Shown: one piece after another, positions 1-64,000 of the stretch
Layout of the letters: every line of letters starts with the position of its first letter
Numbering within the stretch: the stretch's first letter is position 1
DNA from: Thiothrix sp.
GTDB lineage: Bacteria > Pseudomonadota > Gammaproteobacteria > Thiotrichales > Thiotrichaceae
Assembly (NCBI RefSeq): GCF_028714775.1
Contig: NZ_JAQTLS010000001.1
Location: 62,001-126,000 of the forward strand
DNA: 64,000 bases
Reading direction: 5' to 3'
Made by a program: the position numbers and the translations under genes
The notes under the pieces: model-generated
Told to the model about the DNA's origin: nothing
The model's input: the letters and a program-made list of their open reading frames with translations, nothing else
The model's database searches: none

Positions 1-328
1 GGAGGCTTCCGCACACCTGTTGCGTTACGGCTGGACAGGCAATGTGCGTGAACTGCGCAACCTGTGCGAACGCCTGAGCATCTTGCTCGCAGGGCGCGAA
101 ATCGGTTTCCACAACTTGCCAGCGGACATCCGCTCACCTGCCAAACGGGTCGTTTCCACCAACCCCTTCAACCTGCCGGAAGATGGCGTCAATCTGGACG
201 AATTGGAACGCGACCTGCTCAACCAAGCGCTGGAACGCACCCAAAACAACAAAACCCACGCCGCCAAACTGTTGGGGATTAGCCGCGACGCGCTGAACTA
301 TCGGCTGAAAAAACAAGCGATGGCGTAA
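1..328 (+). CDS. sigma-54-dependent regulator, C-terminal part (cut by window start)
   Basis: The reading frame is open from base 2, so the start lies outside the window. The visible 108 residues begin with the end of an AAA+ sigma-54 activator domain (YGWTGNVRELRNLCERL, the R-finger/sensor II region) and end with a Fis-type helix-turn-helix (NKTHAAKLLGISRDALNYRL). Family members are enhancer-binding proteins that open sigma-54 promoters by ATP hydrolysis. The N-terminal sensory domain is not visible, so its signal is unknown. The sigma-54 promoter at 43880 shows that such regulation is used in this genome, but nothing links the two directly. Confidence 0.9.
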   Translation, partial: EASAHLLRYGWTGNVRELRNLCERLSILLAGREIGFHNLPADIRSPAKRVVSTNPFNLPEDGVNLDELERDLLNQALERTQNNKTHAAKLLGISRDALNYRLKKQAMA

Positions 329-451
329 CAGCGAGCGCAGCCTTTTCAGGGCAGCGCCTGTTTTGCGCCTCATGTCGGGAATGCATACCCACCTCCAAAG
401 CCTGTCAACCAAACTGGTTGCATACGGGTTTCATTACTGGAGGTATGGAAC

Positions 452-1054
452 ATGTGGCAAGATAAAATCTCAGCGTTGAAATATTCCCTGTTGGGCGGCG
501 CAATGTTGGTGCTCGCAGGATGCAGTGTCAATCCACGCAACATGGCGGGTGCAACACCCGCACAAACCACGCAACCGGATAAAAACCGGCAAGCGCAAGC
601 ACACAAATCCGCGAAACCGCACAAAACGCTACTGGTACGCTCGGGTAAAGCAAGCAATAACACCTTGGAAAAAGTGACGTGGTGCGCCCGCAAGCAGCAA
701 GGCAAACTGTATTGTTGGGGTGGCAGCAGCCCGACAACGGGTTTTGATTGCAGCGGCCTGACCCAATACGCCTTCCAGCAAGGGGCGGGCGTCAGTCTCC
801 CTCGCACCGCCGCTGCACAATACAGCGCCGCCACGAAAGTATCCGAGACGGAAGCGCGGAAAGGTGATCTGGTGTTTTTCAAAACACGCGGCAAACGGGT
901 CAGCCATGTCGGCATTTACCTCGGTGACAACCGCTTCATCCACGCACCGCGCACAGGCAAAAGCATTACTACCAGCAAATTAAGTGGCTATTGGAAACGC
1001 CGTTTGGTCGGCTTCGGGCGCATCCAAGGTGCTTGCCGCCCTATGTATTCCTGA
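452..1054 (+). CDS. NlpC/P60 family lipoprotein, peptidoglycan endopeptidase
   Basis: A 200-residue protein with a hydrophobic N-terminus ending in the lipobox LAGC (Cys24), so it is probably a lipoprotein. A basic linker of about 50 residues is followed by an NlpC/P60 domain. The catalytic Cys is in FDCSGL (about residue 100), the His in VSHVGIYLG (about 152), and a third polar residue in FIHAP (about 164). Family members (Spr/MepS type) cleave D-Glu/DAP cross-peptides during wall growth. The start is preceded by an ACTGGAGG ribosome site. The gene stands alone and is followed at once by a palindromic repeat. Confidence 0.88.
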   Translation: MWQDKISALKYSLLGGAMLVLAGCSVNPRNMAGATPAQTTQPDKNRQAQAHKSAKPHKTLLVRSGKASNNTLEKVTWCARKQQGKLYCWGGSSPTTGFDCSGLTQYAFQQGAGVSLPRTAAAQYSAATKVSETEARKGDLVFFKTRGKRVSHVGIYLGDNRFIHAPRTGKSITTSKLSGYWKRRLVGFGRIQGACRPMYS

Positions 1055-1110
1055 AAAACCCCTCCTAACCTCCCCTTATCAAGGGAGGAACAAGAGGAGG
1101 AGTTTCTTCT
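1055..1110. repeat. Palindromic repeat acting as a bidirectional terminator
   Basis: Nested inverted repeat. The outer arms are AAACCCCTCC and GGAGGAGTTT, and the inner hairpin CCTCCCC/GGGAGG surrounds TTATCAA. Read on the minus strand it ends GGAGGGGTTTTT, so it can terminate the copper chaperone gene. On the plus strand it follows the NlpC/P60 gene directly. The composition resembles the two palindromic inserts inside tmcA (63.15 and 63.70 kb), which suggests a dispersed repeat family. Confidence 0.6.
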
Positions 1111-1116
1111 ATGCCA

Positions 1117-1635
1117 TCAGTGATGCATTCCGCCCATTGCAGGCGGGGTGACTTCCTTGATGGGGGCATTCACTACCGTAGTGCTACCGTCTTCAAAGGA
1201 CAGGGTGATTTGCGCATTTTCGCCTGCTTTCAGGTCTTGTTTCAGGCCGATCAGCATGATGTGCAAGCCACCCGGTGCTAATTCGGTGCGCCCTTTCGCT
1301 GGCACATCAATTTGTGGGATTTGGCGCATTTCCATCACACCATTGTTGTTGGTGTGGGTGTGCAATTCCACCGTCGCGGCAACTGGGCTGGCAGCCGATT
1401 TCACGCTGTGATCAACATCCCCCGTATTCACGAAGGTCATGAATGCGCCGCTGTTAGGCTGACCCGGCGGCACTGCGCGGGCATACGGGTTTTCAACTTT
1501 GACACTATCAGCCGCTTTCGCAGCAACGGCAGCAGCTTTTGGCGCTGCGGCTTTCCCGGCGTCATTTTCAGCATTGCAAGCGGCAGTCAGGGAAATCAAT
1601 ACGCCCAAAACGGCGGCACGGAACAAAGGCTTCAT
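1117..1635 (-). CDS. Periplasmic copper chaperone, PCu(A)C family
   Basis: A 172-residue protein with an N-terminal signal sequence ending in LTAAC, which could be a lipobox, then an Ala/Lys-rich linker and a PCu(A)C domain. Candidate Cu(I) ligands are the His/Met cluster VELHTH...MEMR and the later HIML, matching the H-M...H-M pattern of the family. The C-terminus is Met/His-rich (MGGMHH). Family members deliver Cu(I) to the CuA site of cytochrome c oxidase. I chose the ATG at 1635 because an AGGAGA site lies just upstream; a longer reading from 1671 would add residues before the signal peptide. Confidence 0.85.
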   Translation of the reverse strand: MKPLFRAAVLGVLISLTAACNAENDAGKAAAPKAAAVAAKAADSVKVENPYARAVPPGQPNSGAFMTFVNTGDVDHSVKSAASPVAATVELHTHTNNNGVMEMRQIPQIDVPAKGRTELAPGGLHIMLIGLKQDLKAGENAQITLSFEDGSTTVVNAPIKEVTPPAMGGMHH

Positions 1636-1698
1636 CAGTATTTTCTCCTGTCGATGGTTACGTATAGCCATCGTAGCAAACTTTGCAAATGCTGAAAC

Positions 1699-1714
1699 TG
1701 TGTGATTTCACACA
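1699..1714. promoter_or_regulatory. Perfect-arm inverted repeat upstream of the copper chaperone gene
   Basis: TGTGTGA-TT-TCACACA, seven-base arms around two bases, lies between the end of yrfG (1717) and the start of the copper chaperone gene (1635). It may be an operator for the chaperone or the stem of a weak terminator for yrfG. No T-run follows, so I favour an operator. The regulator is unknown. Confidence 0.35.
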
Positions 1715-1716
1715 CG

Positions 1717-2403
1717 TTATCCCATCAACTGGGTGTAACACGCAACGGCGGTAAATTCTTCGGTATTTTTCGGCGGCTGTTGCGAATCCGGCTGATGGAT
1801 TGCCAGCAAATAACGCACCCCATGTGCTTGCGCCGAACGTAGTACGTGCAAATTATCGTCAATGAACAGTGAATGTGCCGGGTCGAAGGCTTCCACTTCA
1901 TGCAGTTTCTGCCAGAAATTAGCATCCTCTTTCGGCAAACCCAGCGAGTGCGAGGTAATGATGTGGTCGAAGTAACGCTCCAGCGCCACATAGCCGAATT
2001 TCAGGCCGACGCTTTTCTGGTGGGCATTGGTCAGTAACACCACCCGCTTGCCGCGCTGGTGCAGGGATTCGAGGAAACTTTCCACATGCGCACGGATGGC
2101 GATGCGGTCGGCGATTTCGTGCTTGAGCGCCACTAAATCCGTGCCCAAGTGTTGCTGCCAGTAATCCAAGCAGTACCATTCCAGCGTGCCTTCCATTTCA
2201 GTGTAACGTTGGTGCAGCCATGCACTGACTTCCGCCGGGGTTGTGCCACGCTGTTGTGCCAAACGTACTGGCAAATGTTCCAGCCAGAAATGGTTGTCGA
2301 AATGCAAATCCAGCAGGGTTCCGTCCATGTCCAAAAACACGGTTTGAATATCGTCCCAGTCCAGTTTGATCGGTGGCAGGAATTCATTTTTTGTATCATT
2401 CAT
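1717..2403 (-). CDS. yrfG: GMP/IMP nucleotidase, HAD superfamily
   Basis: A 228-residue HAD hydrolase with motif I FLDMDGTLLDL (nucleophile and acid/base Asp near residues 25-27), motif II LLTNAH, a Lys in GLPKED, and motif IV FIDDN. Length and neighbours match E. coli YrfG, a purine 5'-nucleotidase also found next to nudE. The ATG at 2403 leaves only 17 bp to the divergent nudE start, so at least one promoter must overlap coding sequence. An upstream in-frame ATG (2436) would overlap nudE. Confidence 0.82.
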   Translation of the reverse strand: MNDTKNEFLPPIKLDWDDIQTVFLDMDGTLLDLHFDNHFWLEHLPVRLAQQRGTTPAEVSAWLHQRYTEMEGTLEWYCLDYWQQHLGTDLVALKHEIADRIAIRAHVESFLESLHQRGKRVVLLTNAHQKSVGLKFGYVALERYFDHIITSHSLGLPKEDANFWQKLHEVEAFDPAHSLFIDDNLHVLRSAQAHGVRYLLAIHQPDSQQPPKNTEEFTAVACYTQLMG

Positions 2404-2420
2404 CGTGCTAGAATCTTCGC

Positions 2421-2969
2421 ATGTCAAAATTGCCAACCATACACGAAACGCGCCCCGTTGCCAGCAGCCGCCTGTTCCATGTGGAAGAGGTGCACTTGGA
2501 ATTCAGCAACGGTGAACGGCGCATTTACGAACGCCTTGCCAACCGGGGTCACGGCGCGGTGCTTATCGTGCCGCTGCTGGATGACGACACGTTATTGCTG
2601 ATCCGCGAGTATTCTGCCGGAACCGAACGTTACGAACTTGCTTTCCCCAAAGGCCACGTCGAACGCGGCGAAAACATACTCGACGCTGCCAACCGCGAAA
2701 TTCAGGAAGAGGTCGGCTACGCGGCGCACGAATTGCACCTGTTACGCAGCGTCAGCGTTTCCCCCAGCTACATGGCGCACCACACCAACCTCGTGCTCGC
2801 CCGCAACTTATACCCACACCGCTGCGAGGGCGACGAACCCGAACCGTTGGAAGTCGTACCGTGGAAGCTCGACAATTTTGACGAATTATTATTACAACCC
2901 GATTTCACCGAAGGCCGCAGCCTGCTAGCGCTGTATTTGGCACGAGATTGGCTAAAACAACACGGCTAG
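2421..2969 (+). CDS. nudE: ADP compounds hydrolase, Nudix family
   Basis: A 182-residue Nudix hydrolase. The Nudix box GHVERGEN...REIQEEVGY (about residues 75-97) has all conserved Glu residues. The N-terminus (LFHVEEVHLEFSNGERRIYER) and length match NudE, which hydrolyses ADP-ribose, Ap3A and NADH. It is divergent from yrfG and 11 bp upstream of cysQ, a common gammaproteobacterial arrangement that suggests a nudE-cysQ operon. Confidence 0.87.
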   Translation: MSKLPTIHETRPVASSRLFHVEEVHLEFSNGERRIYERLANRGHGAVLIVPLLDDDTLLLIREYSAGTERYELAFPKGHVERGENILDAANREIQEEVGYAAHELHLLRSVSVSPSYMAHHTNLVLARNLYPHRCEGDEPEPLEVVPWKLDNFDELLLQPDFTEGRSLLALYLARDWLKQHG

Positions 2970-2980
2970 GAAACCACGCA

Positions 2981-3778
2981 ATGAATTTACCCGCCCTCAT
3001 GCACGCCGCCGTCCAGATTGCCCAGCAAGCGGGGATTAAAATCATGACCGTTTACAATTCGGCGGATTTTGGCATTGAGCACAAAGCCGACGCTTCCCCG
3101 CTGACTGCGGCTGATATGGCGGCGCACCACCACATTGTTGATGCCCTGACCGCGTTGACACCGCAATACCCCGTGCTTTCTGAAGAATCGGCGAAACTGC
3201 CCTTCAGCGAACGCAGCCAATGGCAAACCTACTGGCTGGTCGACCCGCTGGATGGAACCCGTGAATTCATCAAGCGTAATGGCGAATTCAGCACCCTGAT
3301 TGCGCTGATCCACAACCATGAGCCGATCATTGGCGTTGTCCACGCTCCCGCACTAGACGAAACCTGGTTTGCTAGCCTCGGCAATGGCGCTTTCAAACAA
3401 GCCAAAGGTGAAACCTTCCCGATCGCCACCCGCGCCACCGCCAGCCCGCTGAAAGTAATGGGCAGCAAATCGCACCGTGACCCGATCATGCCGCAGTTTC
3501 TGGAACGTATCGGCGCACACGATTACGGGGTGATGGGCAGTATTTTGAAAGCCTGCCTAGTGGCGGAAGGTTCGGCGGACATTTACCCACGCTTGGGGCT
3601 AACCTCCGAGTGGGACACCGCAGCGGCGCAGATCATCGTGGAAGAAGCAGGCGGGTATTTCACCCGCACTGACATGCAACCAATGCGTTACAACACCAAG
3701 GATTCGTTGCTGAACCCTTACTTCTTCGTGTTTGGGCGCGATTACCACGATTGGTCACAGTATTTAGGCGAAAGTTAG
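2981..3778 (+). CDS. cysQ: 3'(2'),5'-bisphosphate nucleotidase
   Basis: A 265-residue member of the inositol monophosphatase superfamily. Metal-binding motifs are visible: LSEESA, WLVDPLDGTREF, and SEWDTAAA near the C-terminus. CysQ removes the 3'-phosphate from PAP (and PAPS), a by-product of sulfate assimilation, keeping sulfotransfer reactions running. The ATG at 2981 follows an AGGAA site in the gap after nudE. The 3' end overlaps the convergent SseB-like gene by 4 bp. Confidence 0.88.
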   Translation: MNLPALMHAAVQIAQQAGIKIMTVYNSADFGIEHKADASPLTAADMAAHHHIVDALTALTPQYPVLSEESAKLPFSERSQWQTYWLVDPLDGTREFIKRNGEFSTLIALIHNHEPIIGVVHAPALDETWFASLGNGAFKQAKGETFPIATRATASPLKVMGSKSHRDPIMPQFLERIGAHDYGVMGSILKACLVAEGSADIYPRLGLTSEWDTAAAQIIVEEAGGYFTRTDMQPMRYNTKDSLLNPYFFVFGRDYHDWSQYLGES

Positions 3779-4176
3779 TGCAAGCCCTGCAACAGCCCCA
3801 CTTCCAAATCAATCCCCAGCTCGCTGTCGGGGTTGATGGAAATGCTGTAGCCCACACCCACTTTTTCGATGACCCACTTAAATTCTGCCAGTAAGCCACC
3901 GCCGTAACCGGGGAAATCACGCACGAAGTTTTTCGCCCGTTCGGGACTGGTGAACAGGATCAGCACTTTCTGCCCAGATTCATCGTCCAGTGTCAGCGGC
4001 ACGGCTTGGTCGCCGGTGGTGGGTTGTAGCCCGCCGATTTGGTGCTTTTCGTAAATCGGCATGAAAACCGACACTTCCATCAACTGCTGGATGAAAGCTT
4101 CGCTGTCCAATTCGCCGGACTGGGCTTTCAACAGCAGTTCTTCTGCCGCATTCATCGTTTGTGGGTTCATTTCCAT
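3775..4176 (-). CDS. SseB-like domain protein
   Basis: A 133-residue soluble protein with no signal peptide. The core (VFMPIYEK...PLTLDDESGQKVLILFTSPERAKNF) resembles the SseB N-terminal domain fold found in small bacterial proteins of unknown role. I chose the ATG at 4176 because an AAGG site lies 6 bp upstream; MNPQ at 4170 is an alternative. It is monocistronic and converges on cysQ. Confidence 0.6.
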   Translation of the reverse strand: MEMNPQTMNAAEELLLKAQSGELDSEAFIQQLMEVSVFMPIYEKHQIGGLQPTTGDQAVPLTLDDESGQKVLILFTSPERAKNFVRDFPGYGGGLLAEFKWVIEKVGVGYSISINPDSELGIDLEVGLLQGLH

Positions 4177-4245
4177 AATCCTTAAAGTCATTGATGGGTG
4201 AGAGGGTAATGAATACCGGAATCAGGCACAATGACCCCTGTGGAC

Positions 4246-4251
4246 TATAAT
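4246..4251 (+). promoter_or_regulatory. Possible -10 box for the membrane fusion protein gene
   Basis: A perfect TATAAT lies 28 bp upstream of the start at 4279. No convincing -35 hexamer is visible at the usual distance, so this is only a candidate promoter. Confidence 0.35.
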
Positions 4252-4278
4252 GAAAATGGGCATACAAGGAGTTTCATC

Positions 4279-5343
4279 ATGCGTGTTCTCCGCATTCTAC
4301 TCATTCTGCTGGTCATCGCCGGGGTTGGCTGGTGGTTCTGGCACAAACAACACCCGACAGCACTGGAAGTCAGCATTGCCAAGGTCAGCCATGGCACGGT
4401 CGAATCCAGCGTAGCCAATACCCGCGCAGGCACAGTGAAAGCCTGCCGCCGTGCCAAACTATCGCCCTCCATTGGCGGGCAAATCAGTGTGTTACCTTTT
4501 GCCAAAGGTGCGCACGTCAATACCGGCGATGTGCTATTACGCTTGTGGAACAAGGACTTGCAAGCCAGCCTCAACGCCGCCTGCCTGCAAGCCGAAGAAA
4601 CCCGCCGCGCCGCCACCCGCGCCGAACGCTTACGCACATCCGCGAGCATTTCCAGCGAAGCAGCGGATCAGGCACAAACTGCCGCCAAGGTTGCCGAGGC
4701 CAATTGCAAGGCCGCGCAATCCCAACTGGAACGCACAGTGCTTGCCGCACCGTTCGCCGGGGTGATTGCTGACATTAATGGAGAACTTAACGAATACGTC
4801 ACGCCCTCGCCACCCGGCATCCAAACATTGCCAATCATTGACCTGATTGAACCCGGCTGTTTCCTCGTCAGCGCCCCGATTGATGAAGTCGATGCGCCGA
4901 AAATCAAACCCAGCCTACCCGCCCGCATTACACTGGATTCTTGGCGGGGGCGTGATTTCCCCGGCAAGGTCACGCGGGTTGGTTCTTACGTGATTGATTT
5001 GGAAAAACAGGCACGTACTGTCGAAGTGGAATTGGCGTTCACCAATCCCGCCGACCTCAAGGATTTGCTGGTTGGCTACAGTGCGGATGTGGACATCATC
5101 CTCGAAACCCGCGCCAATGTCCTGCGCGTCCCCACCGAAGCGGTGCTGGAAAGCAAGTATGTTTACCGCCTCAATCCCGTAGGTACGCTGGAAAAGCGCA
5201 AGATTACCGCTGGCCTGAGCAACTGGAGTTTTACCGAAGTGAGCGCTGGGTTGGAAGAAAACGACAGCATCGTCACCACGCCGGGTGCTGCTGGGGTTGA
5301 AGAAGGGGCTGCTGCTAAGCCAAAGGCAGTGACGGATGAGTGA
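4279..5343 (+). CDS. HlyD/MacA-type periplasmic membrane fusion protein
   Basis: A 354-residue protein with one N-terminal membrane anchor (ILLILLVIAGVGWWFW). It then has the first half of a lipoyl-like domain, an Ala/Glu-rich coiled-coil hairpin (about residues 90-155) and a second lipoyl half with LAAPFAGVIADI. Beta-barrel segments follow (ARITLDSWRGRDFPGKVTRVG). Family members link an inner-membrane ABC pump to an outer-membrane channel. The start has an AAGGAG site. It overlaps the ATPase gene by 8 bp, so the two are co-translated, but no permease gene follows. Confidence 0.85.
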   Translation: MRVLRILLILLVIAGVGWWFWHKQHPTALEVSIAKVSHGTVESSVANTRAGTVKACRRAKLSPSIGGQISVLPFAKGAHVNTGDVLLRLWNKDLQASLNAACLQAEETRRAATRAERLRTSASISSEAADQAQTAAKVAEANCKAAQSQLERTVLAAPFAGVIADINGELNEYVTPSPPGIQTLPIIDLIEPGCFLVSAPIDEVDAPKIKPSLPARITLDSWRGRDFPGKVTRVGSYVIDLEKQARTVEVELAFTNPADLKDLLVGYSADVDIILETRANVLRVPTEAVLESKYVYRLNPVGTLEKRKITAGLSNWSFTEVSAGLEENDSIVTTPGAAGVEEGAAAKPKAVTDE

Positions 5344-6016
5344 AACGTTTATTTCCCTGCATGACATTTGCCGTAACTTTCAGGTGGGGGATGAAACTGT
5401 CCACGCGCTGGATCATGTTACCCTCGACATCCACGCAGGCGATTACATCAGCGTCATGGGGCCATCCGGCTCCGGCAAATCGACCCTGCTCAATATGCTG
5501 GGGCTGTTGGATCAGACCGATGCGGGTTCTTACCGCTTTGAAGGGCGCGAGCTGGCAACCCTGCCGGAAGAAGCACGGGCGCAAGTGCGGCGGAAAAAGA
5601 TCGGCTTCATCTTCCAATCGTTCCACCTGATCCCACGTTTGAGCGCTGCTGAAAATGTGGAATTACCGCTGATGCTGACCGGAATGCCCAGCAGTGAACG
5701 CGCCCCCAAAGTACAGGCTGCGCTGCAAAGCCTAGGCTTAAGCGACCGTGCCGACCACCGCCCCGCGCAGCTTTCCGGCGGACAACAACAGCGTGTTGCC
5801 ATCGCCCGCGCCACCATCCTGCAAGCCCCGCTGCTGCTGGCGGATGAACCGACCGGCAACCTTGATTCGCATTCCAGCGCGGAAGTGATCCGCATCCTTG
5901 AAGACCTGAATGCGCGGGGCATTACCTTGGTGGTGGTGACGCACGATACGGAAATTGGCAAACGCGCCCGACGGCGCATCCGCATGGTCGACGGCAAGGT
6001 AGCGGGGGAAAGTTGA
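5336..6016 (+). CDS. ABC transporter ATPase, MacB/LolD type
   Basis: A 226-residue ATPase with Walker A GPSGSGKST (about residue 40), Q-loop FIFQSFHL, signature LSGGQQQRVAIARA, Walker B LLLADEPTGNLD and H-loop VVTHD. Length and signature match the MacB/LolD/FtsE group. It overlaps the upstream membrane fusion gene by 8 bp. The next gene is on the other strand, so the FtsX-type permease expected in such systems is absent here and must be encoded elsewhere, or the system is incomplete. Confidence 0.88.
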   Translation: MSETFISLHDICRNFQVGDETVHALDHVTLDIHAGDYISVMGPSGSGKSTLLNMLGLLDQTDAGSYRFEGRELATLPEEARAQVRRKKIGFIFQSFHLIPRLSAAENVELPLMLTGMPSSERAPKVQAALQSLGLSDRADHRPAQLSGGQQQRVAIARATILQAPLLLADEPTGNLDSHSSAEVIRILEDLNARGITLVVVTHDTEIGKRARRRIRMVDGKVAGES

Positions 6017-6029
6017 AACCAGCGCGACC

Positions 6030-6449
6030 TTAATCAGCCGCCCGCAACTCAAAGTCATGGCTTACTTCCGCCGTCTTGCCCAACATAATAGAGGCAGAGC
6101 AGTATTTTTCTGCTGACAGGCGGATGGCACGTTCGACTTTTTCAGCCGACAAATCGTGTCCCTTGACAATAAAATGCAGGTGGATGCGGGTGAAAACCTT
6201 GGGTTCCTTGTCGGCACGCTCGGCTTCAATATCCACTTCGCAGTCAGTGACCTGCTGTTTGGATTTCTGCAAGATCAATACCACGTCAAAGGAAGCACAG
6301 CCACCCAACCCCAACAGCAACATTTCCATCGGGCGCACCCCCAGATTTCGCCCACCCAGCTCTGGTGGCCCATCCATCACGACCGAATGCCCACTGCCGG
6401 ATTCACCCACAAAACTCATATTATCCAGCCACTTGACCCTTGCTTTCAC
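6030..6449 (-). CDS. OsmC family protein
   Basis: A 139-residue OsmC/Ohr-fold protein of the YhfA type. The two redox Cys are in LGGCASFDV (about residue 51) and EKYCSAS (about 116). OsmC proteins reduce organic or fatty acid peroxides with thiols; YhfA-type members are less well characterised. It converges on the ABC ATPase gene with a 13-bp gap and is apparently monocistronic. Confidence 0.82.
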   Translation of the reverse strand: MKARVKWLDNMSFVGESGSGHSVVMDGPPELGGRNLGVRPMEMLLLGLGGCASFDVVLILQKSKQQVTDCEVDIEAERADKEPKVFTRIHLHFIVKGHDLSAEKVERAIRLSAEKYCSASIMLGKTAEVSHDFELRAAD

Positions 6450-6568
6450 GCGCTACTTCCTAATCATTGCCGAAAAAGGGATTCTAACAGATAGCTGTTT
6501 GACTTTTCTCACAACGTGTAAAATACACTCTGTTAACCTGAGACGAAGTTTAAACAAGGAGATAGAAA

Positions 6569-6811
6569 ATGTTTGGAGAGTCACACGATCTTGCAACCGA
6601 ATTTCCAGAGTACAAAGAGCGTATCCATGCCCTGAAGATGGAGGATCGCCACTTTGCTCGCCTGTTCGACGACTACCATCAAGTAGACGCGCAGTTACAC
6701 CGCATTGAACAGGGAATCGAAGCCCACGCCGACGATTTCGTTGAGGGCTTGAAACTGCAACGCCTGCACCTGAAAGATGAGCTGTATGACATACTCAGAC
6801 AGGCTGCATAA
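6569..6811 (+). CDS. DUF465 (YdcH-type) small helical protein
   Basis: An 80-residue, highly charged helical protein with the DUF465 pattern: HDLATEFPEYKERIHALK, DRHFARLFDDYHQVD and the C-terminal LKLQRLHLKDELYDIL. These proteins are widespread in proteobacteria, form helical hairpins and lack an agreed function. The ribosome site AAGGAG is 10 bp upstream of the ATG. It stands alone and converges on gshB. Confidence 0.82.
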   Translation: MFGESHDLATEFPEYKERIHALKMEDRHFARLFDDYHQVDAQLHRIEQGIEAHADDFVEGLKLQRLHLKDELYDILRQAA

Positions 6812-6817
6812 GCTGTA

Positions 6818-7783
6818 TTAACCCACCGCCAGCCTGCGCTCAACCGCATCGAACAGCAGGCTGGCGATGTTAGCACTATAAATTTTATCCAACTCGCGGA
6901 TGCAGGTCGGGCTAGTAACGTTAATCTCCGTGACGTAATCACCAATCACATCCAAGCCCACAAACACCAAGCCCATTTCACGCAACACTGGCGCAATGCC
7001 TGCGCAGATTTCAAACTCACGCGCAGTCAAATCAACGCCGACGCCTGTCCCACCTGCCGCAAGGTTTGCCCGGCCCTCACCTTCAGCGGGAATCCGTGCC
7101 AGCGCATGAGGGAATGGCTCACCATCTATCAATAGGATACGTTTGTCGCCTTGCTTGTATTCCGGCAGGAAGCGTTGCGCCATCACCGTGCGCGTGCCGT
7201 GTGCAGTAATGGTTTCGAGGATGACATTGCGGTTGGGCTCATCTTGCCGCACTTGGAAAATCATTGAGCCACCCATGCCATCCAAGGGTTTGACCACAAT
7301 ATGTTGCTGCTCGGCAAGGAATTCACGGATGCACCCCATATCACGGGTCACGCGGGTAGGCGGGCAGAATTGCGGGAACCACGCAGTAAACAGCTTTTCG
7401 TTTGCGCCGCGCACACTTTCCGGGCGATTGATGACCAATGTACCGCGCCGTTGCACCAGCTCCAGCAAGTAAGTGCTGTAAATGTATTCCATGTCGAACG
7501 GCGGGTCTTTGCGCATCAACACCACCGGCAATTCGTGCAAGGGGCGGATCACCGCTTCACCGAATTCAAACCAAGCCGCTGGATCATCCTTAACCGTAAC
7601 AGGGTTCATCTTGGCATAGACCACCCCATCGTCGGCAAACAAGTCGCCTTGCAGGATATGGAAAAGCGGGCAACCACGCCGCTGAGCCTCCAGCATCATC
7701 GCGAAGGTACTGTCTTTTTTGGTATTGATGCTGCTGATCGGATCCATAATGACGCCGATAGCGTAGTGTTGCGCTGTAGTCAT
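6818..7783 (-). CDS. gshB: Glutathione synthetase
   Basis: A 321-residue ATP-grasp ligase that joins gamma-glutamylcysteine and glycine. The N-terminal domain starts IGVIMDPISSINTKKDST and the substrate loop has MRKDPPFDMEYIY. ATP-grasp motifs are VVKPLDGMGGSMIF and the glycine-rich loop AAGGTGVGVDLT, with metal ligands in VTEINVTSPT. The length matches E. coli GshB (316). I placed the start at 7783, where homology begins; the frame runs upstream to 7993 without family similarity. It is last in the rhodanese-grxC-secB-gpsA-gshB block. Confidence 0.92.
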   Translation of the reverse strand: MTTAQHYAIGVIMDPISSINTKKDSTFAMMLEAQRRGCPLFHILQGDLFADDGVVYAKMNPVTVKDDPAAWFEFGEAVIRPLHELPVVLMRKDPPFDMEYIYSTYLLELVQRRGTLVINRPESVRGANEKLFTAWFPQFCPPTRVTRDMGCIREFLAEQQHIVVKPLDGMGGSMIFQVRQDEPNRNVILETITAHGTRTVMAQRFLPEYKQGDKRILLIDGEPFPHALARIPAEGEGRANLAAGGTGVGVDLTAREFEICAGIAPVLREMGLVFVGLDVIGDYVTEINVTSPTCIRELDKIYSANIASLLFDAVERRLAVG

Positions 7784-7802
7784 GGGAACAAGCCCTGCTG
7801 CG

Positions 7803-8813
7803 TTAGAATTCTGCTTTGATGTCGCGGGCGAGCAATTCCTGCACCGCATCGCGGGGAGAAAGCTGCTCGTAAAGGATGCGGTAAACTTGTTGGCAGATCG
7901 GCATTTCCACACCCGCCAAATCCGCCAGCTTGCCAATGGAACGGGCAGATTTCGCACCTTCCACCGCTTGACCGATTTCGGCAATGGCGGCATCTTTATC
8001 TTTACCCTGCCCCAATGCCAAGCCCAAACGGCGGTTACGTGATTGGTTATCGGTACAAGTCAGCACCAAATCACCCACGCCCGCCAAGCCCATCAGCGTT
8101 TCCGGTTGCGCACCGAGTTTTGCCCCCAGCCGCATGATTTCCGCCAAGCCACGGGTAACGATAGCCACCCGTGCATTCGCGCCGAACCCTAAGCCGTCGG
8201 AAATGCCCGCCGCAATCGCCAGCACGTTTTTGATTGCCCCACCCAACTCGACACCGATAATGTCATTACTGAGGTAAGCGCGGTAATTGGCAGCACTGAA
8301 TGCCGTCGCCACCGCTTGCGCCAATGCTGTTGAGGTTGCCGCCACGGTCATGGCCGTCGGCAAACCCCGCGCCACTTCCGCTGCGAAGGTCGGGCCAGAA
8401 ACCACACCGTAAGCGCGGCACTGCGGCACTTCTTCCTCCAGCACTTCATGCAATAGCTTGCCAGAATCTAGTTCCAAGCCTTTGGTTGCCCACAAAACCG
8501 CATCGTCTTGCGTCAGTAACGGGGAAATCTTTTGCAGCAGGCTACGGAAACCGTGGCTAGGCACAACCAGCAAGTGGTAATCGGAAAAGCCCGCCACCAC
8601 CGCCAAGTCACTGGAGCAGTTCAAGTTATCGGGAAAGGGGATGCCCGGCAGGTAATGCGCATTGCAACGCTGCTGGCTAATCGTCGCAATATGTTCGGAA
8701 CTGATGTCCCATAACAGCACATCCAACCCATTACGCGCCAATTGCAAGGCCAGCGCAGTTCCCCACGACCCGGCCCCGTAAACCGCAATGGATTGGATTT
8801 GCCCCGCTATCAC
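7803..8813 (-). CDS. gpsA: Glycerol-3-phosphate dehydrogenase [NAD(P)+]
   Basis: A 336-residue protein with an N-terminal Rossmann motif (AVYGAGSWGTALA) and the GpsA signatures WATKGLE, GVVSGPTFAAEVA and ELGGAIKNVLAIAAG (catalytic Lys). It reduces dihydroxyacetone phosphate to sn-glycerol-3-phosphate for phospholipid synthesis. The start overlaps the secB stop by 4 bp, as in the conserved secB-gpsA pair of other gammaproteobacteria. Confidence 0.94.
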   Translation of the reverse strand: MIAGQIQSIAVYGAGSWGTALALQLARNGLDVLLWDISSEHIATISQQRCNAHYLPGIPFPDNLNCSSDLAVVAGFSDYHLLVVPSHGFRSLLQKISPLLTQDDAVLWATKGLELDSGKLLHEVLEEEVPQCRAYGVVSGPTFAAEVARGLPTAMTVAATSTALAQAVATAFSAANYRAYLSNDIIGVELGGAIKNVLAIAAGISDGLGFGANARVAIVTRGLAEIMRLGAKLGAQPETLMGLAGVGDLVLTCTDNQSRNRRLGLALGQGKDKDAAIAEIGQAVEGAKSARSIGKLADLAGVEMPICQQVYRILYEQLSPRDAVQELLARDIKAEF

Positions 8814-9262
8814 GCAGCAGCCCCGTTAGCTTGCTCTTCCTGCAAACGGCGAGCATACAGCGCATCAAAATTGATCGGCGACAGATGCAACTCAGGGAAG
8901 CTACCCTTAGACACGAGGCTCGCAATCACTTCACGCGCATACGGGAACAGGATGTTCGGGCAGTAAGCCGCCAACAGGTGGTTAATTTGCTCTTGAGAGT
9001 AACCCGTGATGAAGAATACCCCGGCCTGTTTCACTTCCACCAAAAACGCCGTCTTGTCGGCACTTTTCACCACAATGGTGATCGCCAATTCAACTTCATA
9101 GTTGTCATTCGGCAAAGGGTTGACCACAGTATTCAAGTCAAGGTTAGTATCTGGGTTCCACTCTTGGGTGAACATGGAAGGGGAATTCGGTGCTTCAAAG
9201 GAAACATCCTTGACGTAGATACGCTGGATGATGAATTGCTGTTCTTGTTGTTCTGTACTCAT
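8810..9262 (-). CDS. secB: Protein-export chaperone SecB
   Basis: A 150-residue tetrameric chaperone that keeps preproteins unfolded and hands them to SecA. Family motifs are visible: IQRIYVKDVSFEAPNSP, a beta-strand core VELAITI, YCPNILFPYARE and SPINFDALYARR. The ATG at 9262 gives the usual N-terminus MSTEQQEQQ. It overlaps grxC by 4 bp upstream and gpsA by 4 bp downstream, so translation of the block is coupled. Confidence 0.94.
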   Translation of the reverse strand: MSTEQQEQQFIIQRIYVKDVSFEAPNSPSMFTQEWNPDTNLDLNTVVNPLPNDNYEVELAITIVVKSADKTAFLVEVKQAGVFFITGYSQEQINHLLAAYCPNILFPYAREVIASLVSKGSFPELHLSPINFDALYARRLQEEQANGAAA

Positions 9263-9582
9263 GAGCATACCCCTTGGGATAAATTTTGATTAAAAAGTAA
9301 GGCATCCAGTTTGCCTGCACGCTCCAGTGCCGCCATGTCATCATAGCCACCCACATGCAAACTACCAATAAATATTTGGGGAACCGTAGTGCGACCGCTC
9401 ACGGCTTCCATTGCCCGCCAAAGTTTGGGGGTAGAACCAACGTCAATGTCTTCGTAAGCCACGCCTTTTTTCTTGAACAATGCCCGCGCCCTCGTGCAAT
9501 AAGGGCAAAAGCGGGTGGAGTACATCTTGATATGAGGCGGTTTGTTCAGCGTTTGCTGATTGGTAGGCTGGCTGATTCCCAT
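9259..9582 (-). CDS. grxC: Glutaredoxin 3
   Basis: A 107-residue thioredoxin-fold protein with the dithiol active site CPYC (about residues 26-29), the glutathione-binding TVPQIFI, and GGYDDM. GrxC reduces disulfides with glutathione, which fits the downstream gshB. The N-terminus carries about 15 extra residues compared with typical GrxC. They come from the chosen ATG at 9582, which lies inside the upstream rhodanese gene (37-bp overlap) with a GGAGG site 11 bp upstream. Confidence 0.9.
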   Translation of the reverse strand: MGISQPTNQQTLNKPPHIKMYSTRFCPYCTRARALFKKKGVAYEDIDVGSTPKLWRAMEAVSGRTTVPQIFIGSLHVGGYDDMAALERAGKLDALLFNQNLSQGVCS

Positions 9583-9971
9583 GCCACAATACCTCCGGCC
9601 AGATTACTGACATCCTGAAAACCTACCTTGGTCATCAAGCTACAGGCATGGGCAGAACGGTTCCCGCTGCGGCAATAGACCAGCACGGGCTTGTCCTTGA
9701 ACGCATCCAACTCCGCCATGCGGGATTTTAACTGCGCCAACGGAATATGGCGTGCGCCTTTGATTTTACCGGCACGGACTTCCGCCTCTTCACGCACGTC
9801 CAGCACTGCCGAATCATCACGATTCAACACCAATACCGCCTGCGTAGGGCTAATCTGCTTGTACTTACGGGTAAGACGGCTGAACTCTGTCCAGATGATC
9901 AAGCCCACAATGGCAACCAACCCCATCACTAGCATGGAGTGGCTACGGGCAAAAACGAGATACTCTTCCAC
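9546..9971 (-). CDS. Membrane-anchored rhodanese domain protein (YibN-like)
   Basis: A 141-residue protein with one N-terminal membrane segment (MLVMGLVAIVGLIIW), then a single rhodanese domain. The active-site loop is YCRSGNRS with the persulfide-forming Cys near residue 102. The order rhodanese-grxC-secB-gpsA matches yibN-grxC-secB-gpsA of E. coli. Rhodaneses carry sulfane sulfur; in a sulfur oxidiser this could have an added role, but no substrate is indicated. Confidence 0.88.
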   Translation of the reverse strand: MEEYLVFARSHSMLVMGLVAIVGLIIWTEFSRLTRKYKQISPTQAVLVLNRDDSAVLDVREEAEVRAGKIKGARHIPLAQLKSRMAELDAFKDKPVLVYCRSGNRSAHACSLMTKVGFQDVSNLAGGIVAWESASLPISKR

Positions 9972-10068
9972 ACTAAGCCCTTTAGCTAAAAACAGGAGCT
10001 AAAGATATACACCCCGAAGAATGGCGTAAACCCCTGCTTTAAGAATTTTACAATCTAATAATGGATAC

Positions 10069-10413
10069 TTAATGCGGAACCGAGCAAAACACTTCCTGCA
10101 TCATGCTGATCAGGCGCAGCGTGCGGTAGTCGCCCACACGGTAATAGACGCGGTTAGCATCCTTGCGTGAGGCAAGAATACCCTTGTCGCGCAAGATGGC
10201 GAGATGCTGGGAGATGTTGCTTTGGGATGTGCCCACATTGTCCACGATGTCCTGCACGCTGACTTCCTTATCGCCCAGCACACAAAGAATTTTCAGGCGT
10301 AACGGATGAGAAATGGCTTTCAGGGAACGGGAAGCACGGTCGATGTCTTCTTCCTTGACCAACATATCATCAATCGTAAAATCACAGGTGCTACCCATAG
10401 CTATGGTTCCCAT
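10069..10413 (-). CDS. ArsR-family repressor with the persulfide-sensor cysteine pattern
   Basis: A 114-residue winged-helix protein: RSLKAISHPLRLKILCVLG, recognition helix TSQSNISQHLAILRDKGI and wing RKDANRVYYRV. One Cys is in LKILC (second helix) and one in QEVFC (last helix), the two positions used by SqrR/BigR/SoxR regulators, which form a tetrasulfide bridge with reactive sulfur. Arsenic-type CxC ligands are absent. I chose the ATG at 10413 because GAGGAAAC lies just upstream; ATGs at 10450 and 10488 are alternatives. An inverted repeat sits in its upstream region. Confidence 0.75.
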   Translation of the reverse strand: MGTIAMGSTCDFTIDDMLVKEEDIDRASRSLKAISHPLRLKILCVLGDKEVSVQDIVDNVGTSQSNISQHLAILRDKGILASRKDANRVYYRVGDYRTLRLISMMQEVFCSVPH

Positions 10414-10470
10414 AGTTTCCTCATCCAGCATAACGACATTCTGAAACATGCCCCGGCTAGGGCAACACAG

Positions 10471-10502
10471 GTATATTAGTATAGACAAATAGAATAATAT
10501 AC
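10471..10502. promoter_or_regulatory. Inverted repeat upstream of the ArsR-family gene, likely operator
   Basis: GTATATTA and TAATATAC form perfect 8-bp arms 16 bp apart in an AT-rich island between the ArsR gene and the EnvC-like gene. It includes ATATTAGTAT, nearly identical to half of the palindrome at 22880-22895 (ATATTAGAAT). Autoregulation by the ArsR protein is the simplest reading. Confidence 0.5.
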
Positions 10503-10665
10503 TTTGATAAACGCAGTGTCACCCCTACCGGGGGTATTTACAAGTTTTTTGCACACTATCCGACAAACGTTTTGCCCAGTTGCGTTTGCAGGGAACCATT
10601 TCAACACCTACCGTATCTTATGGTAGACTCCACCTCAGTATAACTACCCGGAATGCCGAATCGCG

Positions 10666-11880
10666 GTGAAACGTTACTTCTATTTACTCCTACTGCTATT
10701 GCTTCCTTGGGCAGCCGCAAATGCCGCCAATCCCCAGAAGCAGGCACAATTACAGAGCGAAATTCGCCAACTGTCGGTCAATCTTGACTCACAAAAAGAT
10801 GTGTCAGATAGCTGGCAGGCAGAAGTAACCCAGTTAGAAAAAAAACTGAGCGATGTGGCGCAACAGCTTTACCGCACAGAAGAAAAGATCGACGCGACCC
10901 GCAGAAGGCTTCAGGAAAATAGCCAAAAAAAGCTCAAATACGAGGCTGACCTTGATTCGCAAAAAGCAGGCTTAGCCCAGCAGCTTCAGGCGCTTTACGC
11001 CGCCGGGGAGCAGTCCCACCTGCGCCTCTTGTTGCGGCAGGATGAACCCTCCGAAATCAGCCGCAATATCCGTTACTTTGAGTACATGAACAAAAGCCGG
11101 ATAACACGCATCCAGTCCATCCAAAAAACCCTGAATGAACTCAACGTTACCCGCGCCGCCATCGACAAAGATTACGCCGAGTTTCAGGTGTTGAACAAAC
11201 AACAAAAGCAGCAACAAGCTGAGATTGAAACGACATTGAGCGCCCGCTCAAGCAGCTTGAACAAGCTCAACAGTGACATGCGCTCCAAGCAAAAACGACT
11301 GGATAAACTGCACGCTGCGGACGCTAGCCTGCAACAAATTATTGAGCAACTTAACCAGCAACCGGAAAAAGCACCTGAGGACGAGGCCAGCCCCCCGCGC
11401 CGCCAACCCGATCCCCGCCCAACCACTAAAGCCCCCAACAAGAGCGAACCGCAAGGCATTGCGGTCAACACCAGCCTCACCCCCAACAAACCGTTTTCTT
11501 CGCTGAAAGGGGCATTGTCTTGGCCCACCCAAGGCAAGGTCATCCACGGTTACGGCTCCCCCCGCAATGAAAAACAGCGCTGGGATGGGGTGGTCATTGC
11601 TGCTGCTGGCGGAACCAAAGTCAAGGCCGTCGCCAAAGGGCGGGTTTCGTTTGCGGGTTGGATGAATGGCTACGGACACTTGATCATCATTGACCATGAT
11701 AATAAATACATGAGCCTCTACGGCTACAACCGCGCCGTTTACAAGAAAGAAGGGGCGGTGGTCAATGCCAACGAAACCATTGCCACAGTAGGGAATTCCG
11801 GCGGGCAAAACCAAGATTCGCTGTACTTTGCAATCCGCCAAGGCACAAGCCCGCAAAACCCTGCCCGTTGGTGCCGTTAA
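10666..11880 (+). CDS. EnvC-like murein hydrolase activator (degenerate M23/LytM)
   Basis: A 404-residue protein with a signal peptide (about residues 1-20), a long coiled coil (about 25-235), a Pro/Arg-rich linker and a C-terminal LytM domain. The LytM domain lacks the metal ligands: the usual H-x-G-x-D is replaced by RWDGVVIAA and the HxH by LYFAIRQG. Such degenerate domains (EnvC, NlpD) activate periplasmic amidases that split septal peptidoglycan instead of cutting it themselves. The start is GTG with no clear ribosome site. It precedes a carboxyl-terminal protease gene, a common pairing. Confidence 0.87.
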   Translation: MKRYFYLLLLLLLPWAAANAANPQKQAQLQSEIRQLSVNLDSQKDVSDSWQAEVTQLEKKLSDVAQQLYRTEEKIDATRRRLQENSQKKLKYEADLDSQKAGLAQQLQALYAAGEQSHLRLLLRQDEPSEISRNIRYFEYMNKSRITRIQSIQKTLNELNVTRAAIDKDYAEFQVLNKQQKQQQAEIETTLSARSSSLNKLNSDMRSKQKRLDKLHAADASLQQIIEQLNQQPEKAPEDEASPPRRQPDPRPTTKAPNKSEPQGIAVNTSLTPNKPFSSLKGALSWPTQGKVIHGYGSPRNEKQRWDGVVIAAAGGTKVKAVAKGRVSFAGWMNGYGHLIIIDHDNKYMSLYGYNRAVYKKEGAVVNANETIATVGNSGGQNQDSLYFAIRQGTSPQNPARWCR

Positions 11881-12037
11881 TATAGGAAATGCCACCGAAC
11901 TGCGCCCTTTTTACAACAACTAAAGTGCATTTCCGCTACAGGATGGTACACTTGCGCCAACACGCAGGCGCACCGCCGCGACAAGTACATACCTGACTAT
12001 ACGGATGTAGGCAGACTAATACCGGAGAACGACATTT

Positions 12038-13489
12038 ATGCATACACGTTACCGCATTCTGGCTGGCACTATGGCTGGCGTGCTGATCGGTGTCACTACC
12101 AGCATCAGCCTGAATGTTTTCGCTTTCAGACAAAACGTTGAAGCCGCGCCACCGCTGGATGAGTTGCAACAGTTTTCCGAGGTCTATTCCCGCATCAAAG
12201 ACAATTATGTTGAGGAAGTCAAAGACAAGGACTTGATGACCAATGCTATCCGGGGAATGCTCAATGGCCTTGACCCGCATTCCTCCTACTTGGATGAAGA
12301 AGAGTTTAAGGAACTGCAAGTCGGCACTAGCGGCGAGTTTGGTGGGCTGGGTATTGAAGTCGGCATGGAAGACGGTTTCGTTAAAGTCATTTCCCCAATT
12401 GATGACACGCCAGCACAAAAAGCAGGCTTACAAGCTGGCGACCTAATCATCCGCTTGGATGAGACCCCCGTCAAAGGCATGACCCTGAATGATGCAGTCA
12501 AGCTCATGCGCGGCAAACCCGGCACTAGCATCAATCTGATGGTGGTGCGCGAAGGCAAGGACAAGCCTTTCAAAGTCAGCATCAAACGCGACATCATCCA
12601 AGTCAAGAGCGTAAAAAGCCGGATACTCGAATCGGGCTATGGCTACGTGCGCATCACCAGTTTCCAAGCAAAAACAACAGAAGCCCTGCTGGAAACACTG
12701 GATACCCTGAAAAAGGATAACAAAGGCAACTTGCGCGGCATTGTCCTCGACTTGCGCAACAATCCGGGCGGTGTATTAAATGCCGCTGTCGGCGTATCGG
12801 ATGCTTTCCTTGAATCAGGCAAGATCGTCTACACCGAAGGCCGCGTCGCCGATGCCAAAATGGAATACACCGCCAACAAAGGCGACTCCTTAGGCTCTGC
12901 ACCGATGGTGGTGCTAGTCAACCGGGGTTCCGCTTCTGCTTCCGAAATTGTGGCTGGCGCACTGCAAGACCACAAACGCGCCCTGATTGTCGGGCAAAAA
13001 ACCTTCGGCAAAGGCTCGGTGCAAACCGTCCTGCCATTGGATGAAAAGACGGCGGTCAAACTGACCACTGCCCGTTATTTCACCCCTTCTGGACGCTCTA
13101 TCCAAGCAGAAGGGATCGTGCCAGACATTGAGCTTAAGCCTTTAAAAGTTAAGGACGCAGAAAACGATGCGGCGGACGACTTTGATCCCCTATCCGAAGC
13201 TAACTTGACCAAGCATCTGGCAAACCCTAACGGCAAAGCCGCAGAAGAGGCAGCCAAACCTGCCGAACAAGCTGAACCTGCCCCTGCACCAGCAACACCA
13301 GAAGCTGACAAGCCAGAAAGCAAGGATAAGGACGCCAAAGGCAAAGCAACAGATAAGAAAGCAGGATTAGCGGAAGAGGATTACCAACTGTTTGAAGCCC
13401 TGAACATCCTCAAAGGCATGGACTTGGTACAAAACCGTGCGGCTCCTGCATCTGCGCCCAAAGACCCTACTGCTGAAAAGGCAATGTGA
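12038..13489 (+). CDS. ctp: Carboxyl-terminal processing protease, S41 family
   Basis: A 483-residue protein with an N-terminal signal/anchor and a PDZ domain (about residues 95-175, with GLGIEV and AGLQAGDLIIRLD). The S41 catalytic domain has LDLRNNPGG, the Ser motif GSASASEIVAG (about 288-298) and the general-base Lys in GQKTFGKGSVQT. The last roughly 90 residues include a low-complexity Ala/Glu/Pro/Lys tail. Family members process periplasmic proteins from the C-terminus and often trim murein enzymes, which fits the upstream EnvC-like gene. Its TGA overlaps the ATG of yajL. Confidence 0.93.
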   Translation: MHTRYRILAGTMAGVLIGVTTSISLNVFAFRQNVEAAPPLDELQQFSEVYSRIKDNYVEEVKDKDLMTNAIRGMLNGLDPHSSYLDEEEFKELQVGTSGEFGGLGIEVGMEDGFVKVISPIDDTPAQKAGLQAGDLIIRLDETPVKGMTLNDAVKLMRGKPGTSINLMVVREGKDKPFKVSIKRDIIQVKSVKSRILESGYGYVRITSFQAKTTEALLETLDTLKKDNKGNLRGIVLDLRNNPGGVLNAAVGVSDAFLESGKIVYTEGRVADAKMEYTANKGDSLGSAPMVVLVNRGSASASEIVAGALQDHKRALIVGQKTFGKGSVQTVLPLDEKTAVKLTTARYFTPSGRSIQAEGIVPDIELKPLKVKDAENDAADDFDPLSEANLTKHLANPNGKAAEEAAKPAEQAEPAPAPATPEADKPESKDKDAKGKATDKKAGLAEEDYQLFEALNILKGMDLVQNRAAPASAPKDPTAEKAM

Positions 13490-14040
13490 TGCCTAAAGTC
13501 CTTGTACCACTGGCAGACGGTTGCGAAGAGTTGGAAGCCGTAACGGTCATTGACCTGTTGCGGCGGGCAAATATCGACGTTATCACTGCCAGCTTACGGG
13601 ACGCACCCGTGCGTTGCTCACGCGGTACGGTGTTGCTGGCGGATAAACGACTGGATGAAGTCATGCAGGAAGATTTCGACCTGATCGTGCTTCCCGGCGG
13701 CTTACCGGGCGCTGATCACTTGAATGCCGACCCGCGCATCCACCAGCTTATCCGTCAAACCGCAGCCGCAGGTAAGTATGTTGCTGCTATTTGCGCTGCA
13801 CCCAAAGTATTGCTAACCAACGGCCTCATGGGCGGACGCACGCTGACGGCTTACCCCGGTTCACTGGGCAGCATGGATACCAGCGCTGTTACCCTGACAA
13901 ACAATCCGCTGGAGGTAGACGGCAAAATCATTACCTCACGCGGCCCCGGCACGGCAATGGATTTTGCCCTGCAATTGGTCGAAACCCTGCAAGGCAAAGC
14001 GGTACGCACACAAGTGGAAGCCGCCCTGCAACGCCCATGA
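13489..14040 (+). CDS. yajL: DJ-1/PfpI family protein (YajL-like)
   Basis: A 183-residue DJ-1 fold protein. The nucleophile-elbow Cys is in [10 protein letters not shown] (about residue 105), with the partner Glu in GCEELEA and the sequence [12 protein letters not shown]. YajL/ThiJ proteins are tied to oxidative stress protection and protein or nucleotide deglycation; the exact activity is debated. The ATG at 13489 overlaps the protease stop (TGATG), and the stop overlaps the moaC start, so the three genes look co-translated. Confidence 0.87.
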
Positions 14041-14513
14041 ACGGGCTGACGCATTTCAATGAGGCTGGGCAAGCTCACATGGTAGACGTTGGCGACAAGC
14101 AAGCCACCCACCGGGTTGCCATTGCTGCCGGAACCATCCAGATGCTCCCCGCCACGCTGGAAAAAATCTGCCAAGGCAACCATAAAAAAGGCGATGTGCT
14201 CGGCATCGCACGGATTGCGGGCATCATGGCAGCAAAGAAAACTGCCGACCTAATCCCTCTGTGCCACCCGTTAGCCCTCACCCGCGTTGATGTGGAACTG
14301 ACCCCGCAAACCGAACCACCTAGCGTTTACTGCCAAGTCACGGTTGAAACACGCGGTCAAACGGGGGTGGAAATGGAAGCCCTGACTGCTGTACAAATTA
14401 CCTTGCTAACCATTTATGACATGTGCAAAGCTGTCGACAAAGGTATGATCATGGAAAACATCCATCTGCTGCATAAGTCAGGTGGTAAATCGGGCGAGTG
14501 GAATCATACGTAA
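14037..14513 (+). CDS. moaC: Cyclic pyranopterin monophosphate synthase
   Basis: A 158-residue enzyme that converts the MoaA product to cyclic pyranopterin monophosphate in molybdenum cofactor synthesis. Motifs are [22 protein letters not shown] (positions about 60-80), [10 protein letters not shown] and the catalytic KAVDKGM. The ATG at 14037 overlaps the yajL stop by 3 bp. The open frame extends far upstream only as an overlap with yajL. moaE and moaD lie just downstream on the other strand; moaA is not in the window. Confidence 0.93.
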
Positions 14514-14655
14514 TTTCCTGCTGTACTTTCCTTGAGAAACATGATTAACTTTTAGACATAAAAGATGTCAGCCCGATGTTGTTTAGCGGTGTTTTTTATG
14601 TTTCATGGGGCGACTAGAAATTACAGAGCAACAACCAAGTGTAAGGAGGGAAAAC

Positions 14656-15009
14656 ATGCGACTGCGTTATTCCCGTATTCTCGTGTCTTCAGGGCTGGCT
14701 TTTCTGTGTGCCGTGGGTGCTGCTAACGCCAGTGCTGCAACCAATACCAATGCATTCAACCGGGTCAGACTGGTTGCCACGCTAAACGGACAACCCGCAC
14801 TGCAAGAAGCAAACTGGACTATTTTTAGCGTAAATGACCAGCGCCATCCTGCGGCGACCTTGCCACGTCACAGTGGCACTGTCTTCCTCAGCGCAGGCCA
14901 ATACCGCGCAATCGTTAGGCTAGATGGTATCATCAAGCAAACAAGTTTCCGCGTTGAAAGCGAAACAGAAAACATTGTCAAAGTGGCAATGGATCACGCC
15001 AACGGCTGA
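14656..15009 (+). CDS. Small secreted protein of unknown function
   Basis: A 117-residue protein with a clear signal peptide (cleavage near ANASA-A). The mature part of about 90 residues looks like a beta-sandwich: alternating strands VRLVATLNG, NWTIFSV, GTVFLSAGQYRAIVRLDG and TSFRVESE. No catalytic motif is seen. I chose the ATG at 14656 because of the strong AAGGAGG upstream. It overlaps convergent moaE by 16 bp. I do not recognise a named family. Confidence 0.7.
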   Translation: MRLRYSRILVSSGLAFLCAVGAANASAATNTNAFNRVRLVATLNGQPALQEANWTIFSVNDQRHPAATLPRHSGTVFLSAGQYRAIVRLDGIIKQTSFRVESETENIVKVAMDHANG

Positions 15010-15455
15010 CGCTGGAGGGGCGTATTCCCGTCAACCCAACGCACGGAACCGTCGGGGAGGGTTTCTTTTTTCCAAAAAGGGGCGGTGTGTTTAAGGACTT
15101 CCATGATATGGCGGCAAGCATCAAACGCTTCTCCCCGGTGCGCTGACCATACAGCAACCAACACAATCGGTTGGGCAGGTTCTATTTCCCCCACCCGATG
15201 CACCACCAACGCATCATCCAATTTCCATGTCCGCACCGCATCAGCCACAATTTTATCCAATTGGCGCTCAGTCATGCCGGGGTAATGCTCCAGATACATG
15301 CGAGTAACATCGTCGCCTTCATTGAAATCACGCATCGTGCCAACAAACACCGCAGCCGCGCCGGAATGGGTGTTGCCTTGGTGCTGCTGCGCTTGCCAGT
15401 CGGCAAGGTACTGCCACGGATCGAAAGGCGTTGCGCGTAATTCAATCTGTATCAT
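14994..15455 (-). CDS. moaE: Molybdopterin synthase catalytic subunit
   Basis: A 153-residue large subunit of molybdopterin synthase, which adds two sulfurs to cPMP using MoaD thiocarboxylate. Motifs: AAVFVGTMRDFN, LEHYPGMTE, VVHRVGEIEPAQPIVLVAVWSAHR and the catalytic Lys region APFWKKE. It starts one base after the moaD stop, so the two subunits are made together. Confidence 0.93.
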   Translation of the reverse strand: MIQIELRATPFDPWQYLADWQAQQHQGNTHSGAAAVFVGTMRDFNEGDDVTRMYLEHYPGMTERQLDKIVADAVRTWKLDDALVVHRVGEIEPAQPIVLVAVWSAHRGEAFDACRHIMEVLKHTAPFWKKETLPDGSVRWVDGNTPLQRQPLA

Positions 15456-15456
15456 T

Positions 15457-15690
15457 TTACCCCCCGGTCACTGGTGGAAAGAAAGCCACTTCATCGTCTA
15501 GTTGCACCAGCGTTGCGGCATCGGCATAGTCTTGATTGACTGATACCAACACGTTGGCGGGCAAGGTTTCCTCACCGCTGCTGCGCTGCCAGACTTCCTG
15601 CACGCTCAAGGGTTCAGCAATATCCAGCGTGACTTGCCCATGCCCCAAACGCTCGCGCAGGCTGGCGAAGAACAATACCTTAACTGACAT
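15457..15690 (-). CDS. moaD: Molybdopterin synthase sulfur carrier subunit
   Basis: A 77-residue ubiquitin-fold sulfur carrier. The protein ends in VTGG, the diglycine tail that is adenylated and thiocarboxylated. The ATG at 15690 follows a GAGGGA site; a longer in-frame start at 15735 lacks family similarity. A terminator for the upstream sulP gene overlaps its leader, which separates the two transcripts. Confidence 0.92.
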   Translation of the reverse strand: MSVKVLFFASLRERLGHGQVTLDIAEPLSVQEVWQRSSGEETLPANVLVSVNQDYADAATLVQLDDEVAFFPPVTGG

Positions 15691-15719
15691 ACAATTCCCT
15701 CTTACACAAACGGGCAGAT

Positions 15720-15746
15720 AAAAAGAAGGCCGCAAACGCGGCCTTC
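15720..15746 (-). terminator. Intrinsic terminator of the sulP gene
   Basis: On the minus strand the stem GAAGGCCGC/GCGGCCTTC (loop GTTT) is followed by TTTTT. It lies 20 bp after the sulP stop and before moaD. Confidence 0.88.
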
Positions 15747-15766
15747 CCAGAAATACGCTACCTGAC

Positions 15767-17530
15767 TTAAACAGGAATGTATTGCTGCAATGGCGTTATA
15801 TCAATGGCATCACCCAACTGCGCTTTGGCATAGCGGATGGCATCTTTACGCTCGCGGAAGAAACGCTCTTCACCGATATGCTTAGCCAGCCCGGAACGTT
15901 GGAACGCTTCATACACACGCAGTTTCGCACGGGCAATGTAAAACTCAATACCTGCCGCCCTGAGACGGTCAGCCAGTTTTTCCAACATTTCTTCCCCGGT
16001 AGAATCTACTTGGTCAATGGATTCCATATCCAGCACCAACACTTTCAGGCTTGGCTTTTTCGCTACATTGTTCAGCAGCTTGCCTTCCAGATAGCCAGTA
16101 TTAGCGAAATACAAGTCCCCGTCAAAACGGTACACGGAAATGGTATCACTGGTTTTCAGGTGATGGGCATCTGCATCGCGCATGGTTCCATCATCACCGC
16201 GTGCGACCTCGACCAAATTGGGGCTCATGGTGCGATACAGGAACAAGCCCAAGGACAACACAACACCCAACAGGATACCTTTATCCAAATGCGGCGCAAA
16301 GATCATGGTGGCAAAGAATGTTACCACTGCCACCACACCATCGTGCGGTTCCACTTTCCAAGCGTGCTTGATTGGTGCAATCTTAATCAGGTTCACGACC
16401 GCCATGATGATGACCGCAGCCAAGGTTGCTTGCGGCAAGTGGTACAGTAACGGAGTCAAGAACAACAAGGTCAACGCCACCAGCAAACCAGTAACTACCG
16501 AAGAGAACCCCGTCATCGCACCAGCGGAGAAGTTTACCGCCGAGCGTGAGAAGGAACCGGATACCGCGTAACCACTGAACACCCCAGAAGTGATGTTCGC
16601 CAAACCCTGCCCCACCAATTCTTGGTTAGCGGACAAGCGTTGGCGTGTTTGGGAGGCCATCGCTTTCGCAATGGAAATGGCTTCCACGAACCCGATCAAA
16701 CCAATCACCGCAGCGGTCATCGCCAGTGAACTCAAGGTCTGGAAATCTAGGCTAACCAGCGGGATCGAAAATGACGGCAATCCTTCTGGAATCGTACCAA
16801 TCACGCTACCACCCAAACCTTTGAAATCAATCACCCAAGAAATCAGAGTCGTAATCACCACCGTAATCAACACGCCCGGCAAGCGCGGAGCATACTTTTT
16901 CAACACCATCAAGGTTGCCAAGGCAAACACACCAATAATCAAGGTCAACATTTTAGTATCAGGTAAGGCGGTCAAGGTTGCCCACAAAAACTCATAATGG
17001 TGATCAAACTGGTCAGCCTTGATGCCTAACCCAAAAATTTTGGGCAACTGGGACGTACCAATAATCAATGCGCCCGCGTTGGTGAAGCCCAATACAACCG
17101 GATGCGACAGGAAGTCGACCAAGATACCCAAGCGGAACAAGCCCAACGACAATTGGAACACCCCAATCATCAACGCCAACATTGCGGAATAGGCAATCAC
17201 GGTATCTGGCCCCAGTGCTGCATACGGCTGCATTGCCGCTGCTGACATCAGGGAGACCACCGCCACCGGCCCTGTACCCAATTGACGGGAGGAACCAAAA
17301 AGTGCTGCCACCATGACTGGCAGAAAGGATGCATACAAGCCGATGTAAGCAGGCAAACCCGCCAATTGTGCGTATGCCATCGACTGAGGGATCAAAACCA
17401 GCGCCACGGTTAAACCGGCCATCGCGTCTGCTTTTAATACCTCAGGATTCTTCAACTCGCCGACCCACTCCATGTACGGTGTGAAACGGTCTTTCCAGTC
17501 GCCCAACAGCGACGCTAGCCAGCTACCCAT
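15767..17530 (-). CDS. SulP family anion transporter with STAS domain
   Basis: A 587-residue SLC26/SulP protein. It has about 12-14 membrane segments after the family signature AGLTVALVLIPQSMAYAQLAGLP and the core motif SGSFSRSAVNFSAGA. The C-terminal STAS domain (about residues 450-555) has LDMESIDQVDSTGEEML. SulP members carry sulfate, bicarbonate or other anions; the sequence alone does not decide the substrate. Being between moaD and glmS, each separated by terminators, it appears to be its own transcription unit. Confidence 0.9.
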   Translation of the reverse strand: MGSWLASLLGDWKDRFTPYMEWVGELKNPEVLKADAMAGLTVALVLIPQSMAYAQLAGLPAYIGLYASFLPVMVAALFGSSRQLGTGPVAVVSLMSAAAMQPYAALGPDTVIAYSAMLALMIGVFQLSLGLFRLGILVDFLSHPVVLGFTNAGALIIGTSQLPKIFGLGIKADQFDHHYEFLWATLTALPDTKMLTLIIGVFALATLMVLKKYAPRLPGVLITVVITTLISWVIDFKGLGGSVIGTIPEGLPSFSIPLVSLDFQTLSSLAMTAAVIGLIGFVEAISIAKAMASQTRQRLSANQELVGQGLANITSGVFSGYAVSGSFSRSAVNFSAGAMTGFSSVVTGLLVALTLLFLTPLLYHLPQATLAAVIIMAVVNLIKIAPIKHAWKVEPHDGVVAVVTFFATMIFAPHLDKGILLGVVLSLGLFLYRTMSPNLVEVARGDDGTMRDADAHHLKTSDTISVYRFDGDLYFANTGYLEGKLLNNVAKKPSLKVLVLDMESIDQVDSTGEEMLEKLADRLRAAGIEFYIARAKLRVYEAFQRSGLAKHIGEERFFRERKDAIRYAKAQLGDAIDITPLQQYIPV

Positions 17531-17571
17531 TGCGGTGCTTACCTCTTAACTTAGATTTAGTATGTCATACC

Positions 17572-17602
17572 CTAAAAAGAAACCAGCGGCGTGCCGCTGG
17601 TT
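17572..17602 (-). terminator. Intrinsic terminator of the glmU-glmS operon
   Basis: On the minus strand the stem AACCAGCGGC/GCCGCTGGTT with a two-base turn is followed by TCTTTTTAGGG. It lies about 90 bp after the glmS stop and upstream of sulP. Confidence 0.85.
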
Positions 17603-17693
17603 CATTAGAATATAAGATTGTACTAAAATTGCTATCAGAGTGACAGCGAAGGGATTCAATGCTAAAGCGCACCCACCATAGGATTCTTCAATA

Positions 17694-19532
17694 CTATTCG
17701 ACGGTCACAGACTTCGCCAAATTACGTGGCTTATCCACATCAGTCCCTTTTTGTACAGCTACATGATAGGACAACAATTGCAAAGGGACTGTATAAACAA
17801 TAGGCGCAAGCAATTCAGGCACATGCGGCATTTCCAATACGTGTAAATTATCCGCAGATTGGATGTGCGCATCCTTATCCGCAAACACATACAACACGCC
17901 ACCACGGGAACGCACTTCTTCCAAATTGGATTTCAGCTTCTCCAGCAAGGCGGTATTGGGGGCAACCGTAACAATCGGCATTTCGCTGTCAACCAATGCC
18001 AAGGGGCCATGCTTGAGTTCACCCGCCGGGTAAGCTTCGGCGTGGATGTAGGAAATTTCCTTGAGCTTGAGCGCCCCTTCCATCGCAATCGGATACAACT
18101 CGCCGCGCCCAAGGAATAGCGCATGGTGTTTCTCGATGAAATGTTCCGCCAACACTTCGATTTGCGGGTCTATCTCCAACGCCTGTTCAACCAAGGCAGG
18201 CAGTTTGCGTAGGTCTTCGACAATTTGCGTAACTTTGGCCTGATCCGCACCTTTGGCTTGCATCAGCAACACCATCAGCAACTGCAAGGCCACTAACTGG
18301 GTGGTAAAGGCTTTGGTGGAAGCCACACCAATTTCCGGCCCCGCCAAAGTCATCAATGACATATCGGATTCGCGGGTCAGCGAGCTTTCCGCCACATTGC
18401 AAATGGTCAACGTAGCTAGGCAAGCATTGCTGGCTTTGAGCTTTTCCAGCGCCGCCAAGGTGTCAGCGGTTTCGCCGGACTGGGAAATCGTCACCAACAG
18501 CATGTTTTTACGTGGCGGCTGACGGCGGTAGCGGTATTCGCTGGCGACTTCCACATGGCAAGGGATGTCGGTGTTCGCCTCAATCCAATAACGCCCCACC
18601 ATCCCCGCGTGGTAACTGGTTCCGCAGGCAATGATCTGGATTTCTTCCACCTTTGCCAAACGCTCCATCGCATCAGGGATACCGTGCAGGCAAGGCAATA
18701 CGTGGTCAGCCGCCAAGCGCCCTTCCAGCGTGGCTGCAACCGATTGCGGCTGCTCGAAAATTTCCTTGAGCATGAAATGGCGGTAGCCACCCAATTCGGC
18801 AGAACACATTGCCGCACTCGATTCTTTCATCGGACGGGTAACGCGCTCGCCGGTGCTGTCGTAAATGTCGATCTTGTGGCGGGTAATTTTCGCCACATCG
18901 CCGTTTTCCAGATAGATGAAACGGCTGGTCACAGGCAACAGCGCTTGAATGTCGGAACCGATGAAATTTTCCCCGATACCCAACCCAATTACCAGCGGGC
19001 TACCTTGCCGCGCCACGATCAAGGTGTCGGGTTCGTTGGGGGAAATCACTGCCAGTGCATACGCGCCCTGCAATTCACAACGCGCTGCCATCACTGCATC
19101 CAACATGCTGATGCCTTGACGACGGAACACTTCGATCAGGTGCGCGACCACTTCGGTGTCGGTGTCGGAAGTAAAGCTGTAGCCATCGTCCTGCAAACGT
19201 TTGCGCAGTTCCGCGTGGTTTTCAATGATGCCGTTGTGGACAAGACCAACCCATTCACCACTGAAATGCGGATGGGCATTGCGCTCGGCAGGCACACCGT
19301 GGGTTGCCCAACGGGTGTGGGCAATGCCTAACTTACCGTCAATCGGTTCCTCTGCCAGTTTATTGGTGAGTTCAATGACTTTGCCTAATGCACGGCTGCG
19401 CACCAGATCGCCCGTATCACGCACAACCGCGACCCCAGCGGAGTCATAACCCCGGTATTCCAAACGGCGTAAACCTTCCAACAGGATTTCGACCACCGGG
19501 CGTTGCGCAATGGCTCCAACGATACCGCACAT
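17694..19532 (-). CDS. glmS: Glutamine-fructose-6-phosphate aminotransferase (isomerizing)
   Basis: A 612-residue enzyme making glucosamine-6-phosphate. The N-terminal glutaminase domain starts [10 protein letters not shown] with the nucleophile Cys right after the initiator Met, and has [11 protein letters not shown]. Two SIS sugar-isomerase domains follow ([46 protein letters not shown]), with the C-terminal [13 protein letters not shown]. The start overlaps the glmU stop by one base (TAATG). Confidence 0.96.
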
Positions 19533-20899
19533 TATTTTTTCTCCTTAACTGGACGCTGCCAGCCTTTCAAGGTCATTTGTTTAGCGCGGGACAAGGTTAA
19601 CTCCCCGGCAGGCGCAGATTTGGTGATGGTTGAACCCGCTCCAATGGTAGCACCGTCCCCCACTTCCACCGGGGCAACCAATTGGGTACAAGAACCGACG
19701 AACACCTTATCACCAATCACGGTTTTGTGTTTGTTCGCACCATCGTAATTGCAGGTAATGGTTCCCGCACCGATGTTTACATCAGCGCCCATTTCGGTGT
19801 CGCCAATGTAGCTGAGGTGGTTGACCTTGCTGCCTTTGCCGATGTGGGCTTTTTTGGTTTCGACGAAATTGCCGATCTTGGCTTTTTCTTCCAACACCGT
19901 ACCAGGGCGCAAACGGGCGAAGGGGCCGATGTCGCAGTTGGCAGCAATCACTGCATTTTCGATCACGCAGTTGGCTTTGATGTGGGTATTGTCGCCGATG
20001 TCGGCATTTTCGATCACGCAGTTGGCTTCGATCACCACGTTGTTACCGATTTTTACTTTGCCCAGCAGCAGCACATTAATGTCGATGAAGGAATCTTGCC
20101 CCGCCTCAACCGTACCGCGAATATCCAAGCGTGCCGGGTCAGCCACAGTAACACCCGCGAGCATCAGTTCCTCGACTTGGCGTAACTGGCAAGCACGTTC
20201 CAAACGGGCAAGCTGCACACGGTTATTCGCACCTTCCACTTCCAGCGGATCGGTGCACAACACGGTGTTGACCTTGCCACCTTCCGTGACCGCCAAGCTG
20301 ACGCAATCGGTCAGGTAATATTCGCCCTGCGCATTCTGCGGGGTCAGTTGCTGCAACCAGCGCTGCAAATCTGCGCCACGGGCAGCGATGAAACCTGTAT
20401 TAACTTCAGTAATCAGGCGTTGCGCGTCACTGGCATCTTTTTCTTCCACAATCGCTTGCACATGCCCTTCCGTATTACGCACGATGCGCCCGTAACCTTT
20501 TGGCACTGCCAGCGTGGTGGTCAGGATGCACAAAGCCGCATCTTGCAAACCCGAAGCCAACGCCTGCAAAGTTTCGCTACGGATCAGCGGTACATCACCG
20601 TAAGCCACCAACACCACATCATCCGCCGCCACCAAATGGATCGCTTGGGCAACCGCATGACCCGTACCTTTTTGCTCAGCTTGCAGCGCCCAATGCAGGT
20701 TTTCGCCGGAAATCCGTTCGCGCACGGTTTCGCCGCCGTGCCCGTACACCACTGCCATGTGGCTGGCATCCAAACGGGCGCAAGCATCAACCACGTGCTG
20801 CAACATCGGTTTGCCCGCAATCGGGTGCAACACTTTCGGCAGGGCGGAACGCATCCGGGTTCCTTGACCCGCCGCCAAAATGATGGGGAAGATATTCAT
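19532..20899 (-). CDS. glmU: Bifunctional UDP-GlcNAc pyrophosphorylase / GlcN-1-P acetyltransferase
   Basis: A 455-residue enzyme producing UDP-GlcNAc for peptidoglycan and LPS. The N-terminal uridyltransferase domain has [22 protein letters not shown]. The C-terminal left-handed beta-helix has hexapeptide repeats (about residues 250-430) and the acetyltransferase motif [13 protein letters not shown]. Only 24 bp separate it from mtnC upstream, so glmU-glmS may be read from the methionine salvage promoter as well. Confidence 0.96.
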
Positions 20900-20923
20900 A
20901 CAGATTGTTTTACCACTTAAGTT

Positions 20924-21613
20924 TTACAGGCCGTCTAGGGCTATTTTGTCAAAATCCGTGACCCAAGGATGTAGCAGCCCGTCGGTTGATTGGTTTTCAC
21001 GCACGAGGCAATAGGTTTTTAAGCCTGCTTGTTGCGCCGCATCCAACTCTTCGCGGATGTCAGACAGGAACAAGATGTCTGCCGCAGGCAAACCGATTGC
21101 CACGACAATGCGCTGATACGCCCCTGCCTCACGCTTATGCCCGATTTGGGTATCAAAATAACCACTGAACAAGGGCATCAAATCGCCCGCGTCGGAATAG
21201 CCGAATAGCAATTTCTGCGCATGGGTAGACCCAGACGAGTACACATACAGCTTTAAACCCACATCGTGCCAATGGCGCAAGTTACGCACCGCATCGTCGT
21301 ATACATGCCCGGTGAAATCACCCTTGCGGTAGCCCTCTTCCCACATCAGCCCTTGGATAGCCTTGAGCGGGGTAACTTTTTTATCCTCGGCAATCCACTG
21401 GCGCAGTTGCGCAATGCTGTCATTCAAGGAAAGTACCGGATTGCCCACTTCAAACCGCACATCGTCGATCAGCTTGGCGACCGCCGGGTCAGTACGGTGC
21501 GCCACCACAAAATCCTGCATGTGCTGATCCGCATACGGGAACAACACATCCTTAACGAACGACAAGCTGGTGGTTGTGCCTTCGATGTCGGTCAATATCG
21601 CTTGGATAGCCAT
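20924..21613 (-). CDS. mtnC: Enolase-phosphatase E1, methionine salvage
   Basis: A 229-residue HAD enzyme that enolises and dephosphorylates 2,3-diketo-5-methylthiopentyl-1-phosphate to give acireductone. Motif I is LTDIEGTTTSLSFVKDVLFPYA; motif II YSSGST and motif IV FLSDIREELDAA are present. The ATG at 21613 overlaps the mtnD stop by one base. The frame runs on upstream only as a shadow of mtnD. Confidence 0.94.
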   Translation of the reverse strand: MAIQAILTDIEGTTTSLSFVKDVLFPYADQHMQDFVVAHRTDPAVAKLIDDVRFEVGNPVLSLNDSIAQLRQWIAEDKKVTPLKAIQGLMWEEGYRKGDFTGHVYDDAVRNLRHWHDVGLKLYVYSSGSTHAQKLLFGYSDAGDLMPLFSGYFDTQIGHKREAGAYQRIVVAIGLPAADILFLSDIREELDAAQQAGLKTYCLVRENQSTDGLLHPWVTDFDKIALDGL

Positions 21614-22155
21614 CAGTTTTCCAATAAGGGGAAACGGGTAGAAATATCGCTGCCGGTCAAGTTCCCCACCCAGCCATCCGGGTTGGTGAACAGGCGGATG
21701 CACTTGAAGCGCGGATTCGCCCCCATGTCGAACCAGTGGCTTGCTCCCGCTGGAACGCTGATCAGGTCGCCTTTTTCGCACAGCACGGTATACACTTTGT
21801 CGCCCAAATGCAGGTAGAACAAGCCTTGCCCATCGACAAAAAAGCGCACCTCGAATTCCGCATGGGTATGCTCATTGAGGAATTTCTGGCGCAATGCCGT
21901 CTTGTCCGGGTGATCAGGGTTCAAGCTGATCACATCCACGCTTTGGAAACCGTTTTCCGCCATCAACCGCTCAATATCAGCGCGGTATGCAGCAATCACC
22001 GCATCCTGCCCCGCATCTTCCGCCAGCGGTGCATTCGCCTGCCAACGCTCGAAACGGATACCAAACGCTTGCAGCAAGCCGCTGATGGTGGCGTAATCGC
22101 TGTGCGCTTCCAGCACTTGCGGGTTGTTATCCGCGTAAATCTTCAATTCACTCAT
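21613..22155 (-). CDS. mtnD: Acireductone dioxygenase
   Basis: A 180-residue cupin that converts acireductone and O2 to the keto acid of methionine and formate (Fe form). The metal ligands are HTHAEFEVRFF (two His and Glu) and the later His in AGASHWFDMG. It sits between mtnB (5-bp gap) and mtnC (1-bp overlap), giving three consecutive steps of the methionine salvage pathway. Confidence 0.94.
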   Translation of the reverse strand: MSELKIYADNNPQVLEAHSDYATISGLLQAFGIRFERWQANAPLAEDAGQDAVIAAYRADIERLMAENGFQSVDVISLNPDHPDKTALRQKFLNEHTHAEFEVRFFVDGQGLFYLHLGDKVYTVLCEKGDLISVPAGASHWFDMGANPRFKCIRLFTNPDGWVGNLTGSDISTRFPLLEN

Positions 22156-22160
22156 TGCTA

Positions 22161-22772
22161 TTACCTATCCAGCAATAATTGCCGGTAAACACATTCAAAC
22201 AGGAATTCTAGCGCTTCGATATGGCGAAGGGTATCCGCCACCGTCGCCCCCCACGTATATACACCATGCCCCCGGATCAAATACGCCACAGTTTCAGGGT
22301 GCATATCCAAATACGCCGCCACTTCCGCCGCCAATGCCGGAATGTCTTGGCTATTGGCAAATACCGGAACCACCACCTGCCCTTCGTGGGTCTGTATGCC
22401 CGGAAAGGCTTTCTGCAATTCATAGCCTTCCAGCGTCACCGCATCCAGCCGCATCGACAGCACCGTGGCATTGACCGAATGGGTGTGCAGCACACACCCG
22501 ATTTCCGCATCACGCTGGTACATCAAAGCGTGCAAGCCCGTTTCCGCCGACGGGCGCTTACCTTCTTCCAGCGACATCCCCTGCAAATCAGCCCGCAGGA
22601 AACCGTTTTCATCCAACCTGCCCTTGTGCTGCCCGGAACGGGTTACAAGAATTTCTTGCGCCCCCAAACGTGCCGAAAAGTTGCTGCTGGTGGCGGGAAC
22701 CCACCCTCGATGGTGGAAAAATTGCCCCGCAGCGATCAAATCCGCACGCAGGTAGGGTAACAAATCAGGCAT
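22161..22772 (-). CDS. mtnB: Methylthioribulose-1-phosphate dehydratase
   Basis: A 203-residue class II aldolase-fold enzyme. Zinc ligands appear as VLHTHSVNATVLS and later RGHGVYTWG; the catalytic region GWVPATSSNFSAR is typical of MtnB. It is the first gene of the mtnB-mtnD-mtnC set. mtnA and mtnN/mtnP are not in the window. Confidence 0.93.
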   Translation of the reverse strand: MPDLLPYLRADLIAAGQFFHHRGWVPATSSNFSARLGAQEILVTRSGQHKGRLDENGFLRADLQGMSLEEGKRPSAETGLHALMYQRDAEIGCVLHTHSVNATVLSMRLDAVTLEGYELQKAFPGIQTHEGQVVVPVFANSQDIPALAAEVAAYLDMHPETVAYLIRGHGVYTWGATVADTLRHIEALEFLFECVYRQLLLDR

Positions 22773-22866
22773 GGCATCACTTCATGGTTCAAAGCATAGC
22801 ATTTTCGCAATATTCCGCCCGTTTGTCAGATGGTTTGCGAAACTGCAAAAATCTTGTAAAAAAGAC

Positions 22867-22895
22867 TTTACATTAGAGAATTCTAATATTAGAAT
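22867..22895 (+). promoter_or_regulatory. Sigma-70 promoter with overlapping palindromic operator
   Basis: TTTACA (22867-22872), 17 bp, TAGAAT (22890-22895) makes a good sigma-70 promoter for the gene at 22946. The perfect palindrome ATTCTAATATTAGAAT (22880-22895) covers part of the spacer and the whole -10 box. It fits the ATTC-N8-GAAT pattern that I recall for SqrR-type operators and shares a half-site with the repeat upstream of the ArsR-family gene at 10.4 kb. Confidence 0.7.
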
Positions 22896-22945
22896 CTTCT
22901 CATATTGAAACGCACACAAACTTTATCCGCTAGGAAACATATATT

Positions 22946-23452
22946 ATGAAACTGCAAACTATCGCTTTCGCTGCTCTGGTCGCTTTCGCTTCTGCTGCTT
23001 CTGCAAGTGACTTCTTCCCCAGCATGGACAACGGTTCTGCTGTTGGTAATGGCGCAAGCAACGGTGCTGGCAATGCTGCTGCTAACGGCAATGGCTACGG
23101 CACTGGCGACACAGCCGCTAACGGCTTCGGCTCTGGTAAGGGCAACGCTGACGGCGAAGTTGAATTCAGCATCAACTTCAAAGGCAAAGGCAAAACTGAT
23201 ATGGCTAGCGACATGGCTGCTAACGGCAAAGGCAATGGCGACTGGTACGGTGCTGGCAACGGTCAAGGCTACGGCAATGGCAACAGCAACGTTTATGGCA
23301 ATGGCCAATCTGCACAAGAAGGCAACAACGGCGGCTACTTAATGCCAATGATGACGCCAGCAGCACCACAGCAAGCAGCACCTGCTGCTCCAGTAGTAGC
23401 TCCTACTGCTGCAACAGCAACAGTAACTGCTCCAGCCGCTACTGCGAAGTAA
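22946..23452 (+). CDS. Gly/Asn-rich secreted protein, candidate sulfur globule protein
   Basis: A 168-residue protein with a Sec signal peptide (cleavage near ASAS-D). The mature part is made of Gly-Asn-Ala repeats (GNGYGTGD, AANGKGNGDWYGAGNGQGYGN) around a short non-repetitive core EVEFSINFKGKGK, then an Ala/Pro/Thr-rich tail. This layout resembles the small envelope proteins of sulfur globules (SgpC/CV3 type) in sulfur-oxidising gammaproteobacteria. A different secreted structural protein is possible. It has its own regulated promoter and a strong terminator, so it is probably abundant and induced. Confidence 0.6.
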   Translation: MKLQTIAFAALVAFASAASASDFFPSMDNGSAVGNGASNGAGNAAANGNGYGTGDTAANGFGSGKGNADGEVEFSINFKGKGKTDMASDMAANGKGNGDWYGAGNGQGYGNGNSNVYGNGQSAQEGNNGGYLMPMMTPAAPQQAAPAAPVVAPTAATATVTAPAATAK

Positions 23453-23481
23453 TTTCCAAGGTAGGCAACACGCTTCCTAGC

Positions 23482-23518
23482 GAGGGCGGCATCTTTCGGG
23501 GTGTCGCTCTTGTTTTTT
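23482..23518 (+). terminator. Intrinsic terminator after the Gly/Asn-rich gene
   Basis: A 12-bp stem GAGGGCGGCATC/GGTGTCGCTCTT (several G-U pairs) with the loop TTTCGG, followed by GTTTTTT. It lies 30 bp after the stop codon. Confidence 0.78.
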
Positions 23519-23539
23519 GTGCGCTCAAAGCTCGGGCAT

Positions 23540-24265
23540 TCATATCCCTGTCGCAACAGCCCCCAACATTTCATGCACGTCATGGCTCATGATCGCTAGA
23601 AATGCTGCCAGCCCAATGTAATAAAAACCATACGTCACTCGTTGTTCAGGCTTAACACTGTAATACGCCTGATTTTCCGGCGCATTGGGATCAAACCGCC
23701 ATGCTTTCATCACCTGCGGGGCAGCTAACACCGCCATGAGGATCAGCATCGGGCTAGGACGATAAAAAAACAAAGCAACCAGAATGGGAACACCTACCAA
23801 CCACAAGCGTGGACTGAGGACAGCCGTGATACGCCCACCATCAAAAGGCGACAGCGGAATCAGGTTGAAGAGATTGAGAAAGAAACCAGCATAAGACAAG
23901 GCTAGCAATAATTGGCTATCCCAATGACGGGCGGCAAAATAACACCCTAGCGCCGCGACCGAGCCTGCCAACGGCCCCGCAAACCCAATGTAGGCTTCGG
24001 TTTCGGCATCATGGGGCAACTCTTTCAACTCAATCCATGCCCCCACGAACGGGATGAAAGTTGGCGCTCCCACATCCAACCCGCGTTGACGGGCGGCGAT
24101 GTAATGCCCCATTTCATGTACCAAAATCAAACCCACAAAACCAACTGCGTAAGGCCAGCCAAAGAACAAGGCATAGGCAAACACGGAGAGGATCATTGTC
24201 CCCCCTGTCGTTAACAGCTTGCCAAGTTTGCCTGCCGAGAACAGCAGAAAGAGTAACTTTGCCAT
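23540..24265 (-). CDS. Membrane metalloprotease, M50 (site-2 protease) family
   Basis: A 241-residue polytopic protein with the zinc motif HEMGH (about residues 50-54) in a membrane segment and the second motif NLIPLSPFDGGR (about 134-145), a variant of NPDG. Between them is GFAGPLAGS. M50 proteases cut within membranes. No PDZ domain is seen. The DUF2167 gene lies 20 bp upstream on the same strand, so the two probably work together. Confidence 0.85.
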   Translation of the reverse strand: MAKLLFLLFSAGKLGKLLTTGGTMILSVFAYALFFGWPYAVGFVGLILVHEMGHYIAARQRGLDVGAPTFIPFVGAWIELKELPHDAETEAYIGFAGPLAGSVAALGCYFAARHWDSQLLLALSYAGFFLNLFNLIPLSPFDGGRITAVLSPRLWLVGVPILVALFFYRPSPMLILMAVLAAPQVMKAWRFDPNAPENQAYYSVKPEQRVTYGFYYIGLAAFLAIMSHDVHEMLGAVATGI

Positions 24266-24285
24266 ACCCGAAAGGCTCCCTTAAA

Positions 24286-25227
24286 TTAGGTATTATCGGT
24301 TTTTCTCGTGAACAGTTTGCGGATAAATGTACCGCCACCCAGCAACAAGATCATCCCCAGTTTCCAGAACTTAACAGCAAAAGCTGCAATGACTGCCAAC
24401 AAACCCAGCTTTTTCGCTGCCACACCTGCAACTAAGGCCGCCAGCCCGTATTCAGCCACTTTGTCGGTATCTGCATTGAAATCGCTGTAACGTTTTCCCT
24501 CATTGAAGGTCAGGCTGGTGAGCAAGGTTTGCGCCGTTGGTTTCAAACCTTCGACAGTTGCCACGTCCGTCACGAGATTCATGCTGATATAACCTTCGCG
24601 CCCCAAAGCGTAGGTATTGTAATTGATGCCATTGACCTCATCGGCGGCTTGTCCTTTATCGCGGGTTTCAGCAGACCACACCAATTGACGGCTAGCCGCA
24701 TCGTATTTGGGTTTTTCGATCCAACCGACCACTTCAAATTCAGTAAAGCCCCGCGCTTTACGCTCGGCATTGCCTGCCTCCGTGCCTTCTTTCAAACTGG
24801 TGAGCAACTCATCCGCGTTCCAGCTTTTAGCATCGTCATCTTTGATATAGCCAGCATCTTCATAGGTGATGTCAATAAACCAATTAGCGTCGCCCTCTTG
24901 CGGGACAATCATGCCCAAAGTGTCATTCGCACTATTGCCCATTGCCACCATCAAGCGTTTTGCCTCAGCGGCAGGGATGAAACTGTAATGTTCCGGCAAC
25001 TTCAAGGTCGCCTGCCCTGCCAAAGGTATATTGCTTGGGCCGCGTTGCATGGACTTGTTGGCAGCGGCAGAAGCTGCTTCAAATTCCGTTTGTTGGGCAA
25101 CTTCTTGGGCTGATGGCGTTGATGCTGAAGGGGGTGATGCGGGTTCTGCGGCTTGCAGTAAAGGTGTACAAGCCAATGCACCCAGCAAAAACGTGCGGCT
25201 AAAAAGGACTGTTAGTTTATTTTTCAT
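24286..25227 (-). CDS. DUF2167 membrane-anchored secreted protein
   Basis: A 313-residue protein with a signal peptide, an Ala/Ser/Pro-rich stretch and a DUF2167 domain (LPEHYSFIPAAEAKRLM, GMIVPQEGDANWFIDITYEDAGYIKDDDA, GWIEKPKYD). A C-terminal hydrophobic helix follows (about residues 270-295) with basic residues after it. The bulk would face the periplasm. The function of DUF2167 is unknown. Its tight spacing to an M50 protease gene suggests a protease-substrate or protease-regulator pair. Confidence 0.82.
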   Translation of the reverse strand: MKNKLTVLFSRTFLLGALACTPLLQAAEPASPPSASTPSAQEVAQQTEFEAASAAANKSMQRGPSNIPLAGQATLKLPEHYSFIPAAEAKRLMVAMGNSANDTLGMIVPQEGDANWFIDITYEDAGYIKDDDAKSWNADELLTSLKEGTEAGNAERKARGFTEFEVVGWIEKPKYDAASRQLVWSAETRDKGQAADEVNGINYNTYALGREGYISMNLVTDVATVEGLKPTAQTLLTSLTFNEGKRYSDFNADTDKVAEYGLAALVAGVAAKKLGLLAVIAAFAVKFWKLGMILLLGGGTFIRKLFTRKTDNT

Positions 25228-25376
25228 GTGCTACGGCCTAATAATTTTGTGCACTTGATTTTATGGAAAAATACCTCGCATCACAACACATCAGATTATT
25301 TCTACAACGGGCTTGGAAAGCGGATGGCACTGGCGGAACTCCTGCTAGAATCGGGTGTTCAGCGATTTCATTTTGT

Positions 25377-25910
25377 TTATCTGCCCGTTACCAAAAACAC
25401 ATTCGGGTCAACGAAAAACAAGCGATTCCACGCCTGCGGCAAGGCAGCATCATACAACCACGGCTGCGGGTAAGGGGTGCGGATGTCGTAATGCAAATGC
25501 GGCGGCTTTCCCTTGGCATTGCCCGTCGTCCCGACCTTGCCGATGGCACTCCCGCCCCATACCCAGCGCAACGCTTGTGTATCAATCTCTTGCAGGTGCG
25601 CGTAGTAATGGAAACGCCATTTTGCCCCCAGCATGAACACGTAATTCCCGCCCAAGCTGTCTTCCCCCGTGCTGATAATCAGACCTGTCGTAGCGGCGAG
25701 TACGGGTGTGCCTTCCGGCGCGAAAATGTCGATGCCCTTGTGAGTACCGGAACGTCCCCACGGGTAATACCAGAACGATTGCTGGTTCCAGTCAGAACGG
25801 CTTGCACCACTGACCGGGATGCGCGGCGTTTCGGGAAGCACGAAGCCCAACCCCACGATGGATAACAGCACGAGCGCACTGATGCGGTTAAAGGAAAGGC
25901 GCAACACCAT
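25377..25910 (-). CDS. M23 family metallopeptidase
   Basis: A 177-residue protein with an N-terminal signal/anchor and an intact M23 (LytM) domain: GTHKGIDIFAPEGTPV carries the first zinc His and Asp, and HLHYDI carries the HxH. It probably cuts peptidoglycan peptides. The ATG at 25910 overlaps the stop of the upstream gene (TGATG). A longer reading from 26009 would overlap that gene and lacks similarity. Confidence 0.83.
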   Translation of the reverse strand: MVLRLSFNRISALVLLSIVGLGFVLPETPRIPVSGASRSDWNQQSFWYYPWGRSGTHKGIDIFAPEGTPVLAATTGLIISTGEDSLGGNYVFMLGAKWRFHYYAHLQEIDTQALRWVWGGSAIGKVGTTGNAKGKPPHLHYDIRTPYPQPWLYDAALPQAWNRLFFVDPNVFLVTGR

Positions 25911-26443
25911 CAATCCTCCCCATCGCCCAACACCCGCAACCACAAGAATTTCAGCAACAGGATGACCAAACCGATCACCCCCGCCATCAAGCAAAACACA
26001 TAAATCCAACTGGATGGAAACAACGCCAGCAAACCATTCGCCTCACTCAGCGGAAACCAAGGACGCACATCGTAGTGCATGAAACTGTCCAGCCACACAT
26101 GCGAAAACGTTCCCACCAATGCACTTACCCACGCCACCCGCCACGAAATATCGGCATGGACACACGCCCACGTAGAACGCGCCTGCCGTGCTGATGCATT
26201 CCAACTGCGTAACATCCAGCCACAACAGGGCTTACCGATTCCCGCCGTGATTATCGCCAACAATAATGCCCCAAGGTACGTATGCGAAAAGCCATGCAGT
26301 ACCGCATCGCCATGCAGCATCCGCACCAACGGCTCAATGTCGATCAGTACTTGCGCAAAACCGAAAATGGTTAGGCTGAAATGGCGACCTGTGACTGCTT
26401 TGATTGCTGTACCCGGCCCCATGTGGAACGGCGTGAAAGGCAT
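25910..26443 (-). CDS. Polytopic membrane protein, YdjM/DUF4184-like
   Basis: A 177-residue membrane protein with about four hydrophobic segments. It begins MPFTPFHMGPG and has conserved His/Asp residues in FSHTYLGA and FSHVWLDSFMHYD, a pattern of membrane-bound metal-dependent hydrolase-like proteins (YdjM/DUF4184 group). No substrate is known. It is translationally coupled to the M23 peptidase and 9 bp downstream of the reductase gene. Confidence 0.6.
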   Translation of the reverse strand: MPFTPFHMGPGTAIKAVTGRHFSLTIFGFAQVLIDIEPLVRMLHGDAVLHGFSHTYLGALLLAIITAGIGKPCCGWMLRSWNASARQARSTWACVHADISWRVAWVSALVGTFSHVWLDSFMHYDVRPWFPLSEANGLLALFPSSWIYVFCLMAGVIGLVILLLKFLWLRVLGDGED

Positions 26444-26452
26444 TACTTTTCC

Positions 26453-27340
26453 TTACGGTTTTTTGGCTATAGCCGATGAACCCAACCCATCCGCTAACGA
26501 CGGATAGCGTAAACTCACCCCCAATTCCCGCAGCAATTTTTCGTTACCAATGCGCCGCGATTCCTGCAAATACGACAACATCCCCGCGCTCATCGCAGTT
26601 TGCGCTTCTGCCATACTGATTTGCGGCGGACGTGGCAACCCAGCAAAATCCGCTACCTGATTAAAATAATCCGTCATGGTTGAGGGATGCCCATCGGTGG
26701 CGTTGTAAATAGCACCCGACGGGGCAACTTCCATCGCACGTTTGCACACCATCGCCAGATCATCGGCATGGATGCGGTTTGTCCACGGCGCTTCTTGCTC
26801 ATGCAACACAGGTTCGCCGCGCCGCAAGCGTTCCAACGGCAAACGCTCAGGGGCGTAAATGCCGGGGACGCGCAAAATCACGATTTCCCCACCGAAACGC
26901 GCTGCCCATTCTTGCACCACGTTTTCTGCATCGGCACGGCGTTTGGCACGGTCTGCCACGGGTTTCAGCGGTTCGGATTCGTCAATCCAGCGCCCGCCGC
27001 AATCTCCATACACGCCCGTGGTGCTGATCAGTAATACCCGTTTGGGTGCGGCATCCACACCTTTGAGGAAGCGCCGGATGCGGTCATCGCTTTCCCCGCT
27101 CGGCTGCGGCGGCATGAACCAATACACCAATGCCTCATCCAGCGCGAAAATCGGGAAAAAGCTGCCCCGGTCAACATCGCCCTTGCGCATGGCAAACCCT
27201 TGCGCCAAACCCAATTGGAGGGATTCCTCACTGCGCACCCAGCCTATAGCCTTGATACCCTCGTTTTGGTATAACCGTGCCACCCGGCGACCGATGTCAC
27301 CGCAGCCCATAATCCACACTTTTTGGTTAGACGTATCCAT
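26453..27340 (-). CDS. SDR/NAD(P)-binding protein, YeeZ-like
   Basis: A 295-residue protein with an N-terminal Rossmann motif (VWIMGCGDIGRRVA). It has TTGVYGD, a Glu-rich loop after GGRWIDES, ILRVPGIYAPERLPLERL and RIHADDLA. This matches the extended SDR-like YeeZ family of uncharacterised epimerase/reductases. Its start codon overlaps that of the divergent Rieske gene (shared CATG). A shortened paralogue lies 0.3 kb away (27650-28174). Confidence 0.78.
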   Translation of the reverse strand: MDTSNQKVWIMGCGDIGRRVARLYQNEGIKAIGWVRSEESLQLGLAQGFAMRKGDVDRGSFFPIFALDEALVYWFMPPQPSGESDDRIRRFLKGVDAAPKRVLLISTTGVYGDCGGRWIDESEPLKPVADRAKRRADAENVVQEWAARFGGEIVILRVPGIYAPERLPLERLRRGEPVLHEQEAPWTNRIHADDLAMVCKRAMEVAPSGAIYNATDGHPSTMTDYFNQVADFAGLPRPPQISMAEAQTAMSAGMLSYLQESRRIGNEKLLRELGVSLRYPSLADGLGSSAIAKKP

Positions 27341-27653
27341 GAACAACTCCCGACTTGATGCAGGCAGTATAAACGAAATCAAACCCGGCAAGACCAAACG
27401 TGTGGAGGCTGGCAACGGCAAACGCATTTTGGTGTGCAATGTCGGCGGGGAATTTTTCGCAGTGGATGACCGCTGTACGCACGAAGATTCGTCGCTGTAC
27501 TTGGGTTGTTTGAAAGGTGACAGGATTCATTGCTCGCTGCACGGCGGGGAATTCAGCGTCAAAACCGGGGAAGCATTGGCAGAACCGGCAGAAGTTGCAC
27601 TGCAAACCTACCAAGTCAGCATTGAAGACGGGCGTATTTTCATCACCCTTTAA
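27339..27653 (+). CDS. Rieske-type [2Fe-2S] ferredoxin
   Basis: A 104-residue single Rieske domain with both cluster-binding motifs, CTHEDSSL (C-x-H) and CSLHGG (C-x-x-H). The length suits a stand-alone electron carrier of the kind that feeds oxygenases or reductases. The chosen ATG (27339) gives the usual N-terminus but has no ribosome site and overlaps the divergent gene's start codon, so the message may be leaderless. A longer in-frame start inside the opposite gene cannot be excluded. Confidence 0.82.
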   Translation: MNNSRLDAGSINEIKPGKTKRVEAGNGKRILVCNVGGEFFAVDDRCTHEDSSLYLGCLKGDRIHCSLHGGEFSVKTGEALAEPAEVALQTYQVSIEDGRIFITL

Positions 27654-28174
27654 ACGCACGCCACTTCATGGCAGGAACCGTGATCAGCCTCGTCCATCGC
27701 ATACTTGCACACCGTTGCCAAGCGATCTGCTGAACAGGGGTTATAACAATCGGCAAGGCGTAAAATCACCAGTTCGCGGCGGTGCTGTTGCGCCCATTCC
27801 CACGCGGCAGCTTCCGCATCGGCATAACGTTTACCCCGCGCATTCGCTTGCCCACAACCGACCCGCACCAGCAATACCAAGCGTTGCAGGGAACCACCCG
27901 TCGCCGAAAGGAAGCGGCGCAAGCGGATGTCCTGTTCGCCTCGGGCGGGCGGCGGGGCGAACCAAAATACTTTCGCGTTTTCATGGGTGTAAAAAGGGAT
28001 ATAGCAACTGGCATCAAATTTCCCCCGACGCAGGCTGGTTCCCTGTGCTTGCCCTGCTCGTAGTGCATGACCTGTCCTTACCCAACCAATCGCCCGTACA
28101 CCATCCTGCTGGTAAAGTTTCGCTACGTGACGCCCCACTTCACCGCAACACATAATCCAGACACTATCTGGCAT
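27650..28174 (-). CDS. Shortened, diverged YeeZ-like paralogue
   Basis: A 174-residue protein. Its N-terminus (VWIMCCGEVGRHVAKLYQQDGVRAIGWVR) closely follows the 26453-27340 protein. The GxGxxG becomes CCGEVG, the TTGVYGD segment is lost (VRVGCGQANARG), and most of the region after LRLADCYNP is deleted, ending soon after DRLATVCKYAMDEA. It is likely a duplicate decaying or repurposed. It is rich in Cys (8 residues). It converges on the Rieske gene with a 4-bp overlap. Confidence 0.6.
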   Translation of the reverse strand: MPDSVWIMCCGEVGRHVAKLYQQDGVRAIGWVRTGHALRAGQAQGTSLRRGKFDASCYIPFYTHENAKVFWFAPPPARGEQDIRLRRFLSATGGSLQRLVLLVRVGCGQANARGKRYADAEAAAWEWAQQHRRELVILRLADCYNPCSADRLATVCKYAMDEADHGSCHEVACV

Positions 28175-28198
28175 GGTTTCACCCTTCATAATTTCCAA

Positions 28199-28415
28199 AT
28201 TACTTGCATTGAGAATATACCCAAAATATTGGAAAGTGGTGAAATGATGACAGGATATTTACTGCCAATTTAGCCGTCTTGTCTTAAAGTTCACGGGGTT
28301 TATCGAATTTTAGCGAAATAACAAGCAAGATTTTTGCTATGCTGCGCTCTACATACACATAAAAATACAAGGCAAGATACTGTGCGTCAGCGCGGTGTTT
28401 TAGGGAGGATAGCTT
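28199..28415. other. Intergenic region before the two-component operon
   Basis: About 217 bp, AT-rich, between divergent genes. It must hold the promoter of the response regulator operon, but I see no strong hexamer pair. There is no other recognisable structure. Confidence 0.5.
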
Positions 28416-29093
28416 ATGAACACCGCACTAATTGTTGAAGATATTCCTGAGACCGGGGAATGGTTACAAGCCTTGTTAGAACGGGCATTCACGGGCGTTG
28501 CGGTGAAGGTTTGCCCGACATGCGCCGCCACACGCCAGTTTGTGAAAACGAATCCAGTCAGTGTAGCCTTGGTTGACATCAATTTGCCGGATGGCAATGG
28601 CTTGGATTTGATTGGCTGTATCCGCAACGCCTCGCCCAACGCTTACATCATCACCAGCACAATCTTCGATGACGACGAGCATATTATTACCGCCCTACGC
28701 AATGGTGCACACGGTTACTTGCTAAAAGACTCTTCCGAACAAGTTTTCATCCAGAAATTGCGCGGTATTTTGACGGGCGACCCACCGCTTTCCCCCAGCA
28801 TTGCCCGCCGTATCCTGCAATGTTTTTCGCAACCCACTAACAAACCTGCAACGGCAACACCCAGCCATGCAGAAACGTCAGATACCACCAGCCTCAGCCA
28901 ACGTGAGCGCGATGTATTGGTGTTGGTAGCAAAAGGTTTGAGCCGCAAAGAAGTGGCGGAATTGTTAGGGCTATCAGGTAATACCGTGGCGCGTTACATC
29001 CGCGATGTTTACCAAAAGCTCAATATTTCCAGCCGTGCCGAAGCTGCGGTGGAAGCCTGCCGCATGGGGTTGGTCAGCACCGAAGCCTCGTAA
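28416..29093 (+). CDS. NarL/FixJ-type response regulator
   Basis: A 225-residue regulator. The receiver domain has acidic residues VEDI, the phospho-acceptor Asp54 in VDINLPDG and the conserved Lys in YLLKDSS. The LuxR-type helix-turn-helix has LSQRERDVLVLVAKGLSRKEVAELLGLS. A GGGAGG site precedes the ATG. It is the first gene of an operon with two paralogous histidine kinases and probably acts on the pilus operon downstream. Confidence 0.92.
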   Translation: MNTALIVEDIPETGEWLQALLERAFTGVAVKVCPTCAATRQFVKTNPVSVALVDINLPDGNGLDLIGCIRNASPNAYIITSTIFDDDEHIITALRNGAHGYLLKDSSEQVFIQKLRGILTGDPPLSPSIARRILQCFSQPTNKPATATPSHAETSDTTSLSQRERDVLVLVAKGLSRKEVAELLGLSGNTVARYIRDVYQKLNISSRAEAAVEACRMGLVSTEAS

Positions 29094-29097
29094 GGGT

Positions 29098-31278
29098 ATG
29101 TTGGAAACAGGGCACGACAAGTCATTCATCCCCGCCAATGTGTTTTTGCTGGCGGTGTTGTTTGTGATGATGATCGAAGCCGTTGTGTTGGGCATTCGCC
29201 TGCAACAACCGTGGGTTGGGGTGCGCTTAGAAATTCAAGGCGAGTTTGTGGCAGTCACAGCGGTGGATACCGACTCACCACTAGCGGCGACGTTGGCGGT
29301 GGGCGAGGTGTTATCACATTTGGAATTTCGCGGGGAAAACATTCTCCTATCCAAACCCTTGTTGGTCTTGCCGCTGACTTTACGCACCTATGCGGATATT
29401 GATGCACTGCTGGCAACGCAAGGGCAATTGCAGCAGGCATTCCTTTCCGGTGAACCGTTAACGCTGGTCACGCAACGCGGGCAACGCCATGTATTTACGC
29501 CCTCCCCCCATACCCACATCCAAGATTTACCCGGTGTTTTCTGGTGGATGCTGTTAGCCAATGTGGTGGGGCTGATGCTGGGGGTCATTGTGTGGGCGTA
29601 CAAACCCAACACCCTAGAAGCCAACAGTCTGTTAATGGCAAGCATCAGTTATTTCGTGGCTGAAAGTGTGTTCCGTATTGCGATCAGCAAGGAATTTTAC
29701 CTGCCACCAGAATTGACCGTGACGATGGCAGGCATTGAGGCGGCTGGCTTTAATTTATTCATGCTGAGCTTGTTCAGTATTTTGTGTTACTACCCGCACC
29801 GGGTTGCGCCGCGTTGGGCATTGCCCTTCCTCGCTGCCATGTTGCTGTTGCATTCAGTGAATTACCCGATGCGCTGGTGGGAAGTGCCGATCCACAGTTT
29901 CATGCTACCCATCATCCCTTTTGTGTCATACGCGACATGGTTATTTTACAAGCAATGGCAGAAGGCAATCGGCAATCCATTAAGCCGCGCCACCCTGTTA
30001 ACATTACAATTATCGATGTTATTGCCCGCTTGGTTAATCATTTTGCTCCACGCCGTTCCGGTGATGTTGGGTGGCTCTGCCATTATTGGTGATGTTGCTA
30101 CCCGCAGTATCTTGGTTGCCATTTTTGCAGGCTGGGCAGTGGGTATTTTGCGGTTTCGGCTATTTGACATTGAATACTGGTGGCTGAAATCCCTGCTGTG
30201 GATTGCTGGCGGCAGCCTGGTAGTGGTGCTTGACCTAGTATTGGTAGGCATTTTCCAAACCTCAGCAACCTATGCTTTGGGCGGCGCGGTGCTGATTGCG
30301 GGTTTTTTGTATTTTCCACTGCGCCAATGGCTGTTGGAAACATTATTGCCAGCGGAACGTCAACCCTTGTTAGCCGCTTTGCCCGCTTTCAGCCATGCGA
30401 TGGCAAACGCCACTTCATTGGCGGAATTTGAGCGACGCTGGCGTGAAACTTTACTGCAACGCTTGCACCCGCTGCATTGGGAGGTGTCCCCCGCTGCCAT
30501 CCCCCACACAATGTTATCCGATAACGGGATGCACTTGTTGATCCCCACGTTGGATGCGAACCATGCTTATCAGTTCAGCGGTAAACAACGTGCCTCGCGC
30601 CTATTCAATTCGGCGGATGTCAAAAATGTGGATGCACTGCTAACCATTGCACGCATGGCAAGCAATGCCAGCGAAACCCGCCAACAAGCCATTGCCGAGG
30701 AACGCCAGCGCATTATGCGTGACCTGCATGATAGTCTCGGCGCAAAATTACTGACTTTGACCCACAAACTCACTGACCCGGATGGCAAAGAAACCGCCAA
30801 GCAAGCCTTAATGACCTTGCGTGATACCATCCGTTTGTCGATGAAAACCTCCCCGCTCAAACTGGAAGACCATTTAGCCGACTGGCGGGCAGAAATTGCT
30901 GACCGTGCTGAAGCCGCTGGGGTTCAGTTACGCTGGCAGCAATCCGGCGACATTGCACCGCACTTACTGACCTCCAAACAAGTGCTGGAAATCACCCAAT
31001 TGTTACGCGAGGCAATTAGCAACGCGCTCAAGCACGCCGCGCCCCACACTGTCAGTTTACAATTTGTGGTACAACAGGGGCAGTTACACATCTTGATTGG
31101 CAATGATGGCAAGGTGTCTGAACCCAGCGAGTGGAAAGCAGGCACGGGCTTAACCACGCTGCGCAGCCGCACCCAACAGTTGGGTGGTGGCATCCAATTT
31201 CAGTTACGCCACACGCCACGCCCGCATAATCGGGTGCAAATCCGCGTCCCGCTCCAACCACCACCGCAATGCCCATGA
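29098..31278 (+). CDS. Sensor histidine kinase (HisKA_3) with PDZ-like and polytopic N-terminus
   Basis: A 726-residue kinase. The first helix is followed by a periplasmic PDZ-like segment (QPWVGVRLEI...DSPLAATLAVGEVL, about residues 35-140), then about seven or eight membrane segments (about 145-410). The cytoplasmic dimerisation domain has His544 in RDLHDSLGAK, and the ATPase has NALKHA and IGNDG. It starts 4 bp after the response regulator stop and overlaps the next kinase by 4 bp. HisKA_3 kinases pair with NarL-type regulators, as here. Confidence 0.88.
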   Translation: MLETGHDKSFIPANVFLLAVLFVMMIEAVVLGIRLQQPWVGVRLEIQGEFVAVTAVDTDSPLAATLAVGEVLSHLEFRGENILLSKPLLVLPLTLRTYADIDALLATQGQLQQAFLSGEPLTLVTQRGQRHVFTPSPHTHIQDLPGVFWWMLLANVVGLMLGVIVWAYKPNTLEANSLLMASISYFVAESVFRIAISKEFYLPPELTVTMAGIEAAGFNLFMLSLFSILCYYPHRVAPRWALPFLAAMLLLHSVNYPMRWWEVPIHSFMLPIIPFVSYATWLFYKQWQKAIGNPLSRATLLTLQLSMLLPAWLIILLHAVPVMLGGSAIIGDVATRSILVAIFAGWAVGILRFRLFDIEYWWLKSLLWIAGGSLVVVLDLVLVGIFQTSATYALGGAVLIAGFLYFPLRQWLLETLLPAERQPLLAALPAFSHAMANATSLAEFERRWRETLLQRLHPLHWEVSPAAIPHTMLSDNGMHLLIPTLDANHAYQFSGKQRASRLFNSADVKNVDALLTIARMASNASETRQQAIAEERQRIMRDLHDSLGAKLLTLTHKLTDPDGKETAKQALMTLRDTIRLSMKTSPLKLEDHLADWRAEIADRAEAAGVQLRWQQSGDIAPHLLTSKQVLEITQLLREAISNALKHAAPHTVSLQFVVQQGQLHILIGNDGKVSEPSEWKAGTGLTTLRSRTQQLGGGIQFQLRHTPRPHNRVQIRVPLQPPPQCP

Positions 31279-33449
31279 ATTGGTCATTACCCAAAACCTT
31301 CATCACTCCGGCGAATGTGCTGTTGGCGGTACTGCTATTCGTCACCGTTGCGCAAATCACTGGCATTTATTTACTGATGCAAACACCTTGGACGGGGATT
31401 AATGCGGTGACTGGTACGCTACCCGACACCGTGGTGGTTGCATCGTTGGATGCGGATTCCCCCGCTACGGGCAAATTACCTGTTGGCGCAGTGCTGACAG
31501 GGGTACAAACCCCGCAAGGGCTATTGAAACTCGCCCCACTGCTCTACGATTTCCCGCCGCTTTCACCAGCGACATTCGCGCAATTGGATGCATTTTATCA
31601 GCGGCAAGCTGACTTACACCGTGCCTTCACTGATCCGGCGGGTGTGACGTTTGTCACGCTTTCTGGGGAAAACGTGGTGCTGACACCACTGACATACACC
31701 CCACTATCCGCCTTGCCATTGGTATTTTGGTTGCTGAATGCCATTAACCTGATTTCGCCGCTGGTGGGGGTATTGGTATGGACATACCGCCCCCATCAGC
31801 AAGCGTCTGCGTTGTTGCTGATGCACGGGCTGTTTTACTACGCCTTTGTCATCGGTGGCGTGTGTGTGGTGGCATCGGAATTTTATTTGCCGCCCGACAT
31901 ACTGCGTCAGGCGTTACTGTTGCAAGTGGTGGGGATCGGCATCGCTGCCCCGTTGATGGTAATTATCTTGTGTTACGCGCCATCACCGCTGATGCGGGGG
32001 AATGGGCTGTTATGGTTGACCTTGGGCGGATCGGCATTAGCCATCGCCAATTACCATTACCGCTGGTTTGAATCACCGGGGCATATGTATTACTCGCAAC
32101 ACCCATTGATTTATATCTCAGCAGCAACCGCCATCATCCTGCAATGGCGGCGCACCCGCCAACAACCCGTTGAACGTGCCGCATTGCTGGTGCTAGCCCT
32201 ATCGTTTATGTTGCCTAGCACCCTGATTGTGGCGATACACGTCCTCCCTATTTTGTTCGGCAAACTGCCCTTGGTGGGGAATACGTCGATTTTGATGCTG
32301 TTTTTGCTGATTGCTGTCGGGCTAGCGGTCGGTATCTTGCGCTACCGCTTGTTTGATATTGAATTTTGGTGGTTGAAATCGCTGCTGTGGTTACTCGGTG
32401 GCTGTTTGGTGGCGGCGATTGATTTGAGCGTCACCGCACTGTTCCAGCTCTCCGACAGTTACGCACTGGGCGTGTCGGTGATGATCGCGGGCTTTTTGTA
32501 TTTCCCGCTGCGCCAATGGCTGTTGGGGAAAGTGATTCCGGCGGAAAAGCAAAACTTGCAGGATTTTCTGCCCGCCTTCAGTAGCAGCTTGTCAGATGCG
32601 GTTTCCCAAGACACCTTTGAACAACGCTGGCTGGAATCGCTGCAACAGCGTTTTTACCCATTACATCTGGAACACTTGCCTGAACCCGTCCCGCACACCC
32701 AATTGTCGGATAACGGCTTGCACCTGCAAGTCCCCAGCCTTGATAACACCCATGCTTATCGGCTCAGTGGCAAACAACGGGCAGCGCGGTTATTCAACAA
32801 CACCGACATAAAAAATACCGAATCGCTGCTGACTGTAGCGCGGATGGCAAGCAATGCCAGCGAAATGCGCCAGCAAACCATTATGGAAGAACGGCGGCGC
32901 ATTATGCACGACCTGCACGACAGCTTGGGTTCAAAACTGCTGACCTTGACCCATCAGCTACCCGACCCTCACCACAAGGAATCAGCCAAACAAGCCCTGA
33001 TGACTTTGCGTGACACGATCCGCCTGTCGCTGAAAACCACGCCGTTACGTTTGGAAGATCACCTCGCGGATTGGCGGGTGGAAATCGCCGAGCGTGCTGA
33101 TGCTTCCGGCACTCACCTGCATTGGCAACAAGCGGGAAGCACAGATGAACACGCCTTGACCCCCAAGCTGGTACTGGAAATCACCCAGCTATTGCGCGAA
33201 ACCGTCAGCAACGCGCTGAAACACGCCGCCCCCACCCAACTCAGCCTGCGCTTCCATGTCGATGCCAGCACCTTGCGGATTTTGGTGGGCAATGACGGGC
33301 AGATTTCCGACCCTGCCACATGGCAAGCGGGGACGGGATTAGGCTCGATTCAAACACGGATTGCGCGGCTGGGCGGTGACGTGACATTCCAATTACGCGC
33401 TAAACCCAAACCACACAATCGCGTGGTATTACGCATTCCCCTTATCTGA
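31275..33449 (+). CDS. Second sensor histidine kinase, paralogue of the preceding gene
   Basis: A 724-residue kinase with the same plan: N-terminal helix, PDZ-like segment (TPWTGINAVTGTL...DSPATGKLPVGAVL), multiple membrane helices, dimerisation His548 in HDLHDSLGSK and ATPase motifs NALKHA and VGNDG. The kinase halves are nearly superimposable with the first copy while the sensor halves differ, so the two probably sense different signals through one regulator. Its ATG overlaps the first kinase's TGA (ATGA). Confidence 0.88.
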   Translation: MNWSLPKTFITPANVLLAVLLFVTVAQITGIYLLMQTPWTGINAVTGTLPDTVVVASLDADSPATGKLPVGAVLTGVQTPQGLLKLAPLLYDFPPLSPATFAQLDAFYQRQADLHRAFTDPAGVTFVTLSGENVVLTPLTYTPLSALPLVFWLLNAINLISPLVGVLVWTYRPHQQASALLLMHGLFYYAFVIGGVCVVASEFYLPPDILRQALLLQVVGIGIAAPLMVIILCYAPSPLMRGNGLLWLTLGGSALAIANYHYRWFESPGHMYYSQHPLIYISAATAIILQWRRTRQQPVERAALLVLALSFMLPSTLIVAIHVLPILFGKLPLVGNTSILMLFLLIAVGLAVGILRYRLFDIEFWWLKSLLWLLGGCLVAAIDLSVTALFQLSDSYALGVSVMIAGFLYFPLRQWLLGKVIPAEKQNLQDFLPAFSSSLSDAVSQDTFEQRWLESLQQRFYPLHLEHLPEPVPHTQLSDNGLHLQVPSLDNTHAYRLSGKQRAARLFNNTDIKNTESLLTVARMASNASEMRQQTIMEERRRIMHDLHDSLGSKLLTLTHQLPDPHHKESAKQALMTLRDTIRLSLKTTPLRLEDHLADWRVEIAERADASGTHLHWQQAGSTDEHALTPKLVLEITQLLRETVSNALKHAAPTQLSLRFHVDASTLRILVGNDGQISDPATWQAGTGLGSIQTRIARLGGDVTFQLRAKPKPHNRVVLRIPLI

Positions 33450-33513
33450 AATAAAACGCCCCTAATCGCTAAAGACTGGCATTCCCAGTAAAAATAAAAA
33501 CATAAAAAATACT

Positions 33514-33536
33514 TACTATTCAAATGGATATATTCG
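33514..33536 (+). promoter_or_regulatory. Shared dyad motif upstream of the pilus operon
   Basis: ACTATTCAAATGGATATATTCG (from 33515) lies about 75 bp before the chaperone start. It matches 17 of 22 bases with the copy at 39489-39510 and resembles a reverse copy at 38881-38903. The half-site is ATTCA/TGAAT. It may be the target of the NarL-type regulator encoded just upstream. Confidence 0.5.
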
Positions 33537-33610
33537 TTTAGGCAGTTACATCGCACTGGGTTTTCAGCCCACAATAGCTCCATCACCCCAATGTCAGATG
33601 GAGATACCTC

Positions 33611-34429
33611 ATGCAAACCTCACGTACCTTTTTCCTGCCACTCTTGGCTGCACTCGGTTTAGCAAGCCTCGCCCCTGTTGCCCATGCTTTCCAGCTTTCC
33701 CCCGTGGTTGCCGCATTTGAGCCAACGGGTCCAAAATCAGAACAGGTGTATTTGCTCACCAACAGCTCCCAAAAACCTGCCGCGATCCAGTTCGATGTTA
33801 CCACCCGCCAACAGCGCAGCGATGGTTCAGAAACTCGCCAAGCTGCCAATAACCATTTCAGCGTACAGCCTTCGCAAGTGGTGATTCCGGCGGGTGGCAC
33901 GCAAAAAGTCAAAGTGAAATGGCAAGGCGGTAATGTCAGCCGCGAACAAGCCTACCGTTTCATTGCCAAACAAGTGCCGGTCAAACTCGAACAAGGCGGC
34001 GACATTAGCATCAATGTGGTAATGACGATGGAAGGTGCGCTTTACGTCAAACCGGGTACGGGCAACAGCGCACCTGCCGCCAGCAAAGGCGACGATTACA
34101 CCCCTACCCGCGAAGAAATTGCCGCCACCGAAGCCGCCGCCAACCAGACCAGCACCACCCCTGCGATGTTGCAAGTGCAAGATATACGCAAGCAAGGGCA
34201 ATATCTGGTTATCAGCGTGCATAACCCCGCGCAAGAACACATCATCCTCAATGCCACCCGTTTGCAACTTAAGGCAGGCATCAAAACCTTGAACCTGAGC
34301 GGTGCGCAACTCGGCAACCTGCAAGGGCAAAACCTGTTGGGCGGCGCGACTCGCCACTTCCAAATGCCACTGCCTGCTGGATTTGATGAGCGCGTCCAGT
34401 GGCAGGGGCAATTGGCAGCCGGTCGCTAA
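33611..34429 (+). CDS. Periplasmic pilus chaperone (PapD-like)
   Basis: A 272-residue protein with a signal peptide (cleavage after VAHA). An N-terminal chaperone domain has strands FQLSPVVAAFEP, QVYLLTNSS and QFDVTTRQQRSDG, and PSQVVIPAGGTQKVKVKW corresponds to the G1/donor region. The second domain (QVQDIRKQGQYLVISVHNPAQEHI) is followed by a release region. It probably escorts the three small subunits encoded after the usher. The usual subunit-binding basic residues are not clear. Confidence 0.8.
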   Translation: MQTSRTFFLPLLAALGLASLAPVAHAFQLSPVVAAFEPTGPKSEQVYLLTNSSQKPAAIQFDVTTRQQRSDGSETRQAANNHFSVQPSQVVIPAGGTQKVKVKWQGGNVSREQAYRFIAKQVPVKLEQGGDISINVVMTMEGALYVKPGTGNSAPAASKGDDYTPTREEIAATEAAANQTSTTPAMLQVQDIRKQGQYLVISVHNPAQEHIILNATRLQLKAGIKTLNLSGAQLGNLQGQNLLGGATRHFQMPLPAGFDERVQWQGQLAAGR

Positions 34430-34447
34430 CCGCTGCCGATTAACACC

Positions 34448-37030
34448 ATGAAAGCCCTGAACCCTCACCTTTGGCTTTACCTCTCCCCGTTGCTGCTGGC
34501 GACGGGGGCGAGTCACGCTAATATTGCAGCGAATGGCAACAGCGAAGAAGAGTTGGACGCGCTGTTCCGGGAAGCCTTCGGTAAAGAAAACGAGCAACTC
34601 CCCGGCGAACTCGAAGCCGATTTGCGGGTGAATGGCAATGTTCAAGGCACAATCCTCGCCCGCACCAATGGCAAAACCATTACCCAATTGCAGCGCGAGG
34701 CATTGCTACCCAAATTACGCCCTTACCTGAAAGAATCTTTGCTCAAGTCGCTGGAAAAAAACGCGGCGAACAGCGGTTGGCTCAGTGCCAGCGCACTTGA
34801 AGCGGCGGGTATCCGCACCCGTTACGATATTCAGGAATTAGCCGTCGCGGTCAAAATCGACAAAAAAAGCATGAACCGGCGGATGCGCTCGTTACTCAGT
34901 GCGTTACCCGGTGACAAGCAGCATGTTATTCCCGAACGCTTGGCTGACCCTGCTAAAGTCAGCGGTTACATCAACCTCAGCAGTGGGATTTCGCAAGATT
35001 TCAGCAATAACTCCGCAGAACCAAGCCTCAATGTGCGGGCGGAAAGTGCGGTCAATGTCCACGGCTTTGTGCTGGAAAACCAACACACCTACCAACACGG
35101 CACGAACGGTAAACCGGGTACGTTGACCCGCGATTACACCCGTTTAGTGATCGACGACGCGGAAGAGGAACACCGCTATCGCATTGGCGACATCAACACC
35201 GAGAGCCGTAATTTCCAAGGCTCGTTACCCCTCGGTGGGGTGCAAGTGACACGCGATTTAACTTGGGCAAGCTCGGGTGAATACACCCCGCAAGGCAACC
35301 AGCGTTTCAGCCTGAGCAGCCCCGCCGAAGTCGATATTTACCTTGATGGACGCTTACACCGCAGTGTGCGCTTACAAGCCGGGGAACACGAATTGGCGGA
35401 ACTCGACGCGCTCGGCGGCACTAGCGTCAAGCTGCGCATCAAAGACGATCTCGGTAAAATCACCACGCAAGAATTCAGCCGCTTTACCGACAGCCGCTTG
35501 TTAAGCCCGGAATTTTCGCGCTATTCCATTAGCGTCGGTTTCCCCTCGCGCCGCGAAGCCGACCAACTCAAATACGACACCAAACGCCCGGTTGCCAGTG
35601 CCTATTACCAGCAAGGTGTGACCGAGAATCTCACCGCCGGGGTTGATGTGCAAACCGATGGTAAGGCGCATCAACTCGGCGGCGATATTATTTGGGCAAC
35701 GGAAATCGGCAATGTCACCGCTGGGGTCAGCCACAGCCAAAGTCGCAACGGCAAAAAAGGGCAGGCGGCACGGGTGCAAATCAGCCGCCGCCCCGATAAT
35801 CGTGGGGAAGGCGACAAACAACGCCCGATCCAGTGGGATATTGCCGCCGAACGCTTCACCCCGGATTACCAAAACCTCAATCCGCAAGACGACGGCACGA
35901 CTAGCACTACCTCCACTCAGGCGGTTAAGCAGCAACTCAATGCCAGTGTCAGCAAAGCGTTTAGCGACCGCACCAGCGGCAATCTTGGCGTAGCGCACAC
36001 CACCCAGCACGACGGCAAAACCCGCACCAATCTCAATGCAGGGGTGAGTACCCGTTTGGGTAAAAACCTCAACGTGTCGGTGTATGGCTCGCAAAGCCGT
36101 GATGCCAAGGGTGCGGCGGATATGTCGGTGCGGGTCGGTTTCAGTATGCCGCTGGATGCTACCGCTTCCGGGCGTGGGCAATCGGTGAGCGGTTCGCACG
36201 ATGATAAAGGGCGTTCGCAACTGGCGTACCGCATTTCCGGCAAGGGTAAGCGCGGGGTGGACAGTTTGAGCGGCGGGGTGCGCTTGCAATCCGAACGCGG
36301 CAAAACCGGGTTGGGGGCAGATGTGCGCTACCAAGGCGAAGCGTTTGACGCGAATTTATCCATCACGCCGCAGCTTGCCAGCAGCAAAGTGGGTTACAGC
36401 GGTTCGGCGAATGTGAATACCGCGATTGTGTTTGCTGACGGCGCGGTGGCGATGAGCCGCCCGGTGCATGACAGTTTCGCCATCCTCGAACCGCCGGAAG
36501 GTTTGGAACACCCAATGGCAGCCAGCCGTGGCAAGAATTTATTCCAACGCAAAGAAAACACGCTCGACAGCTTGCCGGAGCGTTACGACGCGGTGATGCA
36601 ACCGGGCAGCAAAGCGGTGCTTAATAACCTCGCATCGTATCAGGTGCAACACGTCAGCAGCGACAGCGCGGTATTGCCGGAAGGCTTTGACCTCGATGCA
36701 ACCGAGTTTGATGTCATGCCCGATTACAAAAGCGGCTATCGCGTGAAAGTGGGCGGGGAACGCGGCGCAATGTTAGAAGCGCATTTAGCCGATGCCAGTG
36801 GGCAATCGCTCAAACTGCAAGGCGGGCAATTGATCGCGCTGGATGCCAAACAGGGCGGTAAACCCATTCAATTCTTCACCGACGACGCAGGTGTCATGCG
36901 CTTATCGCACATCCGTCAAGGCAATTACCGTGTCGAACTGTTTTCCCTGCCGGATTTGCGCAACCCGCCGATACGGGTCACGGGCAAACCCGGCGAAACC
37001 CAAACGCTGGACTTGAGGGCAACCTCATGA
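34448..37030 (+). CDS. Outer-membrane usher, chaperone-usher pilus family
   Basis: An 860-residue protein with a signal peptide (SHA-N). An N-terminal domain has repeated short helices and an EELDALFREAFGKE start. A large beta-barrel region (about residues 180-660) is interrupted by a plug-like middle (EVDIYLDGRLHRSVRLQAGEHELAEL). C-terminal beta domains contain DYKSGYRVKVGGERG. It assembles subunits and passes them through the outer membrane. It is unlike classic FimD in its N-terminus, resembling the CS1/alternate usher group. Confidence 0.82.
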   Translation: MKALNPHLWLYLSPLLLATGASHANIAANGNSEEELDALFREAFGKENEQLPGELEADLRVNGNVQGTILARTNGKTITQLQREALLPKLRPYLKESLLKSLEKNAANSGWLSASALEAAGIRTRYDIQELAVAVKIDKKSMNRRMRSLLSALPGDKQHVIPERLADPAKVSGYINLSSGISQDFSNNSAEPSLNVRAESAVNVHGFVLENQHTYQHGTNGKPGTLTRDYTRLVIDDAEEEHRYRIGDINTESRNFQGSLPLGGVQVTRDLTWASSGEYTPQGNQRFSLSSPAEVDIYLDGRLHRSVRLQAGEHELAELDALGGTSVKLRIKDDLGKITTQEFSRFTDSRLLSPEFSRYSISVGFPSRREADQLKYDTKRPVASAYYQQGVTENLTAGVDVQTDGKAHQLGGDIIWATEIGNVTAGVSHSQSRNGKKGQAARVQISRRPDNRGEGDKQRPIQWDIAAERFTPDYQNLNPQDDGTTSTTSTQAVKQQLNASVSKAFSDRTSGNLGVAHTTQHDGKTRTNLNAGVSTRLGKNLNVSVYGSQSRDAKGAADMSVRVGFSMPLDATASGRGQSVSGSHDDKGRSQLAYRISGKGKRGVDSLSGGVRLQSERGKTGLGADVRYQGEAFDANLSITPQLASSKVGYSGSANVNTAIVFADGAVAMSRPVHDSFAILEPPEGLEHPMAASRGKNLFQRKENTLDSLPERYDAVMQPGSKAVLNNLASYQVQHVSSDSAVLPEGFDLDATEFDVMPDYKSGYRVKVGGERGAMLEAHLADASGQSLKLQGGQLIALDAKQGGKPIQFFTDDAGVMRLSHIRQGNYRVELFSLPDLRNPPIRVTGKPGETQTLDLRATS

Positions 37031-37086
37031 AATGCCCCGACCCAGCGATTTACTCTCCCCTCATCTTTTGTACAGGAGTACATACC

Positions 37087-37656
37087 ATGAAAAAGCAACT
37101 CATTATTGCCGCTATCGCCTGCGCTGTAAGCGGCACGGCTTTCGCCGCTACTGAAGGTAGCCACCAAATCAATCTCACAGTTGATGCCCCAACCTCCACC
37201 TTAGAATTCACCGCCCCTGCGGGTATTTTAGGTGGAGCAACCAACTGGGTTTTTGATGTCGACAGACTAGGTTGGCCAGCCAATCAGTTTCGTCGTAATT
37301 TAGGTACGTTCACTCTAACTGGAAACGGATTCACGAATGAAACGATATGCAGGCTCCATATAAGCTCTGATAACAGCACACTTGGTTCTCCTTGGGAGTT
37401 AAAAGCACCAGGCATTTCGACAGGTATAAAATATGGAATAAGTGATTCCACTGGAGAACAAGCAAAGTATGGATATAACCATGTTGGCGCATCATGGTTA
37501 ATCACAGATAGCGAATTTAGCGCACCTGTAGCGCCAAATAAAACTTGCGATGGCTCCATAGACCTAACCATAGCCACCGAAAACCTTTATCCAGCTCAGC
37601 GACCTGCTACTGGCACATATACTGATACTATTCGGTTTACGGTATCAGCAAGCTAA
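37087..37656 (+). CDS. Pilus subunit 1, secreted
   Basis: A 189-residue protein with a signal peptide (AFA-A). The mature start EGSHQINLTVDAPTSTLEF is shared in pattern with the next two genes (DSGSHTINLAVGVPDP, ETGDHEINLVVGAPEP), and all three end GTYTDTIRF-like. Two Cys (TICRLHI and KTCDG) are placed to form a disulfide. The ATG at 37087 has AGGAG upstream; an in-frame ATG at 37027 would overlap the usher stop. Codon use is more AT-rich than in the usher. Confidence 0.75.
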   Translation: MKKQLIIAAIACAVSGTAFAATEGSHQINLTVDAPTSTLEFTAPAGILGGATNWVFDVDRLGWPANQFRRNLGTFTLTGNGFTNETICRLHISSDNSTLGSPWELKAPGISTGIKYGISDSTGEQAKYGYNHVGASWLITDSEFSAPVAPNKTCDGSIDLTIATENLYPAQRPATGTYTDTIRFTVSAS

Positions 37657-37668
37657 AGGGGTGATGGC

Positions 37669-38208
37669 ATGAAAGCAGTTGTTTTTGTGCCGTTGTTGGC
37701 GTTGGCATTGGGCGGTTTTTCTGCCCATGCCGCTGATAGCGGTTCGCATACAATTAATTTGGCAGTGGGTGTGCCTGATCCCTTACTGAGCATCGTGCTG
37801 GCAAATGAAACCGTCAATATTGATATGGAAACCCAAATAGCACCGAGCGGACGTTTACTCGCGCCATTGGGGCTGCTAAGTATGCGTGGCGAAAACCTTG
37901 TTGCTGCCACAACCTGCACATTATCCGCCAGTTCCACCAACAATTGGTTTCTGATTAAACAGAATGCCATTCAAGGTGGCGAAGGTGAACCCGGCAGACC
38001 CATTCCCTATTTGCTGTCATCAGAAGATAACCAAGGAATGCTTTACGGGTACAACCAAGGCTATTTCTTGCAAGTCCCGAAAGTTGTTCCGGTCGTCAAT
38101 AACTCATGCAGTTATGACCGCAATTTGTACTTTCTAGCTAATATTCCTTATCAACCAGAATCAGGGACTTATTCAGACACCGTTACTTATACCATTACCG
38201 TTATTTAA
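37669..38208 (+). CDS. Pilus subunit 2, secreted
   Basis: A 179-residue protein, paralogue of subunits 1 and 3: signal peptide (AHA-A), mature start DSGSHTINLAVGVPDP, disulfide-candidate Cys in TTCTLSASS and NSCSYDRNLYF, and the C-terminal ESGTYSDTVTYTITVI. The shared GxPGRPIPY motif with subunit 3 lies mid-protein. It is 12 bp after subunit 1 and 13 bp before subunit 3, so it is part of the same operon. Confidence 0.75.
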   Translation: MKAVVFVPLLALALGGFSAHAADSGSHTINLAVGVPDPLLSIVLANETVNIDMETQIAPSGRLLAPLGLLSMRGENLVAATTCTLSASSTNNWFLIKQNAIQGGEGEPGRPIPYLLSSEDNQGMLYGYNQGYFLQVPKVVPVVNNSCSYDRNLYFLANIPYQPESGTYSDTVTYTITVI

Positions 38209-38221
38209 GAGGGTACGCACC

Positions 38222-38851
38222 ATGAGAAAAATATTACTTACCACCGCATTACTATTGTTTTCTAGTGGTGCAATCCATGCAGAGGAAACAGGCGATCACG
38301 AGATTAATCTGGTGGTTGGCGCACCTGAACCGGAAATATCGCTTAACCTGTTTGGGAACACCAACGGCGGCATCACCACTACCGATCTCAACTTCGACGA
38401 TTTCAACTTTAACTGCGGTAGTACAGGTGGCGGCGGTGGTGCTGGCGGCATTGGCGGCGCAGGAGGTGGCGGTGCAGGTGGCGGTGGGTCAACGGGCTGT
38501 GGCTCGATAGCATTGGGGACACTGGCATTTAGTGCTACTGGTCTACCTGCAACCAGCACCCAGTGCAGGGTTGCCATCCAATCCACCAGAAACTGGATGC
38601 TGGTGAATGAAACAGCAACCCAAAGCGGCGCGGGGCAACCCGGAAGACCGATTCCATACACCATCCACACCAATAGCTCGACAGCCCTAGCCTTGAATAG
38701 CGGTGGCATTAATCCAGCAGAAGTATCGGCTAATGTCACTGGCGATGTTTGCAATTATTCCGCCCCTTTGTATTTTAGGGCAACGATTAATTACACACCT
38801 GAAGCAGGTACTTATACGGACACATTAACCTTTACGAGTTCAGTCATTTAA
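38222..38851 (+). CDS. Pilus subunit 3 with glycine-rich insert
   Basis: A 209-residue paralogue of the two preceding subunits: signal peptide (IHA-E), mature start ETGDHEINLVVGAPEP, GQPGRPIPYTIH and the C-terminal EAGTYTDTLTFTSSVI. It carries an extra insert of about 35 residues after NFDDFNFNCG, made almost only of Gly, Ala, Ser and Thr and closed by STGCGS. The two flanking Cys could bracket the insert with a disulfide. A similar Gly-rich stretch occurs in the interrupted frame 400 bp downstream. Confidence 0.72.
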   Translation: MRKILLTTALLLFSSGAIHAEETGDHEINLVVGAPEPEISLNLFGNTNGGITTTDLNFDDFNFNCGSTGGGGGAGGIGGAGGGGAGGGGSTGCGSIALGTLAFSATGLPATSTQCRVAIQSTRNWMLVNETATQSGAGQPGRPIPYTIHTNSSTALALNSGGINPAEVSANVTGDVCNYSAPLYFRATINYTPEAGTYTDTLTFTSSVI

Positions 38852-38880
38852 CCAAATCAATACAAACCACATGACCCAAA

Positions 38881-38903
38881 CGAATGTATCCGAAGTGATA
38901 GTG
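38881..38903 (-). promoter_or_regulatory. Reverse copy of the shared dyad motif
   Basis: Read on the minus strand this is CACTATCACTTCGGATACAT followed by TCG, 17 of 23 matches with the copy at 39488-39510. It lies about 90 bp before the Gly-rich frame. It is possibly a binding site for the local response regulator. Confidence 0.4.
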
Positions 38904-38994
38904 TCGCAACGGAAAATAACTGATTACACTTAACCTCATGACAGACAGACTGTCGTTGTAAATGGAGAGCACCGTTCTAAGATAAGGAGGTTTT

Positions 38995-39357
38995 ATGCCA
39001 ATCAATATGAATGGCGGAGCGCAAGCACACGCACAAGACCACGAATAAGGCGATCGTGTACCACCACCGTGGGAGAGACTGGAAAATAGCCCCTACGTTG
39101 ACTTTCTTTCTAATCAAGGAGTCAGCGGTGGAAAAGGCTTGCCTAATTTCCCTTATCAGGGTTTTCATGCATTGATGGATAATCCTGCAAGCCAGTTAGG
39201 GAATCCGGGTATGCCGGGTATTATTGCGCAGTTAATTGAGAGTCTTGCGGATTCGGGAAATAACGGCGGCGGCTCGACAGGCGCGGGCGGCGGTGCTGGT
39301 GGTATCGGCAATCCGCAGGATAATACCGATAGCGGCAATAGCCCTGATTTAATTTAA
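38995..39357 (+). pseudogene. Small Gly-rich protein frame interrupted by an in-frame stop
   Basis: A perfect AAGGAGG site and ATG at 38995 open a 17-codon peptide (MPINMNGGAQAHAQDHE) ending in TAA at 39046. The same frame then stays open for 103 codons to 39357, with sensible sequence (VPPPWERLENSPYVDFLSNQG, later NNGGGSTGAGGGAGGIG). Without the stop it would be a 120-residue protein. It may be a recent nonsense mutation, a sequencing error, or a short peptide gene with a dead 3' part. A TTG (39139) or ATG (39175) could restart translation but lacks a good ribosome site. It is followed by a terminator. Confidence 0.55.
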
Positions 39358-39425
39358 TACGCAGTCATGGATGAAGGTTATCGCTCCTAAAATAATTAAT
39401 CTGAGTTTTTTGATCATCCGTTTAT

Positions 39426-39452
39426 AGCCTCACTTGTTGGGGCTTTTTTTTG
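39426..39452 (+). terminator. Intrinsic terminator after the Gly-rich frame
   Basis: Stem AGCCTCA/TGGGGCT (one G-U pair, loop CTTGT) runs into eight or more T. It separates the pilus/Gly-rich unit from the subtilisin-like gene. Confidence 0.78.
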
Positions 39453-39487
39453 ATTGAAAATCTAATTTCAGCAATAAGTAAAAATCG

Positions 39488-39510
39488 CACTATTCATTTG
39501 AATACATTCA
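39488..39510 (+). promoter_or_regulatory. Shared dyad motif upstream of the subtilisin-like gene
   Basis: From 39489 it reads ACTATTCATTTGAATACATT then CA, with three regularly spaced half-sites ATTCA, TGAAT and ATTCA. It lies about 70 bp before the start at 39580 and matches the copy before the pilus operon at 17 of 22 bases. Confidence 0.5.
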
Positions 39511-39579
39511 AAGTGATACTTAAAAACAAAACACAAAAAGCCTAAGATAGGCTCAATAGAAAACATCGCGGAGCATCAA

Positions 39580-40317
39580 ATGCCAACCTTAATTCATGAG
39601 CTTTATAGCAAATACGAAACCATAAGAAAATTCAAGAAAATAATGAAAACCAAAGGGCAGCATAAAACCATTGGATTAATTGATATTGGCAGCATAAGAA
39701 ACAATGCCATAATAATAAAGAAATTCAATCCCGGAAGTAAAGATAGCATACAAGATCATAGCGCATTCTCTTTAAGCTTATTATCAAACTCACCCGCCAA
39801 TAAAAACCAAGGAATCACATCTAATGCGCAAATAATTTATGCTGACATAACGGATATTAATAATGCCATCAATTTTAACCTTGTAAATAAAGCATTAAAA
39901 TGGTTAATTTCATTAAACACCAATATCATCGTTATGCCTTTTGGTGGTTCAGAAAGTCATGCCGAGATCAGCAAAACGCTCGCCATTGCCAACTCATTAG
40001 GGATATTTGTTTTTGCTGCTGCTGGAAATGGCTACCCTGCCAATACTTATTTCCCAGCAAGACACCCCTCCGTGATAAGTGTTGGCTCAATGGGCTGGGA
40101 TGGAAGAAAACTACCCGAATGCTGTGAAAACCCAAAGCCAGATTTATTATTTCCCGGCTATTTAATTCCTGGATGTACAAAAAATAATGACATTACCGTG
40201 AGAAGTGGATCGTCCGCTGCTTGTGTTCTTGCTGGTGGCATAGCGACTTGTTTAATTACCAACAGATCAATTAAAACAAGAAATACCTTAATCTCTAAAC
40301 TTAAAGGAGGATTATAG
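39580..40317 (+). CDS. Small subtilisin-like (S8 fold) protein
   Basis: A 245-residue protein with no signal peptide. The order of motifs follows subtilases: Asp in IGLIDIGS (about residue 36), His in QDHSAFSLSLLS (about 62), Asn region AAAGNGYPANTYFPARHPSVISVG, and Ser in SGSSAACVLAGGIA. The usual D-T/S-G, H-G-T and G-T-S are altered to D-I-G, H-S-A and G-S-S, so activity is plausible but not certain. It is about 30-50 residues shorter than typical catalytic domains and lacks a propeptide. Codons are markedly AT-rich (AAA, AAT, ATA), suggesting transfer. Confidence 0.7.
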   Translation: MPTLIHELYSKYETIRKFKKIMKTKGQHKTIGLIDIGSIRNNAIIIKKFNPGSKDSIQDHSAFSLSLLSNSPANKNQGITSNAQIIYADITDINNAINFNLVNKALKWLISLNTNIIVMPFGGSESHAEISKTLAIANSLGIFVFAAAGNGYPANTYFPARHPSVISVGSMGWDGRKLPECCENPKPDLLFPGYLIPGCTKNNDITVRSGSSAACVLAGGIATCLITNRSIKTRNTLISKLKGGL

Positions 40318-40406
40318 CTACATCTTGCGCCAGCTACGCCAATATGCCCGATCATTTGATCGAAACCCTATGGAATATATTAATCATCAATCAAGGAGAA
40401 CGTATC

Positions 40407-41453
40407 ATGGCTGAGATTACCATGTCAGATACCATTGAAATCACTGACCCTAAACTGCAAAACATTGCAACCCAAATTCTCAACACCCTGAAAGTTGAAA
40501 CGGAAAAGGCTTTTGCCTCCCAAGCAGATGCGGCATATAAACTACCAGCCGACCCAAACTCTGTAGAGCAAACCATGCTAACCTATTTCAACAAATATCC
40601 CGCCGACAAAAAAGTAACCGTTGCAAAGACAGCACTTTCCATGGTGACAATGCCAACCGCAAAACGGGCAGCCCTCTACGGTAATGATCTCGGCGGGTTA
40701 GACTTGAAAAAAGCTGTAACGATTGATTCACAATTCAAAGCAACAGCTACTTTCAATAACCTGTTATTGCCTGCCAACTATTTATCCAGCATCAATGGCA
40801 ATATTCTCGGCGGAAATCGTATTACTGGAGGTGGTGTTATTCCCCCAACGCCGCAATTAGTGCGTGACAAGTTGGAGTTACGCATCCACCGCGTAATGTG
40901 CAATGACGAAACAGATCCTGAATGGTGGGGGGATGACAGCATTGCCATTGCAGGCATTGCCACTAATGCAGCGAGTGCAACGAGTAACCCCATTGGTGAA
41001 CGCTTCGTTGGTTCATTTAGTGATGGTCGTTATCGAGATTACACACCCCCGATGAGCCTCCACATCTTTAATCTACGTGACGGTGCAAATACTTGGCCCA
41101 AATACTATTCTGTCGCTTTACTGTTGGCGGAAAAAGATTCGGGTGGATTTAGCACTATCATTAACCGACTATTTGACCAAATAAGGGCAAGAGTTGACAC
41201 ATACCTGCGTAACATCAGAGGTTTTTGGGCACAAGTCGCTGCTGTAGTATGGAATGTTGTCAAAAGGCTTCTTGATTGGATTCGTAATTTGTTCGCTGAC
41301 GATGTATTCGATCCTGTCATTGCCCGTATTGGGATACCGTCAATGGAAGCCACATGGGCAAATGGTGCAACCGATGGCCCCGAACTTCAAGCTCGCTTCG
41401 TTGGTCACGGCGGTACATATACTGTCACTTATGATTGGCGGCTGTTTGTTTAG
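40407..41453 (+). CDS. Unrecognised 348-residue protein
   Basis: I do not recognise a family. The N-terminal 90 residues look helical. A middle domain (about residues 150-250) has strands around LELRIHRVMCNDETDPEWWGDD and MSLHIFNLRDG. An amphipathic, Trp-rich helical stretch follows (about 250-305, RLFDQIRARVDTYL...VVWNVVKRLLDWIRNLF), and the C-terminus is GTYTVTYDWRLFV. The acidic DETDPEWWGDD could bind a cation and the helix could bind membranes; both are inferences. No signal peptide is seen. The ATG at 40407 has AAGGAG upstream and follows the subtilisin-like gene by 89 bp. Confidence 0.7.
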   Translation: MAEITMSDTIEITDPKLQNIATQILNTLKVETEKAFASQADAAYKLPADPNSVEQTMLTYFNKYPADKKVTVAKTALSMVTMPTAKRAALYGNDLGGLDLKKAVTIDSQFKATATFNNLLLPANYLSSINGNILGGNRITGGGVIPPTPQLVRDKLELRIHRVMCNDETDPEWWGDDSIAIAGIATNAASATSNPIGERFVGSFSDGRYRDYTPPMSLHIFNLRDGANTWPKYYSVALLLAEKDSGGFSTIINRLFDQIRARVDTYLRNIRGFWAQVAAVVWNVVKRLLDWIRNLFADDVFDPVIARIGIPSMEATWANGATDGPELQARFVGHGGTYTVTYDWRLFV

Positions 41454-41505
41454 CAAGCCGCCTAAGCACTAATGACAGCAATACAACAGTATTGAACTGC
41501 AAATC

Positions 41506-41533
41506 AACCTGTGCCGGGAAACTGGCGCAGGTT
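41506..41533. terminator. Hairpin after the unrecognised gene, weak terminator
   Basis: A 10-bp stem AACCTGTGCC/GGCGCAGGTT (one G-U pair) with the loop GGGAAACT. No T-run follows, so termination is uncertain. Confidence 0.4.
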
Positions 41534-41642
41534 TAACCCACCTATTCCCTTGCCATCCCCGTATTGAGATACACCAACAGCCTTGAAAATGGCAAAATAG
41601 ACCCCACCCTTGCCCTGACTTAATAATAGCTCTGGTGTTGAT

Positions 41643-42386
41643 ATGTTATTGCGCGTTACCCTGATTATCCTGCTAATAATTGCTACGTTAATGGCAGGTA
41701 TTTGGGCGTACCGACATTTCATCACGCCACCTCCCACACCACCCGTTGTACTGATCCCCACCCCGCCCTACACAACACCTAGCTTACCGCCTGTACTGAA
41801 ACCCATTCCACCCGCACACGTGACAAAACTGCTGAACTCCGTATTCAAACAAGTGGATGTTACCCGCTCGTATGACCCTAGCTATGTCAACTTGAAATAC
41901 CCCGGCGGCGATGTCAAGGAAAGCACGGGCGTGTGTGCCGATGTGGTGGTTCGCGCCTTCCGCGCCCAAGGCGTTGATCTGCAAGCGGCATTGCACGAAG
42001 ACATGCGCAAGGCTTTCAATGAATATCCGAAAAAATGGGGCATGAAAGCCCCTGACACCAATATCGACCACCGTCGGGTCTACAACCTGATGAAGTTTTT
42101 CGAGCGTAAGGGTAAATCTTTACCGATTACCAACAACCCGGACGATTACCTGCCCGGCGATGTGGTGGCTTGGGATTTAGGCAAAGGGCAAGGCCATATC
42201 GGCATCACCACCCAGTACAAAACCCCGGATGGCGTGCCGCTCATGGGGCATAACGTTGGTTATGGCACGAACATCGAAAATGCGCTGTTTTTCTGGCCTA
42301 TTATTGGGCATTACCGCTATTTCAATGCACAGGGAGACGTGAGCGCAACTCGTCCCGGTCATACCACCACTGGCCTTCCACGATAG
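41643..42386 (+). CDS. DUF1287 protein (YijF-like), membrane-anchored
   Basis: A 247-residue protein with an N-terminal membrane helix, a Pro-rich linker (about residues 25-58) and a DUF1287 domain. That domain has the probable nucleophile Cys in STGVCADVVVRAFRAQGVDL, YLPGDVVAWDLGKGQGHIGI with a conserved His, and MGHNVGYG. DUF1287 is related to NlpC/P60-type amidases. The last residues overlap the convergent gene by 65 bp. Confidence 0.8.
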   Translation: MLLRVTLIILLIIATLMAGIWAYRHFITPPPTPPVVLIPTPPYTTPSLPPVLKPIPPAHVTKLLNSVFKQVDVTRSYDPSYVNLKYPGGDVKESTGVCADVVVRAFRAQGVDLQAALHEDMRKAFNEYPKKWGMKAPDTNIDHRRVYNLMKFFERKGKSLPITNNPDDYLPGDVVAWDLGKGQGHIGITTQYKTPDGVPLMGHNVGYGTNIENALFFWPIIGHYRYFNAQGDVSATRPGHTTTGLPR

Positions 42387-43017
42387 CATCGACCACTTGC
42401 CCCAAACGCGGCAGGAACACTTTCGGGTTGAGCAAATCCAAGCGGTTCAGCCAGAGGTTCATTGCTTCCTGCGAGTTGACATTGCTGTGACGTTCGGCAA
42501 CTTTCGCCAGCATTGCGCCAGTAAGGAACATTACGCTGTCGCGCTTTTCGCCTTCCAACCGTAAATCAGCGATGTAATGCGCCACCGCAGCCGCTACCGC
42601 TGCACCATCTGCCTGCGCTGGAGTGGCATCAATCAAGTGGTTGAGCATAATAATCGTCAGTTGTGGATCAATCGGGTAAGTGACCGCCAGCCAAATACCA
42701 TTGCCCAAAGCAGGCACGGAAGCAGGCAAATCGCAGCGGTACAGCACATCGCAGCAACGCACAGCCTCTTCCCAACGCTCGCCATCGCGGAAAATGGCAA
42801 ACGATTCGCGGGTCATGCCCCACGCGGCTTCGCGCATTCCCGGCTCTTCCAATTCCAGCATGATTTCGGCAATTTCGTATTGCACATTGGCACGTTCCAG
42901 TGGGTTGCTATTGGGGGTAAGCTGCATTAGCTGCGCTTGGCGTTGCGCGAGTTCATTTTTCAGCAATTGACGGGAATCAGCGCCGCCGGTGAATTCAACA
43001 GGAGTGGTATCGCTCAT
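42322..43017 (-). CDS. Conserved-looking helical protein, unknown function
   Basis: A 231-residue soluble, mainly helical protein. Features include ERANVQYEIAEIMLELEEPGMREAAW, RWEEAVRCCDVLYRCD and LRLEGEKRDSVMFLTGAMLAKVAERH. The helix pairs look like TPR or similar repeats. I do not recognise a named family. The ATG at 43017 is preferred over a start at 43077. It is divergent from ruvA. Confidence 0.62.
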   Translation of the reverse strand: MSDTTPVEFTGGADSRQLLKNELAQRQAQLMQLTPNSNPLERANVQYEIAEIMLELEEPGMREAAWGMTRESFAIFRDGERWEEAVRCCDVLYRCDLPASVPALGNGIWLAVTYPIDPQLTIIMLNHLIDATPAQADGAAVAAAVAHYIADLRLEGEKRDSVMFLTGAMLAKVAERHSNVNSQEAMNLWLNRLDLLNPKVFLPRLGQVVDAIVEGQWWYDRDELRSRLPVH

Positions 43018-43116
43018 GGTATGATGCCTGCAATCCAAAATGTGGCAAGGATAGCAGCCCACACCGGGCGGTAACATAACCCTTATGTAAGACTCAAGAT
43101 ACAGGAGAGAACAGGC

Positions 43117-43716
43117 ATGATTGGACTGTTGCGCGGCACACTACTGGTCAAACAACCACCCGACTTGATGCTGGATGTGAATGGCGTCGGCTATGAAGTG
43201 CAGGCTTCCATGACCACTTTTTATGACCTGCCGGAATTGCACGCTGAAGTCACGCTCTACACCCATTTTGTGGTGCGCGAAGATGCCCAATTGCTCTACG
43301 GTTTCAGTTCCCAAACCGAACGCGAACTGTTCCGCCACCTACTGAAAGTGAATGGCGTAGGGCCGAAAATGGCACTGGCTATCGTTTCCGGCATGAATCC
43401 GCTGGAATTCAACCAAGTGATCCACGCGGCAGACATTGCCCGCTTGAGCCGCATCCCCGGCGTCGGTAAGAAAACTGCCGAGCGGCTAGTCATCGAATTG
43501 CGTGACCGTTTGCCGAAAACTGACGACAGCAACAACACTTCGTTGCCTAGCACACCACAAACCCCGACCGTTTCTAACAGTGACGAAGCCATCAATGCAC
43601 TGTTGGCACTGGGGTACAAACCTACCCAAGCCAGCCAAATGATTGCCGCTTACGAAAACCAGAACTTGAGTGTGGAAGAAATGATCCGCCAAGCGCTGCG
43701 TGCCAGCCTGAAGTGA
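43117..43716 (+). CDS. ruvA: Holliday junction branch migration protein RuvA
   Basis: A 199-residue protein: OB-fold domain MIGLLRGTLLVKQPPDLMLDVNGVGYEV, two helix-hairpin-helix motifs (LLKVNGVGPKMALAI and LSRIPGVGKKTAERLVIELRDR) and a C-terminal RuvB-binding helical domain (DEAINALLALGYKPTQASQMI). It binds four-way junctions and recruits RuvB. ruvB and ruvC do not follow; a sigma-54 RNA locus does. Confidence 0.95.
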   Translation: MIGLLRGTLLVKQPPDLMLDVNGVGYEVQASMTTFYDLPELHAEVTLYTHFVVREDAQLLYGFSSQTERELFRHLLKVNGVGPKMALAIVSGMNPLEFNQVIHAADIARLSRIPGVGKKTAERLVIELRDRLPKTDDSNNTSLPSTPQTPTVSNSDEAINALLALGYKPTQASQMIAAYENQNLSVEEMIRQALRASLK

Positions 43717-43791
43717 CAGTATTCACCTGCCGTATTGTCACCTGACACGCTCTTGTCAGTTGCGATCTGTCAATCCTGTCACTTTTTGACA
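43714..43791 (+). promoter_or_regulatory. Cluster of TGTCA/TGACA half-sites, candidate enhancer
   Basis: TGACA at 43714 and 43743, TGTCA at 43736, 43754, 43768 and 43777, and TGACA at 43787. Two pairs form inverted repeats (TGTCA-2-TGACA and CTGTCA-5-TGACAG). The cluster is about 90-165 bp upstream of the sigma-54 -24 box, the usual place for an enhancer-binding protein. Confidence 0.6.
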
Positions 43792-43879
43792 GAAATACTG
43801 CCTGCCAAACCTGCCAAGCCCGAACCAGAAAATCCAACTTATCCTTATAGAACATAAACTTAATTAATTAATGGATGAG

Positions 43880-43896
43880 TTGGCACGGGGGTTGCA
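43880..43896 (+). promoter_or_regulatory. Sigma-54 promoter
   Basis: TTGGCACG-GGGG-TTGCA is a perfect -24/-12 element (GG at 43882-43883, GC at 43894-43895). Transcription should start near 43907. No open frame with a ribosome site follows; the transcript is the noncoding RNA below. Confidence 0.9.
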
Positions 43897-43957
43897 AATA
43901 CCTATTTGCATAAGGGACGACAAAAACAATAAGAAAGGGTTAAAGGACGATTTTTAC

Positions 43958-44008
43958 CAGCAAGCCCCAAGAGGTAGAGAGCAGGCATAAGCATCAATAA
44001 CAATAAAG
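43958..44008 (+). repeat. Direct repeat copy 1 inside the small RNA
   Basis: Begins CAGCAAGCCCCAAGAGG, continues purine-rich, and ends with the AATAACAATAA tract. The second copy is at 44096-44147. Each copy is followed by a GC hairpin. Confidence 0.8.
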
Positions 44009-44095
44009 CGCCTGACCATACTTCGACTCCTCTATCCCCTGCGGACGACGCGGGGGAAATTTAAACCGGGAGTCCGGTGGTTTTACAACAAGTTT

Positions 44096-44147
44096 CAGCA
44101 AGCCCCAAGAGGGTAGAAAGCAGCCACAGCATATCAATAACAATAAG
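44096..44147 (+). repeat. Direct repeat copy 2 inside the small RNA
   Basis: Begins CAGCAAGCCCCAAGAGGG and ends with AATAACAATAAG. It is about 138 bp from copy 1 and differs from it at a few positions and one added base. Confidence 0.8.
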
Positions 44148-44286
44148 TTGCTGCTCGCCCAACGAAACCCCCTGTCCGCAGGGGGCATCGGTTTCCTTCC
44201 GAAAGAGGAAAAACGTTAGCAGGGAAGCTAAACAAGCTAACAACAACAATAAATACCAATAATAATAACTTTTGCCCGTGTTGACT

Positions 44287-44316
44287 GCCCCCGTTCGTCG
44301 GGGGCTGTGTTTTTTT
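44287..44316 (+). terminator. Intrinsic terminator of the small RNA
   Basis: Stem GCCCCCG/CGGGGGC with the loop TTCGT, then TGTG and seven T. Confidence 0.9.
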
Positions 44317-44450
44317 GCGTTCAAATAATATCCAACTATATCCATAGTTATAGTTACCGCTACCATAGTCATATTCCCCTCCTAAATCCGCACTGTAGAC
44401 TAGAAGCCTAGTGATAAAACATTAACCCCCATGGCTTGCGAGGGAGAATC

Positions 44451-45407
44451 ATGAGAAAACACCGGGTTCTATTATATACCGCTGTATTTATTTTAAGCGG
44501 TTGCAGGGGCGGCTCAACCGCCAGCAGCAATGGGCTGACGGTCACGCTGTCCTCAAGCAACGCTGCAAAGGCAGCAGAACTCTCAATGACAGCCCCCAGT
44601 GCCGTCATGTCTTTTATGGAGGGATTCTCATCCGATATCCCCACTGATGTCGTGACAGACATTGAAGCCCGCACAACGGCAAGACAAGCAGGCATTGCTG
44701 CCCGCATGAGCGCCAGTCGTGAAGAAGAAGCCTGTGATGGCGGTGGAAAAATCATTACCGACCAAACTGATACACAATTTATCCTCACCTTCGAAAACTG
44801 CACGGAGAGCGAAAATATTGCGGCGACGGACAATACGCCCGCCTATTCATCAACAAACATCACGAATGGCACAATTACTTTTGCTGACAGCACAGTAGAC
44901 GGCTATCCCGAAGCTGAAATGGTGAGCTTTAACCTAACAGATAGCTCAACCACTAGTGATGGGGAAGAAGAGGCCATAACAGAACAAGGCTCTTTCATCA
45001 CTGGCTACAGCGACACGGGCTACATCATCAAAAATATGAACATGAGCATAAGCAATCGCGGAAGAACCTCCACAGGGACGAACTACAATTACAGCATTGC
45101 CACACAAGACTTCAGCATCACCGTAGATGGGCAAGCCGGAACACAAACCCTAATGGGCAAAGTGACTAGTCACGGCACAGATGAAAGTGGTGAAGCGATG
45201 TTAGAGGGGACATTTATGGTAGAAACCACGAGTCCGGTTGACTTTGACCAAACCATGGGGGAATACAAAATTACTGGGGCGAATGCTTCAACGGTGATTA
45301 CTCGATTAGACCCTGCGGGCATTTATGTTGAAATAAATGGTGAATCACCAACATTTTATGCTTGGGACGATACCGATGCTTATTTCTCAGGCCAGACTTT
45401 ACCATAA
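44451..45407 (+). CDS. Secreted lipoprotein of unknown function
   Basis: A 318-residue protein with a lipobox (ILSGC) near residue 20, so probably membrane-anchored. The mature part is rich in Thr, Ser, Asp and Glu and looks like beta structure: TNGTITFADSTVDGYPEAEMVSFNL, SISNRGRTSTGTNYNYSI and TLMGKVTSHG. Two Cys (EACDGG, ENCTES) may pair. The ATG at 44451 has AGGGAG upstream. It is followed 35 bp later by a Cys-rich secreted protein. No family is recognised. Confidence 0.72.
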   Translation: MRKHRVLLYTAVFILSGCRGGSTASSNGLTVTLSSSNAAKAAELSMTAPSAVMSFMEGFSSDIPTDVVTDIEARTTARQAGIAARMSASREEEACDGGGKIITDQTDTQFILTFENCTESENIAATDNTPAYSSTNITNGTITFADSTVDGYPEAEMVSFNLTDSSTTSDGEEEAITEQGSFITGYSDTGYIIKNMNMSISNRGRTSTGTNYNYSIATQDFSITVDGQAGTQTLMGKVTSHGTDESGEAMLEGTFMVETTSPVDFDQTMGEYKITGANASTVITRLDPAGIYVEINGESPTFYAWDDTDAYFSGQTLP

Positions 45408-45442
45408 ATCATTATTAATAATCACCCAAGGAGTAATGCCCG

Positions 45443-45970
45443 ATGCTTTATCAGAAACATTCAATAATTAAACTTGCTTTTTTATTACTATTGATGATCT
45501 TTGCAAACACTGAAATAGCATTTGCTAATGGCGGCACTGGCAGGGGCGATGGTGACGGAACTTTTGGTTATCAAAGCAGTAGTGAATCCAAAATAGTCAG
45601 AACTTTCTGTGGTGGTTATATTCGGGATGTAGACCAAACTGTTAACGATGGAACGACTCGTGCATTAGGAAATTGCTTAATGGAAGTGCGGGAAATGTAT
45701 AAACACCGCCCCCCTTACATGCGCAACATGAGCAAATGCAGCATGTTAGATAGTGCAGCAGCAGAGTCTTGCGCAGGACATTGGGGACTGTTTGGACTTA
45801 ACCATCAGGGCTGTAAAACTAATTTCATAAGAAATGTTGGTCGCAATCCCGGATGGTATAATAATTTTGGATACTGCAATGAATCCTGCCCCAGAATTAA
45901 CCCGCCCGACATAAATGCATACCCGATTGACCTACCGCCTTGCGGTATTAATACTAATGCTGGGTTCTAA
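45443..45970 (+). CDS. Small Cys-rich secreted protein, unknown
   Basis: A 175-residue protein with a signal peptide (about residues 1-28, AFA-N), a Gly/Asp-rich start (GGTGRGDGDG) and nine or so Cys spread over the mature part (TFCGG, GNCLMEV, SKCSML, ESCAGHW, QGCKTN, GYCNESCP, PPCGIN), suggesting several disulfides. AT-rich codons contrast with the next gene. No family is recognised. The AAGGAG site precedes the ATG. Confidence 0.65.
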   Translation: MLYQKHSIIKLAFLLLLMIFANTEIAFANGGTGRGDGDGTFGYQSSSESKIVRTFCGGYIRDVDQTVNDGTTRALGNCLMEVREMYKHRPPYMRNMSKCSMLDSAAAESCAGHWGLFGLNHQGCKTNFIRNVGRNPGWYNNFGYCNESCPRINPPDINAYPIDLPPCGINTNAGF

Positions 45971-45998
45971 TTGATACATGGCCTAACGCGGGGTATGA

Positions 45999-47546
45999 AT
46001 GAAGCATTGGCTACTGGCGGGTTTGCTGTACGGCTTAGCTTTTCCATCATGGGAGGGCGTAGAGCTTGCACCACTGGCGTGGATTTCCCTGATACCATTG
46101 CTCTTACCCCGGTCTGTGCGACTACCCTTCTGGCGTTATTTCTACACCGCCTTACTATTTGGTGTATTCGGCAGCCTGATAGCGGGGCATTGGACATTAG
46201 GGAATAGCTGGAGCCTCGGTTTACTAGCAGTCGCGTGGCATGGCTTGATTGTTGCCCTACCGTTATGGTTATTTCGCTGGCAAGTCAGCAAGCAAGGTTA
46301 TACGGCTGGATTATTCACCCTCCCGTTTTGCTGGACAGCTTGGGAATGGTTCGCTGCTAATAACCAGCCATTCTTTTGGGGAGCATTGGGAGCAACCCAA
46401 TCCAATCAAACGTGGTTAGTGCAGTTCGTTGATTTGACTGGCGTGTGGGGAATCAGCTTTTGGATAGTGGCGCTGAATGCCGCATTAGCTTACCAACTGG
46501 CTATCAACAAATATTGGGCAAAATCCAGCGTGCTTACCACTATTGCCGCTACGCTTTGTGCTTTCTTATTCCCCCCCGTGCTATATGCGCAATGGTACAT
46601 TCACGCCCCCACACCAAGGGTAAAAGCTGAATTACGGCTAGTCTTACTCGAACCTGATGCACAACAGCAAGCTGGGGAAAAAGCCATTTATGCCCTAATG
46701 GATACCTTAGATAAACGCCAGTTAGATATGGTGGTATGGCCTGAGTCCATCTTTCCTAATATGCCATTCCACAATCCAGACTTTGCTGACAATATCCGTC
46801 GCTGGGATACGCCCATCCTGATAAGCTTCATTGGCAACCAGCCGAATATGAGCCGCCCCGGTTTTGATGATCAATATGCCGCAGCCATGATGATGGACAA
46901 CGCTACCATAACGCGGATTATGGAAGGCCCTGTACTGACGCTGTTAGAGCCGCATTACCGCAAGCAACGGCTTGTGCCACATACCGAGTTACAACTGATA
47001 CCTGACGCACTGCTACGCCTTTTCCCAACGCTGGAACAATACCTGCCAGCGCGGATGCAATATGCCAAGCAAAGTAGCCCACCACTGCACCTTTCCACCC
47101 GCACGGGGCAAGCGCTCACCGTATCGCCGCTTATTTGCTATGAAGCGGTATTTCCCCATCTGGCAGCAAACGCGGCACATGATGGGGCAGATGCGTTATT
47201 CATCCTAGCCAACGACATCCACTTTGGCGCGACAGAAAGCTGGCAAGCAGCCTCCTTCGCACGGCTACGGGCAATCGAAACGCGCCGTCCGGTGGTACGC
47301 ACCAGCACCTCCGGCGTGGTGGGCGTGATTGATTACCTCGGTAATTGGCAAATGCGGGATAATAGCCGCCAAGCTGGCGCATATTCAGTAACCGTGGCTC
47401 TAACGGATACCGCCCCCAGCGTTTATGGGCGCTGGATAGATATTTTCCCAAAACTATGTGCCATGATTACCCTGCTAAGCTTCTTGATGAATCATGCCAG
47501 TCGCCATTGGAGGGTAAGCATGTATGCCAACATTACTCATCGTTGA
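45999..47546 (+). CDS. lnt: Apolipoprotein N-acyltransferase-type protein
   Basis: A 515-residue protein with six or so N-terminal membrane segments and a C-terminal CN-hydrolase domain. The catalytic triad is visible: Glu in VWPESIF, Lys in YRKQRLVPHTE and Cys in LICYEAVFP. Lnt adds the third acyl chain to lipoproteins. The sequence is diverged enough that it could be an accessory copy; corBC or ybeX, which usually flank lnt, are absent. It follows a lipoprotein gene and overlaps the response regulator gene by 23 bp. Confidence 0.82.
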   Translation: MKHWLLAGLLYGLAFPSWEGVELAPLAWISLIPLLLPRSVRLPFWRYFYTALLFGVFGSLIAGHWTLGNSWSLGLLAVAWHGLIVALPLWLFRWQVSKQGYTAGLFTLPFCWTAWEWFAANNQPFFWGALGATQSNQTWLVQFVDLTGVWGISFWIVALNAALAYQLAINKYWAKSSVLTTIAATLCAFLFPPVLYAQWYIHAPTPRVKAELRLVLLEPDAQQQAGEKAIYALMDTLDKRQLDMVVWPESIFPNMPFHNPDFADNIRRWDTPILISFIGNQPNMSRPGFDDQYAAAMMMDNATITRIMEGPVLTLLEPHYRKQRLVPHTELQLIPDALLRLFPTLEQYLPARMQYAKQSSPPLHLSTRTGQALTVSPLICYEAVFPHLAANAAHDGADALFILANDIHFGATESWQAASFARLRAIETRRPVVRTSTSGVVGVIDYLGNWQMRDNSRQAGAYSVTVALTDTAPSVYGRWIDIFPKLCAMITLLSFLMNHASRHWRVSMYANITHR

Positions 47547-48126
47547 TGACCACCTGTTGTTTATGGAAGGGCTTAGCCTTGTCCTCAAAATGCGAGAGCC
47601 TGCTTTTAAGCTATTACAGGCAAACACGCTGGAACTGGCAAAACAACAGATCAAGCACCATTCAGTTGACTTAATTTTACTCGACCGCACCCTCCCCGGC
47701 ACAGACAGCCTTCAGCACCTACAAGCCTTCTGGGATGTTACACCAACAGTACGGATTGTAATGATTTCAGCAGCAGACTCCCCACGCTATATACGCGAAG
47801 CACTGGATGCAGGTGCTGCCGGGTTCATCCCCAAAACAGTTGATCCCAACATCATGGTTGCTGCCATCAAACGGGTATTGACTGGTGGCATTTACATACC
47901 GGAACACTTTTACCGCCAAAGCAAGGAAACGCCACTCCTCACCCCACGTCAGCAAGAAATCATGGGGCTAGCCGCTACCGGGCAAACCAACAAGCAAATA
48001 GCGCAAGCACTCAACCTAACTGAGGGTACTGTAAAAGTCCATTTCAACAGCATCCTCAAACTGTTGAGTGCCACCAACCGTACCCAAGCGGTGCAACGGG
48101 CGCGTTTGCTAGGACTTATTACCTGA
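47524..48126 (+). CDS. NarL/LuxR-type response regulator
   Basis: A 200-residue regulator: receiver with VDDHLLFMEG, Asp54 in LLDRTLPG and Lys in GFIPKTVD, and a LuxR helix-turn-helix LTPRQQEIMGLAATGQTNKQIAQALNLTEGTVKVH. GGAGGGTAAGC precedes the ATG. The stop overlaps the hybrid kinase start (TGATG), so the two form a signalling pair. Confidence 0.92.
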   Translation: MPTLLIVDDHLLFMEGLSLVLKMREPAFKLLQANTLELAKQQIKHHSVDLILLDRTLPGTDSLQHLQAFWDVTPTVRIVMISAADSPRYIREALDAGAAGFIPKTVDPNIMVAAIKRVLTGGIYIPEHFYRQSKETPLLTPRQQEIMGLAATGQTNKQIAQALNLTEGTVKVHFNSILKLLSATNRTQAVQRARLLGLIT

Positions 48127-49865
48127 TGGCATTGCTCAGCCAAATCGCATTGGATGAGCGCATCCGTCTTGAGAGGACTAACGCCAGCTTGGGCGTGGTA
48201 GGCGCGACGCTCGGTGCGGCAGTACTGTTCGCCTTTTACCCCCAAAATAACCCCACAGCGCATCTCATCGGATGGTGGTTTTTACTGCAAGTTGTTGTTT
48301 GCGGGACATGGCTGGCTTTTGCCAGTACATATACCCGCTACCTTGTACAAGCAAGACGGTTATGGCCTTACATTTCTACCGCAACCAGCACACTTTCAGG
48401 TCTTATTTGGGGCATCGGATGGGAATTATTTTCACACAGCGGTAACGATACGGTCACAATTATGTTCACCGTCGCCTTAATTGCCGTGGTCGCTGGCGGC
48501 GTTATGGCAACCATCTTCCACCTGCCCACCATGTTTGCCTTCGTCGGGTGTAGTGTCATACCCACCATGTTCAGCGCCCTTGCCCAAAATAGTATTTTTT
48601 ACCCGTGGTTTGCTGTGGGTACTCCCGTTTTTACCTTTGTTTGTTTGACCTTTGGGCTAAATGTCCACTATTTCCTGATGAACACCTTGGAGCAGAGGGA
48701 GAAAAACAGCCAGTTAGCACAACAACTGGCGCACGAAAAACAACAGGCCGAACAGGCAAACCAAGATAAAACCCGCTTTCTGGCGGCTGCTAGCCACGAC
48801 TTACGCCAACCGTTACAAGCCATGCACTTTTTCCAGTACGCGCTAGGGGACTTACTGACAAACCCCAGCGAAGTACAAATCCTCGATAAACTCAAGGAGT
48901 CCACAACGTCACTTGCGGATTTATTAGATTCCTTACTGGATATTTCCAAGCTGGATGCAGGTACAGTGGACATTCGCCCGCACGCCTTTCCTGTCGATGA
49001 CCTGTTGGGGCCACTGTATTACCAATATTCCATCGTCGCTGCCAATGCAGGGTTATCCATGCACTACGTACCCAGCAGCGTTTACCTTTACTCCGACCCA
49101 AAACAATTGGAACGGGTCATTCAAAACCTTATTGTCAATGCGATCAGACACATGGGGCAAAAAGGCCGTATTGTACTCGGTGGACGGCGGCATAATGGCA
49201 AGTTCCGTATCGAAGTATGGGATAACGGTGTGGGCATTCCTGCATCCAAACTGGGAGAGGTTTTCCGCGAATTTTACCAATTGAACAACCCGGAACGTAA
49301 CCGCAACAAAGGGCTGGGCTTGGGACTTTCCATCGTCAAACGCTTGCTTGATCTGCTGGGGCATGAAATAAATGTGCGATCCACCCCCGGCAAAGCCACC
49401 ATATTTTCGGTCACAGTGCCGTTAGCAAAACCTACTCCCCTATTACACACAGCAGATTTCCAACATTATTTCCACGACAAACCCGAAAAATCAGGACGGG
49501 TGCTTGTCATTGAGGATGATGAAAACGTTGCCGACTCACTCAAGATGTTGCTCGAAATCTGGGGTTATGAAGCAATCACCACACCTACCGTTACACCAGC
49601 AGTATTGGCAGATTGCCAGCATATTCAGTGCATCATCAGCGATTATCAGTTAGAGGAAGGGCAATCCGGCATTGAGGCTATCCAGCAATTGCGTGAGCAG
49701 GCGGGGGCTTGCATTCCCGCTATCCTGATCACTGGCAACACCTCACCACACGTATCCGAGGCACTGAAAAAAGTTGATGTTCGCATCAGCTACAAACCCA
49801 TTAACCCCAAAGTGCTAAAACAATTACTCATTCAGGTGCTGCAACCTGCCTCTCCTCCTGTTTAG
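48126..49865 (+). CDS. Hybrid sensor histidine kinase with receiver domain
   Basis: A 579-residue protein with about six N-terminal membrane segments (1-185), a short coiled coil, and HisKA with His about 224 in ASHDLRQPLQAM. The ATPase has NLIVNAIRH, VWDNGVGIP and GLGLGLSIVKRL, and a C-terminal receiver (about 455-570) has Asp about 505 in IISDYQ. The output partner is probably the NarL-type regulator just upstream. The 3' end overlaps convergent mazG by 38 bp. Confidence 0.92.
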   Translation: MALLSQIALDERIRLERTNASLGVVGATLGAAVLFAFYPQNNPTAHLIGWWFLLQVVVCGTWLAFASTYTRYLVQARRLWPYISTATSTLSGLIWGIGWELFSHSGNDTVTIMFTVALIAVVAGGVMATIFHLPTMFAFVGCSVIPTMFSALAQNSIFYPWFAVGTPVFTFVCLTFGLNVHYFLMNTLEQREKNSQLAQQLAHEKQQAEQANQDKTRFLAAASHDLRQPLQAMHFFQYALGDLLTNPSEVQILDKLKESTTSLADLLDSLLDISKLDAGTVDIRPHAFPVDDLLGPLYYQYSIVAANAGLSMHYVPSSVYLYSDPKQLERVIQNLIVNAIRHMGQKGRIVLGGRRHNGKFRIEVWDNGVGIPASKLGEVFREFYQLNNPERNRNKGLGLGLSIVKRLLDLLGHEINVRSTPGKATIFSVTVPLAKPTPLLHTADFQHYFHDKPEKSGRVLVIEDDENVADSLKMLLEIWGYEAITTPTVTPAVLADCQHIQCIISDYQLEEGQSGIEAIQQLREQAGACIPAILITGNTSPHVSEALKKVDVRISYKPINPKVLKQLLIQVLQPASPPV

Positions 49866-50655
49866 CAAGATTCCAAGCATTTTCCATCTGTTCCAGATTG
49901 GCATCCTCCAGCGAAATCCCTTGCGCTTGCAACAATGCTTCCACCCGCAAAAACCGCCGCTCGAATTTGTGGTTCGATAGGCGCAAAGCATTTTCCGCAT
50001 TCACCCCCAACAACCGCGCCATATTGGTCGCCCCCATCAGCACATCACCGACTTCTTCTTCAATCCGCGCAGACGATTCACCTTGGGCAACCGCATCCCT
50101 TACCTCATCCAACTCTTCGTGGATTTTAGGGATGACTTGTTCCCAATTGTCCCAATCGAAACCGACCCGCGCTGCCCGCTGCTGCACCTTTTGGCTACGG
50201 CGTAAGGCTGGCATTGCTGTGGGTATGCCTGCAAAGAAATTATCAGGTTCGGATTTTGCGCTGCGCTCATCCTGCTTGATGCTTTCCCATGCCTGTTTTT
50301 GCGACCGTTCGTCAGAAAATACCGTATCCCCAAACACGTGCGGATGCCGCCGGATCATCTTGGCGGAAATGCCCGCCACCACATCGTTGAAGCCAAACAA
50401 ACCTTGTTCCTGCGCGATTTGTGCCATAAACACGATCTGGAACAGCAAATCACCCAATTCATCACACAAGGCAGGCGCATCTTGGCGGTCAACCGCATCC
50501 GCTACCTCGTAAACCTCTTCCAGCGTATGCGGCAAGATCGTTTGCCAAGTCTGCTTGATGTCCCACGGGCAACCCTGCTGGGGATCACGCAATCGCGCCA
50601 TAATCATCAACAGTTCATCGACTGGAGTACGGGCTGATCCTGTTTTGCCTTGCAT
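49828..50655 (-). CDS. mazG: Nucleoside triphosphate pyrophosphohydrolase
   Basis: A 275-residue enzyme with two MazG domains: LRDPQQGCPWDIKQTWQTI with EEVYEVADAV and DELGDLLFQIVF, then the second EVGDVLMGATNMAR. MazG hydrolyses all canonical NTPs and (in E. coli) limits ppGpp effects. The ATG at 50655 follows AGGAAAA; the frame extends to 50700 without similarity. Confidence 0.9.
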   Translation of the reverse strand: MQGKTGSARTPVDELLMIMARLRDPQQGCPWDIKQTWQTILPHTLEEVYEVADAVDRQDAPALCDELGDLLFQIVFMAQIAQEQGLFGFNDVVAGISAKMIRRHPHVFGDTVFSDERSQKQAWESIKQDERSAKSEPDNFFAGIPTAMPALRRSQKVQQRAARVGFDWDNWEQVIPKIHEELDEVRDAVAQGESSARIEEEVGDVLMGATNMARLLGVNAENALRLSNHKFERRFLRVEALLQAQGISLEDANLEQMENAWNLAKQEERQVAAPE

Positions 50656-50700
50656 CGTATTTTCCTGTGGCGTATCGTGGGCTTGTCGTGCAGTATACAC

Positions 50701-50908
50701 AATGTGGTAATAATGCTACATTTGTAGGAGAAAGTGTGCTATGTATATGGCAGTTCAGGGTGGTTTCACCTATAATCTCCCCGAATGTTGTATATTTAGC
50801 ACATTGCTGACCAAAACATCCGTGTGCGGAAGTCTGTTAAAGCAGACGAGCACAACTGACTAATTACCTCAACAATTTGAACTCAAAACCAGGCTTAAGG
50901 AGATCACA
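50701..50908. other. Intergenic region before the OmpA-domain gene
   Basis: About 208 bp between divergent mazG and the OmpA-domain gene. An AAGGAG ribosome site lies just before 50909. I see no other clear element. Confidence 0.4.
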
Positions 50909-51496
50909 ATGACTCTGAAGAAAGTTGCAGGCATCAGCATAGCTGCCCTGATGGCAGTTATGATGGCCACCACTGCTCAAGCAGCAGAAAACGGCAAATA
51001 CGTCCAGAACAGCGCTGGCGAAGCTGTGAAAAACAGCAATGAAGGCACTTGCGTCCAAGCCCAATTCGGCAGTATGCCAGAAGGCTGCGAAGCTGCTCCG
51101 CCAAAACCAGAACCACCAAAACCACAGCCACCAAAACCACAACCACCTCAAAAGTTGGTTTTGAACGCTGATGCGAACTTTGACTTTGACAAAGCTACCC
51201 TGAAACCTGCTGGCAAAGCCAACTTGGATCAGTTCATGGCTGGTATGGGCGGCGCTAAAGTTTCTGCTATCACTGTTGTTGGTCACACTGACAGCGTAGG
51301 TACTGATGCTTACAACCAAGGCTTGTCCGAACGTCGTGCATCTTCCGTTGCTGGCTACCTGTCTAGCAAAGGCGTTCCTGCTGCTGCTATCCAAGCGTCT
51401 GGCAAAGGCGAATCTCAGCCAGTTGCTGACAACGGTACTAAAGCAGGCCGCGCTGCTAACCGTCGTGTAGAAGTTACAGCTAACACTGTGAAGTAA
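50909..51496 (+). CDS. OmpA-domain outer-membrane-associated protein
   Basis: A 195-residue protein with a signal peptide (AQA-A). A short N-terminal part contains two Cys (EGTCVQ and EGCEA), a Pro/Lys hinge (PPKPEPPKPQPP) precedes an OmpA C-terminal peptidoglycan-binding domain (ANFDFDKATLKPAGKANLD, VVGHTDSVGTDAYNQGLSERRA, AANRRVEV). There is no beta-barrel, so it is a short wall-tethering protein. AAGGAG precedes the start and a strong terminator follows. Confidence 0.9.
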   Translation: MTLKKVAGISIAALMAVMMATTAQAAENGKYVQNSAGEAVKNSNEGTCVQAQFGSMPEGCEAAPPKPEPPKPQPPKPQPPQKLVLNADANFDFDKATLKPAGKANLDQFMAGMGGAKVSAITVVGHTDSVGTDAYNQGLSERRASSVAGYLSSKGVPAAAIQASGKGESQPVADNGTKAGRAANRRVEVTANTVK

Positions 51497-51514
51497 TTCA
51501 ACAGTGCTTTCGCG

Positions 51515-51549
51515 AGAAAAGCCGGGTATATCCCGGCTTTTCTTTTTTC
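51515..51549 (+). terminator. Intrinsic terminator of the OmpA-domain gene
   Basis: Stem GAAAAGCCGGG/CCCGGCTTTTC with the loop TATAT, followed by TTTTTT. Confidence 0.92.
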
Positions 51550-51645
51550 TGCCCAGAATGAATATTTCACCCCCATGCTATCTTCAGCTATCATAGCTGG
51601 CTTTTATTTTTGGTCGGATCGTGCTTTTTCTGGAGACAGAACAAT

Positions 51646-52773
51646 ATGTCAATCAAAGTGGCAGTACCCAAGGAAACGGCTGAAGGTGAACGCCGGGTCG
51701 CTATCGAGTCCAGCGTCATCGCCAAACTCGCCAAACTGGGTGCAGAAGTCCTAGTCGAAACTGGCGCAGGCAGCGCTGCACACATCCCTGATTCTGCCTT
51801 TACGGGCGCAACCATCATCCCATCGGCGGCAGAATTGTATCAGCAAGCGGACATCGTGCTGAAAGTCCAACCCCCTGATGAAGCCGAAATCGCTTTGCTG
51901 AAAGACGGCTGCGTGTTGATTGGCACATTACAGCCTTACAAACACCCGGAACGGATCGCCGCACTCAAGGCAAAAAACATTACCGCATATGCGATGGAAC
52001 TGATCCCACGCATTTCCCGCGCTCAAGCAATGGACGTACTGTCCTCGCAGGCTGCGGTTGCTGGTTACAAAGCTGCCATCATGGGCGCTGACCTTGCTTG
52101 CCGCTTCTTCCCGATGCTGACCACGGCGGCGGGAACTATCCGCCCTTCCAAAGTCATCATCATTGGCGTGGGTGTCGCTGGCTTACAGGCCATCGCTACA
52201 GCCCGGCGTTTGGGGGCAGTCGTGGAAGCGTATGACGTGCGCTCCGCCACCAAAGAGCAGGTACAATCCTTAGGTGCAAAATTCATCGAATTGGGCATCA
52301 CCGCCGAAGGCGCCGGTGGTTACGCCCGCGAATTGACTGCCGAAGAAAAGCAAAAACAACAGGAAGAATTGGCGAAACACATTGCCACAGCAGATGTATT
52401 GATCACCACCGCAGCGGTTCCCGGTCGCCCTTCCCCTAAAATCATCCCCGAATCCACCGTGGATGGTATGAAATCGGGCGCGGTCATCATTGACCTTGCA
52501 GCAGAAGGCGGCGGCAACTGCACGCTGACCCAACCGGGTAAAACCATCGTGCATAACGGCGTGGTCATCCACGCACCGCTGAACGTGCCGAGCCAAGTGC
52601 CGGTACATGCTTCGGAAATGTACGCCAAAAACCTGCTGAATTTCCTCACCCCAATGCTGAAAGACGGCGCTTACGCCCCCGACTTCAATGATGAGGTAAT
52701 TGCAGGGGCATTGCTTACGCACGAAGGTAAGATCATGAACGAATCCATCCGCCAATTGGTTGAAGGAGCTTAA
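51646..52773 (+). CDS. pntAA: NAD(P) transhydrogenase subunit alpha, NAD(H)-binding part
   Basis: A 375-residue soluble subunit (domain I). Motifs include VPKETAEGERRVAI, QPYKHPERI, LSSQAAVAGYKAAI and the NAD-binding GVGVAGLQAIATARRLGA, and the alanine-dehydrogenase-like region DVLITTAAVPGRPSP. Transhydrogenase couples NADH/NADP hydride transfer to the proton gradient. The alpha subunit is split into pntAA and pntAB here. The ATG at 51646 has GGAGA upstream. Confidence 0.93.
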   Translation: MSIKVAVPKETAEGERRVAIESSVIAKLAKLGAEVLVETGAGSAAHIPDSAFTGATIIPSAAELYQQADIVLKVQPPDEAEIALLKDGCVLIGTLQPYKHPERIAALKAKNITAYAMELIPRISRAQAMDVLSSQAAVAGYKAAIMGADLACRFFPMLTTAAGTIRPSKVIIIGVGVAGLQAIATARRLGAVVEAYDVRSATKEQVQSLGAKFIELGITAEGAGGYARELTAEEKQKQQEELAKHIATADVLITTAAVPGRPSPKIIPESTVDGMKSGAVIIDLAAEGGGNCTLTQPGKTIVHNGVVIHAPLNVPSQVPVHASEMYAKNLLNFLTPMLKDGAYAPDFNDEVIAGALLTHEGKIMNESIRQLVEGA

Positions 52774-52775
52774 CA

Positions 52776-53063
52776 ATGGACGGCTTTATCGCAGTTTACA
52801 TCTTCATGCTGGCGGCTTTCACCGGCTATGAAGTCATTTCCAAAGTTCCTGTCATCTTGCACACGCCGTTGATGTCCGGCTCCAACTTCGTCCACGGCAT
52901 CGTGCTGGTTGGGGCAATGGTGGCACTAGGGCAAGCGCAAGGCTTTATGGAACAGTTAGTCGGTTTCATCGCCGTGGTACTGGGAGCCGGGAATGCGGTC
53001 GGCGGCTACGTCGTCACTGAACGGATGCTAGAAATGTTTAAAAGCAGCAAGGGAGGGAAGTAA
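52776..53063 (+). CDS. pntAB: NAD(P) transhydrogenase subunit alpha, membrane part
   Basis: A 95-residue membrane protein with about three helices; its conserved face GYEVISKVPVILHTPLMSGSNFVHG and GAGNAVGGYVVTERML belong to domain II of the alpha subunit. It starts 2 bp after pntAA and is 3 bp before pntB. Confidence 0.93.
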   Translation: MDGFIAVYIFMLAAFTGYEVISKVPVILHTPLMSGSNFVHGIVLVGAMVALGQAQGFMEQLVGFIAVVLGAGNAVGGYVVTERMLEMFKSSKGGK

Positions 53064-53066
53064 GCC

Positions 53067-54440
53067 ATGAGTCTTGTTGAAATTTCTTACTTCGCAGCAG
53101 CGGTACTGTTCATCCTTGGCTTGAAACAGATGGCCTCCCCCGTTACAGCGCGGCGCGGCATCGTGTGGGCTGGCGTGGGCATGGTGCTGGCAACTGTCAT
53201 TACGTTTGTCCACCCACAAGTTCACGGCAACTACCTCCTGATGTTACTGGCTATTGGTATCGGTGGAGGCATTGCATGGAAAACGGGCAAAGAAGTTGCC
53301 ATGACTGATATGCCGCAAATGATTGCGCTCTACAACGGCATGGGCGGCGGCGCAGCAGCGGCGATTGCTGCGGTGGAACTGATCAAGCAGGAACCGATGT
53401 CCGATAGCGTGCAAATGCTTGCCATTTTCGGTGCATTGATTGGCTCAATTGCCTTCTCCGGCTCGCTGATTGCTTTCGCCAAATTGCAAGGCATCAAGCA
53501 ATTACGCGGCGCAATCCGTTTCAAAAACCAGCAACGCATCAATGCCGGGCTGTTTGTTGTCACTGCGTGGATGGCCTTGGGCATCGCTACCAGCGGCACG
53601 GATTACGGCATGTTTACGCTGTTCCTGTTCTTCGCACTGGCGCTGGCGTTCGGCGTGATGATGACGCTGCCGATTGGTGGCGCGGATATGCCCGTGGTGA
53701 TTTCACTGTACAACGCTTTCACTGGCCTTGCAGTCGGTTTTGAAGGCTTCGTGCTGGAAAACCCTGCGATGATGATTGCCGGGATCGTGGTCGGTTCTGC
53801 GGGTACGTTGCTCACGCAGTTGATGGCCAAAGCCATGAACCGCCCCATTACCAACGTCTTGTTCAGCAACTTCGGCGAAACCACGGGTGAAGCGCAGGAA
53901 GTCACTGGCGCGATGAAAGCAGTGGAAGCCCCTGACGCAGCCATCATGATGGCATTCGCGGAAAAGGTCATCATCATCCCCGGTTACGGCATGGCAGTCG
54001 CACAAGCGCAGCACAAGGTCTGGGAACTGGTGAAACTTCTGCAAGATCGCGGCGTTACCGTCAAATTCGCCATCCACCCTGTCGCTGGACGGATGCCGGG
54101 GCACATGAACGTGCTGCTGGCGGAAGCGGGCGTTCCGTATGACATCATCTATGACCTCGACGAAATCAACGAAGAGTTCAACACCGCCGATGTAGCACTG
54201 GTAATCGGTGCAAACGACGTGGTGAACCCGGTAGCACGCACTGACCCGAACAGCCCAATTTACGGGATGCCGATCTTGAATGCCGATCACGCCAAAAACG
54301 TGATCGTGGTCAAGCGTGGTCAAGGCGCTGGCTTCTCCGGCGTTGAAAACCACCTGTTCTTCGCGGACAACTGCCGGATGCTGTACGGCGACGGGCAAGC
54401 AGTAGCGAGTGAATTGATCGCGAATATTAAGGAAATCTAA
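53067..54440 (+). CDS. pntB: NAD(P) transhydrogenase subunit beta
   Basis: A 457-residue protein with about eight or nine membrane helices (domain II) and a C-terminal NADP(H)-binding domain III: IIPGYGMAVAQAQH, HPVAGRMPGHMNVLLAEA, ALVIGANDVVNP and KRGQGAGFSGVENHLFF. It completes the pntAA-pntAB-pntB operon. Confidence 0.95.
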   Translation: MSLVEISYFAAAVLFILGLKQMASPVTARRGIVWAGVGMVLATVITFVHPQVHGNYLLMLLAIGIGGGIAWKTGKEVAMTDMPQMIALYNGMGGGAAAAIAAVELIKQEPMSDSVQMLAIFGALIGSIAFSGSLIAFAKLQGIKQLRGAIRFKNQQRINAGLFVVTAWMALGIATSGTDYGMFTLFLFFALALAFGVMMTLPIGGADMPVVISLYNAFTGLAVGFEGFVLENPAMMIAGIVVGSAGTLLTQLMAKAMNRPITNVLFSNFGETTGEAQEVTGAMKAVEAPDAAIMMAFAEKVIIIPGYGMAVAQAQHKVWELVKLLQDRGVTVKFAIHPVAGRMPGHMNVLLAEAGVPYDIIYDLDEINEEFNTADVALVIGANDVVNPVARTDPNSPIYGMPILNADHAKNVIVVKRGQGAGFSGVENHLFFADNCRMLYGDGQAVASELIANIKEI

Positions 54441-54457
54441 GAAGCCCGTTATAAGAC

Positions 54458-54487
54458 GCCCGGCCTATAGCACACTTTAGGCCGGGC
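54458..54487. terminator. Bidirectional terminator between pntB and the convergent operon
   Basis: Perfect 10-bp stem GCCCGGCCTA/TAGGCCGGGC around a 10-base loop, between the pntB stop (54440) and the convergent DUF4340 stop (54497). T-runs are short. Confidence 0.7.
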
Positions 54488-54496
54488 TTAAGATAC

Positions 54497-55018
54497 TCAC
54501 TGCGGCGCTTGCCGCCACTCCTCTACCCCGCCTGTCAGCAAACCATAAACCGCCTCCGACGCCAGCTTAATCTTGCCGCCATGCAAGAAATAGCGTGTAT
54601 GGGAAACCGGGTTTTCCGCCCCCAACAGCAAGGTTTCGTTGTTAAAGCTCAGTGCGACATTAGCGGGGGCAAGCCCGTACTGTTTAAGGTCTTTGCCAGT
54701 AGCGTCGTAGCTGGCCTCCACGGTTTCATCCAAAAGCGTAAGCAGTTGCGCCAACTTATTTGAATCCACATCGAATTTCTCGGGCACAAGCATTTTCCAC
54801 TTGCCAGCCTGTTTTTCCAACAGCATAAACTCCGGCTTTGCCGTCCCCGGATGGTGCGCAATGGTAACGCGGGTAACGTCCGCCTTGCCCAAACCCAACA
54901 AAGTTTCTGGCGCTTTATGCTGCGCATTGGACTGCCACCAGACGAATGCCCCCAACCCCACCACCAGTAGCAGCAGCGCAAAGTTGAGTAATAAACGGCG
55001 TGATTGGGTATGATCCAT
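54497..55018 (-). CDS. DUF4340 membrane-anchored protein
   Basis: A 173-residue protein with one N-terminal helix (LLLNFALLLLVVGLGAFVWW) and a periplasmic DUF4340 domain (VTIAHHP, EFMLLEKQAGKWKML, SNKLAQLLTLLDETVEASYD, LLLGAENPVSHTRYF). DUF4340 proteins often accompany Gld-type ABC transporters, as here. It overlaps the upstream gene by one base and is last in the operon. Confidence 0.85.
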   Translation of the reverse strand: MDHTQSRRLLLNFALLLLVVGLGAFVWWQSNAQHKAPETLLGLGKADVTRVTIAHHPGTAKPEFMLLEKQAGKWKMLVPEKFDVDSNKLAQLLTLLDETVEASYDATGKDLKQYGLAPANVALSFNNETLLLGAENPVSHTRYFLHGGKIKLASEAVYGLLTGGVEEWRQAPQ

Positions 55019-56424
55019 TAGCGTTTCCTCCGCCGCCACCAAATGAGCGTTCCGGTCAACACCAAGCCTATCGGCAGCACGAACAGGAAAAAGATTGCCA
55101 AGACGTAACCGCTGGTTTCGCCCCATGCCAGTTGCGTATCCGGGGCGCGGATCGTCGGCACTGCCAACAGCTTGTCGTCAGCACTGAGCCAATTGAAGAT
55201 GTTGCTGGCAAGATCGAGGTTTGCCCCATGCCCGACGAAATTATTGAGCATGAAATCGCTGTCGCCGACCACCACCACGCGCTGCTGGCGGCCTTTGGCA
55301 TTGGCTTTATCTTTGGCGTCCAAGGTGCGCGTCAGACTTACCCCAATCGGCAACGGCCCCGGTAGGTCATTGCTGCCTTCGTCGAATGCCACAGCACCTG
55401 TCAGCACGCCACTGGTTTCCAGCCAACTGGTCGGCAAAGTATTAAGGAATTCATCCACTTGCCACGCCAACGCCCCAGTCTTTTCGTTGGCTTGCGGATC
55501 GCGGGCAACCATCGTGGCAAATGGGAACAGGGTTTGCACATTGCCCAGCTTCCGCACGATTTCAGACTTGCCGTAATCCACCACCGGAATCACTGCCGGG
55601 TGCTTGATACCCAATAATTCTTGTAAGGCTTGGTTGGCGTCAATCACCGTACCATCTTGGATTTGCAAGCCCAATAATTCTTCCAAGGGTTGCAAACCGT
55701 GCAAACCGCCAGGGTCTTGCAGCCACAGCAAGTTACCACCTTGCTCCGCATACTTTTTCAGCACCGCCACTTCACCGGGTAATAAATCCTGTTGCGGGGA
55801 AGCGATCACCGCAAAACTGGCATTTTCCGGGATGGATTGGGTGCGTACCAGATTGTGTGGTTGCACCTTGAAACCGTTGCGTTGCAGGTTTTCCACCAGC
55901 TTTGACATGCCGGTGGATTCGGTTGCCAGCGGGTTGCGCTCATTGTGGCCTTCGATGAACACCACCAAGCGTTCCCCACCCCTGCTCATGCGTTGGATAG
56001 CATTGAGCATGACCTGCTCGCCAGTCGATTCCACCACTTCGCTGCGCTCACCGAGATGGATGGCAAGCTGCCCGCTGTATTGGATGTTGTCCTGTTTTGC
56101 CCGCACCGGATCAAGATCGGGGTTGACGAATTCAATGCTGGTGTCTGGCTTTACCCGCTTGTACTTATCCACCAGCTTGTTGACCTGCGCTTGCAAAGCG
56201 GGATCATCCGGCACATAGGCAATGAATTTCAGCGGCTTATCCAGCGTTTTCAGCAAAGATTGGGTAGGCTGCGACAGGCTATTACGGCTACCATACGTCC
56301 AATCCGCCTCAAATTTGAATTCGCGCCCCAAGAAACCCAGCAAGCCAATCACCACCAAAAACAGCAGGTAGAAAATCCCGTTTTGCAAGCCAATCCAGCG
56401 GTGGGCATTTTTACTCATTTTCAT
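55018..56424 (-). CDS. GldG-type ABC transporter auxiliary protein
   Basis: A 468-residue protein with an N-terminal helix, a large periplasmic domain (SLSQPTQSLLKTLDKPLKFIAYV, QMLNAIQRMSRG with VVFIEGHNER, and AVLKKYAEQGGNLLWLQDPGG), and a C-terminal helix with GLVLTGTLIWWRRRKR. This is the GldG/DUF4350-type component encoded with GldA/GldF-like ABC subunits in many non-gliding proteobacteria; the substrate is unknown. Confidence 0.85.
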   Translation of the reverse strand: MKMSKNAHRWIGLQNGIFYLLFLVVIGLLGFLGREFKFEADWTYGSRNSLSQPTQSLLKTLDKPLKFIAYVPDDPALQAQVNKLVDKYKRVKPDTSIEFVNPDLDPVRAKQDNIQYSGQLAIHLGERSEVVESTGEQVMLNAIQRMSRGGERLVVFIEGHNERNPLATESTGMSKLVENLQRNGFKVQPHNLVRTQSIPENASFAVIASPQQDLLPGEVAVLKKYAEQGGNLLWLQDPGGLHGLQPLEELLGLQIQDGTVIDANQALQELLGIKHPAVIPVVDYGKSEIVRKLGNVQTLFPFATMVARDPQANEKTGALAWQVDEFLNTLPTSWLETSGVLTGAVAFDEGSNDLPGPLPIGVSLTRTLDAKDKANAKGRQQRVVVVGDSDFMLNNFVGHGANLDLASNIFNWLSADDKLLAVPTIRAPDTQLAWGETSGYVLAIFFLFVLPIGLVLTGTLIWWRRRKR

Positions 56425-56430
56425 GTTTTA

Positions 56431-57192
56431 TTACCCTTGCAGCCGGTCATTATCGAGTTTACGTATGGTCAACGTCAGGAAGCCGACGATGAACAGCAGG
56501 TAATACACCAAGTCGCTGCTGTCGAACATGCCTTCCAGAAATGACAGGAAATGCCCGAAATGCGACAGGTAGACGAACACTTCGCTGCCGGTTCCCTGCG
56601 AACTACCGGAGATGTACAGCACCACCAAAAACAGCAACAGACCAAAGGTCATCACCGCCGCAATCACAGGCTGCCGGGTCAATGACGACAGGAACAAACC
56701 CGCTGCCGCAAAGGAAGCCAGCAACAACACCAACCCCAAGGCCGCGGCCGCAAACTTACCCCAATCCAAGCCCGTGCCAAAGCTCAACGACAACGGCATC
56801 AAACTCAGCAGTGCCACCATCAGCAACACAAACAGCAGCACCCCGAGGTATTTCCCCAGCACAATTTGGGTATTGGAAATCGGCGAAGCGGTCAGCAATG
56901 CCAAGGTCTGGTTCATGCGTTCTTCCGCAAACTGGCGCATGGTAATCAGCGGCATCACCACCAGCATGATGATCCCCGCCCACAGGTACAGTGCAGAAAC
57001 CACCAAATCGCTGATCCCCGGCGGGTCTTCCATACCTGCCACTTGCGGTTGGATTTGCGTCAGGTATTCGTTCAACCCCAACAAAAATATCCACGCAAGG
57101 ATAAACTGCACCACCGCCAAAATGCTCCACGCCAACGGTGAAACGAACATGCGGCGGAATTCGGTCAGGCCAATGGCAAAAATCGCATTCAT
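56431..57192 (-). CDS. ABC-2 type permease (GldF-like)
   Basis: A 253-residue membrane protein with six helices. Features include TEFRRMFVSPLAWSILAVVQF, PLITMRQFAEERMNQTLALLTASPISNTQIVLGKYLG and the C-terminal FVGFLTLTIRKLDNDRLQG. It overlaps the ATPase gene by 4 bp and precedes the GldG-type gene by 6 bp. Confidence 0.88.
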   Translation of the reverse strand: MNAIFAIGLTEFRRMFVSPLAWSILAVVQFILAWIFLLGLNEYLTQIQPQVAGMEDPPGISDLVVSALYLWAGIIMLVVMPLITMRQFAEERMNQTLALLTASPISNTQIVLGKYLGVLLFVLLMVALLSLMPLSLSFGTGLDWGKFAAAALGLVLLLASFAAAGLFLSSLTRQPVIAAVMTFGLLLFLVVLYISGSSQGTGSEVFVYLSHFGHFLSFLEGMFDSSDLVYYLLFIVGFLTLTIRKLDNDRLQG

Positions 57193-57950
57193 GCAGCAAC
57201 CTCCTCAGCGTGCGCTTCATTGGCATCGGCTTCACGGAAAATCAGGTCGAAAAATACCTGTTCCAGCGACTCCACGCCTTCGAGGGTATCATTGAACACC
57301 GTTTTGCCCCGATTGAGAATTTGCACCCGATCACACACCGCTTGCACTTCTGGCAAGATGTGGGTGGAAAGGATAATGCCGTGCTCTTGCCCCAACTCAC
57401 GGATCAGACGGCGGATTTCGCGGATTTGGATCGGGTCGAGGCCAACCGTAGGTTCGTCGAGGATGACCACAGCGGGGTTATGCAAGATCGCTTGGGCAAT
57501 CCCGACGCGCTGGCGGAAGCCCTTAGAGAGATTGCCGATCAGGCGCTTGCCGACGCTTTCCAGCCCACAACGCTCCGTGGCGCGATCCACCGCCGCCTTG
57601 CGCTCCTTGACAGGAACGTTACGCAAACGGGCGCAGTAGTGCAGGTATTCACCCACGGTCAGGTCGCGGTAAACGGGCGGCTGTTCCGGCAAGTAGCCGA
57701 TTTGCTGTTTGGCTTTGCGCGGTTCGTCCAGCAGGTCGATGCCATTGATAAGGATTTCGCCCATCGTGGGGGCAAGGTTGCCGGTCAACATCTGCATGGT
57801 GGTAGATTTGCCTGCACCATTGGGGCCGAGCAACCCTAACACTTCGCCCTTGCGCAGTTGTACCTCCAGATTGTCGACAGCGCAGTGGTCACTGTAGTAA
57901 CGTGACAGCCCCGATGCTACCACCAATAGTTCTTGCTGATTATTTATCAT
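57189..57950 (-). CDS. ABC transporter ATPase (GldA-like)
   Basis: A 253-residue ATPase with Walker A GPNGAGKST, the Q-loop region QIGYLPEQPPVY, signature LSKGFRQRVGIAQA, Walker B VVILDEPTVGLDP and H-loop ILSTHIL. The extended C-terminus is as in the NodI/GldA group. I chose the ATG at 57950; GTG/ATG starts further upstream (57959, 58196) lack family similarity. It is first in the four-gene operon. Confidence 0.88.
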   Translation of the reverse strand: MINNQQELLVVASGLSRYYSDHCAVDNLEVQLRKGEVLGLLGPNGAGKSTTMQMLTGNLAPTMGEILINGIDLLDEPRKAKQQIGYLPEQPPVYRDLTVGEYLHYCARLRNVPVKERKAAVDRATERCGLESVGKRLIGNLSKGFRQRVGIAQAILHNPAVVILDEPTVGLDPIQIREIRRLIRELGQEHGIILSTHILPEVQAVCDRVQILNRGKTVFNDTLEGVESLEQVFFDLIFREADANEAHAEEVAA

Positions 57951-58196
57951 GCTTCCCATGCCTGTGTAATGGCTTATGACGTTTGATTTTGCCTGCTGCG
58001 AGTATAAGGACTGCTGTCCCAAATGTGAACAATCCGCCAAGCTGGATTGACGGCGGCGTGCCGAACGCATTAGGCTTATACAGAGGGAGTCAGTAAAGAC
58101 AGGGAATAGTATCCGCCAGCAACAACCGATAGGTGCAAAGGTTAGGGCGTGACGGAGTGGGTTAGTACTGACAAAATGCTGGAGAACGGACAACAA

Positions 58197-58727
58197 ATGA
58201 TCAAGTTACTACAAAGGGAATGGTATCTGCTCACTAGCAGACCCCATAAAGATGAAGTGGCAGAGGAAAATTTGGACAGGCAGGGGTATGAAGTTTACCG
58301 TCCGCTTGCCAAACGCCTGCACAAAAGCCGGGGAAAAATGGTGACGCGCGTTGAGTCCCTGTTTCCCCGTTACATGTTTATCCATTTAGATGGTGGCATT
58401 CACGACAACTGGGCACCGATCCGTTCGACCTTAGGGGTCAATACCTTGGTGCGCTTCGGCAGGGCAAATTTGCCTACCCCTGTACCTGAATCCTTGATCC
58501 TGACCCTGAAAGCTCAAGAAGACATGCTAGGGGAAAAAGCGATTGACCTTGACCGCTTCCACACGGGTGAAAAGGTCATCATCACCGAAGGCCCTTTCAA
58601 AGGATTGGAAGCTGTGTTCCAACAGTACGATGGTGAAAATCGCGCTTTTATCCTGTTGAAAATTTTGCAAACGCAACGCCCCAGCAAAATGGTAATCTCG
58701 CCCGCCCACTTGTATGCAGCGGCTTAA
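58197..58727 (+). CDS. rfaH: Transcription antitermination protein RfaH
   Basis: A 176-residue NusG paralogue. The N-terminal NGN domain has EWYLLTSRPHKDEVAEENLDRQGYEVYRPL and SLFPRYMFIH; the short C-terminal KOW/helical domain has EGPFKGLEAVFQQYDGENRAFILL. RfaH loads on RNA polymerase at ops sites and raises expression of long surface-polysaccharide or pilus operons. I chose the ATG at 58197 over 58149 by family length. It overlaps the convergent pteridine reductase by 4 bp. Confidence 0.87.
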   Translation: MIKLLQREWYLLTSRPHKDEVAEENLDRQGYEVYRPLAKRLHKSRGKMVTRVESLFPRYMFIHLDGGIHDNWAPIRSTLGVNTLVRFGRANLPTPVPESLILTLKAQEDMLGEKAIDLDRFHTGEKVIITEGPFKGLEAVFQQYDGENRAFILLKILQTQRPSKMVISPAHLYAAA

Positions 58728-59467
58728 TGGTTGAGCATCCGCCCGCCATCCACCGGAATCACTTGCCCGGTGATGTAATCGGCGTCGCGCACCAAAAATA
58801 ATACCGTTTTCGCAATATCTTCCGGGCTGCCTTCACGTTTGAGGGCAGTCCGGGCCAGTAAATCTTGGTGCATGGCGTGGTTTTCCGCCATTTCAGGCCA
58901 CAGGATTGCGCCGGGGGCAACACCGTTCACCCGCACTTCCGGCCCCAACTCCCGCGCCAGTGATTGGGTCAGCATCAGCAAGCCCGCTTTCGCCGCGCAA
59001 TACGCCGGGTAATTTTTCAGGGGACGGAAACCGTGGATGTCCACGATGTTGATGATACAGCCGTGGTTAGCGCGTAACTGCGGCGCAGCGGCTTGCGCCA
59101 GAAACAACGGTGCTTTCAGGTTAGTTCCGATCAGGTCGTCAAACTGCTGTTCGGTCAGCGTGCCAATCGGCGTGGGATAAAAGGAAGAAGCGTTGTTTAC
59201 CAACACATCCAACTTTCCGGCTTGCGTGACGGTTTGCGCAATCAGGTGTGACAAACTGGCAATGTCCAGCAAATCGCCTTGCAGCAGGAAACAGGAACCC
59301 GCACGTTGCGCATTCAGTTCCGCCTGTAAACTTTCCGCCGCCGCCACAGAACTGCGGTAATGGATCACCACCGTTGCCCCTGCCGAGTGTAAAGTGCGGG
59401 CAATCACTGCGCCGATACGCCGCGCCGCACCCGTCAGTAACACTACTTTGCCTTCTAATGTCGCCAT
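58724..59467 (-). CDS. Pteridine reductase, short-chain dehydrogenase family
   Basis: A 247-residue SDR with the pteridine-reductase-type cofactor motif TGAARRIGAVIA (TGxxRRxG instead of TGxxxGxG), NNASSF, and the catalytic Asp-Tyr-Lys IVDIHG...YPAYCAAKAG. PGAILWPE follows. FolM/PTR1-type enzymes reduce dihydromonapterin, dihydrofolate or biopterin. Monocistronic. Confidence 0.86.
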   Translation of the reverse strand: MATLEGKVVLLTGAARRIGAVIARTLHSAGATVVIHYRSSVAAAESLQAELNAQRAGSCFLLQGDLLDIASLSHLIAQTVTQAGKLDVLVNNASSFYPTPIGTLTEQQFDDLIGTNLKAPLFLAQAAAPQLRANHGCIINIVDIHGFRPLKNYPAYCAAKAGLLMLTQSLARELGPEVRVNGVAPGAILWPEMAENHAMHQDLLARTALKREGSPEDIAKTVLFLVRDADYITGQVIPVDGGRMLNH

Positions 59468-59519
59468 ACCCTACCTTTACGTTATAAGCTGCACCTTTTG
59501 CACCCCATCATAACCCGAC

Positions 59520-60638
59520 ATGCGCTTTACCGACACATTACCCACACCGCCCGCCGAGGCTTTGGCACACAGCGAACAACTTGCCACCCGCATCCGCACT
59601 GCAATCACCGCCAATGGCGGCCGCATCCCGTTCCGCGAATTCATGCAGATGGCCTTGTACGAACCCGGCTTAGGCTACTACGTGGCAGGCTCGCGCAAGA
59701 TCGGCAAGGAAGGCGACTTCATTACCGCGCCGGAAATTTCCCCACTGTTTTCGCATTGCCTTGCCAACCAGTGTGCGCAAGTACTGATGGAACTCGGCGG
59801 CGGTGACATTCTGGAACTGGGTGCTGGCAGCGGCGTGATGGCAGCGGATATATTGCAACGCTTGGAAATGCTCAATTGCTTACCGCAGCGTTACCGCATC
59901 CTTGACCTTAGCCCGGAATTGCGTGATCGGCAACGCCAGACCTTACAAGCGAGGGTTCCGCATTTGCTGGAAAGGGTGGAATGGCTGGATCGCCTACCTG
60001 AAACGCCGATGCGCGGAGTGATTGTGGGGAATGAGGTGCTAGACGCGATGCCGGTGGAGCTATTTTCCCTCGTGGGTGGGGAAAAGGTCATCCGACAGGT
60101 CGCAATGCAAGGTGATGGCTTCGGTTTGGTGGAGGTTGGTGGCGAATACACTTCCGAATTCAACCCCGCCCTGCCCGGCTGGATGCGCAGCATGGCGGAA
60201 GTGTTGGAAGCGGGTGTGCTGCTACTGATTGATTACGGTTACGAGCACGACGATTATTACCACCCCGACCGCAGCCAAGGCACGCTGATTTGCCATTACC
60301 AACACCGCGTGCATAACCAACCGCTGCTTTACCCCGGTTTGCAGGACATCACTGCCAGCGTGGATTTCACTGCCGTGGCTGAAGCGGGCGTGGATGCGGG
60401 GCTAGAATTGGGCGGTTACACCACCCAAGCGGCGTTCCTTGCCAGCAGCGGGCTGGAGGACTTGTTCGTGCAAGCCTTACAGGACAACCCGGCAAACCAG
60501 TACAAACTGGCGCAGCAAGTGCGCACTTTGAGCCTACCGTCGGAAATGGGCGAACGTTTCAAGGTGATTGCCCTGAGCAAAGGATTTTCAGCGGAGTTGG
60601 TCGGATTTCGGTTTGCCGACCAGCGACATCGCCTATAA
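59520..60638 (+). CDS. SAM-dependent methyltransferase, MidA/NDUFAF7 family
   Basis: A 372-residue protein of the COG1565 group. Features are FREFMQMALYEPGLGYYVAGSRKIGKEGDFITAPEISPLF, the SAM-binding ELGAGSGVMAADIL, VGNEVLDAMPVELF and LLIDYGYEHDDYYHPDR. The eukaryotic homologue methylates an arginine in respiratory complex I; bacterial substrates are unclear. It starts 52 bp from the divergent pteridine reductase, and uppP follows 33 bp later. Confidence 0.88.
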   Translation: MRFTDTLPTPPAEALAHSEQLATRIRTAITANGGRIPFREFMQMALYEPGLGYYVAGSRKIGKEGDFITAPEISPLFSHCLANQCAQVLMELGGGDILELGAGSGVMAADILQRLEMLNCLPQRYRILDLSPELRDRQRQTLQARVPHLLERVEWLDRLPETPMRGVIVGNEVLDAMPVELFSLVGGEKVIRQVAMQGDGFGLVEVGGEYTSEFNPALPGWMRSMAEVLEAGVLLLIDYGYEHDDYYHPDRSQGTLICHYQHRVHNQPLLYPGLQDITASVDFTAVAEAGVDAGLELGGYTTQAAFLASSGLEDLFVQALQDNPANQYKLAQQVRTLSLPSEMGERFKVIALSKGFSAELVGFRFADQRHRL

Positions 60639-60671
60639 TCTTCCCACAAAATCACAGCTTAAAGGACACTC

Positions 60672-61496
60672 ATGGATATTATCCTGCTTCTCAAAGCCGC
60701 CATCATGGGTCTGGTGGAGGGCGCTACCGAATTTTTGCCAGTTTCCAGCACTGGGCATCTGATTCTGGCGGGCGATTTGCTCAATTTTATGGATCACGAC
60801 CGCCGTAGCGTGTTTGAAATTGCCATCCAGTTGGGGGCAATCCTCGCGGTGGTGTGGGAATACCGTGCCCGTTTCGTCAGCACTTTCGCAGGCATTGGGC
60901 GTGACCCGATTGCTAACCGCCTGATCATCAATTTGGCGATTGCCTTCCTGCCGCTAGCGATTCTCGGTTTGGCCTTTGGCAAAATCATCAAGGCACACCT
61001 ATTCGCGCCTGTGCCAGTAGCGATTGCGTTCATCGTTGGGGCATTCGTGATTTTATGGGCGGAAAAGCGACAGCACACCGTCACCATTCCCACGGTCGAT
61101 GACATCCGCCCAATGGATGCGTTGAAACTGGGGCTGGCGCAAGCAGCAGCATTGATTCCCGGCACATCGCGTTCCGGGGCAACCATCATCGGTGGGCTGT
61201 TCTTTGGCCTGTCGCGCCAAGCAGCAGCGGAATTTTCGTTTTTCCTCGCCGTACCAACACTGGGCTTGGCTTCTGCTTACGAGATGTACAAGGCGCGTGA
61301 CCTGTTCAGCGGCGGCGACCTCGGCACGTGGGCGGTCGGGTTCGTGGTTTCCTTCCTCAGTGCGATGGTCGCGGTGCGGGCATTAATCCGCTACGTCAGC
61401 CATCACGACTTCACGGTGTTCGCGTGGTATCGGATTGCGTTTGGGGTAATCGTACTGATCACGGCTTACAGCGGGCTGGTCAACTGGGTGGATTGA
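60672..61496 (+). CDS. uppP: Undecaprenyl-diphosphatase
   Basis: A 274-residue integral membrane enzyme recycling the lipid carrier for peptidoglycan and polysaccharide synthesis. The motifs are [20 protein letters not shown] (Glu-rich active site) and [16 protein letters not shown]. About eight helices. Its last 114 bp overlap the convergent acyltransferase gene. Confidence 0.94.
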
Positions 61497-62552
61497 TAAC
61501 GGCAATGGGGGTTTGGAGGTCAACCATTCCAGCCCCCTGCGCATCTTCTTGCCCAGCGGGATTTCCAAATAACGGTGGGTAAAGTGCGAATAAATCAGCA
61601 CCGTGACTAAAGTCAGCCCCAATACCACCGGCTTATCCCAACCCTGCGGCTTGGCGAAGTAACGCACCACCATCAGCACCACCAAATGGTTGAGGTATAC
61701 CGAATAGGAAATTTCCCCCAGATACGCCAGCTTACGCACCACGCGAGACAGCCAGCCTTGCTCAAAGGCAAAAATAGCGACCATCAGCAGCGAAAGGTAG
61801 GGCACGAATACATCCATACCCATCGACGAGCCAGTGCGGCTCCAGATAATCCCCAGTACCGCCAATGCACAGAGCACTTCCAGCCACTTGGCATAACGTT
61901 CCACACGCCAATCGCCCCGGTAAAACAAGTACAGCCGGTACGACACAATCCCCAACAGGAACGATGACATCCCGCGCAACAACCCAGAATTGAGGAAACC
62001 GAAATAGTTTTCCGCCTGCGTATTCAACTGCCCGTGCTGCACAAATAGCACCATCACGCCCAATGTCCCCAGCAGGAACAGGATGCCGCTACGGGTAGCA
62101 CGGGTAATCAGAAAAATGAACAGGACATTGACCCAAAATTCCACCGCTACCGACCAACTGGGGTAATTCCACGTCAGCCCCTGTGGGTTGAGGCCAATAT
62201 TGTGCGTCATGGTCAGGTTCTGGATGAAGGTGAACAACGCCCCATCCGGGAACGTGGGCATCGTCCAGTAGATCAGCCAATGCACCAACATAAACATCAG
62301 CAAGGTATAGAGGTGCAAGGGATACAAGCGGGCAATACGGTGATTAATAAATTCCAGCGGGGACGCTTGCCTGCCACCATACAGGTAGCGGTGCGACAAG
62401 ATAAAACCGCTCAGCACCAAAAAGAAATCCACCGCCAAATAGCCCAAACCGCCGTAGACGTGGAAATACACCACCCATAAAGCCGCCAAACCCCGCAGGG
62501 CATCCAACGCCAAGAAACGCTGCCCGCTTACCGAAACCTTTTCCACACACAT
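61383..62552 (-). CDS. Acyltransferase family 3 (OafA/YrhL-like)
   Basis: A 389-residue protein with ten or so membrane helices. Hallmarks are [19 protein letters not shown] (catalytic His region), [15 protein letters not shown] and [13 protein letters not shown]. It transfers acyl groups to surface polysaccharides or similar substrates. The last 38 codons run antisense into uppP, so its C-terminus (about [16 protein letters not shown]) is probably an added tail. It starts 6 bp after tmcA and may be in one transcript with it. Confidence 0.87.
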
Positions 62553-62558
62553 AACCCT

Positions 62559-64000
62559 TTAGAACAATGCCTTACCTTTGGCGCTCAACGCCTTGACCTG
62601 CACCACGGAACGGCTACCACTCGCCGTATCCTTGCGGAACCCCACCCGCGCCAGCACAAAACCGGCACGTTCCCAAAAGCGCAGCAGCTCAGGGGTCATG
62701 GCATAACTGACCCCAATATAATCCGCACCACCTTGGGCAGCGAATTCTACCAGATGTTCCAATAATTGCCCGCCCAATCCCCTGTTTTGTAAGTTTGGGT
62801 GGACAGCGATGCGCATTACCCGTTCACACAGCAGTTCTGCCGCGCCGGGAATTTTGGCGTGAAATGTCAGCGTCTGCGGCACGGGATGCCCGTGTGGACG
62901 GCGTTTTCCGGCATGGATTGCGGCAGTTAGTTCCGGGTCAAGTCCCCCTTCGCGGGACAACAGGGCGACGGCAACAATCGTGCTTTGCTGTTCAAGGACG
63001 TGGATGGAAATGTCGGGGGCATCAAGCATCTGGCGCAGGTCGGAGGGGCGAGTTTGGTAATGGGCAGTGATCAGTAGGCCAAAGAGTTGGCGTAGGAGGG
63101 GTTCATTTTCTACCAATTCATCGCGGTTTAAATGGTGGTACTCCGCACATCCCCCCCCATCCCCAACCCTTCCCCCGCTAGGGGGGAAGGGGGCAAGATC
63201 GGCATCGAGTAACAGTGTTTGGTTTATGAACTGTTCCAACGGATCATGTTCCGCCCAACGGATCGGTTGGTGCAAACGCAAGGATTGCCAGCCCGGAACC
63301 CGCTCATCCAATGCTTTCTGGAAACGCAACGCAAAGCCGCGCCCGCTCCCCTCATAGCCATGCAAAGTCGTCGAAAATACACAGCGGGGGTAATGTTCCA
63401 GCATTTGCAACAGCAGTGGCACAGGAATCGCCGCCGCTTCATCCACCAGTAACACATCACCTTCCGGCAAGGTTTGCAGCAAATCATCGGGAGCAAAAAA
63501 TTGCGGCGGGTTTGTTGCCGCGTGCTTAAAAACCGTTTCGACAGTAGCGCGGGAAGGCGCGGTCAGCAGCACCCGCTTTCCTGCATCAATCAATTGGCTC
63601 GCCGCCATACCGAGAGCCGCAGACTTGCCACGCCCCCGATCAGCCGTTAAAACCACTGGAACTTCAGATTGCAGAATGCTTTGGACAGCACTGGCTTGAC
63701 TCCCCCCCCCTCGCCCGCTTAGCGGGAGAGGGGGACGGGGGGTGAGGGTTTTCAACATCCGCACAAACCGCCCCAAAAACCTTCCCCGCACATCCGCCGC
63801 CGTATATGGATACGGTAAAAACCGCCGGTAATCCGGGTCAGCGAACCCTGCCCAGTCGTCCAACGGCGGAGTAAGCAGGAACAACGTCCCGCCCCCACGC
63901 AAAGTCCCGCTGACCGCCGCGAAGGCATTCACATCAAAACCGCTGTGGGCATCGAACACGAGCGCAGCGCATTCTTGCCCCAGCAAGGTATGTGTTTTTT
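62559..64000 (-). CDS. tmcA: tRNA(Met) cytidine acetyltransferase (N-terminus outside window)
   Basis: The frame is open at the window edge (…KTHTLLGQE), so about 70-80 N-terminal residues are missing. Visible parts are the DUF1726 end (LVFDAHSGFDVNAFAAVSGTL), the helicase-like domain with Walker A TADRGRGKSAALG and DEAAAIP, and the GNAT domain (VMRIAVHPNLQNRGLGGQLL). TmcA makes ac4C at the wobble base of elongator tRNA-Met. Two insertions (LTPRPPLPLSGRGGGSQ and APFPPSGGRVGDGGGC) come from palindromic repeats. The protein ends soon after the GNAT domain, without the tRNA-binding tail of E. coli TmcA. Confidence 0.85.
   Translation of the reverse strand, partial: KTHTLLGQECAALVFDAHSGFDVNAFAAVSGTLRGGGTLFLLTPPLDDWAGFADPDYRRFLPYPYTAADVRGRFLGRFVRMLKTLTPRPPLPLSGRGGGSQASAVQSILQSEVPVVLTADRGRGKSAALGMAASQLIDAGKRVLLTAPSRATVETVFKHAATNPPQFFAPDDLLQTLPEGDVLLVDEAAAIPVPLLLQMLEHYPRCVFSTTLHGYEGSGRGFALRFQKALDERVPGWQSLRLHQPIRWAEHDPLEQFINQTLLLDADLAPFPPSGGRVGDGGGCAEYHHLNRDELVENEPLLRQLFGLLITAHYQTRPSDLRQMLDAPDISIHVLEQQSTIVAVALLSREGGLDPELTAAIHAGKRRPHGHPVPQTLTFHAKIPGAAELLCERVMRIAVHPNLQNRGLGGQLLEHLVEFAAQGGADYIGVSYAMTPELLRFWERAGFVLARVGFRKDTASGSRSVVQVKALSAKGKALF
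63150..63193. repeat. Palindromic repeat inserted in-frame in tmcA, copy 1
   Basis: C-run, then inverted arms CCCTTCCCCC and GGGGGAAGGG around GCTA. It encodes part of PFPPSGGRVGDGGG on the minus strand without shifting the frame. Confidence 0.8.
63700..63750. repeat. Palindromic repeat inserted in-frame in tmcA, copy 2
   Basis: C-run, then CCCCCTCGCCCGCT and AGCGGGAGAGGGGG forming a long imperfect palindrome, then ACGGGGGGTGAGGGTTTTC. It encodes LTPRPPLPLSGRGGG. Similar CCCTC...GAGGG elements are dispersed in many proteobacterial genomes. Confidence 0.82.

Follow-up and report, generated by a model that had tools for sequence, protein, structure and literature searches.

Among described systems, the RNA family reported here comes closest in design to CrcZ, CrcY and CrcX of Pseudomonas and Azotobacter (RF01675), with which it shares a sigma-54 promoter, candidate upstream sites for a response regulator, a length comparable to their 300-400 nt, several AAnAAnAA motifs, sister copies and Hfq as the expected partner. 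In the parts of PMC8871633 available to us, CrcZ likewise has the sister RNAs CrcY and CrcX, and the CbrAB-CrcZ system is described only in Pseudomonas and Azotobacter; AAnAAnAA, the CA motif, is given as an Hfq motif in the available part of PMC12533007.

The resemblance extends in part to other sigma-54 systems. Qrr1-5, controlled by LuxO, are multi-copy sigma-54 small RNAs with one response regulator that depend on Hfq and act by base pairing; the family is like them in having several copies under what would be one regulator, and unlike them in site and sequence. The PilSR-pilA regulon, in which PilSR senses the level of pilin, has a sigma-54 pilA promoter and a PilR-type regulator with its kinase beside it, as found here; we know of no small RNA among its targets, and the partly accessible literature on PilR in connection with sRNA, Hfq and pilA yielded none. 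GlmY and GlmZ, whose partner is RapZ and which to our knowledge lack AAN tracts, are also sigma-54 small RNAs under a response regulator, QseF (GlrR), with TGTC/GACA half-sites. Those half-sites are spaced by N10 according to the accessible text of PMC8745638, whereas the spacing here is N7, and GlmY is a protein decoy as far as the excerpt of PMC7073468 goes.

A preliminary description of this locus had drawn the analogy with CrcZ, including its role in carbon catabolite control. The architecture bears the analogy out, but the link to carbon control is not supported by the CrcZ model, by Crc, by CbrB or by the control site. In the 64-kb stretch of Thiothrix sp. DNA analysed here (the window) and its source genome, the CrcZ model (RF01675) scored 12.8 and 9.2 bits against a cut-off of 95, with no match in the source genome at E 0.001; in G196, presumably a Pseudomonas, it scored 306.8 bits at a locus with a sigma-54 promoter, AAYAA motifs and TGTTAC-type boxes, where our RNAs have TGTC-N7-GACA. 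No Crc-type protein was found in the source genome: the nearest, L075, is closest to Neisseria NApe (357 bits versus 253 for Crc) and keeps QETK and GDWNIAHQ, of the catalytic type, where Crc has QDTR and GSLYVAHQ. No EBP of the source genome is markedly CbrB-like (the best reaches 40.7%), and no cbrB was found at the locus beside the RNA. CrcZ orthology was therefore rejected on the covariance model, the Crc-like protein and the CbrB search. Our RNAs further differ from CrcZ in presenting the motif in a covarying hairpin module, in a palindrome shared with pilA, and in having short copies of about 145 nt. The long form at this locus, which we call class A (class B being the short form), is not a CrcZ, and may nevertheless work in a CrcZ-like manner.

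The class A locus and its AAN tracts

The pattern TGGCAYRN4TTGCW matched the window only once on both strands, at 43881-43896 (TGGCACGGGGGTTGCA), which upholds the perfect sigma-54 promoter first proposed there. Counting 12 bases from the -12 GC places the predicted RNA start near 43907, the value given before, and the transcript would end at a strong terminator with a GC stem (44287-44305) and a T-run (44310-44316). The features of the locus are as follows, where R1 denotes the covariance model built from the module discussed below:

43117-43716, + strand: ruvA, a neighbour, also near class A loci in three genera
43736-43747, + strand: accessory palindrome TGTCACCTGACA (7 instances of N4 palindromes among 44 promoters)
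43777-43791, + strand: putative upstream activating palindrome TGTC-N7-GACA (TGTCACTTTTTGACA), proposed PilR site (promoter comparison)
43881-43896, + strand: sigma-54 promoter TGGCACGGGGGTTGCA (pattern scan)
43907-44316, + strand: predicted class A small RNA of about 410 nt (start from promoter spacing, end from terminator)
43922-43932, + strand: AAN tract 1 (AAAAACAATAA), in a linker (genus comparison)
43953-44033, + strand: module 1, the AGCAAGCCCC element and a hairpin with AAN loop (R1, 101.1 bits)
43996-44006, + strand: AAN tract 2 (AATAACAATAA), in the loop of module 1 (genus comparison, module alignment)
44091-44172, + strand: module 2, a diverged copy (R1, 55.4 bits)
44136-44146, + strand: AAN tract 3 (AATAACAATAA), in the loop of module 2 (genus comparison)
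44239-44252, + strand: AAN tract 4 (AACAACAACAATAA), in a linker (genus comparison)
44258-44268, + strand: AAN tract 5 (AATAATAATAA), in a linker (genus comparison)
44287-44316, + strand: intrinsic terminator GCCCCCG-TTCGT-CGGGGGC plus T-run (sequence, genus comparison)

The original observation of a sigma-54 promoter followed by a non-coding RNA with five AAN tracts and a terminator is confirmed. No ORF common to all members was found in the family comparison, in agreement with the roughly 410 nt said to lack coding potential; a frame through module 2 is partly common to L001, L002 and L003 only, and a coding gene was ruled out because no ORF spans the members. The Rfam scan of the window gave no family at gathering score, and the class A RNA folds more stably than its shuffled versions (z -3.4; 1 of 100 shuffles as stable). 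The reported ruvA neighbourhood recurs in the relatives: of the 16 genus class A loci, 14 have RuvA in the examined flank (it was not seen in L012 and L015), as do seven examined loci of two other genera (L017/L057, which overlap, L163, L164, L165, L178 and L182). On the other side, the RNA is adjoined by a lipoprotein-like ORF at 44448-45407 with no NCBIfam match.

All five AAN tracts were recovered in the 406 nt from 43909, a number that none of 5000 dinucleotide shuffles reached (mean 0.11, maximum 2). The same 406 nt hold 10 overlapping AAYAAYAA motifs (mean 0.12 and maximum 3 in 5000 shuffles), or 12 CA-type motifs if counted by AANAANAA, and the best 14 segments of 406 nt, taken in steps of 50 on both strands, every one overlap the RNA. 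Tracts 1, 4 and 5 do lie in unpaired linkers, as had been claimed for all five, but tracts 2 and 3 occupy hairpin loops. The tracts are kept in close relatives, where their absence would have refuted the preliminary description: the locus matches all 15 other genomes of the genus (22 of the 57 searched genomes match, source genome included), and every one of the 16 genus loci carries a sigma-54 promoter (0-2 mismatches) with at least four tracts in the following 500 nt. Also nearly invariant in the class A RNAs of the genus is a 3' element, TTTTGCCCGTGTTGACTGCCCCCG (44269-44305), situated outside the AAN tracts and the modules.

Column counts over 14 of the 16 class A RNAs reveal a triplet periodicity. 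Within tracts, 34 of the 42 AA columns are invariant, as compared with 35 of 87 A columns outside them, while third-base columns are invariant in only 5 of 21 cases, being as free as C or T columns elsewhere (56 of 154 invariant); the difference in variation (16 of 21 third-base versus 8 of 42 AA columns) has a Fisher p of 1.9e-5 if columns are taken as independent. In the module loop, compared over 46 modules, six A positions never vary and two differ in 3 of 46. The AAN tracts appear to be read as triplets, as would be imposed by the distal face of Hfq, which recognises ARN triplets. The source genome encodes one Hfq of Pseudomonas-like type, so that the partner expected from the CrcZ analogy is present; among solved structures it is closest to an entry that we take to be P. 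aeruginosa Hfq, and the two are identical over YLVNGIKLQG.

A common module and the spread of the family

In each Thiothrix genome there is a single class A copy, in most cases next to ruvA, together with one or two of class B. The class B RNA consists of a sigma-54 promoter, a single module and a terminator (139-159 nt in 24 measured), carries only 1-2 AAN tracts, and is represented in the source genome by G000:C10:59380. The preliminary description, correct as to the long RNA, had no place for these short copies, for the common module or for the pilA motif considered below. Between two class B genes, L033 has an IS200/IS605-type TnpB-like ORF at about 3600-4700, recognised by eye.

The module alignment comprises 46 of 47 distinct modules. 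L006, whose first module lost a base, is not in it, and two off-register matches and one near-duplicate had been removed before counting. CAAGCCC is invariant in all 46, and each can be folded into a hairpin of two parts with AATAACAATAA or a variant in its loop; 91% of alignment cells pair. Cells changed on both sides number 38 versus 13.3 in shuffles, and the covariation score is 0.322 versus 0.214, both above all 500 shuffles, with slid controls at 0.153 or less; both-sided change occurs in 6 of 10 pairs, a level that 17 of 500 shuffles reach, whereas pair types are no more numerous than in the shuffled alignments (353 of 500). The hairpin presenting tracts 2 and 3 has covariation support.

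Searching with R1, a covariance model from the relatives' own sequences and with E-values that are rough, we found matches in 56 of the 63 genomes of the Thiothrix/Leucothrix family, in all eight genera. Over 369 genomes of the class there were 3 matches, all to family members, and none in the 366 genomes outside the family, where the search was less sensitive (12 candidates scored per genome versus 73 within the family). The 22 modules from six other genera (E down to about 1e-4) all have a sigma-54-like site with 0-3 mismatches, 41-314 nt upstream in a scan run without shuffle control, and AGCAAGCCC is kept in most of the modules examined from other genera. A pattern scan of named genomes returned 48 stretches, mostly from Thiothrix, Leucothrix, Cocleimonas or Thiotrichaceae, and R1 was scored on 16 of them, every foreign name included. 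Five foreign-named stretches scored 15-19 bits, which is chance-like, and L223 had no R1 score; scores of 32-91 bits were obtained for Aquificaceae MAG 28, for Proteobacteria PDPG01000043 and for a gammaproteobacterium from a rock biofilm. The contigs L183 and L210, deposited as Aquificaceae (MAG 28), carry modules, and the deposited name is probably wrong. Viral contigs gave 0 matches to the RNA pattern. The partly accessible literature on Thiothrix/Leucothrix small RNAs and on CrcZ contains no account of this RNA family, in keeping with the earlier impression that it is undescribed in this group.

The upstream palindrome, pilA and the candidate activator

TGTC-N7-GACA is present in 38 of the 44 RNA promoters compared (49 rows minus 5 dropped as off-site), starting 92-106 bp upstream of the -24 box. 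Combined with the strict promoter, it yielded 38 matches in the 16 genus genomes and 0 in the reversed control, and all 38 precede a module (30 checked directly, 8 by coordinates). When one promoter base was relaxed, palindrome and promoter together gave 84 matches in 46 of the 63 family genomes, with 0 again in the reversed control; these comprise 60 module RNAs, 7 other AAN RNAs, 15 pilA genes and 2 others. Forty of these assignments were read directly (7 AAN RNAs, 14 pilA, the 2 others and 17 module RNAs, of which one is truncated where its contig ends and another has a diverged element), the pilA of the source genome separately, and 43 module RNAs by coordinates. Taken alone, TGTCRN5YGACA occurs 10 times in the source genome versus 18 in the control, and a sigma-54 promoter lies within 200 bp of three of the ten, namely those of class A, class B and pilA. 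Among the 16 genus genomes, 9 have the pair at pilA, as have 6 of the 47 others, representing three genera; genus g2 has no match to the pattern, and the other genomes without such a pilA show RNAs only.

The seven same-promoter RNAs that lack AGCAAGCCCC (L315, L317-L320 and L339 of g7, which holds Leucothrix, and L321 of g6) retain two to four AAN tracts, and all seven share the motif AATAATAAAAATAA. Palindrome and sigma-54 promoter are also found at L324 and L327 (genus g5), ahead of a short transcript with terminator and no AAN tracts.

Because palindrome and promoter also precede 15 pilA genes, the activator of the RNAs is most likely PilR, judging from the shared control site. Eleven strong sigma-54 activators were recognised in the source genome, which implies that it has rpoN. 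The genome also has L063, a PilR-type regulator with a histidine kinase upstream; its paralogue L062 has none. No NCBIfam model was over cut-off for L063, and we presume it to be PilR from sequence features and from the pilA link. In Acinetobacter, a regulator that follows a PAS kinase shares 49.6% identity with the PilR-type regulator. L062 (L112:7219-8640) lies beside fimbrial-looking genes, by eye of chaperone-usher or spore-coat-U type. The P. aeruginosa PilR sites, in the accessible part of PMC6058289, have the hallmark TGTN11AGA with a nearby GTCT, similar to TGTC-N7-GACA but not identical.

The proposed Hfq titration and its rivals

The motif that the RNAs repeat is also found at pilA itself: AAYAAYAAGG covers the Shine-Dalgarno site in 11 of 15 pilA leaders. 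In the remaining leaders, L323 has AAYAAYAA elsewhere, and L329, L330 and L336 have neither. AAYAAYAA stands near the start of 2 of 258 sampled genes of the source genome, one of them pilA; gene starts thus show no enrichment of the CA motif (1.9 in shuffles; ARN tracts 9 versus 5.9). The CrcZ-bearing control genome gave 2 of 240 versus 0.5 shuffled (ARN 8 versus 2.8), and since enrichment is small even there, the gene-start test is a weak one. AAYAAYAAGGA occurs 11 times in the source genome, more rarely than its reversed control (19); the corresponding numbers are 17 versus 12 in G004, 10 versus 13 in G015 and 21 versus 12 in G008. Three of the 11 sites directly precede an ATG-started gene, namely pilA, gspG and a CreD-like gene (named by eye), and a fourth precedes a TTG frame only. 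The identity of gspG is firm (TIGR01710, 165.7 bits), and the motif precedes it in two species, the source genome and, by eye, G015.

We consider the best reading, with slightly better than even confidence, to be that the RNAs are decoys, induced by PilR, which draw Hfq away from pilA. As the regulator of the PilSR pair, which senses pilin, PilR would bind TGTC-N7-GACA, situated some 100 bp upstream of the -24 box, and would turn on pilA together with the RNAs. The AAN tracts, single-stranded or in a hairpin loop, would occupy the distal face of Hfq, which would otherwise repress pilA translation via AAYAAYAA at the Shine-Dalgarno site; the RNAs would relieve this repression at pilA, and perhaps at gspG, in a coherent feed-forward loop. 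What can be read from the DNA is the promoter, the palindrome shared with pilA, the conserved triplet-periodic motif and its occurrence at the pilA ribosome site, and from these we infer transcription, PilR binding, Hfq binding, repression and relief. As an extension, to which we give somewhat less than even confidence, the RNAs might form a second arm of PilSR across the whole bacterial family: pilin shortage would release a pulse of Hfq decoy, and demand for pili would reset Hfq-dependent translation, relieving pilA and gspG.

If this is true, the type II secretion pseudopilin gspG would be among the relieved targets besides pilA, and PilSR would gain a post-transcriptional output. Hfq titration would have arisen separately from CrcZ, sigma-54 regulators having come to this design at least twice, and titration by AAN repeats would not be a Pseudomonas speciality tied to Crc and carbon. 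A group of filamentous sulfur bacteria would gain a testable regulator of pili and possibly of secretion, and direct tests can already draw on a defined family model, a defined control site and a defined target motif.

Several observations weigh against titration. Class B, with one or two AAN tracts, would make a poor sponge; the best-conserved element, AGCAAGCCCC, is not explained by binding to Hfq; the lack of enrichment at gene starts argues against a broad target set; and the decoy model has to accommodate 4 of 15 pilA genes without the motif at the ribosome site as well as the PilR paralogue L062, the small share of family genomes (15 of 63) in which the control pattern turns up pilA, and the departure of the palindrome from the P. 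aeruginosa hallmark. The main rival is base pairing through AGCAAGCCCC, in which that element or the GACTCCTC tail would be the seed, the AAN loop would be only a class II-type Hfq anchor, and the activator would still be PilR; we regard it as possible, though rather unlikely. It would account for the invariant CAAGCCC and the retention of AGCAAGCCC in other genera, and the tail resembles an anti-Shine-Dalgarno sequence; the few tracts of the short copies likewise lean away from titration. Perfect 12-base complements of the AGCAAGCCCC element number 66 in 16 genomes, 47 of which are the RNA genes, and the complement TTGGGGCTTGCT is found outside RNA genes 19 times versus 1 for its reverse (L392-L407, L232, L241 and L250). 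However, 12 of these 19 sites lie inside a sense frame of at least 150 codons and 5 opposite one, and of the four places that recur, each in two genomes, none is by eye a shared translation start. The RNAs pair less strongly with the starts of pilA and gspG than with that of the median gene, the pilA energies having been computed apart from those of the other genes and without a rank. The seven RNAs that lack AGCAAGCCCC yet keep AAN tracts lean to titration.

Sponging of CsrA/RsmA is very hard to credit: the 19 class A-type RNAs counted have 2-6 ANGGA each, but GGA does not occur in 21 of the 24 class B RNAs, nor ANGGA in any of them, and a CsrB/RsmZ-type sponge was rejected for class B. It is equally improbable that the RNA is a true orthologue of CrcZ, working alongside Crc and CbrAB in carbon catabolite control. 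The promoter, the length, the CA motifs and the sister RNAs would speak for this; the failing model scores and the missing Crc-type protein oppose it, as do the palindrome common to the RNA and pilA and, as far as PMC8871633 is accessible, the confinement of CbrAB to Pseudomonas and Azotobacter. An unchanged RNA family and Hfq role under another activator is less remote than these, albeit improbable. The candidates are the paralogue L062, whose DNA-binding end is very like that of L063, and the GlrR-like L064 (42.7%, closest to GlrR), since GlrR uses TGTC/GACA half-sites. The N7 palindrome upstream of pilA in 15 genomes of 3 genera and the kinase beside L063 favour PilR instead, and the GlrR site is TGTCN10GACA, as given in the accessible text of PMC8745638.

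An activator encoded beside the RNAs was also considered and rejected: tblastn of EBPs and kinases against 200 loci, mostly with short flanks, matched five. Three of these are L053 and L144, with a weak kinase/regulator match near a G008 class B RNA, and L223, which is without a module. The other two, L180 and L227, are the same place in Leucothrix arctica, where a gene of the type of RtcR, a regulator of RNA repair, adjoins two class B copies; the corresponding Thiothrix protein, L068, reaches 780 bits against RtcR.
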